DNA from: Arenibacter sp. F20364
GTDB lineage: Bacteria; Bacteroidota; Bacteroidia; Flavobacteriales; Flavobacteriaceae
Direction: 5' to 3'
Assembly: GCF_023015905.1 (NCBI RefSeq)
Contig: NZ_JALKBD010000016.1
Location: forward strand, 1-64,000
Length of the DNA: 64,000 bases
A model generated the notes under the pieces. That model saw nothing but the letters and a program-made list of their open reading frames with translations, ran no database searches and was not told the origin of the DNA. A program made the position numbers and the translations under genes. Below are positions 1-64,000 of this stretch, piece by piece (positions within the stretch are counted from its first letter, which is position 1; every line of letters starts with the position of its first letter).

Positions 1-400
1 ACAGGTAGAGAGACAGTTAAAGGTATGAGTTATAAACTGAAGGTTTCCAGATCGTCATTTCGAATGCATATGAGAAATCGCACATCCAGCTCCCGGCCAG
101 TATGTGCGACTTCTCGTCGTCCCGAAAAGGGACTCTGTCGAAGTGACTAGCGTTGTCTCCAAATTAGAATTGAAATAACTTTCGGCCGCTAAAACGATAT
201 CATATCAAAACATTGGTTATAAAATGTTTAGTAAAGTTGTCAATGGTAGCCTGCCTGTCTGTCCGAATAGCCGATGCCAACCAAGCAGGCTCGAGGGGAC
301 AGTAACATTTTTTTTGAATTTACACGAAATCAATGTCTTACAAATATTTTTATGCCGAACTCCCCTTCTATTATCAATGGAATAACTACCCATTTTGATC
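1..400. other. Intergenic left edge with degenerate repeats, no gene
   Basis: I see no credible coding region here; the short reading frames have no recognisable protein features. Positions 99-148 carry a repeat beginning AGTATGTGCGACTTCTC and ending GTCGAAGTGACT that recurs at 8668-8717. The segment GAGAAATCGCACAT at 72-85 is an inverted copy (13 of 14 bases) of the start of that repeat. This resembles the extragenic repeat families that fill spacers in Bacteroidota genomes. Confidence 0.55.
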
Positions 401-434
401 AAAAAAGAAACCCCGATGAATTTCATCGGGGTTT
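401..434 (-). terminator. Rho-independent terminator of the 462-1250 lipoprotein gene
   Basis: An inverted repeat with arms AAACCCCGATGAA and TTCATCGGGGTTT (408-434) is followed, read on the minus strand, by TTTCTTTTTT (401-410). It lies about 30 bases beyond the stop codon of the lipoprotein gene, so it fits as that gene's terminator. Confidence 0.8.
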
Positions 435-461
435 ATATATCTAAATAAGTTTATATCGCTA

Positions 462-1250
462 TTACCAGCTTACTTCCTCGGTCTCGCCATTGGGATAGGT
501 AACGGTGCCTTTTTGATCACAGCTGCCAGTACCAAAGTCCAGGGAAGCCGTCATATCACCAACTTCCAACTGCATTAAACCAGTTGTAATAAAGGCACAA
601 CCCAAGTTAGCGCCAAGCGGTTCGGCCACTGTAAATTCGTACTTAATACCGTTTACAGTAATATCCCAATCTCCTGTACAGGTAACATCGGCTCCTTCAG
701 CATTGATCTGATCCAAATGCCAGCTAAGCACTTTATTTCCCTTCCAATCAATAATGTCGCCATTGGCATCCTCAAAGGTGGCATCGGTAACTACAGTAAA
801 GGTTGGACTGTTGGAATCTGAAAAGTCAAAAGAAAAGGTCTTGGTGCCGTTCAGCAAATGGCCGTTAAAGGTAAAGTCGGTAAAAGTAACTTCAAAACTC
901 CCTGTGTTACCCTCCGTATTTCCATTGTTTCCAGTCAAAACAATAGTTCCACTTACGGTCTTACCGCGAATAATACATTGGTTATAGGCTACCGACATAC
1001 TTTCCTCGGTAAATGTGATGGCAGCACAAGCAGAGTCGGTGTTTGATTTGTTACTTTTTCCAGCTTTGTCGTTGATCAACAATTCGGAAACCATCTCGTC
1101 CAATCCGTCCGAAATGGAATTGACCTGCATTTGCGACTTAACTTGTTCGCTTGTAAGACTTTCATTATTTAAATCGTTATCAGCATCATTGCTACAAGCA
1201 GCGATCAAAATAAATCCGAAAATCAAAACTAAATAATTAAATATTTTCAT
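462..1250 (-). CDS. Hypothetical lipoprotein
   Basis: The 262-residue product has an N-terminal hydrophobic segment ending in the lipobox LIAAC, with Cys19 as the predicted lipidation site, so it should be an outer-envelope or periplasmic lipoprotein. The mature part is rich in Asp, Asn, Thr and Gly and alternates polar and hydrophobic residues, which suggests a beta-rich fold. A region around residues 28-50 looks like a disordered linker after the anchor. I recognise no conserved domain and cannot assign a function. The gene stands alone, with its own terminator downstream and the metallophosphoesterase gene about 200 bases upstream on the same strand. Confidence 0.85.
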   Translation of the reverse strand: MKIFNYLVLIFGFILIAACSNDADNDLNNESLTSEQVKSQMQVNSISDGLDEMVSELLINDKAGKSNKSNTDSACAAITFTEESMSVAYNQCIIRGKTVSGTIVLTGNNGNTEGNTGSFEVTFTDFTFNGHLLNGTKTFSFDFSDSNSPTFTVVTDATFEDANGDIIDWKGNKVLSWHLDQINAEGADVTCTGDWDITVNGIKYEFTVAEPLGANLGCAFITTGLMQLEVGDMTASLDFGTGSCDQKGTVTYPNGETEEVSW

Positions 1251-1454
1251 TGTTTGTGGGGTTTAAAACATATTTAACGCGGCTAAAATAAGCCCTTATA
1301 TACTATTATGTTAAGAAAAACGCAATTTTTCGACTTACAGTATGTTTTATTAAGAAATATCTTACAAAGGTATTCGTTTTAGGACGATTTTAGCCTTGAT
1401 TTTTGGATCTGGACCATTAAAAAACCACTTGATTTGCAGTATGTTATGGTGCAG

Positions 1455-2534
1455 TTAATCCAGTTGAAAGCTAAAATTGTTAAAATCATCCCGTTGATAG
1501 GCCATTTTTTGTGTAGTGGGCGATATGGCGAAATAAGGTGAAAATGTAGTGGTAATCACGGTCTTTCCATCAGGTAAAAACTCCATAATCCGTAGCCAAC
1601 CGTCTCCCCCATTACCATGCCAACCGCCGCCAATAGCCTGGGCATTAAACGTAATTTGATTCACCTTTTTTCCGGCAACGTTCCTATCCACCCTAAATGC
1701 CGTATGAGCCTTAAAATTATCAGGGGAGCCAATATGGCCAGAGAAAACCATTTGTACATTTTTGGAAGGTGCCACCAGCTTTTCCCAGATGGCCTTGCCA
1801 TAGTTGGCATCGGCTATGGGATAATTCTCTTTTTCCATATGCTCGTTTTGGGCATTTAGATAGGAATGGGTTAGCATTACCACGGTATGATCTTTATAAA
1901 TTTCTTTAGAAATCTCATTGTTGGCCCACTGCAAAATAGTGTCCCTAGGCGCGAACTCCAGGTTCAGGAATAAAAATTTTCTTTGTTGGGGAGATACCAG
2001 TTCATAGGTGGCATTTTCTACCGAAGGCAGGCCGTCTATGTTCTTCCCCGCGGCCCGTAAGGCCTTTACATTCAATAAGTTTCTATGCACGGGAAAATAC
2101 TGGCCGTAATTGGATTGTCTGTTTTCCACACTTTTATAGCCAAAATCGTGGTTTCCTGCCGCCAGGATATAGGGTACTTTCCCATCCAGACGCTCAAAGG
2201 CGTGAGACACGGCCCTCCATTGGTCCCTACTGGGCATATTTCCATTTACGTCATCTGGCACCAGAAGTTCGTTCTGCTCTACCAAATCGCCCGTACACAA
2301 CACCATTTTTATATTTAGGGCATCAATATTTTCACTGATCCAGGCCGTCATGGTTTCCAAGGTGCCCTGGTTTCTTTCAAATTTCACGTAGGTCTGGGTA
2401 TCCGGAACCAATATAATGGACCAAGAGTCCGGATTGGACAATTTGGGCGGGGCATAGGTTTCTTGTGCCTTTAAGGCCGTGGACAGTGTGATAAGGGAGA
2501 AAACAAAAAGACAATAGCGGTGTTTAAGGTTCAT
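1455..2534 (-). CDS. Secreted metallophosphoesterase
   Basis: The 359-residue protein starts with a Sec-type signal peptide that probably ends near AQET at residues 23-26. The calcineurin-like metal-binding blocks are visible in order: PDTQTY (44-49), TGDLV (81-85), GNHD (127-130), a His in MLTHSY, and SGHIGS in the C-terminal third. These residues normally bind a di-metal centre that hydrolyses phosphoesters. The usual D-x-H of the first block is D-T-Q here, a variation common in secreted Bacteroidota members. The substrate cannot be read from the sequence. It is divergent from recQ and has no obvious operon partner. Confidence 0.85.
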   Translation of the reverse strand: MNLKHRYCLFVFSLITLSTALKAQETYAPPKLSNPDSWSIILVPDTQTYVKFERNQGTLETMTAWISENIDALNIKMVLCTGDLVEQNELLVPDDVNGNMPSRDQWRAVSHAFERLDGKVPYILAAGNHDFGYKSVENRQSNYGQYFPVHRNLLNVKALRAAGKNIDGLPSVENATYELVSPQQRKFLFLNLEFAPRDTILQWANNEISKEIYKDHTVVMLTHSYLNAQNEHMEKENYPIADANYGKAIWEKLVAPSKNVQMVFSGHIGSPDNFKAHTAFRVDRNVAGKKVNQITFNAQAIGGGWHGNGGDGWLRIMEFLPDGKTVITTTFSPYFAISPTTQKMAYQRDDFNNFSFQLD

Positions 2535-2734
2535 TTTGGTCGATTATTAAGGTTGCAGTGGATAAATTTAACCTTTTTAGCAAAGATAAAAAAGCCATTA
2601 ACCATAGGCCATGAGCCACTGCTTTCATGTTTCCCAGGCCTTGGTTTGGTTTTTGGGATTTTAAGACCGTGAAAGTTGTTATAGGACTTCAAATATGATT
2701 ATTTTCGTTCCTTACAAAAGTTTTAACGATACCC

Positions 2735-4861
2735 ATGCCCGATTTCCAGAAGGAATTAATTCCTTACCTAAAAAAGTACTTTGGTTATGACCGCTTTAGA
2801 AAGCAACAAGAGGCCATTATTACTTCTGTTTTAAAAAAGGAGGATTGTTTGGTAATCATGCCTACCGGTGGTGGAAAGTCCATTTGTTTTCAGTTGCCTT
2901 CCCTCTTGTTCGATGGCACTACCCTAGTGATTTCCCCTTTGATTGCTTTGATGAAGGATCAGGTAGATGGACTTATTGCCAACGGTATCCCGGCAGCTTT
3001 TTTTAATAGTAGTCAGTCTGCCGAGGAACAACAGGCTATTTTGGACCGCACCCATAAGGGGGAACTAAAATTACTATATGTGGCCCCGGAAAGTTTACAG
3101 GGCCTATCCCCTATTTTAAAAGAGGAATTTGTTAGTTGTGTGGCGGTGGACGAGGCACACTGTATTTCCTCCTGGGGGCACGATTTTAGGCCGTCTTACC
3201 AACAATTGGGATTTTTAAAGGCATCCCTGCCCCTAACGCCGATAATTGCTTTAACAGCTACTGCGGATAAAGCAACCCGTCAGGATATTTTGGAACAATT
3301 GCAGATTCCCAAGGCACAGCAGTATTTGGCTTCTTTTGATAGAAAAAATATAGCCCTGGAAGTAAGGGCAGCACACGATAGGGTCTCCCAAATACTTCAA
3401 TTTATAGAGCAGCGGCCGGATGAATCTGGCATTATATATTGTTTGAGTCGAAAATCCACCGAAACCCTGGTCGAAAAGATCCGCAATAACGGTATCAAGG
3501 CAGCGGCCTACCATGCCGGTTTGGATTTTGAAAGTCGCAACAAAGTACAGGAAGATTTTATTTTCGACAAGACCCAGATCGTATGTGCTACCATTGCCTT
3601 TGGGATGGGGATAGACAAATCCAATGTACGCTGGGTAATACATTATAATATGCCCAAAAATATTGAGGGCTATTATCAGGAAATTGGCAGGTCCGGAAGG
3701 GACGGTCTACCGGCGCATGCCCTTTTGTTCCACAGTTATGCCGATGTAATCCAGTTGCAAAGATTTGCCGCAGGGGCCACCAATGAGGAGGTGCAGCTGG
3801 CCAAGTTGGAACGCATGAAGCAGTTTTCGGAAGCATCGAGTTGTAGAAGAAAGATTTTATTGAGTTATTTTGGGGAGTATTTACAGGCCGATTGTGGCAA
3901 TTGCGACGTCTGTAAAAATCCACCGCAGTTTTTTGATGGTACGATAATAGCGCAAAAGGTTTTATCTACTATAGCCAGACTAAAGGAGTCCGAAGCTACG
4001 GGGACAGTAATAGACGTGTTGAGGGGCGCCCAAAATGCCAACATTCTGGATAAAAATTATCAGGAAATAAAGACCTATGGCATAGGGAAGGATATTTCAT
4101 GGAACCATTGGCAGCATTATACCATACAGCTTATAAACCAAGGCCTCTGTGAGATTGCCTTCCATAAGAACAACGTTTTGCGTCTGACGGATTTGGCCAA
4201 GGCTGTATTGTTCAATAACGCCAAAGTACAATTGAGTCAGCCCTTGTCCAAAGAAGAACAAATGGCGGTCCGCAAGGGAAGTAAGTCCAAGCCAGTCAAT
4301 GAAAATTCCCTGTTTGAAAAACTTCGGCAATTGCGGTTTCATATTTCCTTGGAGGAGAATATTCCTGCCTATTTGGTTTTTAACGATGCCACCCTCAAGG
4401 AAATGGAGTCCAAAAAGCCAGTGACCAGTGAAGCTTTTAAAGAGATCAATGGGGTGGGCCAACGCAAATTGGAGGTTTATGGGGAGATGTTCATCAATGA
4501 AATCAAGGCCTTTGTAGAAGCAAAACCCAAGAAGAAGAAAAAGAAGACCAGAAAATCGGATACCGCTTTGGAAACCTATGAGCTGTTTAAGACGGGGGTA
4601 ACCGTGGAAGAAATTGCGGAGACCAGGGGCCTAAAGCCCAATACCATTTTGGCCCATTTGGAAAAGTTGTACCATGATGGGAAAGACATTGATATCTACC
4701 GACTAATATCTAAAGACGATGTAGCCAAGGTAGCCAAGGCCAAGAAAGAACTTAAAACCCCGGAAGGCCTAAAACCCTATTTTGAGCATTTTAAAGAAAA
4801 AATGGAATATTCTACCATCCGCCTCGCTCTGACCGTGATTGAAAAGGAGGCGATTTTATAA
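2735..4861 (+). CDS. recQ: ATP-dependent DNA helicase RecQ
   Basis: The 708-residue protein is a full-length RecQ helicase, a 3'-5' DNA unwinding enzyme of recombination and replication-fork repair. Visible are Walker A PTGGGKS (43-49), the DEAH box (139-142) followed by the RecQ signature SSWGHDFRP, helicase motifs IV-VI ending QEIGRSGRDG, and a zinc-binding cluster of Cys residues (CRRKILL then CGNCDVC). An RQC winged helix and an HRDC domain follow, around residues 400-585. A lysine-rich linker then leads to an extra helix-turn-helix module (about residues 605-708), common in Bacteroidota RecQ. The gene is monocistronic and is followed by a repeat-rich spacer. Confidence 0.95.
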   Translation: MPDFQKELIPYLKKYFGYDRFRKQQEAIITSVLKKEDCLVIMPTGGGKSICFQLPSLLFDGTTLVISPLIALMKDQVDGLIANGIPAAFFNSSQSAEEQQAILDRTHKGELKLLYVAPESLQGLSPILKEEFVSCVAVDEAHCISSWGHDFRPSYQQLGFLKASLPLTPIIALTATADKATRQDILEQLQIPKAQQYLASFDRKNIALEVRAAHDRVSQILQFIEQRPDESGIIYCLSRKSTETLVEKIRNNGIKAAAYHAGLDFESRNKVQEDFIFDKTQIVCATIAFGMGIDKSNVRWVIHYNMPKNIEGYYQEIGRSGRDGLPAHALLFHSYADVIQLQRFAAGATNEEVQLAKLERMKQFSEASSCRRKILLSYFGEYLQADCGNCDVCKNPPQFFDGTIIAQKVLSTIARLKESEATGTVIDVLRGAQNANILDKNYQEIKTYGIGKDISWNHWQHYTIQLINQGLCEIAFHKNNVLRLTDLAKAVLFNNAKVQLSQPLSKEEQMAVRKGSKSKPVNENSLFEKLRQLRFHISLEENIPAYLVFNDATLKEMESKKPVTSEAFKEINGVGQRKLEVYGEMFINEIKAFVEAKPKKKKKKTRKSDTALETYELFKTGVTVEEIAETRGLKPNTILAHLEKLYHDGKDIDIYRLISKDDVAKVAKAKKELKTPEGLKPYFEHFKEKMEYSTIRLALTVIEKEAIL

Positions 4862-5393
4862 GGAGTTATAAGGTAGGGTACGGAGTTGGAAAGTTGAATG
4901 TTCAAAGTTCAAGGCTTAGTCAGCTTAAAGAGTTTGCAGTGGGCATTAGAAAGTTCAAGGTCCGGACGGAGATTGAGCCTGCCTACCGGCAAGGCAGGCC
5001 TGCCCGGCCGGTAGGCGGGCGTAGTCGAAATCGGTGTTACAAGGGAGTGTTAAACAGTAATCAGTAAATAGCTGATGGTTAGCAGTTTGCAGTTCCTTAT
5101 TTAAAATACTTCTCGATACAATTTTGCTCCACTTCGTTATGCAAAATCACTCGAAGTGACGGGTAGCTCCGGTCGGTGGGTTGAAGTTCAGGGTTCAAGG
5201 TTGAAAGTACCATCGTCAGTTCGAGTGGAATGCCAGTAGGCATTTTGTATCGAGAACACTTGATGGGATTGAAAGCCTCTAATCAGAGCGAAACAAAAAA
5301 GCTCCTTCCCCTAAGTAAGGGAAGGTGGAGAATACGGAAGGGGTTCAGGGCCCTTTCTTTAGGGAAGGAGCTAAAAAATGGTTACAATTGCAT
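4862..5393. repeat. Repeat-rich spacer with two inverted-repeat elements
   Basis: No gene is supported here. One palindrome has 10-bp perfect arms, GCCTACCGGC (4981-4990) and GCCGGTAGGC (5007-5016). A larger inverted pair follows: TTCTCGATACA through CTCGAAGTGAC (5110-5160) and its imperfect reverse GTCAGTTCGAGT through TATCGAGAAC (5215-5256). The arms contain further small palindromes. The arrangement looks like a non-autonomous, MITE-like or REP-like extragenic element. Short oligopurine repeats such as AAGTTCAAGG occur several times around it. Confidence 0.6.
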
Positions 5394-7625
5394 TTAAAAA
5401 CTAAGGGATACCTTGCCTCTGACAAAAAAAGGTGTCCCAGGGGTAAAATGGATTTCCTCTACGGCTTCCGTTTCGTTGAACAATCTACTGGTGGTCGCAA
5501 ATTGGGTCTCGTTCCATTCCGTATCAAAAAGGTTATCTACGATGAGTCCAAAATTCCAATTCTTCCATGAATAATTCAGATTGAAATCGGTTACAAAATA
5601 CCCTCGAGCAATAATGGAATTATCTTCATTGGCCGGTCTGTCCTTGATAAAGCGATAGTTCACTCCCCCCGAGAAGTTTTTAAGCCCCTTAAAGGTAATT
5701 CCTCCAGAAGAAGTCAGGTCGGGCGCCAAGGGAATATAATCCTCCCCACTTGGGTCTTCCGAGCTTCTGGCATAAGTGTAATTAACATCGCCATAGGCGT
5801 ACAACCAGTCGGTTAACTGATACCGAGCTCCAAAGTCCACCCCATACCGTTTGGTTTTACCACTGGGTTCCACAATACCCGCATCACCTACATATACAAA
5901 CTCCTGCTCCAAAAAAAGATGCCAGAGCGCTATATTTAATACCAATCGGTCTTTGGGCTTGTAAATAGTTCCAATATCCGACCCAAATGCCAACGGCAAT
6001 ATTTCTTCACCGCTATTGGCGGTTACTACCCTGGTGTCATTGGAATGAAAACCGATACCCGTTTTTGCATACAACTGAAGGTCCTGGGACGCCTGGTAAA
6101 TAGCGTTTAGCTTGGGACTGATGATGAGCTTGTTTTCACTGGATTGGTCATAGGCCTCCGTCAATAGATTTTCATAATCGAATTTTAAATAATCCAGACG
6201 TACACCAGGATTAATGTTCCACTTGTTGATTTTGTAATTTATATTTAAGAATCCATAGGCATTCAACTCATCAATATTGCCATATGCAAGTCGGTCCAAG
6301 GTAGTCTTCCTGTTTAGGGTATGGGAAAGCTCTACCTCGTTAATGTCGTCGTATCTAAAGCCTATACCCGTATTGAATCGGAATTGAGAATTATTGTGGT
6401 CCAAGTGTATGGTTTTATCATAACTGGTTTCTCCTCCAATGAGGGTTCTATTTTCCTTTTGCTTTATTTGATCGCCATTCACGGGATCCTCAAGGAAAAA
6501 TGTAAAATTGGAATAAAGTTCAAAATCATATTTTGAAATAAAAAACTTGGATTTAAACCGACTGTGCTGGTCCAATTGTTTGTCATGGTTTAACAAAAGG
6601 TTGGTGCGGCTGGTATTGCCCCCTTCCGTATCGTCTATGGCGCCAAACCGACCAATGCTTCCGTTGTCTACTGCCCGTTGGGGAATTTGTCCCGAGGCAT
6701 CCCATTTGCTCTGAAAGTGCGAGGCGGTCAGATTCACTTCGTTTCCGGCATCGTCCTTATGGTTATACCGGCCCATAATGTTTATTCTATTGAAATTCTG
6801 TGGAGATTCAAAGACGCCATCAGAAATCATATATTCAGAGGCTATATAGGCATTGTCATTATCGCTTTCCAAGAGTTTCAGCATCCCCAAACCCCGTAGG
6901 GTATTATACTTGCCGACTTCCATGCTAACCACATTTTTATCCAAAGTCTTCTTGGTGGTCAGATCCACATATCCGGCCGTATTAAAGTTTCCTTTATCGG
7001 CATAGTAAGGCCCTTTTCCAAAATCTATATGATCTATGGTTTCCGGTATTATAAAATGCATATCGGCGTAACCCTGACCATGGGCATGGGAAACCATGTT
7101 TACGGGCAAACCATCCACATTTATAGCGATATCCGTTCCGTGGTCTATATCAAATCCTCTTAGGAAAATTTGTTCGGCCTTACCGCCACCGGCATGCTGA
7201 CCAATGATCAGGCCAGGGACTTTTCTAAGGATTTCTTGAGAGGATTTGACGGGGTTATTTTTGACGTCTACGTTTACGAAGCTACTCATAGCGTTTATAT
7301 TGGATACCAATACTACTTGATCCAAAGAAACCGCAGCTTCCTCCAAGACGATCTCAAGAGTGGTATCCAATTGACTTTCGGTTATGAGAAGTTCTTTATT
7401 CTTAAAGCCAAGACTATAAAAATAGATGCGATCATTAATGCTTACGTTGGCCAAACTAAAGGCCCCGGAATTATTGCTGTAGGTATAATTTCCGGTATTC
7501 TTATTGTACACTCCTACTCCACTTAGGGGAAGGTTGTTTTGGCCGATTATTGTTCCATTTATAGTATGGGCACTTAAGGCGCTAGAAAGCAAAAGGAGAA
7601 ATAAACAAAAGGTATTTTTAATCAT
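5394..7625 (-). CDS. TonB-dependent receptor, probable metal uptake
   Basis: The 743-residue protein has a signal peptide, then a carboxypeptidase-regulatory-like beta-sandwich (about residues 20-95), a plug domain (about 115-230) and a 22-stranded barrel ending in the aromatic-terminated GKVSLSF. It should import a ligand across the outer membrane using the TonB-ExbBD system. The plug contains the loop MVSHAHGQGYAD, whose His residues occur in receptor groups tied to zinc or other divalent metals (family knowledge); the ligand itself is inference. A gene for a histidine-rich small protein lies 210 bases upstream on the same strand, which supports a metal role. A palindrome at 7664-7689 lies in its leader. 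Confidence 0.9.
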   Translation of the reverse strand: MIKNTFCLFLLLLSSALSAHTINGTIIGQNNLPLSGVGVYNKNTGNYTYSNNSGAFSLANVSINDRIYFYSLGFKNKELLITESQLDTTLEIVLEEAAVSLDQVVLVSNINAMSSFVNVDVKNNPVKSSQEILRKVPGLIIGQHAGGGKAEQIFLRGFDIDHGTDIAINVDGLPVNMVSHAHGQGYADMHFIIPETIDHIDFGKGPYYADKGNFNTAGYVDLTTKKTLDKNVVSMEVGKYNTLRGLGMLKLLESDNDNAYIASEYMISDGVFESPQNFNRINIMGRYNHKDDAGNEVNLTASHFQSKWDASGQIPQRAVDNGSIGRFGAIDDTEGGNTSRTNLLLNHDKQLDQHSRFKSKFFISKYDFELYSNFTFFLEDPVNGDQIKQKENRTLIGGETSYDKTIHLDHNNSQFRFNTGIGFRYDDINEVELSHTLNRKTTLDRLAYGNIDELNAYGFLNINYKINKWNINPGVRLDYLKFDYENLLTEAYDQSSENKLIISPKLNAIYQASQDLQLYAKTGIGFHSNDTRVVTANSGEEILPLAFGSDIGTIYKPKDRLVLNIALWHLFLEQEFVYVGDAGIVEPSGKTKRYGVDFGARYQLTDWLYAYGDVNYTYARSSEDPSGEDYIPLAPDLTSSGGITFKGLKNFSGGVNYRFIKDRPANEDNSIIARGYFVTDFNLNYSWKNWNFGLIVDNLFDTEWNETQFATTSRLFNETEAVEEIHFTPGTPFFVRGKVSLSF

Positions 7626-7640
7626 TGTTATAGTTTTTTT

Positions 7641-7664
7641 CAGAATAGCCAGCCGCTATTCCTG
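7641..7664 (-). promoter_or_regulatory. Leader hairpin upstream of the TonB receptor
   Basis: The sequence holds an inverted repeat with arms AGAATAGC and GCTATTCCT around a 4-5 base loop, 16 bases upstream of the receptor start codon. On the minus strand it is followed by an A-run, not a T-run, so it is not a terminator in that direction. It could be a leader hairpin or a protein-binding site. Confidence 0.35.
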
Positions 7665-7689
7665 ATATATATTTTATGGCATATATATC
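7664..7689. promoter_or_regulatory. AT-rich palindromic operator candidate
   Basis: Perfect 9-bp arms GATATATAT (7664-7672) and ATATATATC (7681-7689) are separated by 8 bases, about 40 bases upstream of the TonB receptor start. The size and AT-richness resemble Fur/Zur-family operators, but no consensus is established for this lineage, so the regulator is unknown. Confidence 0.35.
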
Positions 7690-7835
7690 CTGTTTAGGGG
7701 TTTAGCCTTAACAAGAAGATGATGAATGCCTATTTTTTAAAGTGTCTTGGGAGCTGGCAATAACAATGCCTAGGAAAACCAAATAAGCACAGAGTAGCCC
7801 TTGGATTCCTTTCAATAATTATCATGCCCCGAAAA

Positions 7836-8381
7836 TTAACAAAGTGGTCTTGGGGGAGGTACTGATGGATAATGTATTCCTTTTGAAGTGTTTTCCTTTA
7901 TGTTGGAAAAATGGGTTTTTTCAAATGTCGGTATAGGCTGGTAAGTAATGTACATTGCAACCACCAGATGCTTGTCATAATCCGACTGTACTTCCATCTT
8001 TTTATTGTCTTGATGATCTGGGATAGAAGCGCTAAATGCCATATTCACGAAATCTATAACCTCATGACTGTGGGATTCTGAATTGTGTGGGTGGGAATGG
8101 CCATTTAGGCCTATTTCAATTGCTCCTTTATGCTCGTGGGCTTCTGTGGAATAGTTTGATGTCCCATCTTGGGATTTACCCTGCCCGTCATGGTCATTAA
8201 AATCGTGGGTGTGGGAGGCAATGGAGTGATGACCTAATCCTTGATGAAGTCTATGGGACAAAAAGTGCATCAGTTCCGGTAATTCCTGCTGCAAGGGGGC
8301 CACTAGATAGCAGATGCCCATAAAGACAGCTACACTTTTGAACAACCACGGCCTCAAGCCTTGTACATTTTTCTGGGTCAC
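7836..8381 (-). CDS. Histidine-rich envelope protein beside a TonB receptor
   Basis: The 181-residue product begins with GTG; an in-frame TAG lies just upstream and no earlier start exists, so GTG decides the start. A hydrophobic stretch (about residues 13-30) can act as a signal or membrane anchor. There are 19 His residues, 15 of them between about residues 39 and 105 in runs such as HSHPHNSESHSH, interspersed with Asp and Glu, and the C terminus is PPPRPLC. This composition is typical of zinc- or copper-binding periplasmic proteins. The position upstream of the TonB receptor suggests a metal chaperone or buffer in the same pathway. No domain family is recognised with confidence. Confidence 0.75.
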   Translation of the reverse strand: MTQKNVQGLRPWLFKSVAVFMGICYLVAPLQQELPELMHFLSHRLHQGLGHHSIASHTHDFNDHDGQGKSQDGTSNYSTEAHEHKGAIEIGLNGHSHPHNSESHSHEVIDFVNMAFSASIPDHQDNKKMEVQSDYDKHLVVAMYITYQPIPTFEKTHFSNIKENTSKGIHYPSVPPPRPLC

Positions 8382-9165
8382 GGATACCTTTTTTATACTC
8401 TACCTACGGAAAATTTATGCGATGGGTTTGTTTTTCGCGGAAAAATATAAAATCACAGCGATTTAACTGTTAAAATAGGGTGAAACATTCTAAAGTAATT
8501 GTCCAGAATCGAAGATTGGATATGGAGGATCTGAAGAAGGTAGTATTGAGTATTGAGTATTGAGAAGTGGGAATACAAAGATCCAAAAGCCTAGATCCTA
8601 GATGATAGGTATTTATAAGTGTCGAAAGAAGAAAGTTCTAACGAAATTTTAATAGTTGGTTATAAGTAGTATGTGCGACTTCTCAATCGCCTGAAAAAGG
8701 CTCATGTCGAAGTGACTGCGGTGGTATAATCTTTGGATTTTCACAACCCTCTGTTTTCGGCAATAACGAAGCTATCTCCTTTCGTTACAAGGGAGGAGAC
8801 TTAAGTTTTTGACCATTCGGAAATGGATCAGGCCAAAGGCAAGGAGTAATGAGAAATGGGATTAAAAAGAACCAAGGGTCTAGATGATAGACATTTATAA
8901 GTGTAGAAAGTTCTAACAAAATTGGAATAGGGCCCATTGGATTGATGGTGTGATCATTAGTTTATAGTATGATATTTAAGTAATTGATTTACATAGTTTT
9001 ACAACTTTAAATACTAATTGTAAAATATTTTTAAATCCTTATTGGGATTGTCTGGGGAGCGATATAGCCGTAGATATAGAGCAAAAAAATTAACAATTAA
9101 ACAACAATTTAATTCCAAATGCGTTCTTAAAAAAAAGTAATTTTATATCACAAAAAAAGTTAGAT
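8382..9165. repeat. Spacer with decayed direct repeats
   Basis: No gene is supported. A 50-57 base direct repeat occurs at 8599-8655 and 8881-8930, sharing TAGATGATAG, ATTTATAAGTGT and GAAAGTTCTAAC. Positions 8668-8717 repeat the element at 99-148. A short tandem of GTATTGA occurs at 8542-8564. An inverted repeat TTTTACAA/TTGTAAAA (8997-9025, 13-base spacer) lies about 140 bases before the 46-codon ORF and could be part of its control region. Confidence 0.5.
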
Positions 9166-9306
9166 ATGTCATTTTTATCACCACAAATTGAAGCTTTGGC
9201 TAAAAGAAAAAAAGAACTATCTCTTGTAAAAAGACCGGATTCATGTGGTATTTTTCAGGAATATGGCAAATTCGAAAAGATTCAAAAGCCTGAAGAGCTG
9301 AAATAG
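9166..9306 (+). CDS. Candidate 46-residue small protein
   Basis: An ATG-started frame encodes MSFLSPQIEALAKRKKELS and continues to a TAG at 9304, giving 46 residues with a strongly basic helical N-terminal half and one Cys near residue 27. It has no signal peptide or membrane segment. It lies alone on the plus strand, converging on the amidohydrolase gene and ending 18 bases from that gene's stop. The composition looks protein-like and the spacer before it is very AT-rich, as expected for a promoter region. No family is recognised; support is only the open frame and its context. Confidence 0.4.
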   Translation: MSFLSPQIEALAKRKKELSLVKRPDSCGIFQEYGKFEKIQKPEELK

Positions 9307-9324
9307 CAGCCCTTTAGCGTATTT

Positions 9325-10419
9325 TTAATCTTTTGGGAACAAGCTCTTGTCCAATCCAGGAATGAGTTTCAACGCATTCTTGTAGTATAACTTTTTAAGT
9401 ACTTCATCCGGTAGGTTCATTCCGTACATGGCCCAGAAAGCATGGTATTTTTTGTGATATGGAAAATATTCGTCATCGGATTCCAATACCCGAAAATAGG
9501 TAGGGAATTCTTCCGGTTTCCAACTGTCCTTACCAAATAGGACTCGGTCCTGATATTTCACAAAAAAATTATGGGCATTTTTGGGTTGTCGGCCCAGTTC
9601 CGCAATGATGGCCCCTATACCGACATACATATTGGGCATTTCGTCCATTAATTTCCCCAAAGTACCCAGATCATTGGCATACCATCCCATATGGGCATTG
9701 ATAAACTTTGTATTTGGGTGTTTTTTAAACATTCTGTGCTGCTCCCCAATAATTTGTTCCCAGGAAGCTGGATCTGTATCCGAGCGTTTTCTACGGGGGT
9801 GTGTTTTTAGTTCCAACCATCTCTCGTTATCCGAATTTACTTCATCCCAAAAGGGTTTCGGGTCTGCGGAGTGGATAAGTACCGGGACGCCCAATTCACC
9901 ACATTTTTCCCAAATGGCACCTAAACGGTCATCATCTACGGCCAATCGTTTTCCCGAGGTGTCGGTATTCCGTAACCCTAGACTCTTATAGACCTTAAGT
10001 CCTTTGGCTCCGTTCTTAATATCCGCCTCCAATTGGGCCACGGCCTTGTCCGACCAGCCGGGTTTGCCAACTCCATCAAAATCCACATTGGCAAAAACCG
10101 CAAATCTGTTGGGATAATGGTTCTTTATGTTTTCCAGAGATTGTTTTATCCTTTCCCCGGACCCACCACTGAGGTTGACCATGATTCCCAAGTTGAGTTT
10201 ATCCATATCACTGATAAGTAGGGATAGGTCCTGTGTTGGCATTTGATACTGATGGCCATGAACATCTATAAATGGGAATTTGGCCCTATGTATTTCCTTT
10301 CCCGGCACTTTCAGGGTAGAAACAGGATTGTATTCCTCGAAACTCATGTTCTGGGACAAGGCTTCATTGGAAAAGATAATAAGCAAAATACAAAGGGGGG
10401 CTAAATTCTTAAAAGTCAT
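9325..10419 (-). CDS. Secreted amidohydrolase family protein
   Basis: The 364-residue protein carries a signal peptide ending near LSQ (residue 23). It shows the TIM-barrel metal-dependent hydrolase pattern of the amidohydrolase-2 group: DVHGHQ near residues 52-57, HSADPK in the middle, NAHMGW around residue 243 and GKDSW toward the C terminus. These supply metal ligands and the catalytic Asp. The natural substrate is not evident; members hydrolyse or decarboxylate cyclic and carboxylated compounds. The gene stands alone between repeat-filled spacers. Confidence 0.8.
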   Translation of the reverse strand: MTFKNLAPLCILLIIFSNEALSQNMSFEEYNPVSTLKVPGKEIHRAKFPFIDVHGHQYQMPTQDLSLLISDMDKLNLGIMVNLSGGSGERIKQSLENIKNHYPNRFAVFANVDFDGVGKPGWSDKAVAQLEADIKNGAKGLKVYKSLGLRNTDTSGKRLAVDDDRLGAIWEKCGELGVPVLIHSADPKPFWDEVNSDNERWLELKTHPRRKRSDTDPASWEQIIGEQHRMFKKHPNTKFINAHMGWYANDLGTLGKLMDEMPNMYVGIGAIIAELGRQPKNAHNFFVKYQDRVLFGKDSWKPEEFPTYFRVLESDDEYFPYHKKYHAFWAMYGMNLPDEVLKKLYYKNALKLIPGLDKSLFPKD

Positions 10420-10936
10420 TTCGTCATTAAATTAGATTCTAAATTTATGTTATATAACGGACAACCTAAAAGTTTGAAGCAAAAAAGTATTTGGAAAATG
10501 AATCCATGCCAATAGGGTTGCAACTGTTGTTTTGAGTTTGTCTCTTTCTGTATTGCGGTTTTTTCCACCTTGAACCGTAATACTCACCACTTTTTGACGT
10601 CATTGCGAGCAAGGCTACCACCAGGTAGACGTAGCGTGGCAATTTGTTTGTTAATGGAGAGATTGTCTTTTTACCGCTGCCAACTTATTAAGAAAGAGAT
10701 TGCTTCTTCGCCCTAGCTCCCTATCTACCGATAGGCAGGATCGCAATGAGGTATTTGGTTTTGGCCAACGCATTTTGAATTCTTAAACCGTAGTATTGCT
10801 TATATGCAGTTCCCGACTCCGCTTTAACGGACAGCGTTAATATATGAGTCCTTGAACCTGCCTACTGCCAACCGCTACTGCCAACTCTATTATGAAACAC
10901 TGTAAAGGAATTTGGGAATAACCAAATGTCCAGACT
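10420..10936. repeat. Spacer with a ~150-bp inverted-repeat-bounded element
   Basis: No coding region is supported. A segment of about 150 bases is bounded by perfect 9-bp inverted ends, TCATTGCGA (10600-10608) and TCGCAATGA (10741-10749), with further internal partial palindromes such as CTATCTACCGATAGGCAG. This resembles widely dispersed extragenic repeats in Bacteroidota. The remainder is unremarkable sequence. Confidence 0.55.
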
Positions 10937-11551
10937 CTAGTCTCCAGAATCTAGGCCCCTTCTCACCTTCTCGTATTCCTCCTTGGTATCAATATCCAGC
11001 TCTTTTCCGTCAGCGGAAATACTTAAAACATCCTTAAGCTTGGTTTTGATAATATCCCTAGCCCCAAAATCTGAATTCAATTCCAATAGTGCCTCAAAAT
11101 GGATTTTCCCAAAAATGGCGGGTACTCCTACCCTATTGTCATATTGGGTGGCCACTATGGTATGTTGGGAATTGGAAAAAGTATCGATCAGCGTATTTAA
11201 ATATGGTACGTCTATCAAGGGTTGGTCTGTCAACATCACTAAAATACCATCATATCCTTGGTCCTGCTCCAGAAGCTGTTTCGTACCCCAGGCGATGGAG
11301 TTTCCCAATCCCATTTTCCAGTTGGGGTTATGGACGCATGCCGTACCAGAGAAATCGGTTACTTCCTTTATTTCATGGGTATAGGCCCCCAAAACCGTCA
11401 ACACGTTGCTAGCCTTGGAATTTTGTGCATTTTTTAAGGCATTACCTATAAAAGTGCTGTCTTCCCAGGGCAACAATTGCTTTATGGCCTTCATGCGGGA
11501 GGAAGTCCCGGCCGCCATGATCAAAATGGCTATATTGGATAGTTTAGTCAT
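10937..11551 (-). CDS. mocA: MobA-like nucleotidyltransferase (MocA type)
   Basis: The 204-residue protein has the nucleotidyltransferase signature AAGTSSRMKAIKQLLPW near the N terminus and the metal-binding block MLTDQPLI. This group includes MocA, which attaches CMP to molybdopterin to make the cytosine dinucleotide cofactor used by many xanthine-oxidase-family enzymes. Assignment to MocA rather than another sugar-nucleotide transferase rests on context: its ATG overlaps the stop of xdhC by one base (TAATG), and the cluster encodes a molybdenum hydroxylase. It is the last gene of that cluster. The substrate preference (CTP) is inference. Confidence 0.75.
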   Translation of the reverse strand: MTKLSNIAILIMAAGTSSRMKAIKQLLPWEDSTFIGNALKNAQNSKASNVLTVLGAYTHEIKEVTDFSGTACVHNPNWKMGLGNSIAWGTKQLLEQDQGYDGILVMLTDQPLIDVPYLNTLIDTFSNSQHTIVATQYDNRVGVPAIFGKIHFEALLELNSDFGARDIIKTKLKDVLSISADGKELDIDTKEEYEKVRRGLDSGD

Positions 11552-12561
11552 TAATCGTGAATCCCGGTTTCTTTATTTTTCAAGAGCATAGGTTCTTTGT
11601 TCCTGACGACCGATAAAATTTCGGCAATAATAGCTATGGCAATTTCCTGAGGGGTCTCGGCCCCAATATTGAGACCGGCCGGGCCATGGATTCCGTCCAG
11701 AAAATCGTAGGTAATCTCCGGGCTAAGTTCCATTAGTTCGTTGAATAGTTTTTCCCTTCTTTTATGAGGCCCTAAAAGTCCTAAATATATGGGTTTTGAA
11801 TCCTTTAATGTCAACAAATACTTTAAGTCTTTAGAGTAGCTATGGTTCATGAGGATAATGGCGGTATGTTGATCCACTTCGGCCAAAGGAAAGCCCTCGG
11901 GCAATATGCCCAAAAAATCATGGGCACCTTCAAAATCCAAAATATTTTTCTCCTCGGAGGGGTCGGCTATAATGGTGACTTCCCATCCGGCCATGGCAGC
12001 AAAATTGCATAACTGTACGCTATCATGCTCGGCACCAACAATAAATAGCTTAAAACAGGGTTTCATGCTTTGCTCAAATACCTCAAGCTTCTCTTGGGTA
12101 CGGAACCCTGGCAATAGCGGCAATTGCTCTTGACTAAATATGACCATGGAGCCGTAGTTGGCATTGGAGCCCTCTTTTTTTTCAAAAAAGGATTGTATTT
12201 TAAAACGCTGTCTTAATGCAATGGTTTGTTCAAAAGTTTCCAAGAATACCTTATCAGGTCTAAAGGCCTCCAGTAAAATATAAAGAATACCCTCACACCC
12301 AAGTCTATATCGACCGTCATAGGTCATTACCTTGGATATATCATCGGCAAAAACGGACTGTGCCTGTCTTACTACTTCCTTTTCAACACACCCACCACTT
12401 ACAGCACCGATCAAATGTCCGTCTTCCAATATCAACATTCTAACCCCAGGTCTCCGGTAAGAGGAGCCGTCCAGTGCCACAACGGTGGCTAAAACACATT
12501 TTAGGCCCTTGGAAGTGGCAGATTGATATTCGCGTATAATTTTTTTTAGTTCGTGTGTCAT
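11551..12561 (-). CDS. xdhC: XdhC/CoxI family molybdenum-enzyme maturation factor
   Basis: The 336-residue protein has an N-terminal XdhC domain with the hallmark SGGCVEKEV near residues 55-63 and a C-terminal Rossmann-type domain starting near FIVGAEHD, ending with the block IGAETPQEIAIAI. XdhC proteins bind molybdopterin cofactor and help its sulfuration and insertion into xanthine-oxidase-type enzymes. It begins 2 bases after moeA ends and overlaps mocA by one base, so the three are probably translated from one mRNA. Confidence 0.9.
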   Translation of the reverse strand: MTHELKKIIREYQSATSKGLKCVLATVVALDGSSYRRPGVRMLILEDGHLIGAVSGGCVEKEVVRQAQSVFADDISKVMTYDGRYRLGCEGILYILLEAFRPDKVFLETFEQTIALRQRFKIQSFFEKKEGSNANYGSMVIFSQEQLPLLPGFRTQEKLEVFEQSMKPCFKLFIVGAEHDSVQLCNFAAMAGWEVTIIADPSEEKNILDFEGAHDFLGILPEGFPLAEVDQHTAIILMNHSYSKDLKYLLTLKDSKPIYLGLLGPHKRREKLFNELMELSPEITYDFLDGIHGPAGLNIGAETPQEIAIAIIAEILSVVRNKEPMLLKNKETGIHD

Positions 12562-12563
12562 AA

Positions 12564-13763
12564 TTATAATAAATCTCTGGTCGGGACAAAAGGGACCAAC
12601 TCCCCTACTTCATATGTATTACTCCTAGGTTCGAGGACTATAAATCCATCTGTATCCACCAAGCTGCAGAGGTCGCCAGATCCATTCTCTTTTACCAAAG
12701 AAGCAATTAAATGCCCTTGGTTAAATGCAATTTTAGCTCTTAACAACAAAGTTAAATCCCCTTTTACGGCTACAGCTTCCTTTAAAATTACATCAATTTT
12801 TGGCAGCGGCACTCCCAAGGATCGTTTTAACCAATCCCTGAAGTAGACATTATAATTAGCAAAGGTCGATACAGGATTTCCCGGAAAGGAAAAAACAACT
12901 GTTTTTGTTTCTCTTTGAATTCCGAACCAAAATGGTTTACCGGGCCGTTGAAATACCCCGTGAAATATTTTTTCTACGCCCAGTTCATCCAATACTTGCG
13001 GAATAAAGTCGAACTTGCCCTTGGACACCCCGCCGCTCAAAAGCACGGCGTTATGCTCTTTTAATGTATTGTCAAGTGTTTTTTTTATGTGGTCTTTTTC
13101 ATCAGGCAGGTGTAGTTTGTTAGGGGCAATACCCTCTTGGGATAGAGCTGCAAACAAGGTATGGATATTGGATTTTCGTATTTGGTGGGGCAAGGGCATC
13201 TCTTCTACTTCTACCAGTTCGTTGCCAGTGGAAACAATGGCCACTTTTGGAAGTGTTCTTACTGAGATCGATGCTTTGCCCACAGCAGCCAAGACCCCTA
13301 TTTCTGCAGCTGAAATAGCACTGTGTTTTTCCAAAACCAGATCTCCTTTTTTCTGATCGCTGCCGTTCAGGTGAATGTCCTGTCCCCGGGTTGGGTTTTT
13401 GGTAAGGGTGGCCGATCCGTTTTCAATAATGAGATGTTCGTACATCACTACGGTATCCGCATCGTTGGGAACCACGGCCCCGGTCATTATTTCAATACAA
13501 TTATCACTGTCCTTTAATTGTTGGGACGGCATGCCTGCAGCCAATACCCCTTCTATTTTAAAAGTAGTCAGGCCTTTTTCAATGGCATCGTAATTTATAG
13601 CAATGCCGTCTTTGGTTGCCCTGTTAAATGGCGGAAAATTTCTATCGGCAATAATATCTTCTGCAAGTATACGTCCCATAACTTTTTGTAGGGAAACCTG
13701 TTCATTGCCAAAGTCCTGGGATAGGTCCAATACTTTTTTATACGCGTCTTTATAGGAAATCAT
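12564..13763 (-). CDS. moeA: Molybdopterin molybdenumtransferase MoeA
   Basis: The product (399 residues from the ATG at 13763) inserts molybdate into adenylylated molybdopterin in the cytoplasm. An N-terminal MoeA region includes FNRATKDGIAI, followed by TGAVVPNDADTVV. The central molybdopterin-binding domain has STGNELV, LSGGVSKGKFD and FSFPGNPVSTF; a C-terminal MoeA domain IV follows. The frame can be extended three codons to a TTG at 13772, but the ATG is preferred because it opens directly on the conserved MISYKDAY. It sits between the YdjC-like gene and xdhC. Confidence 0.93.
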   Translation of the reverse strand: MISYKDAYKKVLDLSQDFGNEQVSLQKVMGRILAEDIIADRNFPPFNRATKDGIAINYDAIEKGLTTFKIEGVLAAGMPSQQLKDSDNCIEIMTGAVVPNDADTVVMYEHLIIENGSATLTKNPTRGQDIHLNGSDQKKGDLVLEKHSAISAAEIGVLAAVGKASISVRTLPKVAIVSTGNELVEVEEMPLPHQIRKSNIHTLFAALSQEGIAPNKLHLPDEKDHIKKTLDNTLKEHNAVLLSGGVSKGKFDFIPQVLDELGVEKIFHGVFQRPGKPFWFGIQRETKTVVFSFPGNPVSTFANYNVYFRDWLKRSLGVPLPKIDVILKEAVAVKGDLTLLLRAKIAFNQGHLIASLVKENGSGDLCSLVDTDGFIVLEPRSNTYEVGELVPFVPTRDLL

Positions 13764-13794
13764 GGAACACAAGGTACAATTAATAGGAGATTTG

Positions 13795-14661
13795 TTAAAG
13801 GGTTATCTTTTGTATTTCTCGCCAAGTTATGGGTTTTACGTTCTTTTCTTTTAACAAATTTGCCGTATCGGGATTAGTAAAGAAATCAAAATCCATTTGC
13901 CGCCATTGGGAACCAAAATTGGGATGGTCCACGCAGATTTGTTTCATTTCCATATTGTCAAAGGCTGGGTGGATCAAAATCACATTTAAGCCCGCCTTAA
14001 GGGTATTGATCTTTTGGGTATACAATTCAGCCAAACCGGTACTTTTCATGGCCTTTAAATTACCTAGGTGCACTTCATTCACTATGTTATCCGATTCTAG
14101 GAGCGCATCAGGGTTCCCAATATCCATAAGCAACTGATCGCTTAAAAAAATAGGCAGGTGGTATTCTTTGCCCAACTCCCTGTAGACCTCCAAGAGTTCT
14201 TTGGTTAAGCCCAAGGTGAACATATGTGAATCCAAATGGGTGGGTTTGATTCCAGCTGCCAATGCCGTATCAATTTGCGCCTTAAGTTCTTTTTTAACCT
14301 CTTGGGGTTTGGCCAATTTCTTAACCAACTCCCTTTTGGCATGGAAAAACCCGTGATCGTCCACCAAGCTTGGCACTTCGGAATACGGCAGCAACGGACC
14401 AAATTTATAGTGCTTCCATTCGCAGGTCAAGGTTAAATGGATACCACAGTCGAAATGAGGGTGATGTTTGGCGAAATTGGCCATATCCCGAAACCAGGGA
14501 CAAGGCACCATTATACTATAGGAATTTACAATTCCCATTTCCAGGGCTTGTATAGTAGCTGCATTTTCCGAACAGGATAATCCAGCGTCATCGGCATGAA
14601 TCATTAACAGGATATCATTTTTGCCGTATCCCAATCGTTCCAGGTCGTAATGCTTAGCCAT
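13795..14661 (-). CDS. YdjC/ChbG-family carbohydrate deacetylase
   Basis: The 288-residue protein belongs to the ChbG/YdjC deacetylase family. The metal-binding block is MIHADDAGLSCSENAA near residues 21-36, followed by CGIHLTLTCEW and THLDSHMF; the Asp and paired His residues bind the catalytic metal. Relatives remove acetyl groups from chito-oligosaccharides and related sugars. Its place inside a molybdenum-cofactor cluster is unexpected, since no sugar chemistry is known in that pathway. It has no signal peptide. The family call is firm; substrate and reason for its position are not known. Confidence 0.85.
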   Translation of the reverse strand: MAKHYDLERLGYGKNDILLMIHADDAGLSCSENAATIQALEMGIVNSYSIMVPCPWFRDMANFAKHHPHFDCGIHLTLTCEWKHYKFGPLLPYSEVPSLVDDHGFFHAKRELVKKLAKPQEVKKELKAQIDTALAAGIKPTHLDSHMFTLGLTKELLEVYRELGKEYHLPIFLSDQLLMDIGNPDALLESDNIVNEVHLGNLKAMKSTGLAELYTQKINTLKAGLNVILIHPAFDNMEMKQICVDHPNFGSQWRQMDFDFFTNPDTANLLKEKNVKPITWREIQKITL

Positions 14662-14705
14662 GTAATTTGGTTGTTTAAACAGCCTTAGCCAGGTTAAAAT
14701 TAATT

Positions 14706-15782
14706 TTATCCGTGAAGGGCAAGGAATCTGTCCACTCCCCCTTCAATATTGAAAAGTTTAAGTTGTTTGTTTTGTTCCAATAAAAGCCTAAATGCCATTT
14801 CACTTCTTTTTCCGGACTGACAAAGCAAATAGACGGGGCTTTGGAAATCCAATTCGTTTATTCTGCCCTTTAACTCATTCAGAGGGATATTTACTGCTTT
14901 TACTTGTGACAAGGAAAAATTTTCGAATTCCGTTTTGGTTCTTACATCGATTATTTGAACGGACTTACCACTGCTTATTTTCTGTTCAATTTCCGCAACA
15001 CTTATGCTTGGACTTGTTTCACATAGCTCCGCCCCATAGGATTTTAGGAGTTTTTTTATAGTCGCATTTTTAGGTTGAAGATTGAAATTAATGGTTTGGT
15101 AAGCTTGATTTAAACCATTGAACAACAATAACTTGCCACTAAGAACTTCTCCTACTCCGGTTGTTGCTTTTACAGCTTCCAAGGCCTGAAGATTTCCTAT
15201 GATTCCAGGAATCACCCCCAACACCCCATTATCATTGCAATTCGGGATTTCTTCTAAGGAAGGCATGTTTGGAAACAAACATCTATAGGTTGGGCCGCCT
15301 TTATAATTAAAGACGCTAAGTTGTCCCTCGAAGCCTTGAATGGCACCGGAAACAAATGGTTTTTTTAAGATTACACAGGCATCGTTGATCAAGTACCGTG
15401 TTGGGAAATTATCGGATCCATCCAGTACAATATCAAATTGTGAAATGATTTCCAAGGCATTGTTCCTGGTAAGAAATGTGTCAAATGTCTTAAATTTTGA
15501 TGTTGAATTCTGTAGCCTTAATCGTTCCAGCACCACCTCTATTTTAGGCCTTCCAAGATCACTTTCGGTATATAGGACCTGGCGCTGAAGATTGGTAATT
15601 TCAACTATATCCTGTTCCACAATGCCTATGGTGCCTACCCCCATGGCATTCAGGTATAAGAGCGCAGGAATTCCCAGGCCACCGGCTCCAACGACCAAAA
15701 TACTGGAGTCTTTCAGCTTTTGTTGGGCTTCCGGTCCAAAATCTTTTAAAACGGTCTGTCTTTGATATCTATTGAAATCCAT
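14706..15782 (-). CDS. moeB: MoeB/ThiF-type adenylyltransferase with rhodanese domain
   Basis: The 358-residue protein joins a ThiF/MoeB E1-like domain (residues about 1-240) to a C-terminal rhodanese domain (about 260-358). The ATP-binding motif is VVGAGGLGIPALLYL (31-45), the adenylation block is DGSDNFPTRYLIND, and the rhodanese active-site Cys lies in LLCQSGKRSE. Such fusions adenylylate the C-terminal Gly-Gly of a sulfur carrier and supply sulfur to form the thiocarboxylate. Here the obvious partner is MoaD, encoded in the same cluster and ending in Gly-Gly. Confidence 0.9.
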   Translation of the reverse strand: MDFNRYQRQTVLKDFGPEAQQKLKDSSILVVGAGGLGIPALLYLNAMGVGTIGIVEQDIVEITNLQRQVLYTESDLGRPKIEVVLERLRLQNSTSKFKTFDTFLTRNNALEIISQFDIVLDGSDNFPTRYLINDACVILKKPFVSGAIQGFEGQLSVFNYKGGPTYRCLFPNMPSLEEIPNCNDNGVLGVIPGIIGNLQALEAVKATTGVGEVLSGKLLLFNGLNQAYQTINFNLQPKNATIKKLLKSYGAELCETSPSISVAEIEQKISSGKSVQIIDVRTKTEFENFSLSQVKAVNIPLNELKGRINELDFQSPVYLLCQSGKRSEMAFRLLLEQNKQLKLFNIEGGVDRFLALHG

Positions 15783-15832
15783 CTCTAGGTAACAATATTA
15801 ATTTTACATGTTCTATACCTCTTTGGTCCAAA

Positions 15833-16426
15833 TTAATTTGGTGAAAGTTTTAGCAGTACCTTTTCATAATCTTCCTTGAAGTTGGCATTCCACAACACTT
15901 CTTCGTTCTCTGGAAATACCAACTTAACATTCTCATTGATCAGGAATTTACGAGGGCAAGTACCTGGCCCGTTCTCCAGATAATCCAAGGATTTTTTTAA
16001 ACCTGTAGGTTCCCAAATGGCGCATAGTGGTTCAGGTAGGCCACTTTCCCTAGTGGCAAAGGCAGTGGCTATTTTGTCAGGATCTCTAGTCCCGATCAAC
16101 TGTTCAAGTGCTTGTTTGTCCATCAAGGGCAAATCGCAGGCCAAAACCAACCAAGCTACATTTGGGTTAAAATTGTGGGCGCTTAAAAGTCCGTTATAGG
16201 GTCCTTTGTATTGGTTTTGATCAACAATTAGTTGGTGCTCTGACGAGAATTCGGAAGCCTGTTCTCCTCGGATGCTCATATAAACGTTGTCGCATACCGT
16301 CTGCAGGAGTTGGTATAGGTATTCCCGTTGTGGTATACCATGATATTCTATCAATCCTTTGTCCGTTCCCATTCTGGTACTTTTTCCGCCGGTAAGTACA
16401 AGACCATATATTTTTGAGGAGCTCAT
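15833..16426 (-). CDS. mobA: Molybdenum cofactor guanylyltransferase MobA
   Basis: The 197-residue product shows LTGGKSTRMGTDKGLIEY near the N terminus, the classical GTP-binding loop of MobA, and ACDLPLMD near the middle for metal binding. MobA transfers GMP from GTP to Mo-molybdopterin, giving the guanine dinucleotide form. It is distinct from the MocA-like protein at the end of the cluster, so the cell may make both dinucleotide cofactors. It lies 50 bases upstream of moeB and 66 bases downstream of moaA. Confidence 0.88.
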   Translation of the reverse strand: MSSSKIYGLVLTGGKSTRMGTDKGLIEYHGIPQREYLYQLLQTVCDNVYMSIRGEQASEFSSEHQLIVDQNQYKGPYNGLLSAHNFNPNVAWLVLACDLPLMDKQALEQLIGTRDPDKIATAFATRESGLPEPLCAIWEPTGLKKSLDYLENGPGTCPRKFLINENVKLVFPENEEVLWNANFKEDYEKVLLKLSPN

Positions 16427-16492
16427 TATTTGTAGTTGTCTTTTAATTGCTGTGCCAAGAACAAGATAGTGCTTGGTAGTAGCTATTTGGTA

Positions 16493-17476
16493 TTATCCAC
16501 CGATGGAGGTCATTGAATTTTGAAATATTCCATCATATTTTTCCTGTTCCTCAAAACCGGTTTTGGATCTACTGCCTATAGCCTTAAGGATATGCTCTTT
16601 AATTTTGGATTCTGCATTATCCCCTCTCATTACGTCCCTTAAATTCATTCTAGGTTTTCCGTATAAACAGGTGATTACATCGCCCGTCGCCGATATTCTT
16701 AATCGATTGCAGCTACCGCAAAAGGTTCTGGTAAAGGAAGGAATTAGTCCAAAAGTACCCTGGTGACCTTTTATCTTGTAATTAATGGAGGTTGATGTTT
16801 TGGGCGATTCCAATTTGGTTATATCTGGATATTCCGATTGTATGTGGTCCAGTATTTTTTTATAATCCCAAGTAATGGTGTTGAAGGATTTACTCCCGCC
16901 ATTGAATGGCATTTCTTCCAAAAACCGAACGGACACGGGATAATGCTTCATTACCTCTAGAATAGGTATTATATCCTGGGTATTCTGATTTTCGAGGGCG
17001 ATAAAATTGATACGTACATTGAAACCTTCAGTTATCAACTTTACCAAATTACCATATACGGTATCATATTGATTGCGTCGGGTGATCCTTTCAAAGGTTT
17101 CCTTATCAATGGCATCCAAACTCACGTTGATATTTTTGATACCCAAGGATTTTAATTCTTGAATATAGGGGCCTATCAATGTGGCATTGGTGGTAATGGA
17201 AATATCGTTCAATCCCTTTAAAGTGGAAAGTTTTCGCAATAATACCATTAGGTCCTTTCTAACAAAAGGTTCACCACCTGTAATCCTAATTTTGTCGATC
17301 CCCTGCCCTACCATGATTTCACTCAATTTACAGAGTTCTTCTATGGTGAAAAGCGATTTTTTTTCGGCAAAATTTATCCCTTCAGAAGGCATACAATAGT
17401 TGCATCGCAGGTTGCAGCGATCTGTAACCGCCAAGCGCAGATAATTTATTTTCCTATTGTGATTGTCTATCAGCAT
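16493..17476 (-). CDS. moaA: GTP 3',8-cyclase MoaA
   Basis: The 327-residue radical-SAM enzyme carries CNLRCNYCMP (residues about 20-29), which binds the first [4Fe-4S] cluster. A second, C-terminal Cys set, CGSCNRLRISATGDVITC, binds the substrate-side cluster, and the protein ends in the conserved Gly-Gly tail (SIGG) needed for activity. It performs the first committed step of molybdopterin synthesis, rearranging GTP. The partner MoaC is not encoded in this window. It follows moaD by 17 bases. Confidence 0.95.
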   Translation of the reverse strand: MLIDNHNRKINYLRLAVTDRCNLRCNYCMPSEGINFAEKKSLFTIEELCKLSEIMVGQGIDKIRITGGEPFVRKDLMVLLRKLSTLKGLNDISITTNATLIGPYIQELKSLGIKNINVSLDAIDKETFERITRRNQYDTVYGNLVKLITEGFNVRINFIALENQNTQDIIPILEVMKHYPVSVRFLEEMPFNGGSKSFNTITWDYKKILDHIQSEYPDITKLESPKTSTSINYKIKGHQGTFGLIPSFTRTFCGSCNRLRISATGDVITCLYGKPRMNLRDVMRGDNAESKIKEHILKAIGSRSKTGFEEQEKYDGIFQNSMTSIGG

Positions 17477-17493
17477 TTATCCTCTTTTTTTAC

Positions 17494-17757
17494 TTATCCC
17501 CCGCTTACTGGTGGAATTAGTGCAATTTCATCAAAATTATCGATTATGGTGTCATCATTTGCATAAGAATTGTTCACGGCGATGGCCAGAGATGATAATT
17601 TTTTCAATTCAGGGTACATTTTTCCCAAATAATCCTTCAGCTCTTTAACGGTCTTGGATTTTTTCGACCCAAATTCACTGGAGCTGGGCATGGACAGGGT
17701 TGAGGTACCTATAATGTCTTTGGTTATACCAAAAAGTAATATGGTCATATTATCCAA
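17494..17757 (-). CDS. moaD: Molybdopterin synthase sulfur carrier subunit MoaD
   Basis: The 87-residue ubiquitin-fold protein ends in PPVSGG, the Gly-Gly tail that is adenylylated by MoeB and converted to a thiocarboxylate to sulfurate precursor Z. It starts inside the 3' end of the Mo-hydroxylase large-subunit gene (8-base overlap), so translation is probably coupled. The large partner MoaE is missing from the neighbourhood. Confidence 0.9.
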   Translation of the reverse strand: MDNMTILLFGITKDIIGTSTLSMPSSSEFGSKKSKTVKELKDYLGKMYPELKKLSSLAIAVNNSYANDDTIIDNFDEIALIPPVSGG

Positions 17758-19978
17758 TTATAGCTTTAGCCGGTACTTGCATCAGTTCCGGGAATTTTGA
17801 AAATGGCTGTTGGGTAAATCTGTTTCCCGTAGCTGCCTTAAGTGCATTGGCAACCGCTGCTCCAGCTGGGGGCAATGTTGGCTCGCCAAGGCCTGTTGGT
17901 GCTATTTCATTTTGTATCAGATGGGATTCTACTACCGGTATTTCCCCCATCCTTATCAAACGGTACTTGTCATAATTCTGGGATTGTGGCTGTCCTTCCA
18001 TAAAAGTGAGATCGCCATACATGGCATGTCCAACCCCATCTATAACACCACCTTCTATTTGATTTTTGGCGCCCAAAGGATTTACCACAATTCCGCAATC
18101 CACTACACAGGTAACTTTTTTTACGACAGGCATCCCATTTTCAATTTCAACATCGGCCACTTCCGCTACATGGGAATTATGGCAATAATAGGCAGCAAAA
18201 CCTTGGTAGATTCCGTCAGCTTTCTTTCCCCAACCTGATTTGTCCACGGCCACTTTTATAACATTCTGCATACGTTCTGGGGAATATTCGATACGTTCAT
18301 CCGTAGTTCCCTTAACTTTTTCCAATAGATCCAAACGCAACTGAATGCGATCTACTTCCATGGTTTCTGCCAGTTCATCAAAAAAACTTTGTTCGGCAAA
18401 GGCCAGGAAATTGGTATAGGGGGCCCTCCAGGCACCGGTAGTGATGTTACTTTGATAGTTGGCCACATCCACTTGGTAATTCTCTATGGCCCCGGCAGGG
18501 AAGAAATTGGGTATTAATCCGTACATGTTCCCCCCAATGGCAGCCTCTTTTAAATGGTAGGCAGATACTTTCCCATCTCTTATAGCTGCTTTTATTCTAT
18601 ATTTTATTGCCGGTCTATAGGTGCCGGCCGTCATATCATCCTCACGTGAAAATACCAACTTGACAGGTTTTTTTACGGCATTGGCAATTTCAGCAACCTC
18701 GTAAACAAAATCCCCATATAATCGCCTTCCAAAACCTCCTCCCATGCGGGTCATTTCCAAATGAACGTCTTTCACGTCCCTACCCAACATACCCGCTACC
18801 GCAGTGGCAGCGAATTCGGGTGTCTGTACAGGCCCAACCAAATGAATTTTTTCGTCGGTAATATTGGCGAAAAAATTCATGGGTTCCATACAATTATGTG
18901 GAAGGAATGGCGATTCATAGGTGCGCTCCAAAATTTTATCGGCCTGGGAAAATGCTTTATTTATATCCCCGTCCTTTCTAAGGGTCTTGAACTCCTTTCC
19001 ATCCAAAAGTCCCAGTAATTGTTTATCCTGAAATTCAGTGCTTTCCAAAGTGCTGTCATCTACCCAAGTAGCAGATATGGCTTCTTTTGCCTTTAGGGCT
19101 TCCCAAGTAGTTTTGGCAATGACCACCACTTTATCACTTTTACCCAAGGTCACGGTCCAATTGCCTACCCCTTCTTTTGAAAGTTCTTTGGCCTTCTCCC
19201 CTATTCTGATTACATCCAAAACGCCCGGCATGGCCTTGGCTTTGGTATCGTCATAGGAATCCAATATTTTACCAAAAGCAGGAGGGCGCAACACACTGGC
19301 GTATACCATGCCTTCAACCTTATAATCCAACCCAAAAAGTGGTTTTCCGGTAATTATTTTATCAATATCCACATTGGGTGCATCGGTTCCGATAACTTTA
19401 AAATCCTTGGGTTTCTTAAGTGTTACGTTTTCCGGTACTTCCAAAGCCGCTGCTTCCTTTACCACATCGCCATAGCCCAAAGTCTCCCCTTTGGCATTGG
19501 TGATTACCCCTTCCGAGGTGGTACATTCAGATGGATCAACGCCCCATTTGGCGGCCGCGGCATTTACCAACATTTGACGTGCCGTAGCACCGGTCTGCCT
19601 CAAAGGCTCCCATCCAAGTCGGATAGATTGACTCCCGCCAGCAAGCTGCCGGGTATAATTCTCGGTATCCAAAATACCCTGTTGTACATATACATTCTTC
19701 CATGCGACATCCAATTCTTCGGCAATCAACATAGGCATTGCGGTTTTTACACCCTGTCCAATTTCAGGATTGGGCGAAAAAATAGTCACCGCACCATTAT
19801 CGGCAATTTTTATAAAGGCATTAAAATCATTAAAATTTAGCTGTGAAATATCTACCGGTGGTTGCACCTTGGGTTTACAGGCCGTAAAGAGGTTGAAACC
19901 TATAAGGAGTCCACCACTGGCCAGTGAGGAAGTTCTAATAAAGGACCTTCTATTAAATGTTATGGATGATGTTGACAT
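17750..19978 (-). CDS. Tat-exported molybdenum hydroxylase large subunit (IorB-like)
   Basis: The 742-residue protein has a twin-arginine signal, NRRSFIRTSS, followed by a hydrophobic stretch ending in a Cys (FTAC), so it is folded with cofactor in the cytoplasm and exported, perhaps as a lipoprotein. The rest is the xanthine-oxidase-superfamily Mo-binding domain of the isoquinoline 1-oxidoreductase beta group, with MGGGFGRRLYGDFV and GAWRAPYTNF as cofactor contacts. The catalytic Glu is in GLGEP (Glu699). It should hydroxylate an aldehyde or N-heterocycle; the substrate is unknown. Its 2Fe-2S partner is encoded just upstream. No separate FAD subunit is present, as usual for this group, so electrons must leave by another carrier. 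Confidence 0.92.
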   Translation of the reverse strand: MSTSSITFNRRSFIRTSSLASGGLLIGFNLFTACKPKVQPPVDISQLNFNDFNAFIKIADNGAVTIFSPNPEIGQGVKTAMPMLIAEELDVAWKNVYVQQGILDTENYTRQLAGGSQSIRLGWEPLRQTGATARQMLVNAAAAKWGVDPSECTTSEGVITNAKGETLGYGDVVKEAAALEVPENVTLKKPKDFKVIGTDAPNVDIDKIITGKPLFGLDYKVEGMVYASVLRPPAFGKILDSYDDTKAKAMPGVLDVIRIGEKAKELSKEGVGNWTVTLGKSDKVVVIAKTTWEALKAKEAISATWVDDSTLESTEFQDKQLLGLLDGKEFKTLRKDGDINKAFSQADKILERTYESPFLPHNCMEPMNFFANITDEKIHLVGPVQTPEFAATAVAGMLGRDVKDVHLEMTRMGGGFGRRLYGDFVYEVAEIANAVKKPVKLVFSREDDMTAGTYRPAIKYRIKAAIRDGKVSAYHLKEAAIGGNMYGLIPNFFPAGAIENYQVDVANYQSNITTGAWRAPYTNFLAFAEQSFFDELAETMEVDRIQLRLDLLEKVKGTTDERIEYSPERMQNVIKVAVDKSGWGKKADGIYQGFAAYYCHNSHVAEVADVEIENGMPVVKKVTCVVDCGIVVNPLGAKNQIEGGVIDGVGHAMYGDLTFMEGQPQSQNYDKYRLIRMGEIPVVESHLIQNEIAPTGLGEPTLPPAGAAVANALKAATGNRFTQQPFSKFPELMQVPAKAIIG

Positions 19979-20068
19979 AATTTTTTGTTTTTTATCCCTA
20001 GTATTTCAAGGATATATTTTTTATTGGTACTTGAATATGGTAATTGGGATGCCCTCATTGGCCAAGGA

Positions 20069-20530
20069 CTACCCTATTTTGGTAGCGGCAATTTCCACGG
20101 CCTTATGGATCCTGGTGTAGGAAGCACATCTACATATGTTCCCGTGCATGGCTGTCTTTATTTCGGCTGAAGTAGGGTTCGGATTCTTGTCCAAGAATGC
20201 CGAAGCGGTCATTATCTGCCCCGCTTGACAATACCCACATTGTGGAACGTCCACTTCTTTCCAAGCCTGCTGTACAGGATGGCCGCCATCTTCCGATAGC
20301 CCTTCAATAGTGGTGATCTTTTGTCCGGCCACAGAGGCTATCGGCAAAGAGCAACTTCTTACTGCGTTGCCGTCCAAATGTACCGTGCATGCACCACATT
20401 GGGCAATACCACAGCCATATTTGGTTCCTAACAAGTCCAAATGATCGCGCAAGACCCATAGTAAAGGGGTGTCTTCCGCAACATCTACACTTTTGGTAAT
20501 TCCGTTAACATTGATGTCGTATTTTGGCAT
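20069..20530 (-). CDS. 2Fe-2S subunit of the molybdenum hydroxylase (IorA-like)
   Basis: From the ATG at 20530 the protein has 153 residues; a longer frame would need TTG at 20578, which lies within the promoter -7 box, so the ATG is chosen. Two [2Fe-2S] binding sets are visible: Cys40, Cys45, Cys48 and Cys60 (plant-ferredoxin type), and Cys98, Cys101, Cys133 and Cys135 in PQCGYC and CRC (the four-helix domain). It passes electrons from the Mo centre of the large subunit. It has no signal peptide, so it probably travels through Tat together with its partner. It is the first gene of the ten-gene cluster. Confidence 0.93.
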
Positions 20531-20575
20531 AGTCGATGATTTTAAGTTGAAAAATTGTAATACTCTACAAGTTAC

Positions 20576-20583
20576 CAAATTTA
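20576..20583 (-). promoter_or_regulatory. Promoter -7 box of the molybdenum-hydroxylase cluster
   Basis: On the minus strand the sequence is TAAATTTG, a perfect match to the Bacteroidota -7 consensus TAnnTTTG. Transcription would begin near 20570, leaving a leader of about 40 bases before the 2Fe-2S subunit ATG. The -33 element is weak (CTG about 22 bases upstream). Confidence 0.55.
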
Positions 20584-20601
20584 GGAAAAGTATGTGTTAT
20601 T

Positions 20602-20616
20602 TTAACAGTTTGTTAA
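20602..20616. promoter_or_regulatory. 15-bp palindrome over the -33 region
   Basis: TTAACA and TGTTAA form perfect 6-bp arms around a 3-base centre. The position overlaps the expected -33 region of the molybdenum-hydroxylase promoter, so a repressor or activator could bind there. The regulator is unknown. Confidence 0.4.
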
Positions 20617-20682
20617 GGGGGGTATAATATTCTTATTGTCGTCGCTTTAAATAGGGATTGATAAGCACCATGGCATAAAAAC

Positions 20683-20714
20683 CAAATAATAAAACTCCTT
20701 TTATTTAAAAGGAG
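20683..20714 (-). terminator. Terminator overlapping the stop codon of the NagB-like gene
   Basis: On the minus strand CTCCTTTT pairs with AAAAGGAG around a 4-base loop and is followed by TTTTATTATTT. The stop codon of the NagB-like gene lies in the loop and stem, so the terminator is folded into the gene's last codons. Confidence 0.65.
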
Positions 20715-21430
20715 CTTTTATCCAAATAACATTCCACGTTGGGATGCAACCATAAAAAGGAAGCTGGTAAGGAAGTGGTTATTTCCCTACTCAACAATTT
20801 TTTGATGGCTTTTTTCTTGCTAGGGCCCGTTACCAAAAGAATAATTTTCTTCGATTTTAGAATGTTGGCCATGCCCAAGGTTAGGCCATAGGTGGGTTTG
20901 GTATTCATTTTATTGGCCATGGGATGCTTTAAGGAGGATTCGCTTAAATTGGCAATATGACAATCAGGAATCAGCGTTTTTGAAGGTTCGTTAAATCCTA
21001 AATGCCCATTTTTTCCAAGACCTAGTATACAGATGTCTATTGGACCGTGTTCCTGAATTTCATTTTCCATACGATAACATTCCTTTTTTGCATCTGTTGG
21101 GCTACTATCGAAAGAAATATAATTGCTTTTAGGAATCTGTAAGGGTTCCAAAAGTTTTTCTTCAAGATAATAATCATTGGTACTGGTATAGTGTCCATTG
21201 GTTCCACCCCATTCATCCAGTTTGATGATCTTTATTTCCTTAAAAATCTTTGGGTTGCTTTGGTAGGATTCTGACAATTTCCCGTAAAGCCTTGTGGGTG
21301 AATAACCTGTGGCGGTACAGATCAATTGCTGTGGCTTCTCTTTTATTTTGGGCAATAGGGAATCAAAAGCCATTTGGCTCATATTTTCATAATCGGTACA
21401 GTAGTGTATCTTCATAACAAGCCCAAGCAT
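20705..21430 (-). CDS. NagB/AgaI-family sugar-phosphate deaminase/isomerase
   Basis: The product (241 residues, or 236 from the second ATG at 21415, which better fits the family start MKIHYC) belongs to the glucosamine/galactosamine-6-phosphate deaminase family. LDEWGG and LGLGKNGHLGFNEP (active-site loop), TLGMANIL and a TGPSKKKAI phosphate-binding loop are visible. It should convert an amino-sugar 6-phosphate to a ketose 6-phosphate plus ammonia. Its short length is closer to AgaI-type isomerases than to classical NagB. No other amino-sugar genes adjoin it, so the exact substrate is inference. Confidence 0.8.
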   Translation of the reverse strand: MLGLVMKIHYCTDYENMSQMAFDSLLPKIKEKPQQLICTATGYSPTRLYGKLSESYQSNPKIFKEIKIIKLDEWGGTNGHYTSTNDYYLEEKLLEPLQIPKSNYISFDSSPTDAKKECYRMENEIQEHGPIDICILGLGKNGHLGFNEPSKTLIPDCHIANLSESSLKHPMANKMNTKPTYGLTLGMANILKSKKIILLVTGPSKKKAIKKLLSREITTSLPASFLWLHPNVECYLDKSSF

Positions 21431-21669
21431 TATCTTTCAATGGGATAGTTAAAATACAAAAATTTGGTTTTGGTCTTGCTTTGGGCCCAAAGTTTTCAAC
21501 TTATTTTTTCAAACCTTTAGTATTGGACATCCATAAGGGGTCGTGCTATTGCCGATTAAAAAACCTAATTTTTGAATTGTATATGGTGTACGGATTGGTT
21601 TTCAAAAAAATGTGAATAAAGTCTTTAACAAATATTAACACCTATTTTTAATCGAATTATAATTTTAAA

Positions 21670-21677
21670 TAGTTTTG
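21670..21677 (+). promoter_or_regulatory. Candidate -7 box of the VWA lipoprotein gene
   Basis: TAGTTTTG matches TAnnTTTG and lies 29 bases before the ATG at 21707. I see no clear TTG at the expected -33 position. Confidence 0.35.
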
Positions 21678-21706
21678 AGCGTTCTGCTAGGTGAACGTTA
21701 AAAATT

Positions 21707-22807
21707 ATGAAAATGAAATTATATATGAAAATGGCGGCTATCTGCTTCAGTATGGCCTTATTTGTTTCTTGTGGAAATGCTGATGATGATGTTGAATTTG
21801 GAGTAAATGGTAACGGTGGAGATCTGGGTCTTGGAGAACCGGTGGACGACTGTTTAAATTTAGGAGATGGGGAATTGGTCCTATCCATACAAGATCAATA
21901 CACCACTCTGCCCGGTAAAGTGTCCATCTTTTTTAAGGTCTCCGATACAGATGGGGATCCCGTTCCCGGACTCAAGGCAAGTCAGTTTACCATATATGAG
22001 CAGGGTAGAAATGATGAATGTTTTAATACAATATCCACTTCCGAATCTTTCGCTAGAATTTCTCCCAACTCGCAAATTTTCAACAACAATACCATTTTGG
22101 TGCTGGATTTGAGCAACAGTGTTTTGAGCAGTAGTATGGAAGAATTGAAATCGGCCTCCACAAGCTTTGTAAACAATGTGATGCCAGAGGTGGATACACA
22201 ATCTTTTAAAATGGCGATCTATTGGTTCGACGGCGAGGACAAACTACATGTGTTAAAGGAACTTACCCATATAAAGCAGGATTTGGTGTCTTCTATTCAA
22301 GGAATTACTGCAGATATCAGCAATGATCCATCTACCGATCTATATGGAGCGGTTATTAAAGCTACGGACAAGGCCGAAAAATTGTTGGCAGAGAGTACCA
22401 CTAATGACCGTATTGGTGCCGCATCGGTAGTTATATTTACCGATGGTACCGATCAGGCTTCCCGTTACACCCAAAGTGCCGCTTTAAAAAAGGTGGATAA
22501 TGCCAACAAGAACATTGCTTTCTTTAGTATTGGATTGGGAGCGGAAATTGATGCTGACATTTTGGGAAAAATAGGAAAGACTTTTAGTGTGTATGCTGGA
22601 AATAAAGAGCAATTGGAAACTACTTTCAACGATATTTCCTTCAGGGTTTCCGAACAGGCAAACAGTTTTTACCTGTTTGAATACTGTAGCCCAAAACGGG
22701 ATGGAAGTGGTGAGAACAACCTGGCCATTCAAGTGAAGGAAGGTAACAGGCAGGGTGCGGTACAAACTAAATTTAACGCAAAAGGATTTACGGGAGGTTG
22801 TGAATAA
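21707..22807 (+). CDS. VWA-domain lipoprotein
   Basis: The 366-residue protein starts with a lipoprotein signal ending in LFVSC, so it is anchored in the envelope. A Ca-binding-like acidic linker (DADDDVE) follows. A von Willebrand A fold starts near residue 125 with the MIDAS motif DLSNSV; FTDGTDQ supplies the later acidic MIDAS residues. An N-terminal beta domain (about 45-110) contains FKVSDTDGDPVPGL. VWA proteins bind ligands or other proteins through a metal; the partner is not known. It is upstream of an OmpA-like lipoprotein, but an intervening terminator argues against a tight operon. Confidence 0.85.
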   Translation: MKMKLYMKMAAICFSMALFVSCGNADDDVEFGVNGNGGDLGLGEPVDDCLNLGDGELVLSIQDQYTTLPGKVSIFFKVSDTDGDPVPGLKASQFTIYEQGRNDECFNTISTSESFARISPNSQIFNNNTILVLDLSNSVLSSSMEELKSASTSFVNNVMPEVDTQSFKMAIYWFDGEDKLHVLKELTHIKQDLVSSIQGITADISNDPSTDLYGAVIKATDKAEKLLAESTTNDRIGAASVVIFTDGTDQASRYTQSAALKKVDNANKNIAFFSIGLGAEIDADILGKIGKTFSVYAGNKEQLETTFNDISFRVSEQANSFYLFEYCSPKRDGSGENNLAIQVKEGNRQGAVQTKFNAKGFTGGCE

Positions 22808-22838
22808 CCTAATTTAAAATTCTTTAAATCAAAGAGTT

Positions 22839-22871
22839 AGAGTATCAAATTGTTTTGATGCTCTTTTTTTT
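22839..22871 (+). terminator. Rho-independent terminator after the VWA lipoprotein gene
   Basis: An 11-bp stem (AGAGTATCAAA with TTTGATGCTCT, one G-U pair) and a 4-base loop are followed by TTTTTTTT. It begins about 30 bases after the stop codon. Confidence 0.85.
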
Positions 22872-22963
22872 GTTAAAATTTCTTTAAGGCATGACATCTT
22901 TTTCTGCTATATGCCCGTATAACCTTACAGAAAACTATTTGTAAATTTTTTAACAAAAAAGAA

Positions 22964-23791
22964 ATGAGAAAAGTAACGTTAGTTGGTTTGATGGGAATGG
23001 CGGTTTTGGCCTCCTGTGTATCTAAGAAAAAATATGTAGCTCTTGAAGGGGATTTGTCCAATACAAAAAGCATGTTGACAAAAACCCAAGTTGAAAAAGA
23101 GGAATTGGAATCCAAAGTTTCTAAAATTGAGGCTAGGGTTGCGGAATACAATGAAAAAATAAATTCCTTACAGGAAATCAATGATTCCCAATTTACTTCT
23201 GTAGATGATGTTGCTGTTATGAGCAACAATACAAAGGCAAAAATGAGAGCTACTTTGGCAAAAATTGATCCTAGTGAATTGGCCAAGGCCCAAACCTTGG
23301 AAGATTCCATGAATCTTGCCATTTCTTACAATTTGAAGAAATCCATTGCTGATGACGACGATGATATTAATATTGACATTAACAAAACTGTTGTAATGAT
23401 CAATATATCCGATAAATTATTGTTTAATTCCGGAAGTTACAGGGTAAGTAATAAAGCCAACACTATATTGGCCAAATTGGCAGAAGTTATCAACTCTGAG
23501 CCTAGTATGGAAGTTATGGTAGAAGGGCATACCGATTCTAAAACCATTAGCACCGAAATGTTTCAGGATAACTGGGATCTAAGTGTAAAAAGAGCCACTT
23601 CCATTGTTAGACTTTTACAGAACAAGTACAATGTAGATCCTGCTAATTTGATAGCAGCGGGTAGAAGTAGCTACTTGCCTTTGGTTGAAAACAACAGTAA
23701 GGAAAACATGGCTATAAACAGACGAACAAGAATCGTAATTATTCCAAATTTGGATAAGTTTTTTGCGCTTTTGGATGCTGAATCCCTTTAA
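22964..23791 (+). CDS. OmpA-family lipoprotein
   Basis: The 275-residue protein has a lipoprotein signal ending in VLASC (Cys18), a coiled-coil region (about residues 25-75) and a C-terminal OmpA domain that anchors to peptidoglycan. The OmpA block VEGHTDSKT starts near residue 182, and NRRTRIVIIP closes the domain. It probably links the outer membrane to the cell wall. Its own terminator follows at 23826-23860. Confidence 0.9.
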   Translation: MRKVTLVGLMGMAVLASCVSKKKYVALEGDLSNTKSMLTKTQVEKEELESKVSKIEARVAEYNEKINSLQEINDSQFTSVDDVAVMSNNTKAKMRATLAKIDPSELAKAQTLEDSMNLAISYNLKKSIADDDDDINIDINKTVVMINISDKLLFNSGSYRVSNKANTILAKLAEVINSEPSMEVMVEGHTDSKTISTEMFQDNWDLSVKRATSIVRLLQNKYNVDPANLIAAGRSSYLPLVENNSKENMAINRRTRIVIIPNLDKFFALLDAESL

Positions 23792-23825
23792 GATATTATT
23801 TATTATAGAATTTTTGTTTTAGCTT

Positions 23826-23860
23826 AAAAAACCCCCGATGCGCGCATCGGGGGTTTTTTT
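23826..23860. terminator. Bidirectional terminator between OmpA and alkaline phosphatase genes
   Basis: CCCCCGATGC pairs with GCATCGGGGG around a 2-base centre, with A-runs on the left and T-runs on the right, so it can end transcription of both convergent genes. Confidence 0.9.
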
Positions 23861-23908
23861 ATTCTTTTTTTGAGGAAATATGGTGTACAGGAAATTTCTA
23901 TTTCTTGG

Positions 23909-25711
23909 TTACTTTATATTCAACACCTTTAGTATCTTGTGATAAACCTCATTGTTTTCATAAACACCTTGGAACTCTTGTGAATGGGGTCCGTAGGCAA
24001 AAATAGGAACCATGGTGCCCGTATGATCATCGGTAGTGAAGTCGCCCTCGATCATTTTATGGTCCATATTCCCCTGTGGCATGGTGAATCCTGAGGTTTC
24101 GTGATCTGCCGTTATGACTACCAAGGTGTTCCCCGTTTTGTCCGCGAATTTAATGGCTTCAGTTATGGCTACATCAAAATCTATCCCCTCTGTGACTATA
24201 CCGGATACTTCATTCCTATGTCCGTACGAGTCTATTTGGGCTGCTTCCACCATTAAAAAGAAAGGCTTTTTCTTGGCGTTTAAGAATTGAAGTCCATTTT
24301 TGGTGGCTTTCGCCAATATATTTCCTCTACCCTCCAAAAAGCTGGGAACATCGTTTTCCGCGATGAACAATCCTATTTTATCTTTTTTGCTAGCTCCTAA
24401 TTCTTTAACATCCTTCAGTATGGAAAAACTCTTTTCCTGTAATTCGGTTGTATTAAATATGGATTCCCCTCCCCCGACGAATAGTGAGAGCTTACTTTTT
24501 AATAAATCTTGGACGATGCCCTCGGTATCATCCCTATCCTTTTGGTGGGCATAGAAAGAACTGGGGGTGGCCCCAACAATTTTATCAGTGGTGATAATTC
24601 CCGTTACAAATTGATGTATATCTAGCAATTCGGTGATATTTACTAGGGGTTGCCCGTTAGGGGCCATACCAATAGACCTGTTATAGGTTTTTGTGCCAGT
24701 GGCCAAGGAAGTGCCTGCAGCAGCTGAATCTGTTGTAAAGTCGTCCGAAGATTGGGTTTTAATAAACCCTATGCTTTTCAATTGCGTCAGGGTAAGGCTG
24801 CCTCCATTGGCCAAAACCGATGATGAGATTTGGGTAAGCCCGTTGCCATCTCCTATGAGCAATATAACATTCTTGACATGCTTTTCCGTTTGGTCGGATT
24901 TGTAGGAGGGCTTGTATACATCAGATTTAGCCTTGTTGTAATATACCCTGTCCCCCAAGGTTTGTAAATATACGGATGATTTATCTGGCATATCCGTGTT
25001 TATATAGTCCACCCCCAAATCATGGAAGGCTTTCCATGCGGTCTTGGAGTCCGGAGTGGCCCAAAAACGGAACGGCTTGTTGTAAGAATGCGCTTTGTCT
25101 ATCGTTGTTTTTACTTTTTCCAGATCCTGGGCGGTTAGTCTTCCCTTTCCGTTCCATCTGGAAAATTTATAAAAAGGTAGACTGATCAGTGCTACTTTTT
25201 CCCAGGCCTCAGTGCTGGGAATATCGTCCAAAGTTTGATAATCGAACTTAATGAAGGACGGATATTTCATATACTCTTCCGGTTTAGGTCTATTTCCGGA
25301 TATGACCATGGTAATTTTGGGATTGTTGATTATGTTGGGATACTTTTCCAAAACACTGACTATCTTCGCTAGTGTGCTATAGGTTTCCGACTTTATATCG
25401 ATTAATAGTTGTAATTCCTGTTGCTTGCCCAGCTTTAACTCCAACACCTTTTGTATTGGGTCCAAATACAAGCTTTCTATAGTGTGGCTTGGTATAATAT
25501 CTACTTCGTCATGGGTAGCATATAAGGCGTCGTTCTTAAGAAAAACATCTACTTCAATAGAGTTTGCCTCATTGGCATAGGCATCCCAAAACGGTGCAGT
25601 TTGTAGATAATCGTTATGGGAATGTATTTTAAAGGAATTTGTTTTCTGTCCCAATACCATTTGTAGGGACAGTAAAAACAGCAATAAAAAAAAGCGAATG
25701 GATTTAAACAT
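23909..25711 (-). CDS. Phosphodiesterase-alkaline phosphatase fusion, secreted
   Basis: The 600-residue protein has a signal peptide (to about residue 21) and two catalytic modules. The first (about 28-250) is a GDPD/PI-PLC-like TIM barrel starting with HSHNDY (30-35) and containing EVDV and TNTDMPDKS. The second (about 278-600) is an alkaline phosphatase with IGDG (286-289), the nucleophile Ser329 in DSAAAGT, ADHETSG and a final DDHTG. Together they could cleave a phosphodiester such as glycerophospho-compounds and then free the phosphate. A 14-bp hairpin lies 58 bases upstream of its start. It converges on the OmpA gene. Confidence 0.88.
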   Translation of the reverse strand: MFKSIRFFLLLFLLSLQMVLGQKTNSFKIHSHNDYLQTAPFWDAYANEANSIEVDVFLKNDALYATHDEVDIIPSHTIESLYLDPIQKVLELKLGKQQELQLLIDIKSETYSTLAKIVSVLEKYPNIINNPKITMVISGNRPKPEEYMKYPSFIKFDYQTLDDIPSTEAWEKVALISLPFYKFSRWNGKGRLTAQDLEKVKTTIDKAHSYNKPFRFWATPDSKTAWKAFHDLGVDYINTDMPDKSSVYLQTLGDRVYYNKAKSDVYKPSYKSDQTEKHVKNVILLIGDGNGLTQISSSVLANGGSLTLTQLKSIGFIKTQSSDDFTTDSAAAGTSLATGTKTYNRSIGMAPNGQPLVNITELLDIHQFVTGIITTDKIVGATPSSFYAHQKDRDDTEGIVQDLLKSKLSLFVGGGESIFNTTELQEKSFSILKDVKELGASKKDKIGLFIAENDVPSFLEGRGNILAKATKNGLQFLNAKKKPFFLMVEAAQIDSYGHRNEVSGIVTEGIDFDVAITEAIKFADKTGNTLVVITADHETSGFTMPQGNMDHKMIEGDFTTDDHTGTMVPIFAYGPHSQEFQGVYENNEVYHKILKVLNIK

Positions 25712-25768
25712 TGAAATTTATTTATATGACTATTGATACTAAATTTTGAGGTGCTAATAACTTTATTA

Positions 25769-25799
25769 CCCATTTAATTGTCAGAGACAATTAAATGGG
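25769..25799. promoter_or_regulatory. Perfect 14-bp inverted repeat upstream of the phosphatase gene
   Basis: CCCATTTAATTGTC and GACAATTAAATGGG are perfect complements around a 3-base loop. No T-run follows on either strand, so it is not a standard terminator. Its place 58 bases upstream of the alkaline phosphatase start suggests an operator or leader structure. Confidence 0.45.
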
Positions 25800-26064
25800 C
25801 TGGACCAATTTAAACAAAACTAAATAATTTCTTCGGCAGAAATTGTTACATAGGGATAACTTAACCAAGATATAAACTGTTCCAAATACAGGTCCTTGAA
25901 AAAAGATGCTTATAAAGACCTCCAAACAAGACAAATCGAAAAAAATAAAAAGGAAGGTAGGGTTTTTGGCTAGATAATTGTTCTAATAGTAACAACCCTT
26001 ATCAACCTATGTTCGCAATGAATGCTAAAAACTAAATTTTGTAACACTTTAAAAAAAGAATATC
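25800..26064. other. AT-rich spacer without a gene
   Basis: The stretch between the phosphatase gene and the 55-codon membrane protein (gene-free from 25712) holds the hairpin at 25769-25799 and otherwise only AT-rich sequence. TAAATTTTG near 26032 resembles a -7 box with one extra base and could serve the plus-strand small gene. Confidence 0.35.
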
Positions 26065-26232
26065 ATGGTTGTAATCAACGACATTTTTAAGTATAGCGCT
26101 ATCAGCGAGCTATCCAATGGGTTAAAGGGCCTTGTGATAACTATTTTCACCTGTATTGTAAGCATTCTATTTGTAATGCTCTACTGGATCCTTGTTTATG
26201 GGGATAGTATACGTATTTCTTATGGATATTAG
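26065..26232 (+). CDS. 55-residue single-span membrane protein
   Basis: The ATG-started frame encodes a short N-terminal amphipathic part (MVVINDIFKY onward), then a hydrophobic span (about residues 22-47, including VITIFTCIVSILFVMLYW) and a short polar tail DSIRISYGY. This is a credible small membrane protein. It is too short for a standard gene caller. It ends 2 bases before the stop of the convergent M14 peptidase gene. No family is recognised. Confidence 0.55.
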   Translation: MVVINDIFKYSAISELSNGLKGLVITIFTCIVSILFVMLYWILVYGDSIRISYGY

Positions 26233-26234
26233 AA

Positions 26235-27704
26235 TTATCTTAAGATCAGTGCATTTTTAAAATTCCCTTCTCCCGACTTTAGGTCGATCAAAAATCCATT
26301 GATAACCGCATAGCGGGGTTTGCCCTGTTCTTCCAATATAAAGTTAGGAATAACGCCTACTCTCATTTTAAATTGTGGTATTTTGTAGTCCTTTCCTATA
26401 ATGTTGAGGGGAAAGGTTACATAATTTTCGCCCTTCGGAATGTTCTCCACCCTTACGTAGGTAAAGCCCGATCGTAGAAGATCCAATGCCTTTAACTCTG
26501 AAACCTCTTTTATGGAGGATAGGGTTTTTGGGTATACCTTTCCTCCTACCATGGAGTAGCCTTTTCCTTCCAAAGTTTCGTAACCATAATAGGTAGATAG
26601 ATCCCCTTGGTCTACTACCCTACTACTGTTATAAAAGGTTCTATGCGCTGTGCCATCAATTTCCAATTGGTGTATCCCCACATCTAAAGTATAATTTTTA
26701 CCCAGTAAATTATAGGTGAGGTTATTCAGTTTTAGATCGAAAAGTTTTCGATCATTTTCGGGGATTTTATCGTAGTCCGAAATCGGTATATTTTTGTAGT
26801 TCCCATTCGCTATAGTGTAGATGGCGGATAGAATGGAAACATAATTCAATTTTCGGATCTCCTGTTTTTCAGGATCATTTTTAAAACCTCCGGATTCTAT
26901 TAAAATAGCACTTGTTCCCCACTTTTGAATATTGTCTCCAAAGGCCCTTGGCTCAAAATCGTCGTTATAGCGGCCTACTTGTCCAGGGGCATATTCCTGA
27001 ATTATTTGATTCATATAGACAATCACCTTCATAGCATTGGCCCGGACTTCGTTGATATCCTTTTCGTAATTAAAGGCCGGTGCCAAGTAGGAGATGGTAG
27101 CAGGCTTATCCGTTCTTTCCGCGTTGTAATACGTGCTCTGGTCGTGAAGATTAAATCCGAAATCTGCATCCAAACTATCCCTAACCCTTTTTAAGGTCCT
27201 TCCCTCGGGCGATTGCAATGATAATGCGTCCCTGTTAATATCTATTCCCAAGGTATTTCTTCTTTGATATACTTGAGCCCCATCCGGATTGAGAATAGGT
27301 AAAAAATGCAATTTTAGATTTTTTAGGATGTTCTCCTTTTCCGCCTTGAAATCGCCACTGGTCAAAAAATTGAAAATATCAAAAATAGCTTGGGTGGCCG
27401 TGGGTTCATCACCATGCATTTGCGACCATAGAAAGACATCGGTAGCACCTGTTCCAATACTTATTAGGGAAAGGTTGCGCCCTTCGATGGATTTCCCAAC
27501 AACCGCAACCTTGAATTTGGGATGGGCAGACAGTTTGTTTATTAGTGGCTGAATATCATCAGGCTTTATCCGTCTTTTGACCAATGAGGGTTCCTTGTAT
27601 TTTTCATAGGATGCATATAAGCTGGAAGTAAAATCCTTTTCCTGTCCATAGCCAGAAAATACTATTAGTAAACAAAGGATTAGGGCAAATTTATGTGATG
27701 TCAT
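26235..27704 (-). CDS. M14-family zinc carboxypeptidase
   Basis: The 489-residue protein has a signal peptide (to about residue 20) and a peptidase M14 domain. The zinc ligands His97 and Glu100 lie in MHGDE, followed by LNPDGAQVYQRRN, INRDA and the third His in FNLHDQS; a catalytic Glu is expected in ILIESGGFKND. The C-terminal 170 residues form an additional beta-rich region. Relatives trim peptides or peptidoglycan stems. It starts 1 base after the stop of the amidase gene's neighbour region, so amidase and peptidase are probably co-transcribed. Confidence 0.9.
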   Translation of the reverse strand: MTSHKFALILCLLIVFSGYGQEKDFTSSLYASYEKYKEPSLVKRRIKPDDIQPLINKLSAHPKFKVAVVGKSIEGRNLSLISIGTGATDVFLWSQMHGDEPTATQAIFDIFNFLTSGDFKAEKENILKNLKLHFLPILNPDGAQVYQRRNTLGIDINRDALSLQSPEGRTLKRVRDSLDADFGFNLHDQSTYYNAERTDKPATISYLAPAFNYEKDINEVRANAMKVIVYMNQIIQEYAPGQVGRYNDDFEPRAFGDNIQKWGTSAILIESGGFKNDPEKQEIRKLNYVSILSAIYTIANGNYKNIPISDYDKIPENDRKLFDLKLNNLTYNLLGKNYTLDVGIHQLEIDGTAHRTFYNSSRVVDQGDLSTYYGYETLEGKGYSMVGGKVYPKTLSSIKEVSELKALDLLRSGFTYVRVENIPKGENYVTFPLNIIGKDYKIPQFKMRVGVIPNFILEEQGKPRYAVINGFLIDLKSGEGNFKNALILR

Positions 27705-27705
27705 A

Positions 27706-28368
27706 TTATTGTTTTGCTAGTGGTGTAGGTTTAAAATTAAGTTTTTTGGTTGCTCTTTTTACTCTTTTTAGAAATTTTTCACCGGGATCGGTCTTTACGG
27801 TCCTATAGCCCTCATCTTTCTCCAACCACAGTTCGTGATCTTCAAAATGAGTATACTCATAATGACCAATTACGTAATCTATATCGTATTTGGATTTTAA
27901 ATATTTTACCAGCCATTTGTTTGATCTTAATTGTGCCCTGGTGAGTTTGGTATCCCCGGTTCCTCCGACATTTTCTATGCCAATGGCACAATGATTTAGA
28001 CCTATTACATGTCTGGCCATGGTGGTTTCTGGCATTAACCTATATATTGTACCATCTTGGTCTACAAGAAATTGGGAAGATACGTTTAAACCACTGGCCG
28101 AGCTTATCTCGGGCCTCCAATCTGGCAGGGTTGACAATTCAAAGGCTTGGTACGATTTTTCCAGTGTCGGGATTACGGTCCAGTGCAATACTACCATCTT
28201 GGGTTCTATAACCGGTTCATCTTGTATTAGGTCGTAATGATCGGATAAATATTCCAAGGTAAGATCTTTTCGTTCTTGATCAAAAATGATGGGTTTGTCT
28301 ATTATTTCACGGTTTACGGAACATGAGATGGCCATAAAAAGGGTGCACAAAAGTAAGCTCTTCTTCAT
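27706..28368 (-). CDS. N-acetylmuramoyl-L-alanine amidase lipoprotein
   Basis: From the ATG at 28368 (220 residues) the protein opens with a lipoprotein signal MKKSLLLCTLFMAISC, whereas the longer frame to 28473 would overlap the upstream gene and hide that signal. It has the Amidase_2/PGRP fold, with zinc-binding His in VVLHWT, a later ARHVIGLNHCAIGIENVGG and a final His/Lys region near YVIGHYEY and KTDPGEK. It cleaves the bond between N-acetylmuramic acid and the stem peptide. It is 41 bases downstream of the 3D-domain gene. Confidence 0.88.
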   Translation of the reverse strand: MKKSLLLCTLFMAISCSVNREIIDKPIIFDQERKDLTLEYLSDHYDLIQDEPVIEPKMVVLHWTVIPTLEKSYQAFELSTLPDWRPEISSASGLNVSSQFLVDQDGTIYRLMPETTMARHVIGLNHCAIGIENVGGTGDTKLTRAQLRSNKWLVKYLKSKYDIDYVIGHYEYTHFEDHELWLEKDEGYRTVKTDPGEKFLKRVKRATKKLNFKPTPLAKQ

Positions 28369-28409
28369 TCTATTTTTAGTATATAAACTTGGGCAATAAA
28401 GATACAATA

Positions 28410-28871
28410 TCATTTTATTTCTGTAGAATCCCTTTTTACCCTGTAGTGGATGGTTATTTTTTTTCGCCCCCATTCCAAAGCTTTTTCCTTGTCCTCCCCC
28501 ATATAGATGTCGATCCTATTTTTCCATTTGGAATGCATCTTATCCTTTACCCAATAAATACCGGTATCCCCTTTTAGCTTTACTTGGGTATTGTACTCCA
28601 GTCCCAAGGGAATCAGGTCTTTGGATACGGCAATTATTTTCATACCGGGTTTTAGCGAATCGCCCCAAGCGGTAATTCCAGGATGGATTTTAGAGGTTTG
28701 TGAGGGAAAGGAATTGTAGGCGGTGGCCGTTACCCTAAGCGGCTTCCAAACATAACCATCATCCACAACTTTCTCCTTGCAACTGGCCAAGGACAATAGG
28801 ATACCCGGCAAAACCAACCATAGTATAATCTGCCTACCCTTAGCGCCCAATGTACCCAAAATATTATTCAC
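28410..28871 (-). CDS. 3D-domain lipoprotein
   Basis: The 153-residue product has a hydrophobic N terminus ending in the lipobox LASC (Cys31). The rest is a 3D (Asp-Asp-Asp) domain, recognisable from TATAYN, WGDSLKPGMKIIAVS, LIPLG, and KDKMHSKWKNRIDIYMG with its Asp residues. 3D domains occur in lytic transglycosylases such as MltA and form the active-site barrel, but here the rest of the MltA fold is absent. With the amidase and M14 peptidase downstream it forms a cell-wall group of genes. Confidence 0.82.
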   Translation of the reverse strand: MNNILGTLGAKGRQIILWLVLPGILLSLASCKEKVVDDGYVWKPLRVTATAYNSFPSQTSKIHPGITAWGDSLKPGMKIIAVSKDLIPLGLEYNTQVKLKGDTGIYWVKDKMHSKWKNRIDIYMGEDKEKALEWGRKKITIHYRVKRDSTEIK

Positions 28872-28935
28872 ACCAATTATTTAGATTAAAAAACCAACAA
28901 AATAGAGAGTTTGGTATTAAGTAATTAGAAAACTA

Positions 28936-29748
28936 TTAGATTTTGTTTTTATCACTATACCATCTTTTTAGCCATCTGGAAATGCCCTCCAAGCCGGGAT
29001 ATATGATTCTTTCCGTAATGTTTGCCTGATCTAGCTTATCCCTTATTTCCCACTTTAATCCTGATGGAATAATTACTTTCTTTAAATACTTGGGATGGTT
29101 TTTAAGCCAGTCCAATGGACTGGAATCCGGATCCAGCATAAATGAAAAAAGAGCAAATTGGTTAATTATACGATCGTCAAGGGAGGGTGGCTCGAAAAAT
29201 ATCATTGTATTGGCGTTCCGACTCGAAAAATCATATAGTTCTTCTATGGAATTACCTATAGTTTGTTTTAGCTCCATGGAGCTAAAATAGAAAATATCTT
29301 TGCTTAATATAGGTGTTTTGAGCTCTTCCGGAAGATGCTCTCTTAGTGCTACATAATTTACCATCCAGATGGCTCCGTCCAAATTATAAGTGCCCATATC
29401 CTCTGTTAAAAAATGTAAGGCAACATTGGGAGAGTGGGTCCAGTCAATTAGTCTTGTAGGAAGTCCGTGGTGCTGTCCCAAGGAAATCCAGTTCCAGAGG
29501 TTGTTATAATCATCGATCAAAGTGTTAATAGGCGAGTACTTCCTAAAGTTTCTAATCATAGTGGCTTCTACTTTTGAAGCTATTCTTCCTAATCTTTGAA
29601 GGCTGGTCTCCAATCCAAATTGGGCATTATAGACCCCCCTATAGGCATACGGAGATCGAAACCTATCGATCTTTTCGTCTTTTTCATTAAACAAATACGC
29701 TTGAAGTTCCAACCAACTCTTAGGCTCAAATAATTCGAAATCTTCCAT
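28936..29748 (-). CDS. FRG-domain protein
   Basis: The 270-residue protein carries an FRG domain: an early AYRGVYN (about residues 33-39), then GQHHGLPTRLIDWTHSPNVA (about 92-111), which is the family's most conserved block. FRG domains are named for a conserved F-R-G motif and appear in proteins of phage-defence or unknown function. It has no signal peptide and is probably cytoplasmic. A 70-codon frame lies 13 bases upstream on the same strand. No toxin activity can be read from the sequence. Confidence 0.85.
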   Translation of the reverse strand: MEDFELFEPKSWLELQAYLFNEKDEKIDRFRSPYAYRGVYNAQFGLETSLQRLGRIASKVEATMIRNFRKYSPINTLIDDYNNLWNWISLGQHHGLPTRLIDWTHSPNVALHFLTEDMGTYNLDGAIWMVNYVALREHLPEELKTPILSKDIFYFSSMELKQTIGNSIEELYDFSSRNANTMIFFEPPSLDDRIINQFALFSFMLDPDSSPLDWLKNHPKYLKKVIIPSGLKWEIRDKLDQANITERIIYPGLEGISRWLKRWYSDKNKI

Positions 29749-29761
29749 TTATCTGAATAAT

Positions 29762-29974
29762 TTAAGTGCGGACCCAAATTGGATCCAAATGATGATATAA
29801 ATTCTGTAAAACATTTAAATGGTCGGCAATAGCCTTGTAAAGGGCCGAAGCGTACTCTATTGCTATATTTTCTTTGTGAAACACAATATTCACATATATA
29901 TCATTCCCAAATTGCATCGGCCACCCTTCCCGAAATGTTAATTTAGGAAGTTTAGGAATAAAAGGAGTGTGCAA
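29762..29974 (-). CDS. Possible small partner of the FRG gene
   Basis: A 70-codon frame opens with TTG (ATG only at residue 20, at MQFGND) and ends 13 bases before the FRG start. The sequence has a protein-like mix of charged and aromatic residues and ends HLDPIWVRT. The lack of an ATG at the beginning and of any known family leaves it uncertain; it may be a remnant. Confidence 0.3.
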   Translation of the reverse strand: MHTPFIPKLPKLTFREGWPMQFGNDIYVNIVFHKENIAIEYASALYKAIADHLNVLQNLYHHLDPIWVRT

Positions 29975-30350
29975 ACCATAAAAATAAAAATGGCAATCGA
30001 CTTTTCATGCGTACGTATAGCTCAATCTTTTTTGCTCAAATCCAATCGGGAAATAGCATGTACTAAAGATAATAAAATGAGTTTGCTTGTAAATATAAAA
30101 CAGCTGGTAATGGTACATTATTGGTTGACGCTCTTTTACGGTGGTCATGACCGTAAGTATTTGGAATGAGGCCCAATCCTTGTGTTTAGGAATCTTTTAC
30201 CGGCAAAAATTTGATTCTAATGTATTCATTTCAAGTAGTAGCTCCCAGTTTTTTATAGTCGGTAAATTATCAAAATATCATATTATGCATCTTTCACCAC
30301 ATAAATAGCCTATTTCCCAACATTAATTTCTTTCAACGGCACAACCCTTA
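29975..30350. other. Spacer before the first small-RNA-like unit
   Basis: A 66-codon plus-strand frame is present but has no family or upstream signal. I see no other feature in this stretch. Confidence 0.4.
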
Positions 30351-30453
30351 TACTTTAGCAGTGTAATAAAAAACGAATTAATAATTTTTTCATTTTCATA
30401 TAGTGTTCTCGTAAAAGAGCTTTGTCTTAAAAGATAAGGCTCTTTTTAGTTTT
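30351..30453 (+). ncRNA. Small-RNA-like unit, copy 1
   Basis: TACTTTAG (30351-30358) matches the -7 consensus TAnnTTTG at 7 of 8 positions. The predicted transcript then runs GTGTAATAAA, an AT-rich stretch, and a hairpin GAGCTTTGTCTT with AAGATAAGGCTC followed by TTTTT. About 85 of the bases recur almost unchanged at 31255-31352. The hairpin serves as a terminator on the plus strand and can also end the convergent helicase gene. No peptide of any length is encoded. A short conserved RNA is the simplest reading, but no expression evidence is available. Confidence 0.5.
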
Positions 30454-30516
30454 AGTCCGTTTGGGATTATTAATAGTTAAGGAGTAATTGTTTCATTATG
30501 GCATTGTTACATTAAA

Positions 30517-31134
30517 TCACTCCCCTACCTCAACGATCTGTGCATTGGCCATAAACAATTCCTGCATCCGCTCCATTCGGCTATCGAACTTAGTGGAAAA
30601 AATGGCATACTGACATCTGTCCAAACTTTCAGGGATTCGGATGACATCGGAAAAAGGGCTGGGTTTGGACAAGAATTCTGCATCGTCTACAATAAACAAC
30701 TTTAGCTTTCCTAAATTGATGCCGTTGAGGTAAAAAATCTTGCTTAATCTTTTAGGGGTAGCGATAACAATATCCACTCCCTCAAAAATTTCATTCCGTT
30801 GTGCTTCTATATTGTGTTCTTCATAAACGGAATAAATACGAAGGTCCATTCTTCTTGTAAAGCGTTCAAATTCACCTTGTAGGGTCAAAGCGGATTCCTT
30901 GTCCTTTACAAAGATGAGTGCTCGTGGCGCCTCTTCAAAGGCCGCACAATCCAATTTCTGAAGTGTACTGATTATGATCGACGTAGTTTTACCGGCACCG
31001 GCAGGCGCTATACCAAAAACACTGGCTCCCCCTTTAATTTTTGAAAGAATCGCTTTTTGAAAGGGAAGAGGCTCCTTAATTCCCTGTTGCCCCAACACTT
31101 CTCTTAACTGTTCCTGTATTTTTTTGAATGCCAT
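30517..31134 (-). CDS. Short DEAD-type ATPase, RecA1 domain only
   Basis: The 205-residue protein covers just the first RecA-like domain of a DEAD-box helicase: Q-region PFQKAI, Walker A APAGAGKTT (residues about 42-50), ATPKRL (motif Ib) and VDDAEF in place of the usual DEAD box. There is no second RecA domain with motifs IV-VI, so it cannot be a complete helicase. The frame ends cleanly in IVEVGE and no continuation is seen downstream, so it looks like a stable short form rather than a recent truncation. Such short forms are known in Flavobacteriia; their role is unclear. Confidence 0.75.
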   Translation of the reverse strand: MAFKKIQEQLREVLGQQGIKEPLPFQKAILSKIKGGASVFGIAPAGAGKTTSIIISTLQKLDCAAFEEAPRALIFVKDKESALTLQGEFERFTRRMDLRIYSVYEEHNIEAQRNEIFEGVDIVIATPKRLSKIFYLNGINLGKLKLFIVDDAEFLSKPSPFSDVIRIPESLDRCQYAIFSTKFDSRMERMQELFMANAQIVEVGE

Positions 31135-31254
31135 ATTAAGTATTATCTATTCCAATTTTAATTCTTTGTAATTGTTAAATAACAAGTTTCTCTTGCCTAA
31201 CCACAACTTTTGATCACTTCACAACAATAGTTTTTACTCCTAGGTTTTCTATCC

Positions 31255-31352
31255 TACTTTGGTCGTGTAATAAAGAATTAATAATTTTTTCATTTTCATA
31301 TAGTGTTCTCGTAAAAGAGCTTTGTCCTAAAAGACAAGGCTCTTTTTAGTTT
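31255..31352 (+). ncRNA. Small-RNA-like unit, copy 2
   Basis: TACTTTGG (31255-31262) is the -7-like box, followed by GTGTAATAAA and a body that is identical to copy 1 over more than 50 bases, including TCATATAGTGTTCTCG. The stem GAGCTTTGTCC/GACAAGGCTC ends in TTTTT. Where copy 1 has a G-U pair, copy 2 has a G-C pair, so base pairing is kept while the sequence changes. It lies 26 bases downstream of the menB stop and converges with menB. Confidence 0.5.
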
Positions 31353-31377
31353 CTAAGGTTTTGGAAAGTATAAAAGA

Positions 31378-32223
31378 TTAAGGGATCCAGTTGTTCTTGC
31401 CAAAATTGGGTTTTCGTTTTTCCAAAAAGGCATTTCTTCCTTCTTCTGCCTCTTCCGTCATATAGGCCAATCTTGTGGCTTCACCGGCAAATACCTGTTG
31501 CCCTACCATACCGTCATCGGTGAGGTTCATGGCGAACTTTAACATTTTTATGGAAGTTGGCGATTTTTCGAGTATTTCCTGGGCCCAATCATAAGCCGTG
31601 TCTTCCAATTCCTCATGGGGAATAACTGCGTTTACCATTCCCATTTCCAAAGCCTCTTGGGCCGAATAATTCCTGCCCAAGAAAAATATTTCCCTGGCTT
31701 TTTTTTGTCCCACCATCTTTGCCAGATAGGCAGAACCGTACCCTCCGTCAAAACTGGTTACATCGGCATCTGTTTGTTTAAAAATAGCATGTTCCTTGCT
31801 GGCCAGCGTTAGATCGCACACTACATGTAAGCTGTGACCTCCCCCAACGGCCCATCCCGGAACCACGGCAATGACTACTTTGGGCATAAACCTTATTAAC
31901 CGTTGTACCTCCAGAATATTCAGTCGGTGCATGCCGTCTTCCCCAACATAGCCCTTATGGCCCCTAGCTTTTTGGTCACCTCCGCTACAAAAGGAATACA
32001 CCCCATCTTTGGTAGACGGACCTTCGGCAGAAAGTAGCACAACCCCTATACTTGTGTCCTCTTGGGCGTCATAGAAGGCCTGGTATAGTTCACTTGTGGT
32101 CTTGGGCCTAAAGGCATTTCTAACATTGGGCCTGTTAAAGGCAATTCTAGCAACGCCATCACATTTCTTATAAGTGATATCCTCAAATTCCTTAACTACT
32201 TTCCAATCAATTTTTTTACTCAT
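31378..32223 (-). CDS. menB: 1,4-dihydroxy-2-naphthoyl-CoA synthase MenB
   Basis: The 281-residue crotonase-fold enzyme closes the second ring of menaquinone, converting o-succinylbenzoyl-CoA to dihydroxynaphthoyl-CoA. Visible are RNAFRPKT (substrate arm), CSGGDQK (oxyanion hole), VVPGWAVGGGHSLHVVCDLT, and FDGGYGSAYLAK with the Asp characteristic of MenB. The length matches the family. No other men gene adjoins it. The second small-RNA-like unit lies at its 3' end. Confidence 0.95.
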   Translation of the reverse strand: MSKKIDWKVVKEFEDITYKKCDGVARIAFNRPNVRNAFRPKTTSELYQAFYDAQEDTSIGVVLLSAEGPSTKDGVYSFCSGGDQKARGHKGYVGEDGMHRLNILEVQRLIRFMPKVVIAVVPGWAVGGGHSLHVVCDLTLASKEHAIFKQTDADVTSFDGGYGSAYLAKMVGQKKAREIFFLGRNYSAQEALEMGMVNAVIPHEELEDTAYDWAQEILEKSPTSIKMLKFAMNLTDDGMVGQQVFAGEATRLAYMTEEAEEGRNAFLEKRKPNFGKNNWIP

Positions 32224-32281
32224 TTCTAAAATGGTTTAACAGTTATCAAAGATAATACTCTTTATTTTGATGATTTTCTAC

Positions 32282-33523
32282 TTATGGTTTGCTATTTTTT
32301 TCCGCGATCCATTTGGACATAAACTTGGTACCGGCCAAGGTATGATGCAAGAGCATGGCACCTATAAAATTGTCAGCCCTGTGGCCTTTTATATTCCTGC
32401 TTAACCGTTCAATTTTATCCCTTAATTTTTTTTGCAAAACAGCTTTGTCATAAAAACTATTTATAATGTGGGTTCCGTTTTGTCGGGCAACGGACCACTT
32501 TTCTTCATTTTGGTACAGGCGAACGGCAGCCTTTGCAAAAGAACGTGGATCATTGGCGATAACTCCGTTCCATGGCAAGTTTTCGCTGATGCCTTCAGCG
32601 CCAATTTCTGTTGTTATGCTCGGCGTACCGACTAACATGCCACGGAGTAATTTGCCCTTTATTCCCGCTCCAAAATTTAGGGGGGCAAGATTTAATCTAG
32701 CCTTGGAGATAACCTCACTTGCATTATCGGCATGACCCATGATATGAAACCCTTCTTTTGGCTTGTTCAATTGCTTAATGCTTTCCGGCATATAAGCGCC
32801 GTAGATAAAAAGATCTGTATTGGGCAAATCACTTCGGATAAAAGGCCAAATGTCCCTCTTTAGGGTTTGGATAGCGTTTACATTTGGAGCATGTTTTCCA
32901 TTGCCGATACAGACAAAGTCCTTTTTTTGATCGAATTGGAGCCAATTGTTTTGTTTCTCGTCATCAATGGCGTCAAACATAATAGGTAAATGCAATAGTA
33001 AACCGTCATCCATTTTTATAGTCCTCTTCAGAAGCTCCATTTCATATAGGGAAATGATCAAACTAAGGTCGCATCTATAAATACTGGCAATTTCCCTTTT
33101 TGTCTGATCTTGTTCCAACCAAAATTGTTCTGTAAAGGGAACGGACTTCTTATACGCCAGCTGTCTGCTAATCCTAAGGGAGTGTAAATCTTCGGTGTCC
33201 AAAATACGTAGGGCGTTTGGAGCATTTTCCACAACACGCCAACCAAATTGTTCTTCTGTCATAAAACGATCGAAAAGCACCATGTTCGGATTTAATTGCT
33301 TTATAAAGGTATCAAAACTGGAATGGTTTAGGAGAATGGCCTTTTTACTGACCCCAAGACTGTTGAGATCATAGGAAAAATCGCTTTCAGCTGCAGTACT
33401 GGCAAAGGTAATCCCATAGCCCTGCGTTAGAAAGAAATGTATCAATTGCAGCATTCTGCCTCCAGCTGCCGTTGTATTGGGCTCCGGCCAAACATAGCCT
33501 ATGATCAGTATTTTTTTATCCAT
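32282..33523 (-). CDS. GT4-like glycosyltransferase
   Basis: From the ATG at 33523 (413 residues) the protein starts MDKKILIIGYVWPEPNTTAA, the typical N-terminal Rossmann opening with the nucleotide-sugar family's substrate loop. The longer frame to 33595 would overlap the helicase gene. The C-terminal half includes IGNGKHAPNVNAI, FIYGAY and the donor-binding block APLNFGAGIKGKLLRGM, with a Glu-containing EIGAEGISE. It transfers an unknown sugar in the cytoplasm. It follows the helicase gene by 19 bases. Confidence 0.85.
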   Translation of the reverse strand: MDKKILIIGYVWPEPNTTAAGGRMLQLIHFFLTQGYGITFASTAAESDFSYDLNSLGVSKKAILLNHSSFDTFIKQLNPNMVLFDRFMTEEQFGWRVVENAPNALRILDTEDLHSLRISRQLAYKKSVPFTEQFWLEQDQTKREIASIYRCDLSLIISLYEMELLKRTIKMDDGLLLHLPIMFDAIDDEKQNNWLQFDQKKDFVCIGNGKHAPNVNAIQTLKRDIWPFIRSDLPNTDLFIYGAYMPESIKQLNKPKEGFHIMGHADNASEVISKARLNLAPLNFGAGIKGKLLRGMLVGTPSITTEIGAEGISENLPWNGVIANDPRSFAKAAVRLYQNEEKWSVARQNGTHIINSFYDKAVLQKKLRDKIERLSRNIKGHRADNFIGAMLLHHTLAGTKFMSKWIAEKNSKP

Positions 33524-33542
33524 TTTTGGAGAGCGTTCCTTT

Positions 33543-35054
33543 TTAAAGTCGCTTGGCGAATTTCTGGGAGATTTTAGAGCGTAATTTACGCTCATAGTCC
33601 TCTTCCAGCCACTCTTTGTAGTTTTTGGTATTGTTCATGATACAATAGGAATACTGCCGTACGCGGTAAGCAATCTCTTCCTTTAATTTTTTTGCCAGGA
33701 TACGGGCGTCAAAAACATCTTCACTATTCTCCACGCATATGGTGGCGTGCTGTTCAATACTGTTCTCCAGAACGGTTTTGGATTTTAGCCCCTGGGCAAA
33801 AACCTTTTTGTATTCTGCCTTTATGTCGAATTCGATATTTTTGGACTTGCTAAACAAGGCCTTTAAGTCGGCCGGCATTTCATACACAAATTCCCGTTCA
33901 ATCTCTTCATCATTTTTTATGCTTTCCAAGAAGAAATCTGGGAAGTGAAAAATTTCCTGCCAATCTATGGGGGCATTCCAAAGTCCAAATCGGGCCACGT
34001 TGTTTCCAAGATCTACCACCGTAAATTCATTCTTGTTCGGCAATATCCTGGAACCCCTTCCAATCATCTGAAAATATAGGGTCAAGGATTTGGTAGCTCT
34101 GTTCAAGATAATGGTTTCCACGGTAGGTTCATCAAACCCAGTGGTCAGGATACTGACCGAAGTAAGTATGGCATCAGGGGTTTTTGAAAACCATTTTAAA
34201 ATTTCCTTACGTTCCGACGCACTGTTCTTATTGTCTAAATGCCGAATGTTGTACCCCGCCTTTTTAAAGGTGTCCAAAACATATAGTGAGGTGTTGATGC
34301 CGTTATTAAAAATAAGGGTTTTGGTACCTTTCGCAATCTCCTCATAGGCATTTACCAATTTGGTAAGCATGTTCTGGTTACCGTATAACTCATCCGAAGA
34401 TTTTACCGTATAATCACCGCTAATGCCCAATTTTAAGCTTTTAAGGCTTACGTCGTAATTGTACATATTGGCCTTGGCCAAAAAATTCTTGTCAATGAGC
34501 GATGAAATGGATTCTCCCACGATCAATTTTTGATAGTGGTCCTTCATAGGCAGTTTTATGTTGGAGCTTAATGGTGTTGCGGTTACACCGAGGATAATCG
34601 ACTTCTTAAAATATTTGAATAATTTTCTAAAGGAATTATAGTGGGCCTCATCAATGATGACAAGTCCAATATCATTTATACTTACCTTATCGTCCTGAAG
34701 CCTATTGTTCAGGGTTTCTACCATGGCCACAAAGCACATATATTGGTCTTGGTCGTGTAGCTCCTTTACCTCACTGTTTATTATTTTATTTTTAACGCCA
34801 AATCCCTTTAACATTCTTGAGGTTTGGCTGCTCAATTCAATTCTATGGGTCAGAACTACTACCTTTTTATTGGTCTTATTAATATATCTTTTGGCAATTT
34901 CAGAGAAAACAACAGTTTTACCACCCCCTGTGGGCAATTGGTATAAAAGGTTCATATCGTCCGGGGATTCCTCCAAACACTTAAAAATGGTGTTCAGGTC
35001 TTCCTCTTGATAATCATAAAGGGTTTTTTCTGTACTTTCTTTAGGTAGCTCCAA
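33543..35054 (-). CDS. SF2 DEAD/DEAH-type helicase
   Basis: The 503-residue protein is a superfamily-2 helicase of the Res-subunit/UvrB type. Walker A LPTGGGKT (about residues 41-48), IIDEAH (motif II), GVTATP (motif III), and motifs V-VI in ILTTGFDEPTVE and QMIGRGSR are present. The C-terminal 110 residues form an additional charged domain. It is complete and probably acts on nucleic acid in repair or RNA metabolism; no nuclease or methylase partner is nearby, so it is not a restriction subunit. Confidence 0.88.
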   Translation of the reverse strand: MELPKESTEKTLYDYQEEDLNTIFKCLEESPDDMNLLYQLPTGGGKTVVFSEIAKRYINKTNKKVVVLTHRIELSSQTSRMLKGFGVKNKIINSEVKELHDQDQYMCFVAMVETLNNRLQDDKVSINDIGLVIIDEAHYNSFRKLFKYFKKSIILGVTATPLSSNIKLPMKDHYQKLIVGESISSLIDKNFLAKANMYNYDVSLKSLKLGISGDYTVKSSDELYGNQNMLTKLVNAYEEIAKGTKTLIFNNGINTSLYVLDTFKKAGYNIRHLDNKNSASERKEILKWFSKTPDAILTSVSILTTGFDEPTVETIILNRATKSLTLYFQMIGRGSRILPNKNEFTVVDLGNNVARFGLWNAPIDWQEIFHFPDFFLESIKNDEEIEREFVYEMPADLKALFSKSKNIEFDIKAEYKKVFAQGLKSKTVLENSIEQHATICVENSEDVFDARILAKKLKEEIAYRVRQYSYCIMNNTKNYKEWLEEDYERKLRSKISQKFAKRL

Positions 35055-35247
35055 ACGGGAAATGAAATTTTTTAAAATTAAGAAAAATCAAACCTTACAA
35101 AATTAAGAGTTTTTTGTGCCGGTTTCAAATTTATAAGGCAAAAACATGAAATTGGGATTGCTTATGGAGTACATTTAAGAAGAGAACTCCCTAGGGCAAG
35201 GTAGTACAAAATGCGTTTAAAAATTAGAAAATGAAGCTAGCTTGTGG

Positions 35248-35757
35248 TTAATCTATGATATCCAAGGATTTGGAGAAGTCCTCCCTATTGGGCCAATTGT
35301 GATCCTGGCTAAATATATAACAGACAACAATTCTGTCCTTAAAATCGCTTAAAAGGGCATTTAATGAAACAAATTGGACCAATTCGTTAAAGGAATTCCC
35401 CATACTTTTATAGAAAGCCTCAGGGACATTTTTTTCTAAAGAAAAAGACTGCGCCACCTCTAGGTTGTAAAGCATAAGGTCGGCCGTTAAATGTGGGTCT
35501 ACGCCCAATTTCACGAAATGCTTTATATATTTTTGGGCAACAGACCTCCTAGCCTTGGCTCTTTTTCTTTTTATTGGAAAGTACTCATTGGATATTTTTA
35601 TTTTTGCTTCCTGCACCAGCTTATCTTCCTTGGGGTTGAATACAAAATCATAGTATTCCTTAACTACTGGAAATCTGTGATATAAGTCGATCAATTGCTC
35701 TTCTAGTTCCTTTTTTTTTAATTCGGATAAATATTTTACCAATGCTCTTTTACTCAT
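35248..35757 (-). CDS. DUF6155-like protein
   Basis: The 169-residue all-helical protein starts MSKRALVKYLSELKKKELEE, which matches the DUF6155 family pattern as I remember it. It has no signal peptide, membrane segment or catalytic motif, and many basic residues between about 55 and 75 (PIKRKRAKARRSVAQ). Its role is unknown. It stands alone, upstream of the sigma-factor gene and on the opposite strand. Confidence 0.7.
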   Translation of the reverse strand: MSKRALVKYLSELKKKELEEQLIDLYHRFPVVKEYYDFVFNPKEDKLVQEAKIKISNEYFPIKRKRAKARRSVAQKYIKHFVKLGVDPHLTADLMLYNLEVAQSFSLEKNVPEAFYKSMGNSFNELVQFVSLNALLSDFKDRIVVCYIFSQDHNWPNREDFSKSLDIID

Positions 35758-35976
35758 TCTCCCTATTAAATCGATTTGAATTTAAGAATTGCAATTTCCC
35801 ATTATAATATCAAAAAATGGCACAAGGAAGTAAATTAGTATTTTAATAATTGGATTCCACAGTGAATATCATAAACTTCTCATAAATTATGTATAACTAA
35901 TGCCGCATCCCTTGGAAAAGACATAAAAAAAAGGTATAATGAGAGATTAACACTTCAAAATCCAAATAAAAAATAT

Positions 35977-36840
35977 ATGAGGCAACTAAAGATTATCAAG
36001 CAGGTTACGAATAGGGAATCAAAATCACTAGACAAATATTTGCAGGATATCAGTAAAATAGAGTTGATCACGGCAAATGAAGAGGTTGAATTGGCTCAGA
36101 AAATTAGGGATGGAGATCAAATTGCCTTGGAAAAGCTTACTACAGCAAACTTAAGATTTGTAGTTTCGGTTGCCAAACAATATCAGAATCAGGGTTTAAA
36201 GCTACCTGATCTAATAAATGAGGGAAATGTAGGATTAGTTAAAGCGGCCAAGCGTTTTGACGAGACACGGGGGTTTAAATTTATTTCCTATGCGGTGTGG
36301 TGGATACGTCAGGCTATTCTACAGGCACTTGCCGAACAGTCCAGGGTTGTTCGCTTACCATTGAACAAAATAGGCTCCATAAATAAAATTAAAAAAACAT
36401 TTTCGTACTTGGAACAGGCCCATCAACGGCCACCATCACCCGAGGAGATAGCCAAAGAATTGGAAATGTCCGTTAGCGAGGTAAAGCAATCTTTAAAAAA
36501 TTCTGGAAGGCACGTTTCCATGGATGCACCCTTGAAGGAAGGAGAAAACTCCAGTCTATACGATGTAATACGTTCAGGGGAGTCACCACGACCGGATAGG
36601 ATACTTTTACAACAGTCATTAAACACCGAGATCAATAGGGCTTTGGATACGCTTTCCCAAAGAGAGGCAGATGTTGTTAAATTGTACTACGGTATAGGTG
36701 ACCAGCAATCCATGACCTTGGCGGAGATAGGGCTGACTTTTGACTTAACACGGGAAAGGGTTAGACAGATAAGGGAAAAAGCAATTAGAAAGCTTCGTCA
36801 CAACTCCAGGAGCAAGTTGCTCAAGACTTATTTAGGATAG
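35977..36840 (+). CDS. rpoD: RpoD-type sigma factor
   Basis: The 287-residue protein is a primary-type sigma-70 factor without region 1.1. Region 1.2 (about 15-50) is followed by region 2 with [13 protein letters not shown] and [15 protein letters not shown], region 3, and region 4 with [14 protein letters not shown] and [17 protein letters not shown]. It recognises promoters of the TTG/TAnnTTTG kind. Several residues differ from the flavobacterial primary factor as I remember it ([19 protein letters not shown]), so it could be a second paralogue. A strong bidirectional terminator lies just downstream. Confidence 0.88.
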
Positions 36841-36850
36841 GTTGTATAAA

Positions 36851-36895
36851 ACAAACAGGCCGAATAAATAGTATTTATTCGGCCTGTTTGTTTTT
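36851..36895. terminator. Bidirectional terminator, 19-bp perfect stem
   Basis: ACAAACAGGCCGAATAAAT (36851-36869) pairs perfectly with 36873-36891 around a 3-base loop. T-runs follow on the plus strand (TTTTT) and on the minus strand (TTTTATAC). It ends the sigma-factor gene and the convergent minus-strand unit that includes the micropeptides. Confidence 0.92.
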
Positions 36896-36908
36896 AAAAG
36901 CAATTGGA

Positions 36909-37010
36909 TTAAGAATAACTCAATTTACTGATATTGAAATCAATTAGAATTTCATTTAAATCTTCAATGAAGTTTAAATAAGCTGTGTTGTCTGGATTTT
37001 GTTTTGCCAT
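36909..37010 (-). CDS. Micropeptide A, 33 residues
   Basis: The frame from ATG to TAA encodes MAKQNPDNTAYLNFIEDLNE and 13 more residues ending KLSYS. It shares the pattern Y-L-x-F-x-x-D-L-N-E-I-L with micropeptide B, 40 bases upstream. It ends 14 bases from the terminator stem. The shared pattern across two separate frames argues that both are real genes. No known family is recognised. Confidence 0.5.
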   Translation of the reverse strand: MAKQNPDNTAYLNFIEDLNEILIDFNISKLSYS

Positions 37011-37049
37011 CTTAATAGGGGTTTTTTAGATTTTGAATTCCGGGCAGAA

Positions 37050-37148
37050 CTACATGTAGTCCAACTCCGCCAATTCGTTCAAACTTAAAATTTCATTTAA
37101 ATCTTGTAGGAATGCTAGGTATTCCTCTCCGTAGGTGTCGTATAACAT
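37050..37148 (-). CDS. Micropeptide B, 32 residues
   Basis: The frame encodes MLYDTYGEEYLAFLQDLNEI followed by 12 residues ending ELDYM. Eleven of 24 aligned residues match micropeptide A, centred on DLNEIL, whereas the flanks differ, as expected for paralogues. A DNA block of 16 bases around ATTTCATTTAAATCTT is identical in both. The start overlaps the end of the 68-codon ORF in another frame, which would allow coupling. It is acidic and predicted helical. Confidence 0.5.
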   Translation of the reverse strand: MLYDTYGEEYLAFLQDLNEILSLNELAELDYM

Positions 37149-37321
37149 AGTAAGGCTTGGTTTAGGTTATTATTATTGTTTGGGTCAATAATCATATGGT
37201 AAACATATTTATTATCTCTTTCCACACCAATTAAATGTTGTGTACAAGTGTTTTTTAGTTGTAAAGTGTACAGTTTATAAAGTTTAATCCTTTTATGGGC
37301 AAATGATTTAAGAACTTCCAT
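37115..37321 (-). CDS. Hypothetical 68-residue protein before the micropeptides
   Basis: An ATG-started frame begins 49 bases after the helical-repeat protein gene ends and overlaps micropeptide B by 34 bases. The product is basic and has a run of five Asn residues (DPNNNNN) encoded by an AAT tandem repeat. No family is recognised. It fits the direction and spacing of the unit but rests on reading frame alone. Confidence 0.4.
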   Translation of the reverse strand: MEVLKSFAHKRIKLYKLYTLQLKNTCTQHLIGVERDNKYVYHMIIDPNNNNNLNQALLCYTTPTERNT

Positions 37322-37370
37322 TTAATTGCTGACCATACTTATTACTGTAACTGTAAATGGCGCTATTAAC

Positions 37371-39188
37371 TTATTTCCTAAAAATTTTATTGGTTAGGTC
37401 CTTTAATTGGTCCAGGAAATTTATTTCCTCCAATTCCCCCAGATTTTTTTCACTTTTATAGCTACTACTATTGTAAAAGGTAATATGCTCTGAGGTGGTA
37501 ATATCAAAATCGATTTCGAACAAGTCGTTATAATCAAAAGTTTCTTCCTCTATATCAATAGGTGTGAATTTAGGATCCGAGGATGCTGCCCTATCGTTTT
37601 CAGGGGTTCTCCTATTGGATGGTGCTTTTGGGGCAAAATTTGATTTGGCCTTTTCAAAAGTTACCGAAGGGTCTAAATGCAGTTTTTGAGGTTTATTGAT
37701 GGCCTTTTTTAATTCCGCGTTATGATTGGAAGGGCTTAACATCCCGTCTGTAGACAACTTCTGTAATTTAGCTTCTATATACAGTGAAACCAACATTGCC
37801 TTTTCCCCAATAACTTTGTCCGTATGATTGTGGAGGGTTTCCAAAAAATACAAATCGCTAAGATCACCAACTTGTTGCATCTCTTGAAGTAATAGAAGTT
37901 GTGATTCCCTATCCAAAGAGTTGAACAAATGGTTAAATACATAATGTTCCCCGAAATCTACAATATTGTTGTCGACATCCTCCTCATCGATATCCATGGG
38001 ATACTCAAAAAGGAACTTCAATATTATTTCTTTGATAAGATTGGCAATGGATTCGTTTTCTTCCTCATCCAACATTTCATTTAATAAAGGGACTTCACGA
38101 ATATCCCCCATTTCTGCAATGGAATGTAGTAATTTCACTTTTTTAGACTCCCAATCGGTGTAGAACTTGGCAGCCGGTAGTTTCATTTCTCCGAGATCCA
38201 ATAAATTCTCATCTTTCCCTATGGCCTCTGCCCTACTCTCTTCCTCTACATGGGACTTCAATATGTCACTAATTTGTTTTTTCATATAGGGATCTAGGAC
38301 CACCTCATAATCCACTTCAAAATCATTAGGGTTAATAATTGGGTCTGATTCCGATTTTATTTCTTCGATTTCCAATATTAAGGGCAAAAAATCGATGTTT
38401 AAAAAAGAGGCCTCCTTCTTCTGTGGGTTGTTAGGGGAAAGCATATCATTTTCCCCGTAAATTTCCTCGTAGATCGCCTCATAAGGGTTTCTTTCAAAAC
38501 CTTCCATGCCCAGGCATGCCCTTAAGAACTCCAAATCGTTGGTAATCATCAGCACTTCCTGTATTTCGGGACTGCTACCTTCATTGGGATCCTCATTATT
38601 TGTTACCAACGGAATAAAGTCAAGATCAAGCTCCTCCTCTCTTAATGAATCAGGTTTGATACTGGCATTTTGAGAATTGCTGTCCAAAGGCCTATTATTT
38701 TTAGGTTGTTCCATTATTGATTCTAAATCTTTTAAATTGTCGTTAACATCTTTGTTATGCTTCAGCATGGTGCTATTCTCGGTGGTTTGGGCGTCCAAAT
38801 GTTCCGAGTTTTCAAAGGCATCTATTTGTAGTCCAAACTCTTTGGACATTTTGTGGATTATTTGTCTTGTACCGTCATCAAAGTCAATATACATTTCCAG
38901 GAGGATATTGGACATGATTTGTTGGTTGTCTGTCCGGTGTAAAAGTTTCCATAATTCTACCTTGAGGTCTATCAGCTCCCTTTTCTTTCCTTTAATATTT
39001 CCTTGGTCATATAGCAATAGTTCACATATTATTCCCCGTATTTGTTTCATTTTTGCTTCCTTATTGTTCCGCTTTATTAGTGTACTGCTTCTTAAAAGGA
39101 ATAGGATAGTCAAATACATCAGGGTCAACAAAACGAATAAGGTCGTAAGATCCCATAACAGACTGGTATGTATTTTGGGTATATTCAC
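37371..39188 (-). CDS. Membrane-anchored helical-repeat protein
   Basis: The 605-residue protein starts with GTG; an in-frame TAG directly precedes it, so no earlier start is possible. One transmembrane segment lies at about residues 12-32 (LTTLFVLLTLMYLTILFLL), leaving the rest in the cytoplasm. The rest is acidic, with low-complexity linkers (about 140-300 and 490-560) and HEAT-like helical pairs in the middle (VPLLNEMLDEEENESIANL, later YFLETLHNHTDKVIGEKAM). HEAT repeats usually bind proteins. It lies 22 bases after the hybrid kinase gene, so the two are probably co-expressed. Function is unknown. Confidence 0.75.
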   Translation of the reverse strand: MNIPKIHTSLLWDLTTLFVLLTLMYLTILFLLRSSTLIKRNNKEAKMKQIRGIICELLLYDQGNIKGKKRELIDLKVELWKLLHRTDNQQIMSNILLEMYIDFDDGTRQIIHKMSKEFGLQIDAFENSEHLDAQTTENSTMLKHNKDVNDNLKDLESIMEQPKNNRPLDSNSQNASIKPDSLREEELDLDFIPLVTNNEDPNEGSSPEIQEVLMITNDLEFLRACLGMEGFERNPYEAIYEEIYGENDMLSPNNPQKKEASFLNIDFLPLILEIEEIKSESDPIINPNDFEVDYEVVLDPYMKKQISDILKSHVEEESRAEAIGKDENLLDLGEMKLPAAKFYTDWESKKVKLLHSIAEMGDIREVPLLNEMLDEEENESIANLIKEIILKFLFEYPMDIDEEDVDNNIVDFGEHYVFNHLFNSLDRESQLLLLQEMQQVGDLSDLYFLETLHNHTDKVIGEKAMLVSLYIEAKLQKLSTDGMLSPSNHNAELKKAINKPQKLHLDPSVTFEKAKSNFAPKAPSNRRTPENDRAASSDPKFTPIDIEEETFDYNDLFEIDFDITTSEHITFYNSSSYKSEKNLGELEEINFLDQLKDLTNKIFRK

Positions 39189-39210
39189 CTATTCGCACTT
39201 TTTAGTTTTA

Positions 39211-41007
39211 TCAATGTTTATTTCCCCTTGTTTTAATAAGCATCAGTTCCCTGTCAATGGCCTTCTCTACCATGGGATATGCCAATATTAATTGGTCGTA
39301 TAACCTTCCAATTTCCTGAAGATCCTTATTGTTCTTACAGCATACTGTAATATTATCTACAAGGGAATAGAGGTGATCCGCTCTCATCATGGAAAGTCCC
39401 GTTTTAACCTTGTGGGCCGCGAAACCCAAACGATTAAAATTGCCTTCGGGAATATATATATTGGCTCTACCAATAAAATCCAGCATATTTTGTTTAAATA
39501 ATCCAATCAATTCCTCCAGCAGGTCTATTTCGCCCATGCACTCTTCCAATAAATCTGTTAAGCTGACTTCCCAGGCTTCCTTTTTTAATGAAAAGTGGGC
39601 AAGGCCTGTACTAGGTTCAATTAGAGATTTGGACTCTTTATCCTTTTTGTATTTAAATAAAGTGGTCATTAAATCATCTGGGCTATAGGGTTTCAGGATA
39701 TAATCATTTATACCCAGTGCTTTACATTTGTTTTTATCACTAATGGTAAAATTGCCTGTCAATGCTATAATGGGTATGTTCTTGATATGATTATTACTGG
39801 AGTCTCGAATTATTTGGGTAATTTGATATCCGTTCATTACCGGCATTCCAAGGTCCATCAGGACTAAATCTACCCTATGATTTTGCATATAATCCATTCC
39901 AGCTAGGGCGTTATCCGTTACAAATACTTTACACCCCCAAATTTTTAGGCGCTGTTCAATTATTTTTTGAATGAGTATATTGTCCTCAAAGACAAGTAGG
40001 TGTAGTCCTTCTATGTTTTTATCGGTTGTATCTGTATTATTGGAATCTGACTGGAGGCCCGATGTTTTGATCTGTTTGCCTTTTTTATAGGGGAGGGTGA
40101 ACTTATAAGCACAACCATCACCCAAGGTGGCCATTGTTGTCAAGGAGCCATTTAGGATTTGTATTATTCCCTTTACCATGGCAAAACCAATCCCTGAACC
40201 GCCTATATCGGTTTCCATATCTTCAGTTAATACAGTATTGGGCCTTAAGGTGTTTTTTAATGTTCCGGAAGGCAAATCCCTTATTTCAAAATCGAGTTCA
40301 TAGTAATTACTGTTCTGCTTACGAAGCTTAATTTGTAGAAGGATATTTCCTTCGTCAATCAATTTTATCGAATTTCCTATGAGGGTAAGCAGAATTTGGG
40401 ACAATTTGGATGGATCTCCCAATAGAATTTCAGGAATTTCGGTATCCAAATCCACCTCTAGGGTAACATCCTTGTTAGTTATTAGGGTGTTGCACAGATA
40501 CATGGTATCCCTAATAATGCTGTAGAAATTAAAATCGATACTTTCAAACCTTTCTTTTCCGGAGGTGAGCTTGGTATATTCCAATAGCTCATTGATTATT
40601 TCCAAAAGGTTGTTGGAGGAGGTAGATATGGAATTAAGATGGGATATTTGTTCTGAGCTTAGGTTGCCGTCTTTTAGCAAATCTACCGACTCAATTATTC
40701 CATTAATTGGGGTTCTAATTTCATCACCTACTTTTGCAAGAAGCCTGCCTTCCACTTGGCTGGTTTTATTTTGTAAAGTATTTAGCCTTTGTTTATTCCC
40801 AATGGTCAAATCAAAATCTTTGTTTTTGGTATTGGAGTTGGAAATTTTTGATTTGGGTCCCAGGACTTTTTCCTCAAGACGATATTTAAAGGTCATAAAG
40901 GATTTTTTTAATAAGGAAGCTTCCTCAGAGGTTAATTCCTCGAAGGAGAAATGGTTTAGTTGACCTTCAAGATTTGTCAGATGGGATAGTAGGTTGTTGG
41001 TTTTCAA
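39211..41007 (-). CDS. Degenerate hybrid histidine kinase with receiver and Hpt domains
   Basis: The 598-residue protein starts with TTG (in-frame TAA two codons upstream); the next Met is residue 38. Domains in order are a coiled-coil N terminus, HisKA (about 88-155), HATPase (about 190-330), receiver (about 340-460) and Hpt (about 480-575). The H-box reads VGDEIRTPING, so the phospho-accepting His is Asp95 (codon GAT). The G1 box is also poor (RDLPSGTL), whereas N-box GNSIKL and G2-box GGSGIGFAMVKG are kept. The receiver keeps its Asp in LMDLGMP, and Hpt keeps His in AAHKVKTG. It has no membrane segment. It probably cannot autophosphorylate and may pass or sense phosphoryl groups from another kinase. 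Confidence 0.88.
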   Translation of the reverse strand: MKTNNLLSHLTNLEGQLNHFSFEELTSEEASLLKKSFMTFKYRLEEKVLGPKSKISNSNTKNKDFDLTIGNKQRLNTLQNKTSQVEGRLLAKVGDEIRTPINGIIESVDLLKDGNLSSEQISHLNSISTSSNNLLEIINELLEYTKLTSGKERFESIDFNFYSIIRDTMYLCNTLITNKDVTLEVDLDTEIPEILLGDPSKLSQILLTLIGNSIKLIDEGNILLQIKLRKQNSNYYELDFEIRDLPSGTLKNTLRPNTVLTEDMETDIGGSGIGFAMVKGIIQILNGSLTTMATLGDGCAYKFTLPYKKGKQIKTSGLQSDSNNTDTTDKNIEGLHLLVFEDNILIQKIIEQRLKIWGCKVFVTDNALAGMDYMQNHRVDLVLMDLGMPVMNGYQITQIIRDSSNNHIKNIPIIALTGNFTISDKNKCKALGINDYILKPYSPDDLMTTLFKYKKDKESKSLIEPSTGLAHFSLKKEAWEVSLTDLLEECMGEIDLLEELIGLFKQNMLDFIGRANIYIPEGNFNRLGFAAHKVKTGLSMMRADHLYSLVDNITVCCKNNKDLQEIGRLYDQLILAYPMVEKAIDRELMLIKTRGNKH

Positions 41008-41134
41008 TTTTTAATAGTTTGGGTTCTGAAAGTCTAAAACTCCCCTTTTAAAGTTCCGTTTACAATTAAATGTTATCTACGCTTCGTTTTATGTTGTCAA
41101 ATGCCGTTATTTGTATGTATCAAACCCTCTAAGT

Positions 41135-42424
41135 ATGAAGTATTTTATCGGATTTATAGGTATTTTAACGATTATGGCCTGTAAGGAAAAACAAGAAAAA
41201 TTGACAGAGTCGCTCCCAGAGAAAGCTGCACGTATACACGAAAACGTGATCACCATAGATACCCATGTTGATATTAATGTGTCCAATTTTACCGATACTA
41301 TAAACTATACCCAGAAACTGGACAACCAAGTAAATTTGCCAAAACTTATGAGTGGCGGACTGGATGTTCCCTGGTTGATAGTGTATACTGGCCAAGGAGA
41401 ATTAAACGAGGCTGGGTTTGCCAAGGCCAAGGAAAATGCCATGGCAAAGTTCAATGCCATACATCGATTGTGTGAGGAAATAGCCCCGGAAGTGATAGAT
41501 TTGGCCTATTCCTCCAACGATGTCTACCAAATTATAGGTTCTGGCAAAAAAGTAGCCATGATAGGGGTTGAAAATGCTTACCCTATAGGCGAGGATCTGT
41601 CGGAATTTGAAAACTATTATAATTTAGGGGCAAGATATATTTCCTTATCCCACAATGGGCATAGTCAATTCTGTGATTCCAACACTGGTGAGGCCGATGG
41701 CGTATGGTTGCACAACGGGCTAAGCGACCTGGGAAAAAAGGCCGTTCAGGAGATGAATCGGTTGGGAATAATGATCGATGTATCCCATGTATCCAAAGAA
41801 TCCATGAAACAAATGATAGCCTTGTCCAAAGCGCCTATTATTGCATCCCATTCCTCAGCACGGGCCCTATGTGACCATAGCCGGAATTTGGACGACGAAC
41901 AATTGTTGCTCATGAAAGAGAATGGAGGTGTGGTACAAACGGTGGCCTTTAGTTCCTATTTGAATACAGAAAAGCATGAGGTCTATGCTGCCTATTTAAA
42001 AGATTTTCAAAAGGAGGTAGCCGATTCTTTGGGAATAGATTGGTATACCTTTGATGAGTTTGCCGATCTGTCCGAAGAAAAGAAAAAGACCTTTATGGAG
42101 AATTACTCCAAAGTAGTTGGGATGGCCAAGGCTAAGGTTGGTAAGAGGAAAGATCAACCACAGGCCGTGGATGTGGCCGATTTTGTAGACCACATTGATT
42201 ATATGGTGAATTTAATTGGTATCGATCACGTGGGAATCAGTTCCGATTTTGACGGTGGTGGAGGCATTGAAGGGTGGTCGGACGCGTCCGAAACCCCCAA
42301 TGTAACCCTCGAGTTGGTTAAAAGAGGTTATTCTGAAGAGGAAATTGCACAACTTTGGGGAGGCAATTTACTACGGGTATTGGATCAGGTACAGGAAGTG
42401 GCGAACGCTTACGCCCTTAATTAA
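41135..42424 (+). CDS. Membrane dipeptidase (M19 family) lipoprotein
   Basis: From the ATG at 41135 (429 residues) the protein has a lipoprotein signal ending in TIMAC; the longer frame would use TTG at 41111. M19 motifs are DTHVDIN (metal ligands), GVENAYPIGEDL, SHNGHSQFCDS, DVSHVSKESM, ASHSSARAL, and GIDHVGISSDFDGG, which together bind the di-zinc centre. It hydrolyses dipeptides, probably in the periplasm. The last 4 bases overlap the convergent thioesterase gene. Confidence 0.92.
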   Translation: MKYFIGFIGILTIMACKEKQEKLTESLPEKAARIHENVITIDTHVDINVSNFTDTINYTQKLDNQVNLPKLMSGGLDVPWLIVYTGQGELNEAGFAKAKENAMAKFNAIHRLCEEIAPEVIDLAYSSNDVYQIIGSGKKVAMIGVENAYPIGEDLSEFENYYNLGARYISLSHNGHSQFCDSNTGEADGVWLHNGLSDLGKKAVQEMNRLGIMIDVSHVSKESMKQMIALSKAPIIASHSSARALCDHSRNLDDEQLLLMKENGGVVQTVAFSSYLNTEKHEVYAAYLKDFQKEVADSLGIDWYTFDEFADLSEEKKKTFMENYSKVVGMAKAKVGKRKDQPQAVDVADFVDHIDYMVNLIGIDHVGISSDFDGGGGIEGWSDASETPNVTLELVKRGYSEEEIAQLWGGNLLRVLDQVQEVANAYALN

Positions 42425-42816
42425 ACTTCTGTAGCCAGACGATCCCTTACAAATTCAATTTTGGTCTTGCCATGTGGTTTGGGTTTTCCATCCGCACCTA
42501 AATTGACCATTATGATATTGTCTACCGTGACAATAGTTTCCCTGGTCATTTTATTCCTAACTTCACAGTTAAGTGTCAAGGAAGTCTTTCCAAATTTTAC
42601 CACGTCTATGCCTATTTCAACGATATCACCCTTTAATGCAGTGCTCATAAAGTTTATTTCGGACATATACTTGGTAACCACTCGTTTGTTTTCCAACTGT
42701 ATAATGCTATATAGGGCGGCTTCCTCGTCTATCCAGGCAAGTAACTTGCCCCCAAATAAAGTACCATTGGCGTTTAGATCTTCCGGTTTCACCCATTTTC
42801 TAGTATGAAATCTCAT
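42421..42816 (-). CDS. Acyl-CoA thioesterase, hotdog fold
   Basis: From the ATG at 42816 the product has 131 residues (MRFHTRKWVKPEDLN); a longer frame to 42885 would add 23 residues not typical of the family. The hotdog-fold signature includes NANGTLFGGKLLAWIDEEAA with the catalytic Asp/Glu, and the beta strand ending VTVDNIIMVNL. Such proteins hydrolyse acyl-CoA to free fatty acid and CoA. It overlaps the 3' end of the convergent dipeptidase gene by 4 bases. Confidence 0.88.
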   Translation of the reverse strand: MRFHTRKWVKPEDLNANGTLFGGKLLAWIDEEAALYSIIQLENKRVVTKYMSEINFMSTALKGDIVEIGIDVVKFGKTSLTLNCEVRNKMTRETIVTVDNIIMVNLGADGKPKPHGKTKIEFVRDRLATEV

Positions 42817-43174
42817 GTCTTTTATTTTTATTGCAAAATTAGTAAAGAAATTTGCCCCATAATACTCTTCAAGTGGAAATGTCAACCGATTTAGGTAAAT
42901 CTAAATTACATCTTAATTTTTTGTTCAATTTGGGAATTAATGTGGGTGATAATCATTAGATTCCCATAATTCTCGGGCAATATATTAGTAGGATTATTCT
43001 TGATTAAATTGAAGTCTATTTTGTAATACTAAAATTTTTTCTTTTGGTTTTTCCCTAAAATCAGGACATTGTTCCTAGTGCATAATAACAATGTTCATAA
43101 CCTCGTTAAAAACTATACAGAATTGCCGAATATGGGAAAACCCTAATTCCTACCTTTATAAAAACACCAATGAT
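42817..43174. other. Gene-free stretch
   Basis: AT-rich sequence between the thioesterase and the next plus-strand gene. TATTTTG near 43020 is a weak -7-like candidate. I see no RNA gene, repeat or terminator. Confidence 0.4.
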
Positions 43175-43588
43175 ATGAGCAATAGGTCCCATAGTCTTTT
43201 GGAAATTCGTCCTATAATCCCTTCAGCGAAAGTAACGGAAATTATGAGCAGTGATGAGAGGTTTCAAAACCAAACCTTACGTCCGGTAATAAAAATGCAA
43301 AACTCCTTACTGCTTTTGGTCTTTCAGAATTACATCACTAAACATAAAAATAGTTTTTATGACTTAGGGATGCAAAAACGTCTGATTTTTATAGAAAATG
43401 CGATCCAAAAGGACATTAAGTTTAGAAATTCCTTAAAAGGAATTGTCATAGGCCAATTTACCACAGAGGAATATGAACTGTACATACTTAATTCCTCCTC
43501 TTTAAATAAGCGTATGATGCAAATGGTCATTGAACGCATTAAGGATCAGGTTCAATTTTTTGAAAAAGTTTCACTTCAGACGGTTTAG
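43175..43588 (+). CDS. Flavobacterial conserved protein (often named glyoxalase)
   Basis: From the ATG at 43175 the protein has 137 residues and begins MSNRSHSLLEIRPIIPSA; the longer frame from 43091 adds 28 residues without family likeness. The sequence NQTLRPVIKMQN, FYDLGMQKRL and KDIKFRNSLKGIVIGQFTTE match a conserved flavobacterial protein that databases often label glyoxalase, but no metal-binding glyoxalase pattern is visible. It is predicted all-helical and cytoplasmic. Its function should be regarded as unknown. Confidence 0.72.
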   Translation: MSNRSHSLLEIRPIIPSAKVTEIMSSDERFQNQTLRPVIKMQNSLLLLVFQNYITKHKNSFYDLGMQKRLIFIENAIQKDIKFRNSLKGIVIGQFTTEEYELYILNSSSLNKRMMQMVIERIKDQVQFFEKVSLQTV

Positions 43589-43593
43589 ACTGA

Positions 43594-44283
43594 TTAATCC
43601 AAAAGTGATTCCCCGTTAAGATTGGTTGTGAGTATGTCGCTCATTAAATCAAAATACGGCCGTATTGCTCGGAATGCATGGTCTACATTTGTCATAAAAT
43701 CGGGATCCAAAACTTCTTTGTCGGAAAAATTTTTAACAAAAATGAATTGTTTCCTTCTGATCAGATCAATGTTGGGGTGATCTTTGTTGAATCCGGATGG
43801 GGAAGTTTTTAATTCATCGCCCTGCATTTCACCCCAAACCTCCTTGAAGTTTTTTTTATTCATTATAGAACGGATTTCCGAGGCGTCGGTTTCGAATTCC
43901 TTTCTTATTCTGAAGAGGTCTTCTTTATTGGGCCCCCAAAATCCAGCAGCAATAAAGGTTTCATTGGGTTTTATACGTAAATAGTATCCTCCGCGTAAGC
44001 GTAGTCCAGCTCTTGAAAAAGAACCGGCAAAATGGGTCTTATACGGAGTTTTGTCCTTTGAAAATCGGACATCCCTATAGATTCGGAACATTTTTGATTT
44101 TTCAATATCATCATGGACTTTTAATTTGTCCATTAAGGAGGTATAAAAACTTTTCACCCCTGTTTCCAGCTCCTTGAATTCACTTTTGTGTTCCGTGAAC
44201 CATTCCCTAGAGTTGTTTTTTTTAAGGTTTTCCAAAAATTGAAACACATCTTTCGTAATTACCTCCTGTTGTATACGACTCAT
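43594..44283 (-). CDS. DUF2461 family protein
   Basis: The 229-residue protein matches the DUF2461 pattern: FLENLKKNNSREWFTEHKSE near the N terminus, RDVRFSKDKTPYKTH, RGGYYLRIKPNETFIAAGFW, and a C-terminal LIRRKQFIFVKNF. No catalytic chemistry is established for the family. Its start lies within the promoter region of the divergent cysE gene. It converges on the previous gene with a 5-base gap. Confidence 0.85.
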   Translation of the reverse strand: MSRIQQEVITKDVFQFLENLKKNNSREWFTEHKSEFKELETGVKSFYTSLMDKLKVHDDIEKSKMFRIYRDVRFSKDKTPYKTHFAGSFSRAGLRLRGGYYLRIKPNETFIAAGFWGPNKEDLFRIRKEFETDASEIRSIMNKKNFKEVWGEMQGDELKTSPSGFNKDHPNIDLIRRKQFIFVKNFSDKEVLDPDFMTNVDHAFRAIRPYFDLMSDILTTNLNGESLLD

Positions 44284-44298
44284 AACACATTATCTTTG
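44269..44298 (+). promoter_or_regulatory. Promoter of cysE-cysM
   Basis: TTG at 44269-44271 is followed by 19 bases and TATCTTTG at 44291-44298, a complete match to the Bacteroidota promoter TTG-N19-TAnnTTTG. Transcription should start near 44303. The -33 element overlaps the first codons of the DUF2461 gene on the other strand. Confidence 0.7.
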
Positions 44299-44324
44299 TG
44301 CTAAAGTTAACCAATTTAGCACAA
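44296..44324. promoter_or_regulatory. Palindrome at the cysE transcription start
   Basis: TTGTGCTAAA (44296-44305) and TTTAGCACAA (44315-44324) are perfect 10-bp arms around a 9-base spacer. The site covers the predicted cysE start of transcription and sits 13 bases from the divergent DUF2461 ATG, so it could be an operator for both or an mRNA hairpin. Confidence 0.5.
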
Positions 44325-44373
44325 GCCGATTTTGAAATAATGGTTAATTTTGAACGTATAATTAAAAGTGCAA

Positions 44374-45168
44374 ATGGATAAAGCATCTATAATAAAGAAT
44401 ATCAAGGAGCATAAAAATCAGCCTAACCTGAGGTTTGAACTTAAGGAAAGAACTGAATTGTTTACCAATCGTTTGTTCTATTCCCTTTTCGATATAGATA
44501 CACCGGTAGATGAAAATCTGGATCTATTGGAAAAGGAGTTTGATACCTTGGTTGATTTGGCCTGTTGGCAGGTACATAAACCTTGCAAAAAGGTTTGGGA
44601 GAACTATGTAGTGCGTTTGCCCAAAATTCTGGAAAAATTAAATTTGGATGCCGAGGCCATTGTTAATTGCGACCCTGCTTCCCTGTCCATTGAAGAAGTT
44701 TATATGGCATATCCAGGTTTTTATGCCATTGCTATATACAGGCTTGCCCATGAACTTTATATTGATGGCTTTCCACTGGTTCCCAGGTTAATGACGGAAT
44801 ATGCACATAGGCAGACCGGTGTAGATATCAACCCGGGAGCGCAAATAGGAAATTCTTTTTTTATTGATCATGCCACAGGGGTGGTAATTGGTGAAACAGC
44901 AATAATTAAAAACAATGTAAAAATCTACCAAGGGGTTACCTTGGGAGCTTTATATGTTGCCAAAAAATTGCAAAAAACAAAGCGTCACCCCACCATTGAA
45001 AATAATGTTACCATATATGCCAATGCCACTATCCTTGGAGGGGAAACAGTTATTGGGGAAAATTCCGTAATTGGGGGAAATGCATGGATTACAGAATCCG
45101 TGCCTGCCAATTCAACTGTGTACCATTCTCCTATCATTAAAATAAAAACCTTGCCGCATGTCTCATAG
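44374..45168 (+). CDS. cysE: Serine O-acetyltransferase
   Basis: From the ATG at 44374 the protein has 264 residues (the GTG at 44368 adds two). The N-terminal helical domain is followed by a left-handed beta-helix with [20 protein letters not shown], where the His and Asp take part in catalysis, and [14 protein letters not shown]. It transfers acetyl from acetyl-CoA to serine, giving the substrate of cysteine synthase. Its 3' end overlaps cysM by 11 bases, a tight coupling of the two steps. The promoter above is the likely source. Confidence 0.93.
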
Positions 45169-46042
45169 TATATTGGATATTATAGGGAATACTCCCTTGG
45201 TATTATCAAAAGTTGTCAATATCAATCCCAATGTTAAACTTTTTTTTAAGCTGGAAGGCAATAATCCAGGGGGAAGCGTAAAGGATCGTGCGGCCTTTAA
45301 TATGATAAAGGAAGGTTTGGAACGTGGGGATTTTGATGTAAACTCCAAATTGATAGAAGCTACGAGTGGAAATACTGGTATTGCATTGGCCATGATTGCC
45401 GGAATATATGGATTGGATATAGAATTGGTCATGCCCGAAAATTCCACCAAGGAAAGGGTACAGACCATGAGGGCATATGGGGCCAAGGTAACACTTACCC
45501 CTGCCGATGTTGGCATTGAGGGTGCCAGGGATTATGCTGAATTAAAGGTTAAAGAAGAAGGTTATGTCATGATCAATCAGTTTTCCAATGATGATAATTG
45601 GAAGGCCCATTACAAAAGTACCGGTCCAGAAATTTGGAGGGATACGCAGGGGGAGATTACCCATTTTGTGTCTTCCATGGGTACCACTGGAACCATAATG
45701 GGTACATCTACCTTTTTGAAAGAAAGGAATTCCAGTGTTCAAATCGTGGGGGTGCAACCCGCCGATGAAGCCAAGATTCCCGGTATTCGCAAATGGCCTA
45801 TAGAATATCTCCCTAAAATTTTTAATCCCAAGAAAGTGGATTCGGTTTTAGAGGTTACAGAACAGGAGGCTAGGGAAATGGCCAAGCGATTGGCGAAGGA
45901 AGAGGGTATTTTTGCAGGAATGAGTAGTGGTGGGGCCGCTGCAGCCGCAGTGAAATTGGCCCAAAGTTTGGAAGAAGGAATTATTGTTTCCATAGTGTGC
46001 GACCGTGGAGACCGTTATCTTTCCTCGGACCTATTCGATTAA
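45158..46042 (+). CDS. cysM: Cysteine synthase CysM
   Basis: The 294-residue PLP enzyme has the lysine-containing [12 protein letters not shown] (residues about 36-47), the substrate loop [13 protein letters not shown], and [12 protein letters not shown] for phosphate binding. The ending [15 protein letters not shown] is typical of the CysM type. It replaces the acetyl group of O-acetylserine with sulfide or thiosulfate. It forms an operon with cysE and ends 22 bases from the convergent corA-type gene. Confidence 0.93.
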
Positions 46043-46064
46043 TAAGAATCCATTAAATTGGAAG

Positions 46065-47159
46065 CTATAGCCAACCCTTCTTTTTAAAATAAAATAAAAG
46101 GCCAATGAAGATTGCTATCATTAGTCCCCATACATAAAAGTATCCGTTGGGGTACTTCAATTCTGGGATATATTCGAAATTCATTCCATATACCCCAACA
46201 ATAAATGTAAGTGGAATAAAAATAGAGGCCATAATGGTAAGTACTTTCATTACCTCGTTCATTTTGTTGCTCATGTTGCTCATATACATTTCCATAAGGC
46301 TCATGGACATTTCCCTTAATATATTGAGACTTTCATTTATTTCTATACAATGATCCAAGGCATCCCTCAAGAATAATTGGGTGTCTTTCGCTATTAACAA
46401 ATGTTCGCTATCTATTAATTTATTGATCAACTCCCTCATTGGGTACATATATCCTCTTATCCTTAGGACCTCTTTTTTTAAGTCCTGGATGGCATGGGCT
46501 GTCTTGGAGCTTGGATTTTCATATACTTCCTCCTCCAAGGCATCTATTTTATGGTTTACATTTTCAAGTACCACAAAATAATTGTCTATTATGGCGTCCA
46601 AAAGGGTGAAAAATAAGTAGTCTGCCGGCTTGCTTCGTATACGTCCGGCTTTGGCCCTTACCCTATCCCTAATGCTATTGAAAACATCATCCTGCATTTC
46701 CTGAAAAACAAGAACCGTATTCTCCATTAAAACAATGGCCACGTGTTCTGCTACCAAATCATTCTTTTCATCCAAATAGAGCATTTTAAATGCTCCAAAA
46801 ATATAGTTGTCGTATTCGTCTATCTTTGGCCGCTGATGGGTGTTAACGGCATCTTCAACAGTTAGGGGGTTCAAGGAAAAAGCTTTGCCAAGATTTTCTA
46901 TAAATTTTTCATCACTTATTCCAATAACATTTATCCAGGAAATTGTGGGAGACGCTTGGAAGGCCACAATTTTATCGAAGCTATCGATGGTGTACACATC
47001 AACCCCCGATTCTATGATACTATTTTCATCATATTCTAATACATAGATGGTACTTTTGGCTCCTTCCCTATTCCCTAGGTAGGTTACGGTTCCTGGAGCC
47101 TTTCCAGTTTTGGCGAGCCTTTTTGAATGTCCTTTGTGCGTCGACTTTTTTTTGGCCAT
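46065..47159 (-). CDS. corA: CorA-family magnesium/cobalt transporter
   Basis: The 364-residue protein has a large cytoplasmic N-terminal domain, a long helix, and two C-terminal transmembrane helices with the signature VYGMNFEYIPEL (the GMN motif in the loop). The N-terminal 25 residues are lysine-rich. The family forms pentameric Mg2+/Co2+ channels in the inner membrane. No riboswitch-like structure is visible upstream. Confidence 0.92.
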   Translation of the reverse strand: MAKKKSTHKGHSKRLAKTGKAPGTVTYLGNREGAKSTIYVLEYDENSIIESGVDVYTIDSFDKIVAFQASPTISWINVIGISDEKFIENLGKAFSLNPLTVEDAVNTHQRPKIDEYDNYIFGAFKMLYLDEKNDLVAEHVAIVLMENTVLVFQEMQDDVFNSIRDRVRAKAGRIRSKPADYLFFTLLDAIIDNYFVVLENVNHKIDALEEEVYENPSSKTAHAIQDLKKEVLRIRGYMYPMRELINKLIDSEHLLIAKDTQLFLRDALDHCIEINESLNILREMSMSLMEMYMSNMSNKMNEVMKVLTIMASIFIPLTFIVGVYGMNFEYIPELKYPNGYFYVWGLMIAIFIGLLFYFKKKGWL

Positions 47160-47300
47160 AGGTTTTGGAATCTTAATAGTAACCTTATTATAATTTTGTT
47201 ATTTGTACTAATTTATACAATCCGCCCCGTCCAAAATTCAACGGTACTACATTTTATATCATTTTTTTGAGATTTCCAAACAAAGAATCTGATCTGGGTG

Positions 47301-48086
47301 TTATTTAAACTGTAGATCGTTCAGCACTAGTCCAGAGCCAGGGGCAACATAGGTCAACACAATGTTGGATTGTCTTTTTAATGATGCTACAATATGCGAT
47401 GAGCTTAATTCTCCCTTGCCCACTTGAATCAAAGCTCCCATGATCATCCTAATCTGATATCGCATAAAACCTTCCCCGGTGATGTGCAGCGCGTAGCTCA
47501 CTTCTGGGAAAAAGTTGGCCTCCAGTATTTTATTTTTTTTTATTTCACATGATGCTATAGTCCTAAGCACTTTGGTATTAGGCTGTAGCCGCGCCGTATA
47601 AGATGAAAAATCGTGTGTTCCCGTGAAAAGTCGGGCACAGTCCGCCATTAAATCCACATCCAGTTTGTCTATGATATTAGCTAGAAAGGGTGCACAAAAG
47701 GGGTGGTTTTTTTGTCCGCAAGAGAAAAGATAAACATATTCCTTTAGCTTGCTTTCCTGAATGATATTGAAGTTTTCCTTAATCTGGTCAACGCTTATTA
47801 CACGAATATCAGGGGGAAGGTTTACATTAAATTCATTCATAAACGTGTTAAGGTCCTCAAGAGGGGCCTTATCCAAAAATAATTCAAAGGCTGTGTTTAA
47901 GGCAGAAACTTTTGCATCTGTACGTCCGGCTCCAAGAATCTTGAATTTGGAGTTGGGCAAAACAAATTTTAAAGTCTTTACAAGCATACCCTCCACCGTT
48001 TTTTGATTGGGCTGCTTTTGCCAACCACTATAACGGAAACCTAAAAATTGAACACGTATTAAATAGTAAAAACGAGGTATCTGCAT
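47301..48086 (-). CDS. truA: tRNA pseudouridine synthase A
   Basis: The 261-residue enzyme has GAGRTDAKVSALNT with the catalytic Asp (about residue 58), FLGFRYSGWQKQPNQKTVEG at the start and MRYQIRMIMGALIQVGKG near the C terminus. It makes pseudouridine at positions 38-40 of tRNA anticodon arms. Its start is divergent from the next membrane-protein gene with a 255-base spacer. Confidence 0.94.
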   Translation of the reverse strand: MQIPRFYYLIRVQFLGFRYSGWQKQPNQKTVEGMLVKTLKFVLPNSKFKILGAGRTDAKVSALNTAFELFLDKAPLEDLNTFMNEFNVNLPPDIRVISVDQIKENFNIIQESKLKEYVYLFSCGQKNHPFCAPFLANIIDKLDVDLMADCARLFTGTHDFSSYTARLQPNTKVLRTIASCEIKKNKILEANFFPEVSYALHITGEGFMRYQIRMIMGALIQVGKGELSSSHIVASLKRQSNIVLTYVAPGSGLVLNDLQFK

Positions 48087-48341
48087 CTGGTCTGTAGCTT
48101 CAGTAATTAAACCCGAAACAACCTGTTAGCAAGGCAATGACATGGTTGGGCCGGATTTTGGTTTGGTTTTTGAGTGTGCTTTTAAAATGTATATGCATGA
48201 GTTCATCGTGGTTTTTGGCACTTCCTCCAAGCCCCATTTTTTCTATCTTATATTTCTGCCTATTCAACGAAATTTGGACCGAGGTTTGTGCTTTATGTTG
48301 TAATTATGTTGAAAATTGTCCTAAATCTTAAATCGTTAATT

Positions 48342-48824
48342 ATGGAAACATCTGTCAAAGGAACGGCTCCCAAAATTAATATAGTACTTACCATTATTAC
48401 CTTGGTTTCACTAATATTCCTGAGTTTTTATGGAATGTACGGCAATACATTCATTTTCAATAAAATAGAAAATTATCTTTTCCCATTTTTGACCATTACA
48501 CACTTTTTGTATCTATATGTACTATGGTTTAAAATAACCGAAAAGGAATATCCCGATATGATCATGAAAAATATTGAGTATATCATGTACGGTATATTAC
48601 TCGTCTATTTATATAAAATATCAGAGACCATTGTAATATTTGGTTCCCAAAATGAATTTCAGGACCATGTTATTCCCAGCTCCTTTGTACCCATGGGTAT
48701 TTTGATCATTACTATGCAATCCTTATTGATCGTACTTACCATATGGTCCTTTGTCATTAGAAAGCAAAGGGTAGGTAAATATGATTTTGATTACTTGAAT
48801 AATCACATCGATGCTTGGGAGTAG
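48342..48824 (+). CDS. Hypothetical four-helix membrane protein
   Basis: From the ATG at 48342 (METSVKGTAP) the protein has 160 residues; the longer frame from 48288 adds a segment without support. Four hydrophobic helices are seen at about residues 13-33, 44-64, 80-100 and 115-135. No known family is recognised. The C-terminal tail is DYLNNHIDAWE. It converges on the MoxR gene with an 11-base gap. Confidence 0.7.
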   Translation: METSVKGTAPKINIVLTIITLVSLIFLSFYGMYGNTFIFNKIENYLFPFLTITHFLYLYVLWFKITEKEYPDMIMKNIEYIMYGILLVYLYKISETIVIFGSQNEFQDHVIPSSFVPMGILIITMQSLLIVLTIWSFVIRKQRVGKYDFDYLNNHIDAWE

Positions 48825-48835
48825 CAAGTTACATT

Positions 48836-50305
48836 TTACAATCCTCTTATAAAACTGCCGTACACATCTTTTATCTGATACCCTACGGTGTAGCGCTGTT
48901 TGCTTAATTTTTTATGTGCTACAAGCCCCCACAGCAACAATTCCTTAAGAAAATAGGTATCTTCCTTTTTTATATCAGGTTGGTATTCCTTGACCAATCG
49001 TTGAAGGGGAACAATGCTGTCTAGCTTTTCCTGATATTCCTTGTCGGTAGCATCATCCAACAAATCAAAACCTTCACCATCAAAAAACCAACTTATCAAT
49101 TCGTCATAAGGACCTGCGGCATCCTTGCGCTCCAATTTATCGATCTTTGGGAAAAAATTTTGAAAGAGCGATTTCACTGCATCTTCGATCAGTATTTCAG
49201 CAACACTTCCCGATCCTTCCTGTTCCCCTTCATAAACCAATTCAATCTTTCCGATTATAGAGGGAATAACGCCCATAAAATCACAAAGTCTTACCATGGT
49301 GGATTCTTGGCCGTTTTTCAATACTCTCCGTTCCGCGGTGCTCATTAAGTTTTCGAAGGAAGTTATGCTCATCCTGGCGCTGATACCACTTTTGGCATCT
49401 ACATATTCACTTTCCCTGGCCTCCCTACTTATTTGTTCCAAGAGATCTTTTGCCAAATCGGGGACATAAACGGCCTCACTTTGTCGATTGTCCAATTTGG
49501 ATTCCTGTTCGGTAATTTTACGTGCAGTTTCAATGTCTTCGGGGTAATGCGTTAAAATTTGTGATCCTATCCTATCTTTTAATGGGGTTACTATACTACC
49601 TCTGTTGGTATAATCCTCAGGGTTTGCGGTAAACACAAATTGTAGGTCCAATGGCAATCTCAGTTTAAAACCCCTTATTTGAATGTCGCCCTCCTGTAAA
49701 ATATTAAAAAGGGAAACCTGTATCCTCGCCTGCAAATCCGGCAATTCATTGATTACAAATATACATCGGTTGGCTCGTGGGATCATTCCGAAATGGATTA
49801 CCCTGTCATCTGCGTAGGACAACTTTAAATTGGCCGCTTTGATGGGATCAACGTCACCTATTAAATCGGCCACCGTTACATCAGGAGTAGCCAATTTTTC
49901 ATAGAACCGATCACTTCTGTGCAACCAGGAAATGGGTGTTAGGTCACCGTGTTCCTTAATAGTTTCTATGGCAAATCGAGAGATGGGGCTTAAAGGATCG
50001 TCATTTATTTCCGAACCGGCCACTATTGGGATATATTCATCCAATAAATTTACCATAAGCCTAGCCAATCGTGTTTTGGCCTGTCCTCTAAGGCCCAATA
50101 GATTAATATTGTGCCTGGACAATATGGCTCTTTCCAATTCCGGCACTACGGAGTTTTCATAGCCCCAAACCCCAGGAAATGTTATTTCATCAGATTTTAT
50201 TTTTTCAATTAAGTTGGCTCTCAACTCATCCTTTATTTTCTTGGTTTTGTATCCTGCCTTTTTAAGCTCTCCTAGGTTTGTGATTTCCTTATAATTCAAT
50301 TTCAT
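48836..50305 (-). CDS. MoxR-like AAA+ ATPase
   Basis: The 489-residue protein has an AAA+ core of the MoxR/magnesium-chelatase type. Walker A is GLRGQAKTRLAR (about residues 71-82), Walker B is IFVINELPDLQARIQ (Glu after Asn replaces the usual Asp-Glu), and sensor regions include FTANPEDYTNRG. Its C-terminal part is about 200 residues. Such ATPases act as chaperones with VWA proteins. A VWA gene lies 94 bases upstream on the same strand, so a MoxR-VWA pair is likely. Confidence 0.88.
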   Translation of the reverse strand: MKLNYKEITNLGELKKAGYKTKKIKDELRANLIEKIKSDEITFPGVWGYENSVVPELERAILSRHNINLLGLRGQAKTRLARLMVNLLDEYIPIVAGSEINDDPLSPISRFAIETIKEHGDLTPISWLHRSDRFYEKLATPDVTVADLIGDVDPIKAANLKLSYADDRVIHFGMIPRANRCIFVINELPDLQARIQVSLFNILQEGDIQIRGFKLRLPLDLQFVFTANPEDYTNRGSIVTPLKDRIGSQILTHYPEDIETARKITEQESKLDNRQSEAVYVPDLAKDLLEQISREARESEYVDAKSGISARMSITSFENLMSTAERRVLKNGQESTMVRLCDFMGVIPSIIGKIELVYEGEQEGSGSVAEILIEDAVKSLFQNFFPKIDKLERKDAAGPYDELISWFFDGEGFDLLDDATDKEYQEKLDSIVPLQRLVKEYQPDIKKEDTYFLKELLLWGLVAHKKLSKQRYTVGYQIKDVYGSFIRGL

Positions 50306-50399
50306 ATTGAGTAATTTGTTTTTTTGGTATCCCTGTCCATATAGGCCGACAGGGTTTGATGTCTTTTATTTTTTCAAACCAATGTAATGGTTTGGTCTA

Positions 50400-51542
50400 T
50401 TATCCTTTGAGTCTTTTCCTCCTGTTCTGTTCGTAATCCTCAAAGATCATTTCACCAAGACCCTTTAGGCCTGTAAAGAAGGCCTTTCCCTTATTGGCCT
50501 CCGTAAAATGTCTTACAAATTGCGTTAAATAGGGGTCCTTGGCAATCATGAAGGTGGTTATTGGAATATGTAGCTTTCTTGCCTGTCTGGCCATGTTGTA
50601 ACATTTCTCTACAATATAATCGTCCAAGCCCACACTATTTTTGTAATAGCTGCCATCTGCCAGTCTTATGCAGCTGGGTTTACCATCGGTTATCATAAAT
50701 ATCTGCTTGTTCGTATTTCGCTTTCTTCGCAGCATATCCATTGCCAATTGCAAACCGGCAACGGTATTGGTGTGATATGGACCAACTTTGAGGTAAGGCA
50801 AGTCTTTGATGGGAATTGGCCAGGCGTCGTTGCCAAAAACTAAAATCTCCAGGGTATCTTTCGGATAGCGGGTAGTGATAAGTTCGGCCAAGGCCATTGC
50901 CACCTTTTTTGCAGGTGTAATGCGGTCTTCCCCGTAAAGTATCATACTATGGCTAATGTCGATCATCAGGACCGTACTCATTTGTGCCTTGAATTGGGTA
51001 TCCTCTACCACCAAATCCTCTTCGCTTAAATTGAAATTGCCAATGCCATGGTTAATCTGGGCATTTTTTAAGCTCTCGGTCATAGAAATCCGCTCTAAAC
51101 TGTCCCCGAATCTATATTCCCGGAATTCTCCGGTATGCTCATCGCCCCTACCGGACAAACCGGTCTTGTGATTGCCTGAACCGCTGCGTTTTAACTTACC
51201 GAAAATTTGGTTCAAGGCAGCCTGCCTTATGATTCGTTCCATTTTAGCGGTTATGGATAAATCGGCATTTTGCCCCCCGGAACCATCTCCGTCACCTTCT
51301 TTTGGATCCTCCTTGAGAAACCCTTTCGCCTTGAGATCCTCTATAAAATCATCTATGGTATAATTCTCATCTGTAAGTTCGTACTCCTTGTCCAACTCCC
51401 TCAACCAATCCAAAGCCTCATCCACATCGCCCGAAGTATGTGTAATCAGTTCCTTGAAAATATCAAAAAGCTTTTCGAAGGGAGTTTGTTCTGGGGCTTC
51501 ATAATTGGAAAATCGAAACCCTTTTCTTTTATTCATAGCCAT
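50400..51542 (-). CDS. VWA-domain partner of the MoxR ATPase
   Basis: The 380-residue cytoplasmic protein has a helical N-terminal half and a C-terminal VWA domain with MIDAS motif DISHSM and MITDGKPS. The Gly-Asp-Gly linker at about residues 82-91 (DPKEGDGDGSGG) is flexible. MoxR-VWA pairs assemble or activate metal-dependent or other complexes in several bacteria. The partner complex is not known here. The upstream flank is the divergent DUF1853 gene. Confidence 0.87.
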   Translation of the reverse strand: MAMNKRKGFRFSNYEAPEQTPFEKLFDIFKELITHTSGDVDEALDWLRELDKEYELTDENYTIDDFIEDLKAKGFLKEDPKEGDGDGSGGQNADLSITAKMERIIRQAALNQIFGKLKRSGSGNHKTGLSGRGDEHTGEFREYRFGDSLERISMTESLKNAQINHGIGNFNLSEEDLVVEDTQFKAQMSTVLMIDISHSMILYGEDRITPAKKVAMALAELITTRYPKDTLEILVFGNDAWPIPIKDLPYLKVGPYHTNTVAGLQLAMDMLRRKRNTNKQIFMITDGKPSCIRLADGSYYKNSVGLDDYIVEKCYNMARQARKLHIPITTFMIAKDPYLTQFVRHFTEANKGKAFFTGLKGLGEMIFEDYEQNRRKRLKG

Positions 51543-51619
51543 ACTATAAAATTACTTAATTTGGTCTAGACCATTTCCTTTTTAAAGAAAACTTAACGGT
51601 TTACGTATATTAGTATCGC

Positions 51620-52435
51620 TTGGATTATACAAACCTTTCATATTACAAAGCATTTTTTAGCACTCCCCCACTATGGACAGGAGAATTGGACGGCTTAGGA
51701 CAATTTGAGTTTCCGGAAGTTGGTTTTGAAAATTTCGTAACCGTGACCATCCCTTCCAATTTAAGGTTGGGACACAAAATAGAACATATTTTTCTACAAC
51801 TTATACAGCATTCCCCCCAATACAAAGTAGTGGCGCACAATATCCCTATCAGGAAGGAAAAAATTAGTTTAGGGGAAATAGATTTTTTATTGCAAGATGT
51901 TGATAGTCAAAAATTTATGCATGTTGAATTAACTTATAAGTTTTACGTGATACCCGAGAACACAATACCTATTGAGCGTCAATTGATAGGGCCCAACAAA
52001 CGCGATTCCTTTTATGCCAAGAAAGAAAGGATTATAAATCACCAAATTCCATTATTAAAGACGCCTGAGGGTATATCTGCGTTGCATCGGTTTAATATTA
52101 GGACTTCTGAACTACAGCATCAGGTATGTTTTAAATCCCAATTATTTATCCCTTTTATGGAGCGTAATATGGATGTAGCCCCTCTTAACGCCAATTGTAT
52201 TAGCGGCAAGTGGATTTCTTTCCAAAAATTTAATTCCTCTGTGTTTTTTAGCCATAAGTATTATATACCTACCAAGCCAGAATGGCTTTTGGAGCCACAT
52301 TTAGGCGTTAAATGGCAAGTGCATAGTGAAATTTTGGATTTGATTTCAAATAGAGTGGAAAATAAAAATTCCCCACTACTCTGGATGAAATCAGATAATT
52401 TGACTATTGAAAAACTTTTCATCTTATGGTGGTAG
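51620..52435 (+). CDS. DUF1853 family protein
   Basis: The 271-residue protein starts with TTG: a TAG stop lies three codons upstream in frame and the next ATG is 95 residues on, so TTG is the only reasonable start. The pattern PPLWTGELDGLGQFEFPEVG, LRLGHKIEHIF and GEIDFLL matches DUF1853, whose core resembles PD-(D/E)XK nucleases (here GEIDFLL and HVELTYK). Nuclease activity is inference from the fold, not shown. Confidence 0.8.
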   Translation: MDYTNLSYYKAFFSTPPLWTGELDGLGQFEFPEVGFENFVTVTIPSNLRLGHKIEHIFLQLIQHSPQYKVVAHNIPIRKEKISLGEIDFLLQDVDSQKFMHVELTYKFYVIPENTIPIERQLIGPNKRDSFYAKKERIINHQIPLLKTPEGISALHRFNIRTSELQHQVCFKSQLFIPFMERNMDVAPLNANCISGKWISFQKFNSSVFFSHKYYIPTKPEWLLEPHLGVKWQVHSEILDLISNRVENKNSPLLWMKSDNLTIEKLFILWW

Positions 52436-52562
52436 GACCATTGAAAATAGTCCTTTGCATGACGTCTATTTTGCTGTGAAAAAATAATAGGATTAGGATG
52501 GGTCTGCAATATTGGAATAAAAGGTTCGTTTTTATATGACAAATCTTTAAACCCCAGCCCCG

Positions 52563-52952
52563 ATGAAAAAAATTTATTTATTGTTCTTTTCTTTATTAGT
52601 TTTTTCAATGGCCGAAGCAAAGGATGATTGTGAAACAATCTATTCTACGGCTTCATATGCCTTGAATCATGCTAAAAGCGCGTTGAAGGCTAACAATTAT
52701 GATCATCAGAAATACTATTCAGGCAAGGCCTTGGAGTCTTATGAAAAACTATTTAAGTTATTGGAAGGAAGTCAATGTGAAGGATTGTCGGAAAAAGTAC
52801 AGGACATTATAGCGGATGCCTTAAAGGCTGCCGATCCTGCGGATTGGGACAGAGGACGTTATTACAGTAAAAAGGTATTCAACAGCACCCAAGACCTAAT
52901 AAGCTATATGGATAGTCGGACAGAGGTGGCAGGAGTTGAGATTACCCCGTAG
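52563..52952 (+). CDS. Small secreted helical protein
   Basis: The 129-residue product has a signal peptide MKKIYLLFFSLLVFSMAEA (cleavage near Ala19) and a mature helical-bundle-like domain with two Cys (C23 and C72). No known family is recognised. It is probably periplasmic. It sits alone. Confidence 0.7.
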   Translation: MKKIYLLFFSLLVFSMAEAKDDCETIYSTASYALNHAKSALKANNYDHQKYYSGKALESYEKLFKLLEGSQCEGLSEKVQDIIADALKAADPADWDRGRYYSKKVFNSTQDLISYMDSRTEVAGVEITP

Positions 52953-53072
52953 TATTTAGGTTATATAACCAATACTGATAAAGCAAAGAAGTCATTGTTT
53001 ACTAGATCAACAAAATTTTAAGTTGTTGAACAGGTATACAATGACTTTTAATTTTTATTCGCTTTAAAAGGT

Positions 53073-54485
53073 TTATTCCACAATTCCCAAAGGAGCGGTA
53101 GTTTTCCAGTTGCCCCTAGTAAAATCTGGAAACTCTTGAGGAGCCCCATTTTGGGCTACAGAAACCTCGCTTAAAGTTCCTACGGCACTCCAATAACAAC
53201 CTTCGTAAACGTTTTGGTCTAATGGCAGGCCATTGCGTAGGCACTCGATGATTCTATACCTCATTATAAAGTCCATTCCGCCATGTCCGCCCATTTTGGT
53301 TGCCAATTCTCCCAAACGCACATACAGGGGGTGTTCGTATTTTTCAAAAATCTTTTGCAATTGCTCGCCTTCTGCCCATTCGTGGTGGTTGTCGGGGCCA
53401 CCTTCTACCCCACCTTCCAAGGCAATTCGGGTCGGGAACCCAGCCAAGGTTCCTTTAGTTCCTTGAATCAGATTATGTCTTGTATATGGCCTAGGGCTGG
53501 TTTCGTCCCATTGCACCATAATAGTCCTTCCCATGCTAGTTTTAACGATGGATGTATTTATATCCCCTCCTTTAAAATCAAGCTTATTCCATTGGTGGTC
53601 CGCAGGAAAATTCTTGGCGGCATAAAGATTACGTCCTTTGCCGGGGGAAGAGAATGAGTTTATAAATTTAAAATTATCTTCTCCCCTAGCTAAATTCATA
53701 TATTGGGCAACCGGACCCAAGCCATGGGTAGGATAAAGATTTCCATCGCGGTTGGCATAATGATAGGTACGCCAGGATCCAGTACCACGCTCTACCTCGT
53801 TCATTTGACCCCTTAGTTCATGGATATAGGAGGCTTCCCCGTGAAGCAACTCCCCAATAACACCTTGTCGGCACATATTTAAGTAGAGTAATTCCTCCCT
53901 GCCGTAGTTGACGTTTTCCATCATCATACAATGCTTCTGGGTGTTTTCGGAGGTATCAATTATTTCCCACATCTCTTCCATGGTAAGGGCTATGGGTACT
54001 TCAACAAAAACGTGTGCCCCACTTTTCATTGCCTCAATGGCCATGGGGGCGTGTAATTTCCATGGGGTACAAACAAAAACAGCATCTGGCTTTTCCTTTT
54101 TCAGCATTTTTTTCCAGTCGTTTTCCCCATCGGTGTACAAGCTTATTTTTTTATGCCTGGTACCGCCGCCGTTCTCCTTACATACTTTTGCCGATTTCTC
54201 GGCCAGATCCTGGTACAAATCACTGATAGCTACTACTTCTGTACCCTCAATGGCCGCAATCTGATGGGCATGACCTGATCCTCTGGCCCCTACACCAATA
54301 AACGCACATCTTACCGTTTCCAATTTAGGAGCAGAAAATCCACCCATATACATGGCGCCAGGTAATGGTGGCGGAGTATTATATGGATTGTTGCCGGTTA
54401 TTGAATTGGACCATGCCGGGGTCATTGCCAAACCCATTCCTGCAATGGATGTTTTTCTTAAAAAATCTCTCCTATTTGATTTCAT
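53073..54485 (-). CDS. Gfo/Idh/MocA oxidoreductase, GH109-like, Tat-exported
   Basis: The 470-residue protein opens with the twin-arginine signal NRRDFLRKTSIAGMG. A Rossmann domain follows with FIGVGARGSGHAHQI (NAD binding), VFVCTPWKLHAPMAIEAM and EVPIALTMEE. The C-terminal half has GGHGGMDFIMRYRIIECL, typical of GH109, in which NAD is a bound cofactor for oxidoreduction-driven glycoside cleavage. GH109 enzymes cleave alpha-N-acetylgalactosamine; the precise specificity is not proven here. Position outside any obvious carbohydrate locus leaves the substrate open. Confidence 0.85.
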   Translation of the reverse strand: MKSNRRDFLRKTSIAGMGLAMTPAWSNSITGNNPYNTPPPLPGAMYMGGFSAPKLETVRCAFIGVGARGSGHAHQIAAIEGTEVVAISDLYQDLAEKSAKVCKENGGGTRHKKISLYTDGENDWKKMLKKEKPDAVFVCTPWKLHAPMAIEAMKSGAHVFVEVPIALTMEEMWEIIDTSENTQKHCMMMENVNYGREELLYLNMCRQGVIGELLHGEASYIHELRGQMNEVERGTGSWRTYHYANRDGNLYPTHGLGPVAQYMNLARGEDNFKFINSFSSPGKGRNLYAAKNFPADHQWNKLDFKGGDINTSIVKTSMGRTIMVQWDETSPRPYTRHNLIQGTKGTLAGFPTRIALEGGVEGGPDNHHEWAEGEQLQKIFEKYEHPLYVRLGELATKMGGHGGMDFIMRYRIIECLRNGLPLDQNVYEGCYWSAVGTLSEVSVAQNGAPQEFPDFTRGNWKTTAPLGIVE

Positions 54486-54611
54486 AGCCTATACTCTTGT
54501 TAATGTTATTAATTAATCATTGGAATTTTGAAGATAAGTTAATTTTTTATACAAAAAAATACCATGACGGAAATTAAACATTTTTCAAGTCATTTGAAAA
54601 ATATAGACAGA

Positions 54612-55247
54612 TTAATGCCGAGATTGCAGAACTTTTACAATGTCGTTAAGTTTAAAGCCTTTGGCCTGTAGCAGTATCAGGTAATGGAACAAAAGATCCG
54701 CACTTTCATCCTTAAAGAGTTGATCGTTGTCGTCCTTGGCCTCAATAACGACCTCTACGGCCTCTTCCCCTACTTTCTGGGCTACTTTGTTGATGCCGCT
54801 CTTAAATAGGGAGGAGACATAGCTGGGCTTAACTCCTTCGGGAATTTCAGCCTTTCCCTCAGCCTGTTCCTTTCTATTTTGAATAATGTTCTCCAATTCG
54901 GAAAGAAATCCGAAGGATGCATTGTTTTCCTGTCCCCAACAGGTACCTGTTCCCTTGTGACAAGTTGGCCCATCAGGATTTACCATAACCAATAAGGTAT
55001 CATTGTCACAATCTAGTTGTATATCCACTAGATTCAAAAAATTACCGCTTTCCTCCCCTTTGGTCCATAGTCTGTTTTTTGTTCTACTAAAGAAGGTTAC
55101 TTTACGGCTGTCCACTGTTTTTTTATATGCCTCTTGATTCATATATCCGAGCATAAGTACCTTTTTGGTAATCTCATCCTGAATAATTGCTGGAACCAGG
55201 CCGTCGTTATTTTTATTAAAGTCTATGTTCATGATTTTGGTTTCCAT
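54612..55247 (-). CDS. hisIE: Bifunctional HisI-HisE
   Basis: The 211-residue fusion has an N-terminal PRA-CH cyclohydrolase (FFSRTKNRLWTKGEESGN and the zinc residues in CHKGTGTCWG) and a C-terminal PRA-PH pyrophosphatase (QKVGEEAVEVVIEAK with acidic Mg ligands and ESADLLFHYL). It performs steps two and three of histidine synthesis. It is the last gene of the operon, 7 bases after hisF. The start could be 55247 or 55232. Confidence 0.95.
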   Translation of the reverse strand: METKIMNIDFNKNNDGLVPAIIQDEITKKVLMLGYMNQEAYKKTVDSRKVTFFSRTKNRLWTKGEESGNFLNLVDIQLDCDNDTLLVMVNPDGPTCHKGTGTCWGQENNASFGFLSELENIIQNRKEQAEGKAEIPEGVKPSYVSSLFKSGINKVAQKVGEEAVEVVIEAKDDNDQLFKDESADLLFHYLILLQAKGFKLNDIVKVLQSRH

Positions 55248-55254
55248 TATGGTT

Positions 55255-56010
55255 TTATAATCTAATCGGTATATTATTTCTTTTTAACTCTTCCTTCAAG
55301 TCTTTAATTTCAATTTCCTTGAAGTGGAAAACACTGGCGGCTAGGGCTGCATCGGCTTTTCCCTTTACAAAGGTGTCTGTAAAATGTTGCATATTTCCAG
55401 CACCGCCCGATGCTATAATAGGAATATTCAATTCGGTAGATAATTTTGCCAAAGCTTCATTGGCAAATCCGTCCTTAGTGCCGTCGTGATTCATGGAAGT
55501 AAATAGAATTTCACCGGCTCCGCGGTCTTCCACTTCCTTGGCCCATTGAAAAAGATTTAGTTCTGTAGGTACTTTTCCTCCTACCAAGTGAACTATCCAT
55601 TCCCCATCAATTTGCTTGGCATCTATGGCTACAACAATACATTGGGAGCCAAATTTGGCGACCAGGTCGTTGATCAATTGAGGATTTTTTACGGCTGATG
55701 AATTTATGGATACCTTATCCGCGCCATTATGCAGTAGTATGTCTACATCTTCCACGGAGGAAATGCCACCGCCAACAGTAAAAGGAATATTTACTTTTTC
55801 AGCAACTCTCAGCACTAAATCGGCCAAAGTTCTCCTCCTTTCCTCTGTAGCTGAAATATCTAGAAAAACCAATTCGTCCGCTCCGGTTTTAGCATAAATT
55901 TCGGCCAATTCCACTGGATCTCCTGCGTCTCGCAGATCTACAAAATTTATACCCTTTACAGTTCTACCGTTCTTAATATCCAAACAAGGGATTATTCTTT
56001 TTGTTAACAT
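55255..56010 (-). CDS. hisF: Imidazole glycerol phosphate synthase, cyclase HisF
   Basis: The 251-residue (beta/alpha)8 barrel has the catalytic Asp near [12 protein letters not shown] and the second in AIDAKQIDG, plus [10 protein letters not shown] and IIASGGAG phosphate loops. It forms imidazole glycerol phosphate with ammonia supplied by HisH. It follows hisA by about 100 bases. Confidence 0.96.
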
Positions 56011-56108
56011 TAGGTACTTTTATTTTTGGAATTTGGAGCTAAAACTTATTATAGTTCTTAATACCATGAATGGCTTGCCCGAATAATTCTACGACCATGT
56101 TTTATAAA

Positions 56109-56837
56109 TTATAAGTCGAGAATAAATTTTTCCAATTGTGTTAAACTAATTCTATTTTCATAAATGGCCTTTCCAATTATGGTTCCTTCACAGCCCAACT
56201 CGGCCAATTTTGGGAGTTCATCAAAAGTTGAAATACCGCCACTGGCAATCAGTAATAATTTTGGGCCACAAGCTTCCAAAATCTTACGGTACAGATCAAA
56301 GGAAGGACCTTCCAGCATACCATCTTTACTGATATCTGTACAGATAACCCCTCTAATTCCCTCTTTCTGATACCCCTGAATAAAGGGAATCAACTCCTCT
56401 TGGGATTCTTCCGTCCAACCGGATACGGCAACCATCTCATCCTTGGCATCCGCTCCGAGAATAATCTTCTCAGGACCGTATTTAGTGATCCAGGAAATGA
56501 AGGTTTCCCTATCTTTTACCGCAATGCTTCCACCAGTAATTTGATTGGCGCCACTTTCAAAGGCAATCCTTAGATCATCATCGGTCTTGAGACCACCACC
56601 AAAATCTATTTTCAAATTGGTATTGGAGGCTATTTTTTCCAATACCTTATGATTTACGATGTGTTTGGATTTGGCTCCGTCCAAATCTACCAAATGGAGG
56701 TATTCTATACCATGGGCTTCAAATTCCTTTGCCACCTCCAAAGGATTCTCATTGTAAATTTTTTTGGTATCATAGTCTCCCTTGGACAGTCTAACACATT
56801 TTCCTTCTATGATGTCTATGGCAGGTATTATTCTCAT
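56109..56837 (-). CDS. hisA: ProFAR isomerase HisA
   Basis: The 242-residue barrel has [28 protein letters not shown] and the later [13 protein letters not shown] with the second catalytic Asp. It isomerises ProFAR to PRFAR. It lies between hisH and hisF. The order hisH-hisA-hisF is the standard one. Confidence 0.96.
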
Positions 56838-56884
56838 TTTTTGTATTTAATTAAGTCCCGATCATTACGCAGGTCTACTGGGGA

Positions 56885-57469
56885 CTATATGCTATCAATA
56901 AAATTTTTAAGAATCTGTTCCCCTACTTCACTACTCTTTTCCGGGTGAAATTGAGTTCCATAAAAATTATCTTTCTTTAAAGCCGCACTATATCCCAAAC
57001 CGTATTCTGCTTCCGCAATGGTTTCCTCGCAAACTGGGGCATAATAACTGTGTACTAAGTAAATATGCTCCTTTTCTTTTACGTTCTTGAACAAATGGGA
57101 TTTAAGATTGGTAATTTCATTCCATCCAATTTGTGGAACTTTTACCTTTTTGGAAAATCTGACCACATCCACATCAAAAATGCCAAGGCCCTGGGTATCC
57201 CCTTCTTCCGAGGAATGACACATTAATTGCATCCCCAGGCAAATCCCCAATACCGGTTGTTTTAATTGGGGAATAATCTGGTCCAATTTACTTTCCCGTA
57301 ATTTCTTCATGGCACTGCTGGCTTCTCCGACCCCAGGAAAAATAACTTTATCGGCCGACATAATCTCATCCGCATCATGGCTCAAAATGGCTTCATAGCC
57401 TAAGCGTTGAAAGGCAAATTTAATGCTCTGTATATTTCCAGCCCCGTAATCTATAATTACTATTTTCAT
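56885..57469 (-). CDS. hisH: Imidazole glycerol phosphate synthase, glutaminase HisH
   Basis: From the ATG at 57469 the protein has 194 residues and begins MKIVIIDYGAGN, the normal HisH start; the longer frame adds 25 residues unlike the family. The catalytic Cys is in LGICLGMQLM and the His-Glu pair in FHPEKS. It hydrolyses glutamine to supply ammonia to HisF. Confidence 0.95.
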   Translation of the reverse strand: MKIVIIDYGAGNIQSIKFAFQRLGYEAILSHDADEIMSADKVIFPGVGEASSAMKKLRESKLDQIIPQLKQPVLGICLGMQLMCHSSEEGDTQGLGIFDVDVVRFSKKVKVPQIGWNEITNLKSHLFKNVKEKEHIYLVHSYYAPVCEETIAEAEYGLGYSAALKKDNFYGTQFHPEKSSEVGEQILKNFIDSI

Positions 57470-57500
57470 TTTCTTTGTCCCTAGGACATATTTATTTCTT

Positions 57501-58679
57501 CTACAATACACCTTTGGTACTTGGCAGTACCATTTTTTCAACATCGCGCTTCACCGCCATTTTAATGGCTTTGGCAAACACTTTAAAAATGGCCTCGATC
57601 TTATGGTGCTCGTTGGTACCTTCTGCCTTGATATTTAGGTTGGCCTTAGCCCCGTCCGTAAACGATTTAAAGAAATGATAAAACATTTCCGTTGGCATTT
57701 TGCCTATCATTTCCCTTTTGAATTCTGTTTCCCATACCAACCAGTTTCGTCCCCCGAAATCTATGGCTGCCTGTGCCAAACAGTCGTCCATGGGCAAACA
57801 GAATCCGTACCTTTCTATCCCCAATTTATTGCCCAAGGCTTTGTGAAACAGTTCGCCCAAGGCTATGGCCGTATCCTCTATGGTATGGTGCTCATCTACT
57901 TCCAGATCTCCTTTGACCCTAATTTCCAGATCCATTTGCCCGTGACGCGCCAATTGGTCCAACATATGGTCAAAGAAGTCCAATCCGGTGCTAATATTGC
58001 CTTTGCCCGTACCGTCTAAATTGAGTTTTATAAAAATATCGGTTTCATTGGTTTTACGCGTTATTTCGGACACCCGATCTTTTAGCTTTAAAAATTCGTA
58101 AATTTTTTCCCAATCATTACTTTCTAGGGCAATGTAAGAATCCAATTCTTCCCTTTTAACGGATATTTCCCCAGTTCCCAAATTCGTATTGTCATTGATA
58201 AAGATTCCTTTGGCCCCTAAATTCTTAGCCAATTCCACATCGGTCAGGCGGTCGCCTATAACAAAGGAATTGGCAAGATCATATTCTTCGGAAAAGTACT
58301 CGGTAAGCAATCCGGTTCCCGGTTTTCGGGTATTGGCATTTTCGTGTGGGAATGTCCTGTCAAGAAAAACCTTGTCAAAGACCACCCCCTCATTTTCAAA
58401 GGATTTCAGTATAAAATTATGTACCGGCCAAAAAGTATCCTCCGGGAAAATATCGGTGCCCAATCCATCCTGATTGGTGATCATTACCAATTCATAATCC
58501 AATTCCTTGGCTATTTTACCCAAAAAAGTAAAGGCTTTGGGATAGAACGCCATTTTTTCAAAAGAATCTATTTGTTCATCCACGGTTTCCTTTATAATGG
58601 TCCCATCCCTGTCAATAAAGAGCACTTTTTTACCCTTTTTGTTTCCAAGGGAAGAATTTGTATTGGTCTCCATACTCAT
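57501..58679 (-). CDS. hisB: Bifunctional HisB (phosphatase and dehydratase)
   Basis: The 392-residue fusion has an N-terminal HAD histidinol-phosphate phosphatase (DRDGTI with the nucleophile Asp, [23 protein letters not shown]) and a C-terminal IGP dehydratase ([21 protein letters not shown] and [12 protein letters not shown] metal-binding sets). The phosphatase loop that carries zinc ligands in the enterobacterial enzyme reads [11 protein letters not shown] here, without Cys. It starts 4 bases after the hisC stop; either of two ATGs (58679 or 58673) may be used. Confidence 0.95.
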
Positions 58680-58683
58680 AATA

Positions 58684-59742
58684 TTATGCGGTTGTTATGT
58701 TCTGTAATGCACTAATTAATATCTTATTTTCCTCCTTGGTCCCTACGGTAAATCTCAAAGTATTTTCACAAAGTGGCTGGGTAGTTCTGTTGCGGACAAC
58801 AATACCTTTTTTTAGTAGTTGATTGTATCTTTTGGTGGCATCATCCACCTTGGCCAATATAAAATTTGCGTCCGAAGGATATATCTTTTCCACGAAGTCT
58901 ACTTGACCCAATACCGTAACAAGAGCTTCCCGTTCCGTTAAAATATCCGATACCTCCAAATTAACCGCATTTGTGTCCAAAACCCTTTCCAAGGCTCTTT
59001 GCTGGGTTAATTCATTTACGTTGTACGGTGGTTTAATTTTATTCAGTATTCCTATAATTTCTTCGGAAGCGTAGCAAGTTCCCAGTCTAATCCCGGCCAT
59101 TCCATATGCTTTGGATAAGGTTTGGGTCACCACAAGGTTGGGGTAACTGTTTAATTCCGAAATCCAGCTCTTTTCGTTTGAAAAGTCGATATACGCCTCA
59201 TCTATAACTACCAAGCCATTAAAATTGTCCAAAAGCTCCCTTACAGCGCTGCTTGAAAAACTGTTTCCAGTTGGATTGTTAGGGGAGCACAAAAATAACA
59301 ACTTACTCCTGTCATCGGCCATCTTGAGCACTTCGGGCACATTGGGTTCAAAATCCTCTGTCAGTAAAACCTCCTTGTTCTCCACGTTGTTAATACCCGC
59401 AAGTACCTTGTACATGCCATAGGTTGGAGGTAAGCTAATTATATTGTCTTCTTTGGGCTCACAAAAGGCCCTAAAAATTAAATCGAGTACTTCATCGCTA
59501 CCGTTTCCCAAGAGAAGTTGTTGGGGAGAAACGCCTTTTCTTTCTGCCAGCACCTCTTTTAAGCGTCTCTGATGTGGATCGGGATATCTATTTACCCCTG
59601 TTTCAAATGGATTTTCGTTGGCATCTAAAAACACCATTTTGGAACCATCCGAAACATATTCGTCCCTTGCAGAAGAATAAGGGCTCAATCCTTTTACGTT
59701 TTCACGTACTATATTATTTATATTGAATATTTTCGTTTTCAT
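58684..59742 (-). CDS. hisC: Histidinol-phosphate aminotransferase
   Basis: The 352-residue PLP enzyme has the lysine in [23 protein letters not shown] and [10 protein letters not shown]. It converts imidazole acetol phosphate to histidinol phosphate. It follows hisD by 69 bases. Its length is close to the usual one. Confidence 0.95.
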
Positions 59743-59811
59743 TCTCTTTTTGCTATTCGCGATTTGGTTTCAATAGTATCAAAAGTGTCTTACCTTAATA
59801 CAGTGGCCCCA

Positions 59812-61095
59812 TTATTTTAAACTGTTCAATCTTAGGGTTACCGCATTTTTATGCGCTTGTAGGCCTTCGGCCTCAGCCATTAATTCAATGGTTTTGCCTA
59901 TTTCCAGAATACCTTTTTCCGATATTTTCTGAAAGGTCATACTCTTCATAAAACTATCCAGGTTTACCCCACTATATTGCTTGGCGTATCCATTGGTCGG
60001 TAGTGTGTGATTGGTTCCCGAAGCATAATCACCGGCACTTTCCGGGGTGTAATTGCCAATAAAGACGGACCCGGCATTATAAGCTTGTTCCAAATAAAAT
60101 TCCTCGTTTTGAACACATAAAATGTAATGTTCAGGCCCATATTCATTTATGAGATCTACAGCTGTCTGTTGATTTTCCACGTAGATCAACTTGCTGTTGG
60201 CAATGGCTTTTTCTGCTATTTCTTTTCTGGGCAAATCCTTAATTTGTTTGGCGACCTCTTTTTCAACGGCATCGATAATGTTTTTGGACGTGGAGACCAA
60301 AATGACCTGACTATCCACACCGTGTTCGGCCTGACTCAATAGATCGGAAGCTACAAATGCGGCATTGGCGGTATCATCGGCCATTACCAATAGTTCGCTA
60401 GGTCCTGCAGGCATGTCTATGGCAATTCCGTATTTAGTGGCAATCTGTTTGGCCACAGTCACAAATTGATTTCCCGGCCCAAATATTTTGTATACTGGAG
60501 GAATGGTTTCCGTCCCAAAAGTCATGCTGGCAATAGCTTGGATGCCACCTACCTTGAATATTTTGGTAACCCCACATAGGTCGGCCGTGTATAAAATGGC
60601 GGGATGTACTTTCCCTTCCTTGTTGGGAGGGGTACAGAGAATAATCTCTTTGCAGCCCGCAATATTGGCTGGTACGGCAAGCATTAAAATAGTGGAGAAC
60701 AAAGGAGCGGTACCTCCAGGAATATATAACCCCACTTTTTGTATTGGTCTTTTTTCCTGCCAACATTCTACCCCATTGGCCGTTTCTATCGAAACCCTAT
60801 CCGTTTTTTGCGCTGAGTGAAATTTTTCAATATTGTTTTTTGCCTGTTGGATGGCCTTCTTTAAATCATTGGAAATCAATTTATTGGATTCTTCTATTTC
60901 CTTGGCGGATACTAGGACGTCCTGCAATACCACGCCATCAAATTTTTTGGTGTAGTTATGTACCACGGTATCTCCACCTGCCTTTATTTCCGTAAAAACG
61001 GTGTTGACCATTTCCTCTATATCGGCAATAGTCTGGGTTGGCCGTTTTAAAACAGTTTTCCAAGCTACTCTTTCCGGATTATATATCTTATTCAT
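59812..61095 (-). CDS. hisD: Histidinol dehydrogenase HisD
   Basis: The 427-residue zinc enzyme has VGLYIPGGTAPLFSTILM (NAD region), FGPGNQFVTVAK, and AEHGVDSQVIL and GPEHYIL with His ligands; a C-terminal SAGDYASGTNHTLPT closes the active site. It oxidises histidinol to histidine in two steps. It starts 2 bases after the GNAT gene stops, so they are translated together. Confidence 0.96.
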   Translation of the reverse strand: MNKIYNPERVAWKTVLKRPTQTIADIEEMVNTVFTEIKAGGDTVVHNYTKKFDGVVLQDVLVSAKEIEESNKLISNDLKKAIQQAKNNIEKFHSAQKTDRVSIETANGVECWQEKRPIQKVGLYIPGGTAPLFSTILMLAVPANIAGCKEIILCTPPNKEGKVHPAILYTADLCGVTKIFKVGGIQAIASMTFGTETIPPVYKIFGPGNQFVTVAKQIATKYGIAIDMPAGPSELLVMADDTANAAFVASDLLSQAEHGVDSQVILVSTSKNIIDAVEKEVAKQIKDLPRKEIAEKAIANSKLIYVENQQTAVDLINEYGPEHYILCVQNEEFYLEQAYNAGSVFIGNYTPESAGDYASGTNHTLPTNGYAKQYSGVNLDSFMKSMTFQKISEKGILEIGKTIELMAEAEGLQAHKNAVTLRLNSLK

Positions 61096-61097
61096 TA

Positions 61098-61529
61098 TTA
61101 AAATACTTTTTGCATGTGGTAGCCTATCGCCTTAAATCCAAGATTGTTCCAAAACCGAATGCCTTTTTCATTTTGTATGTAGCAATTAAGTTCAGAGGCA
61201 TCGCACCCAATCTCAGCGGCATATTCAAAAACCTTATCCAACATTAATTTCCCAACGCCAGAACTTCTATATTCCGGCATCACAAAAACATTGTCCGGCT
61301 CCACATGTTTACCTACATATAATTTATTTAAAACCCAAACCCCACAAATTCCAATTAGTACTTCTCTATCATAAACTCCTAAACATTGGTATCCGTCACG
61401 GAGCATATCCTGCAATCTTTTTTTAAGAATTTCAACAGGAATTTTATAGTTGTTGAGCATTTGTACCAAAGGCAAAATTTCATTCATATTCTCCTTGGGA
61501 ACGAACTCTATTTGAAATATAGCAGTCAT
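61098..61529 (-). CDS. GNAT N-acetyltransferase within the his operon
   Basis: From the ATG at 61529 (143 residues, MTAIFQIEFVPKEN) the protein is a GNAT-fold acetyltransferase: motif A has DNVFVMPEYRSSGVGKLMLD with the acetyl-CoA loop, and ELNCYIQNEKGIRFWNNLGF forms the C-terminal strand. Longer frames to 61568 overlap hisG. It lies between hisG and hisD with spacings of 11 and 2 bases. Such a gene is not part of the standard pathway; the substrate is unknown. Confidence 0.88.
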   Translation of the reverse strand: MTAIFQIEFVPKENMNEILPLVQMLNNYKIPVEILKKRLQDMLRDGYQCLGVYDREVLIGICGVWVLNKLYVGKHVEPDNVFVMPEYRSSGVGKLMLDKVFEYAAEIGCDASELNCYIQNEKGIRFWNNLGFKAIGYHMQKVF

Positions 61530-61540
61530 TATAAAGAATA

Positions 61541-62398
61541 TTAGAGCACCATTTTTTCTATGGGGCAAACCAATATTCCTTCCGCTCCCGCTTTTTTGAG
61601 TTCTTGGATTACTTCCCAGAACTTATCTTTATTGATTACGGTATGTACGGAACTCCACCCTTCCTCTGCCAAAGGAAGAACGGTCGGACTCCTCATGCCG
61701 GGCAATAGTGCAATAATCTCGTTCAACCTTTCGTTGGGTGCGTTTAGAAGCACATACTTGGACTGTCTGGCACGCAATACGGACTGGATTCTAAACCTTA
61801 AGTCTTCCAACAAGGAGGTGCGTTCAGGAGAAATTTGTGGAGAAACCGCTAGTACGGCTTCACTGGTCAACATCACCTCAACTTCTTTCAAATTGTTCTT
61901 GAACAACGTACTGCCACTGGAAACAATATCACAAATGCCATCTGCCAGACCAATATTTGGGGCAATTTCTACAGAACCATTTATAATGTGAAGATCTGCC
62001 TTTACGCCCTTACTATCCAAATAATTTTTTACGGTATTGGGATACGAAGTGGCAATCCTTTTACCTTCAAAGTCGTTCACTGAATTGTACTTGACCGATT
62101 TTGGAATTGCAAGGGATACTTTGCATTTGGAAAATCCCAATTTTTCCGCAATGGAGATATCCTCACCTTTTTCTATTAGGACGTTTTCGCCAATAATGGC
62201 TATATCCACGACCCCATCCCTGAGATATTGGGGGATATCCCCATTTCTCAGATAAAAAACCTCTAACGGAAAATTTCTGGAAGAGGCCTTAAGTTGGTCT
62301 TTCCCATTGTCTATGGAAATACCACAGTCCTTTAATATTTGAAGTGAGTCTTCGTTTAAACGGCCACTTTTTTGGATCGCAATTCTAATTTTTTTCAT
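61541..62398 (-). CDS. hisG: ATP phosphoribosyltransferase HisG, long form
   Basis: The 285-residue protein is the long, self-regulating HisG type, with IAIQKSGRLNEDSLQIL, DIAIIGENVLIE, ISSGSTLFKNN-like phosphate loop (written here as DIVSSGSTLFKNN) and a C-terminal ACT-like domain (about 210-285) that binds histidine for feedback. It performs the first step of the pathway. It is preceded by an attenuator leader. Confidence 0.95.
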   Translation of the reverse strand: MKKIRIAIQKSGRLNEDSLQILKDCGISIDNGKDQLKASSRNFPLEVFYLRNGDIPQYLRDGVVDIAIIGENVLIEKGEDISIAEKLGFSKCKVSLAIPKSVKYNSVNDFEGKRIATSYPNTVKNYLDSKGVKADLHIINGSVEIAPNIGLADGICDIVSSGSTLFKNNLKEVEVMLTSEAVLAVSPQISPERTSLLEDLRFRIQSVLRARQSKYVLLNAPNERLNEIIALLPGMRSPTVLPLAEEGWSSVHTVINKDKFWEVIQELKKAGAEGILVCPIEKMVL

Positions 62399-62439
62399 TA
62401 CTGTTTTTTGTTTTTGGCCTGAACAAATCTAACAGGTTG

Positions 62440-62475
62440 TTAAATACAAAACCCGTTTGATTGCTCAAACGGGTT
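62440..62475 (-). terminator. Attenuator terminator of the his operon
   Basis: AACCCGTTTGA pairs with TCAAACGGGTT around a 4-base loop (62450-62475). On the minus strand TTTTGTATTT follows. It lies between the leader peptide stop and hisG, so it would end transcription early when the leader is translated freely. Confidence 0.85.
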
Positions 62476-62505
62476 AGAATATAGTTTAGATACAACAATA
62501 CATTC

Positions 62506-62562
62506 CTAGCTCGCTTGACTGCAAGTAAAGAAATGATGATGATGTGTCCTGTTGTTTTTCAT
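62506..62562 (-). CDS. hisL: His operon leader peptide
   Basis: An ATG-started, 18-residue frame reads MKNNRTHHHHFFTCSQAS, with four consecutive His codons (CAT x4), and ends in TAG. It lies about 30 bases upstream of the terminator hairpin and 108 bases upstream of hisG. This is the classical layout of a histidine attenuator: ribosome stalling at the His codons under low His-tRNA would prevent formation of the terminator. The frame is too short for standard gene calling. Confidence 0.88.
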   Translation of the reverse strand: MKNNRTHHHHFFTCSQAS

Positions 62563-62569
62563 GATATGG

Positions 62570-62577
62570 CAAAATTA
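62570..62577 (-). promoter_or_regulatory. Promoter -7 box of the his operon
   Basis: TAATTTTG on the minus strand matches TAnnTTTG exactly and is followed by only seven bases before the leader ATG. Transcription would begin about 1-4 bases upstream of the ATG, which makes the leader mRNA effectively leaderless. The -33 element is weak (TTTTC). Confidence 0.6.
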
Positions 62578-62638
62578 AAACTATTTTTCAACCTTGGAAA
62601 ATTTATACGGAACAATTTATTTTAAAATTGTTAAATTA

Positions 62639-63454
62639 TTATTGATTCCCTAGTATAATAGGCATACCTGAATCTCCACTTCCAATAACTATTACTTTGG
62701 AATTGGGCGATTCCGATAATTTAATAGTAGCGTCTATACCTTTATCCTGTAATATTTTGTCGGTTAAGGATGCACTTAGAATTGTGTTGGCATCGGCCTT
62801 ACCCTGGGCTTCGATACGTACTTTTTCAGCTTCTTTTTGTGCCGTTACCAGTCTAAATTCGTATTCCAGAGATTCCTGTTCTTGCTTAAGTTTTCTCTCA
62901 ATAGCCTCTTTTATTGTAGCAGGAAGGGTTACATCCCTAACCAAAATTTCATTCAGCTGAATATACTGTCCGTCTACAATTTTCTCAGTTTCTTCAAAAA
63001 TTTCCTGTTGAATGGCATCCCTTTTACTGGAGTACAGTTGTTCCGGGGTATATCTTCCTACTACAGAACGGGCTGCCGATCTTATGGCAGGCAAAAGTAC
63101 ACGTTGTACATAGGCCTCTCCTTTCTCTTGGTGCAGTTTGCCCAAAGCTTCCCTTTTAGGTTCAAACCAGACAGAGGCATCCAATTTAATGTCCAGACCA
63201 TTGGATGACAGTACATTCATTTTTTCAAAGACTTCCTGTTGTCTTACCTCATATATAAAGACCTTGTTCCAAGGCGCAACTATTTGGAATCCCTCACCCA
63301 GTGGTGCCTCATCAGTAACAACACCGCCGGAAAAAGTTTTGTACAACACTCCGGCTTCCCCAGACCCAATGGTAATGGCAGATTTTGAAATTAATATTAC
63401 AAGAACTATTAAAGCGAAGATAGCGGGTAATGCAATTTTTGGTAGTTTGTCCAT
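62639..63454 (-). CDS. Prohibitin/SPFH-domain membrane protein
   Basis: The 271-residue protein has an N-terminal transmembrane segment (about residues 9-30, LPAIFALIVLVILI) and an SPFH/prohibitin domain with the typical RQQEVFEKMNVLSSNGL, IRSAARSVVGRYTPEQLY and a long C-terminal helix (KLKQEQESLEYEFRLVTAQKEA). Family members form membrane-associated rings and act as scaffolds. It follows the partial gene at the right edge by 12 bases. Confidence 0.9.
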   Translation of the reverse strand: MDKLPKIALPAIFALIVLVILISKSAITIGSGEAGVLYKTFSGGVVTDEAPLGEGFQIVAPWNKVFIYEVRQQEVFEKMNVLSSNGLDIKLDASVWFEPKREALGKLHQEKGEAYVQRVLLPAIRSAARSVVGRYTPEQLYSSKRDAIQQEIFEETEKIVDGQYIQLNEILVRDVTLPATIKEAIERKLKQEQESLEYEFRLVTAQKEAEKVRIEAQGKADANTILSASLTDKILQDKGIDATIKLSESPNSKVIVIGSGDSGMPIILGNQ

Positions 63455-63466
63455 TTATTTTATTTG

Positions 63467-63999
63467 TTAAGTTAATCCGTTATACTTTCTGATGAACCAT
63501 TCCAGCGACAAAGCTGCGATGATGATACCCAGAAGAAATTTAAAATCGATTAAAGGTACAACAATTTGTTTGCTTTTTTGTGTTGGTACGTACCTAGGGT
63601 CAGTTTCCAATGTTTGGATCAACGAGTCCATTTGATTGGGAAAATACAGCTTTCCTTTAGTATTGTTGGCCAGACGTTTCAATTTACCATAATTGCTGGA
63701 AGAGAATTGTTTCTCGGCATCAAAATCCAAAACGGAAAAGCTACCAGACCTGCTTAGGTTTTCTTTGGTTACGGTGGTGGTAAAATCATATTCTCCTGCT
63801 GGCAAATTGCTTAGGTCCGCCTCATAATATCCATCTTTTAATAACAGCGGAACTTCTAGGGATGCATTGGTAGATGTATTCACCACTTTTATATTGATTG
63901 ATGCATTGGAATCAAAAGCAAAGGCCTCATCAAAATAAGTCGCTTTTATTTTTGTTTCACTACTGTTGTTGTAAACGGGATTATAATCCAATACAAACC
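63467..63999 (-). CDS. C-terminal part of a membrane protein (cut by window)
   Basis: The frame is open to the right edge of the window; at least 174 residues of the C terminus are visible. It ends in a beta-sandwich-like region (GEYDFTTTVTKE, SGSFSVLDF), then a KLKRLANNTKGKLYFPNQ block and a final transmembrane helix, FKFLLGIIIAALSLEWFIR. This arrangement resembles the tail of large flavobacterial VWA-type membrane proteins, but the diagnostic N-terminal part is outside. The family call is inference. Confidence 0.6.
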   Translation of the reverse strand, partial: FVLDYNPVYNNSSETKIKATYFDEAFAFDSNASINIKVVNTSTNASLEVPLLLKDGYYEADLSNLPAGEYDFTTTVTKENLSRSGSFSVLDFDAEKQFSSSNYGKLKRLANNTKGKLYFPNQMDSLIQTLETDPRYVPTQKSKQIVVPLIDFKFLLGIIIAALSLEWFIRKYNGLT

Positions 64000-64000
64000 T

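Follow-up and report, generated by a model that had tools for sequence, protein, structure and literature searches.

A predicted ribosome-stalling attenuator with a near-leaderless leader peptide upstream of the Arenibacter his operon

The his operon of Arenibacter is very probably preceded by a classic leader-peptide, ribosome-stalling transcription attenuator, with a start of transcription predicted to lie almost at the start codon of the leader. From the sequence and from modelled folding, we put the probability of this interpretation at about 0.86. Evidence for stalling attenuation, already suggested in a preliminary description of this DNA, comes from the conserved His run, from the near-fixed antiterminator arm in the 3' end of the leader open reading frame and from folding of the RNA in different ribosome states. 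New here are the explicit architecture of the predicted element, its distribution, its near-fixed near-leaderless spacing and the apparent recurrence of this arrangement in the trp and ilv operons of Arenibacter.

Architecture of the his leader

All features described lie on the minus strand of the window, the whole stretch of 64,000 nucleotides that was analysed. The -7 promoter box, TAATTTTG (62570..62577), follows the consensus TAnnTTTG and precedes the leader ATG (62562-62560) by 7 nt. The leader open reading frame, MKNNRTHHHHFFTCSQAS, comprises 18 codons and a stop (62506..62562, with the stop ending at 62506), codons 7-10 being four His codons, CATCATCATCAT (62533..62544). An intrinsic terminator, recognised from sequence and alignment, occupies 62442..62475; its 11-bp stem, GCAA loop and T-rich tail are laid out as AACCCGTTTGA (62475-62465), gcaa, TCAAACGGGTT (62460-62450) and then TTGTATTT. 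It is followed by hisG (61541..62398, ATG at 62398), the first structural gene of the his operon. The leader with its four His codons, the terminator with its T-run, hisG and the box seven bases before the ATG had all been reported in the preliminary description and are confirmed, each where it had been placed. Two features of ribosome-mediated leader-peptide attenuators are thereby present, a short open reading frame rich in the amino acid of the pathway and an intrinsic terminator separating the leader from the first gene. Upon folding, the RNA from leader to hisG has an energy of -38.8 kcal/mol (z -3.59), beating 200 of 200 dinucleotide shuffles.

Upstream of the his promoter lies a gene that by eye is SPFH/prohibitin-like, and between the two an inverted repeat, AACAATTTTAAAATAAATTGTT (62611-62632), is possibly a weak terminator. 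Within the operon, an open reading frame at 61098-61568, by eye a GNAT-type acetyltransferase, separates hisG from the his gene that follows.

Conservation of the leader and terminator

The first set of relatives contained 110 best-match hisG loci, namely the best 30 of 45 from 60 genomes (the Arenibacter genome itself included) and the best 80 of 551 from further relatives, with some genomes present in both subsets. Among the relatives with a species name, those closest to the window belong to Arenibacter. All 110 loci have, upstream of hisG, an ATG open reading frame in which two or more His codons are adjacent, while the codons neighbouring the run vary. The longest run is 2, 3, 4 or 6 codons in 3, 63, 43 and 1 loci, respectively, so that 107 of 110 have at least three; the loss of the His run in close relatives, which by the preliminary description would have spoken against the attenuator, is not seen among these loci. 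A terminator is present by our rule in 108 of the 110.

A set of 60 more distant upstream regions was chosen by hand to sample genera across the order, class and phylum. Under a loose rule (at least three His codons), 52 of these have a leader open reading frame and eight do not; leader and terminator are both present by our rules in 40, with at least one of them lacking in 20. Some of the 52 open reading frames look like chance occurrences, so a phylum-wide spread of the his leader is likely, but its extent is not an exact count.

For the alignment, 46 sequences were hand-picked, and in these the terminator columns are paired in 99.2% of cells. In farther relatives the terminator sequence is wholly different and complementarity often still follows, for example in loci L129, L137, L146, L152 and L165.

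Promoter spacing and the start of transcription

Box spacing was counted in 100 distinct promoter and leader rows out of the first 110 best-match loci. In 87 of these, a TAnnTTT[G/A] box and the leader ATG that follows it are separated by 6-8 nt (gap of 7 in 70, 8 in 15 and 6 in 2), while the intervening bases vary. With 40 TAnnTTTG and 47 TAnnTTTA among the 87 near boxes, the box looks looser than the published TAnnTTTG consensus. The remaining 13 rows comprise four with a strict box 17-19 nt off (17, 19, 19 and 18 nt in L023, L030, L102 and L107) and nine without a strict box within 30 nt. Of these nine, L100, L106 and L108 show no clear box, whereas L024-L029 carry what by eye is an (A)TATTTG-like box at roughly 17-20 nt from the ATG. 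A near-leaderless leader as a general rule was rejected, given such genera of the Flavobacteriaceae with a box about 17-20 nt upstream. Outside the 110-locus set, the box was seen by eye 7-8 nt from the ATG in L137, L146 and L153, and likewise in L123 of the Flavobacteriaceae. On a tree of HisG with 96 rows, from which 14 near-duplicate loci had been removed by hand and for which nine labels were set by hand, the near label changes four times against a shuffled mean of 12.4, with many forks unresolved.

In promoters of F. psychrophilum the box occupies -12 to -5, according to main-text parts of PMC9723704, which places +1 at ATG-3 when the gap is 7. Of the 70 gap-7 rows, 68 have a pyrimidine at ATG-4 and 66 a purine at ATG-3. 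In Arenibacter, box spacing and this pyrimidine/purine pattern predict a start at 62565 and a 5' UTR of about 3 nt, AUC (62563..62565), supporting the 1-4 bases proposed in the preliminary description. A near-leaderless his leader is thus predicted, with support from promoter spacing and an initiator step. An A at -3 may also mirror Kozak-like initiation in Bacteroidota, which would leave the pyrimidine at -4 unexplained.

In a background sample of 34 ATG genes, chosen by eye from 69 open reading frames of the window, TAnnTTTG occurs within 90 nt in four, at 23, 29, 46 and 55 nt, and none is nearer. Leaderless mRNAs amount to 5.5% of 890 coding sequences with mapped starts in F. psychrophilum, where the median UTR is 24 (main-text parts of PMC9723704), and UTRs under 10 nt to about 3.7% in B. 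thetaiotaomicron (parts of PMC7366714).

Leaders of other amino-acid operons

In Arenibacter, the own genome and six congeners were compared for two further operons. The trpE leader (own sequence MRNMVSNTWWWSNLRKTS) has a box 7-8 nt before its ATG in 7 of 7 genomes, and the ilvD leader (own sequence MKINRNIINLVIIVP) one 4-5 nt before its ATG, also in 7 of 7. The own trpE upstream region (L172) resembles a Trp attenuator, with the leader 7 nt past TATATTTG and a terminator AAGGCTTGTC ATCAC GACAAGCCTT; judged by eye, TCGTGA, at the stop codon of the leader, is complementary to TCACGA, which lies in the loop and 3' arm of the terminator. In modelled folding this leader shows no clear switch, with values of 0.51-0.57 on the Trp codons, 0.45 at the stop and 0.52 for free RNA. 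The own ilvD upstream region (L192) resembles an Ile/Val attenuator, with the leader 5 nt past TAATTTTA, and in modelled folding it switches on codons 11-14 (0.77-0.78; 0.24 at the stop and 0.20 free). Upstream of the own pheA (L189), a Phe/Tyr-rich leader, MTKQYFWNGFYFYFFFKGGKGLF, is followed by a terminator and has by eye an ordinary short UTR; it is not near-leaderless, its degenerate box lying, by eye, about 19-20 nt upstream.

Across the family, 76 of 80 genomes were matched for trp, and in the best 30 of these 76 loci at least two adjacent Trp codons are present in all 30, with box-to-ATG gaps of 4 to 21 nt, within 8 nt in at least 11. For ilv, 58 of 80 genomes were matched; in the best 30 of the 58 loci the gaps are mixed, and strict near boxes are scarce outside Arenibacter.

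These observations bear on a different account, which we consider unlikely: the attenuator would exist, with its transcript initiated at a more upstream promoter or read through from the SPFH/prohibitin-like gene, so that the leader has an ordinary UTR. In the Arenibacter his promoter no convincing -33 element was seen at the expected distance, the TTG at 62591-62589 being just 11 nt from the -7 box, and the upstream co-directional gene is just 76 nt from the leader; both would suit an upstream start, as would the more distant boxes of other Flavobacteriaceae genera. Such a start would, however, leave unexplained why a spacing of 6-8 nt is kept despite variable spacer bases, why a pyrimidine-purine step occurs at exactly the start predicted from the box, and why the trp and ilv leaders of Arenibacter are similarly placed. 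Taken together, we favour the near-leaderless start.

Antiterminator and protector

The preliminary description named no antiterminator and proposed a search for one competing with 62450-62475. Inspection of the pairing revealed a candidate: UCAAGCG, in leader codons 15-17 (62512..62518), is complementary to CGUUUGA (62465..62471), which is part of the terminator 5' arm; both arms are placed by pairing and alignment. Among the 108 terminator-bearing loci of the first, best-match set, 104 can form at least 7 bp with the 5' side of the terminator, and in 101 the best pairing begins 12-14 nt past the His run. In the 46 aligned sequences the antiterminator columns are paired in 97.6% of cells, and a shift by 1-3 columns lowers this to 18.5-49.5%. 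Covariation is modest, with two pairs and five cells changed on both sides, a pair count that was matched by 45 of 500 shuffles.

Complementarity was also compared with mononucleotide shuffles in 24 representatives, hand-picked after the pairing had been inspected. It reaches p<0.05 in 17 of the 24, among them L001 and four near variants, and in 12 when the count is confined to the 19 that are not of the CCCGUUUGA/CCCGUCUGA type; in seven of the 24 it is no better than in the shuffles. When own and foreign terminators were ranked as partners, the own one came first in only 6 of 24.

A putative protector helix, P2, would be formed by CUUGC (62521..62525) and GCGAG (62510..62514), and is paired in 85.2% of cells of the 46 aligned sequences. 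A further helix, P1, between leader codons 3-8 and ATGTATTG after the stop codon, is long by eye in L024 and L028; across the whole set only 4 bp could be placed, paired in 88.6% of cells.

Folding in different ribosome states

Nascent folding was modelled with the ribosome-covered bases masked, reading out the pairing of the terminator 5' arm to upstream bases with a cut-off of >0.5. When the ribosome is placed on the final His codon, the mean is 0.76 and the cut-off is exceeded in 45 of 46 sequences, versus a mean of 0.09 and 0 of 46 with the ribosome at the stop codon. Ribosome-free RNA gives a mean of 0.46 (24 of 46), and shuffled spacers 0.31 (222 of 920). In the model, the stalled and finished ribosome states thus differ sharply, and the ribosome-free state is mixed; as 24 of the 46 ribosome-free sequences also pair the arm upstream, a role of the protector is not generally borne out.

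In full-length equilibrium folds the terminator is retained in every ribosome state for three of the four sequences tried (L001, L060 and L028), while L146 switches on two of its three His codons. A mutually exclusive antiterminator with a 5' arm that a ribosome can cover is therefore indicated by pairing and modelling only, the equilibrium folds being static in three of four, and antitermination would have to be kinetic, that is, governed by the order of synthesis. Known attenuators likewise depend on the order of synthesis.

We regard as very improbable a control without stalling, be it by a plain terminator or by a his-responsive switch of RNA or protein (e.g. a T-box or a repressor), beside which the His run is incidental. 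It would fit the dominance of the terminator at equilibrium in three of the four sequences, but no Rfam family, among which we take the T-box to be counted, matches anywhere in the window at the gathering threshold (0 matches), adjacent His codons persist in every best-match locus amid variable neighbours, and the antiterminator arm keeps its distance from them.

Proposed mechanism

In the attenuator that we propose, the transcript would begin some 3 nt ahead of the leader AUG, and a ribosome would load at the 5' end of the RNA upon its emergence. When charged tRNA-His is scarce, the ribosome would stall on codons 7-10, leaving UCAAGCG free to pair with newly made CGUUUGA; the terminator would then come too late, and hisG onward would be transcribed. 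With ample histidine, the ribosome would reach the stop codon and mask UCAAGCG, allowing the terminator to form. When no ribosome is present, the antiterminator may face competition from the protector hairpin; this is the least certain part of the scheme.

Bacteroidota mostly do without Shine-Dalgarno sequences, which raises the question of how a ribosome can be loaded in time to act on a terminator some 90 nt further on. Tentatively, having the leader AUG at the very 5' end of the RNA could be a selected design of amino-acid attenuators in part of the Flavobacteriaceae, kept for his in many genera and found also in trp and ilv of Arenibacter, but rare in ordinary genes; 5'-AUG loading upon emergence of the RNA would keep ribosome and polymerase in step, taking the place of the Shine-Dalgarno sequence and perhaps of a pause hairpin. 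The his leader, with its near-constant distance from the -7 box, and the similar trp and ilv leaders may serve as natural reporters for leaderless initiation and for transcription-translation timing in Bacteroidota.

Comparison with known systems

The Rfam His_leader family is the proteobacterial his operon attenuator of the E. coli/Salmonella type. The Arenibacter leader shares with it a His-run leader peptide, alternative antiterminator and terminator, and hisG as first gene. It differs in its short antiterminator core and, given the predicted 5' UTR of about 3 nt, in having no possible Shine-Dalgarno sequence. Membership of His_leader was rejected, with no covariance-model match at the gathering score in the window.

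In the Flavobacteriaceae, a conserved structured 5' element before hisG was reported from the F. psychrophilum map, and leader-peptide attenuation was suggested for amino-acid operons; gene and family are the same as here, and the main-text parts of that report contain no hisG leader sequence, antiterminator or start spacing (PMC9723704). Our search of mostly open-access main texts found no description of a Bacteroidota his leader sequence or near-leaderless start, including in parts of PMC4833913, PMC2965389, PMC4117421, PMC4046766 and PMC7366714; the word 'leader' is absent from the main text of PMC8305728, and 'leaderless' and 'transcription start site' are absent among the matches listed for start-site literature on the near-leaderless genera.

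The preliminary description regarded a leaderless leader as a notable variation for Bacteroidota. The arrangement does prove widespread in one part of the Flavobacteriaceae; it is neither general nor without precedent, given the attenuation suggested for Bacteroidota amino-acid operons (parts of PMC9723704) and the leaderless attenuator leaders of Sinorhizobium and Corynebacterium. In Sinorhizobium meliloti, the RNA of the trpL attenuator likewise starts at the ATG of the leader peptide, although this is a trp system of the Alphaproteobacteria with a 0-nt UTR (parts of PMC7298713). In Corynebacterium ilvB, according to parts of PMC5784534 and PMC11857589, the C. diphtheriae transcription start is at the leader start and is termed leaderless, and ilvBNC of C. 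glutamicum is treated as leaderless; here the likeness is in the start, whereas the operon is ilv, the phylum Actinobacteria, and in C. glutamicum a hairpin, H1, is proposed to block initiation.
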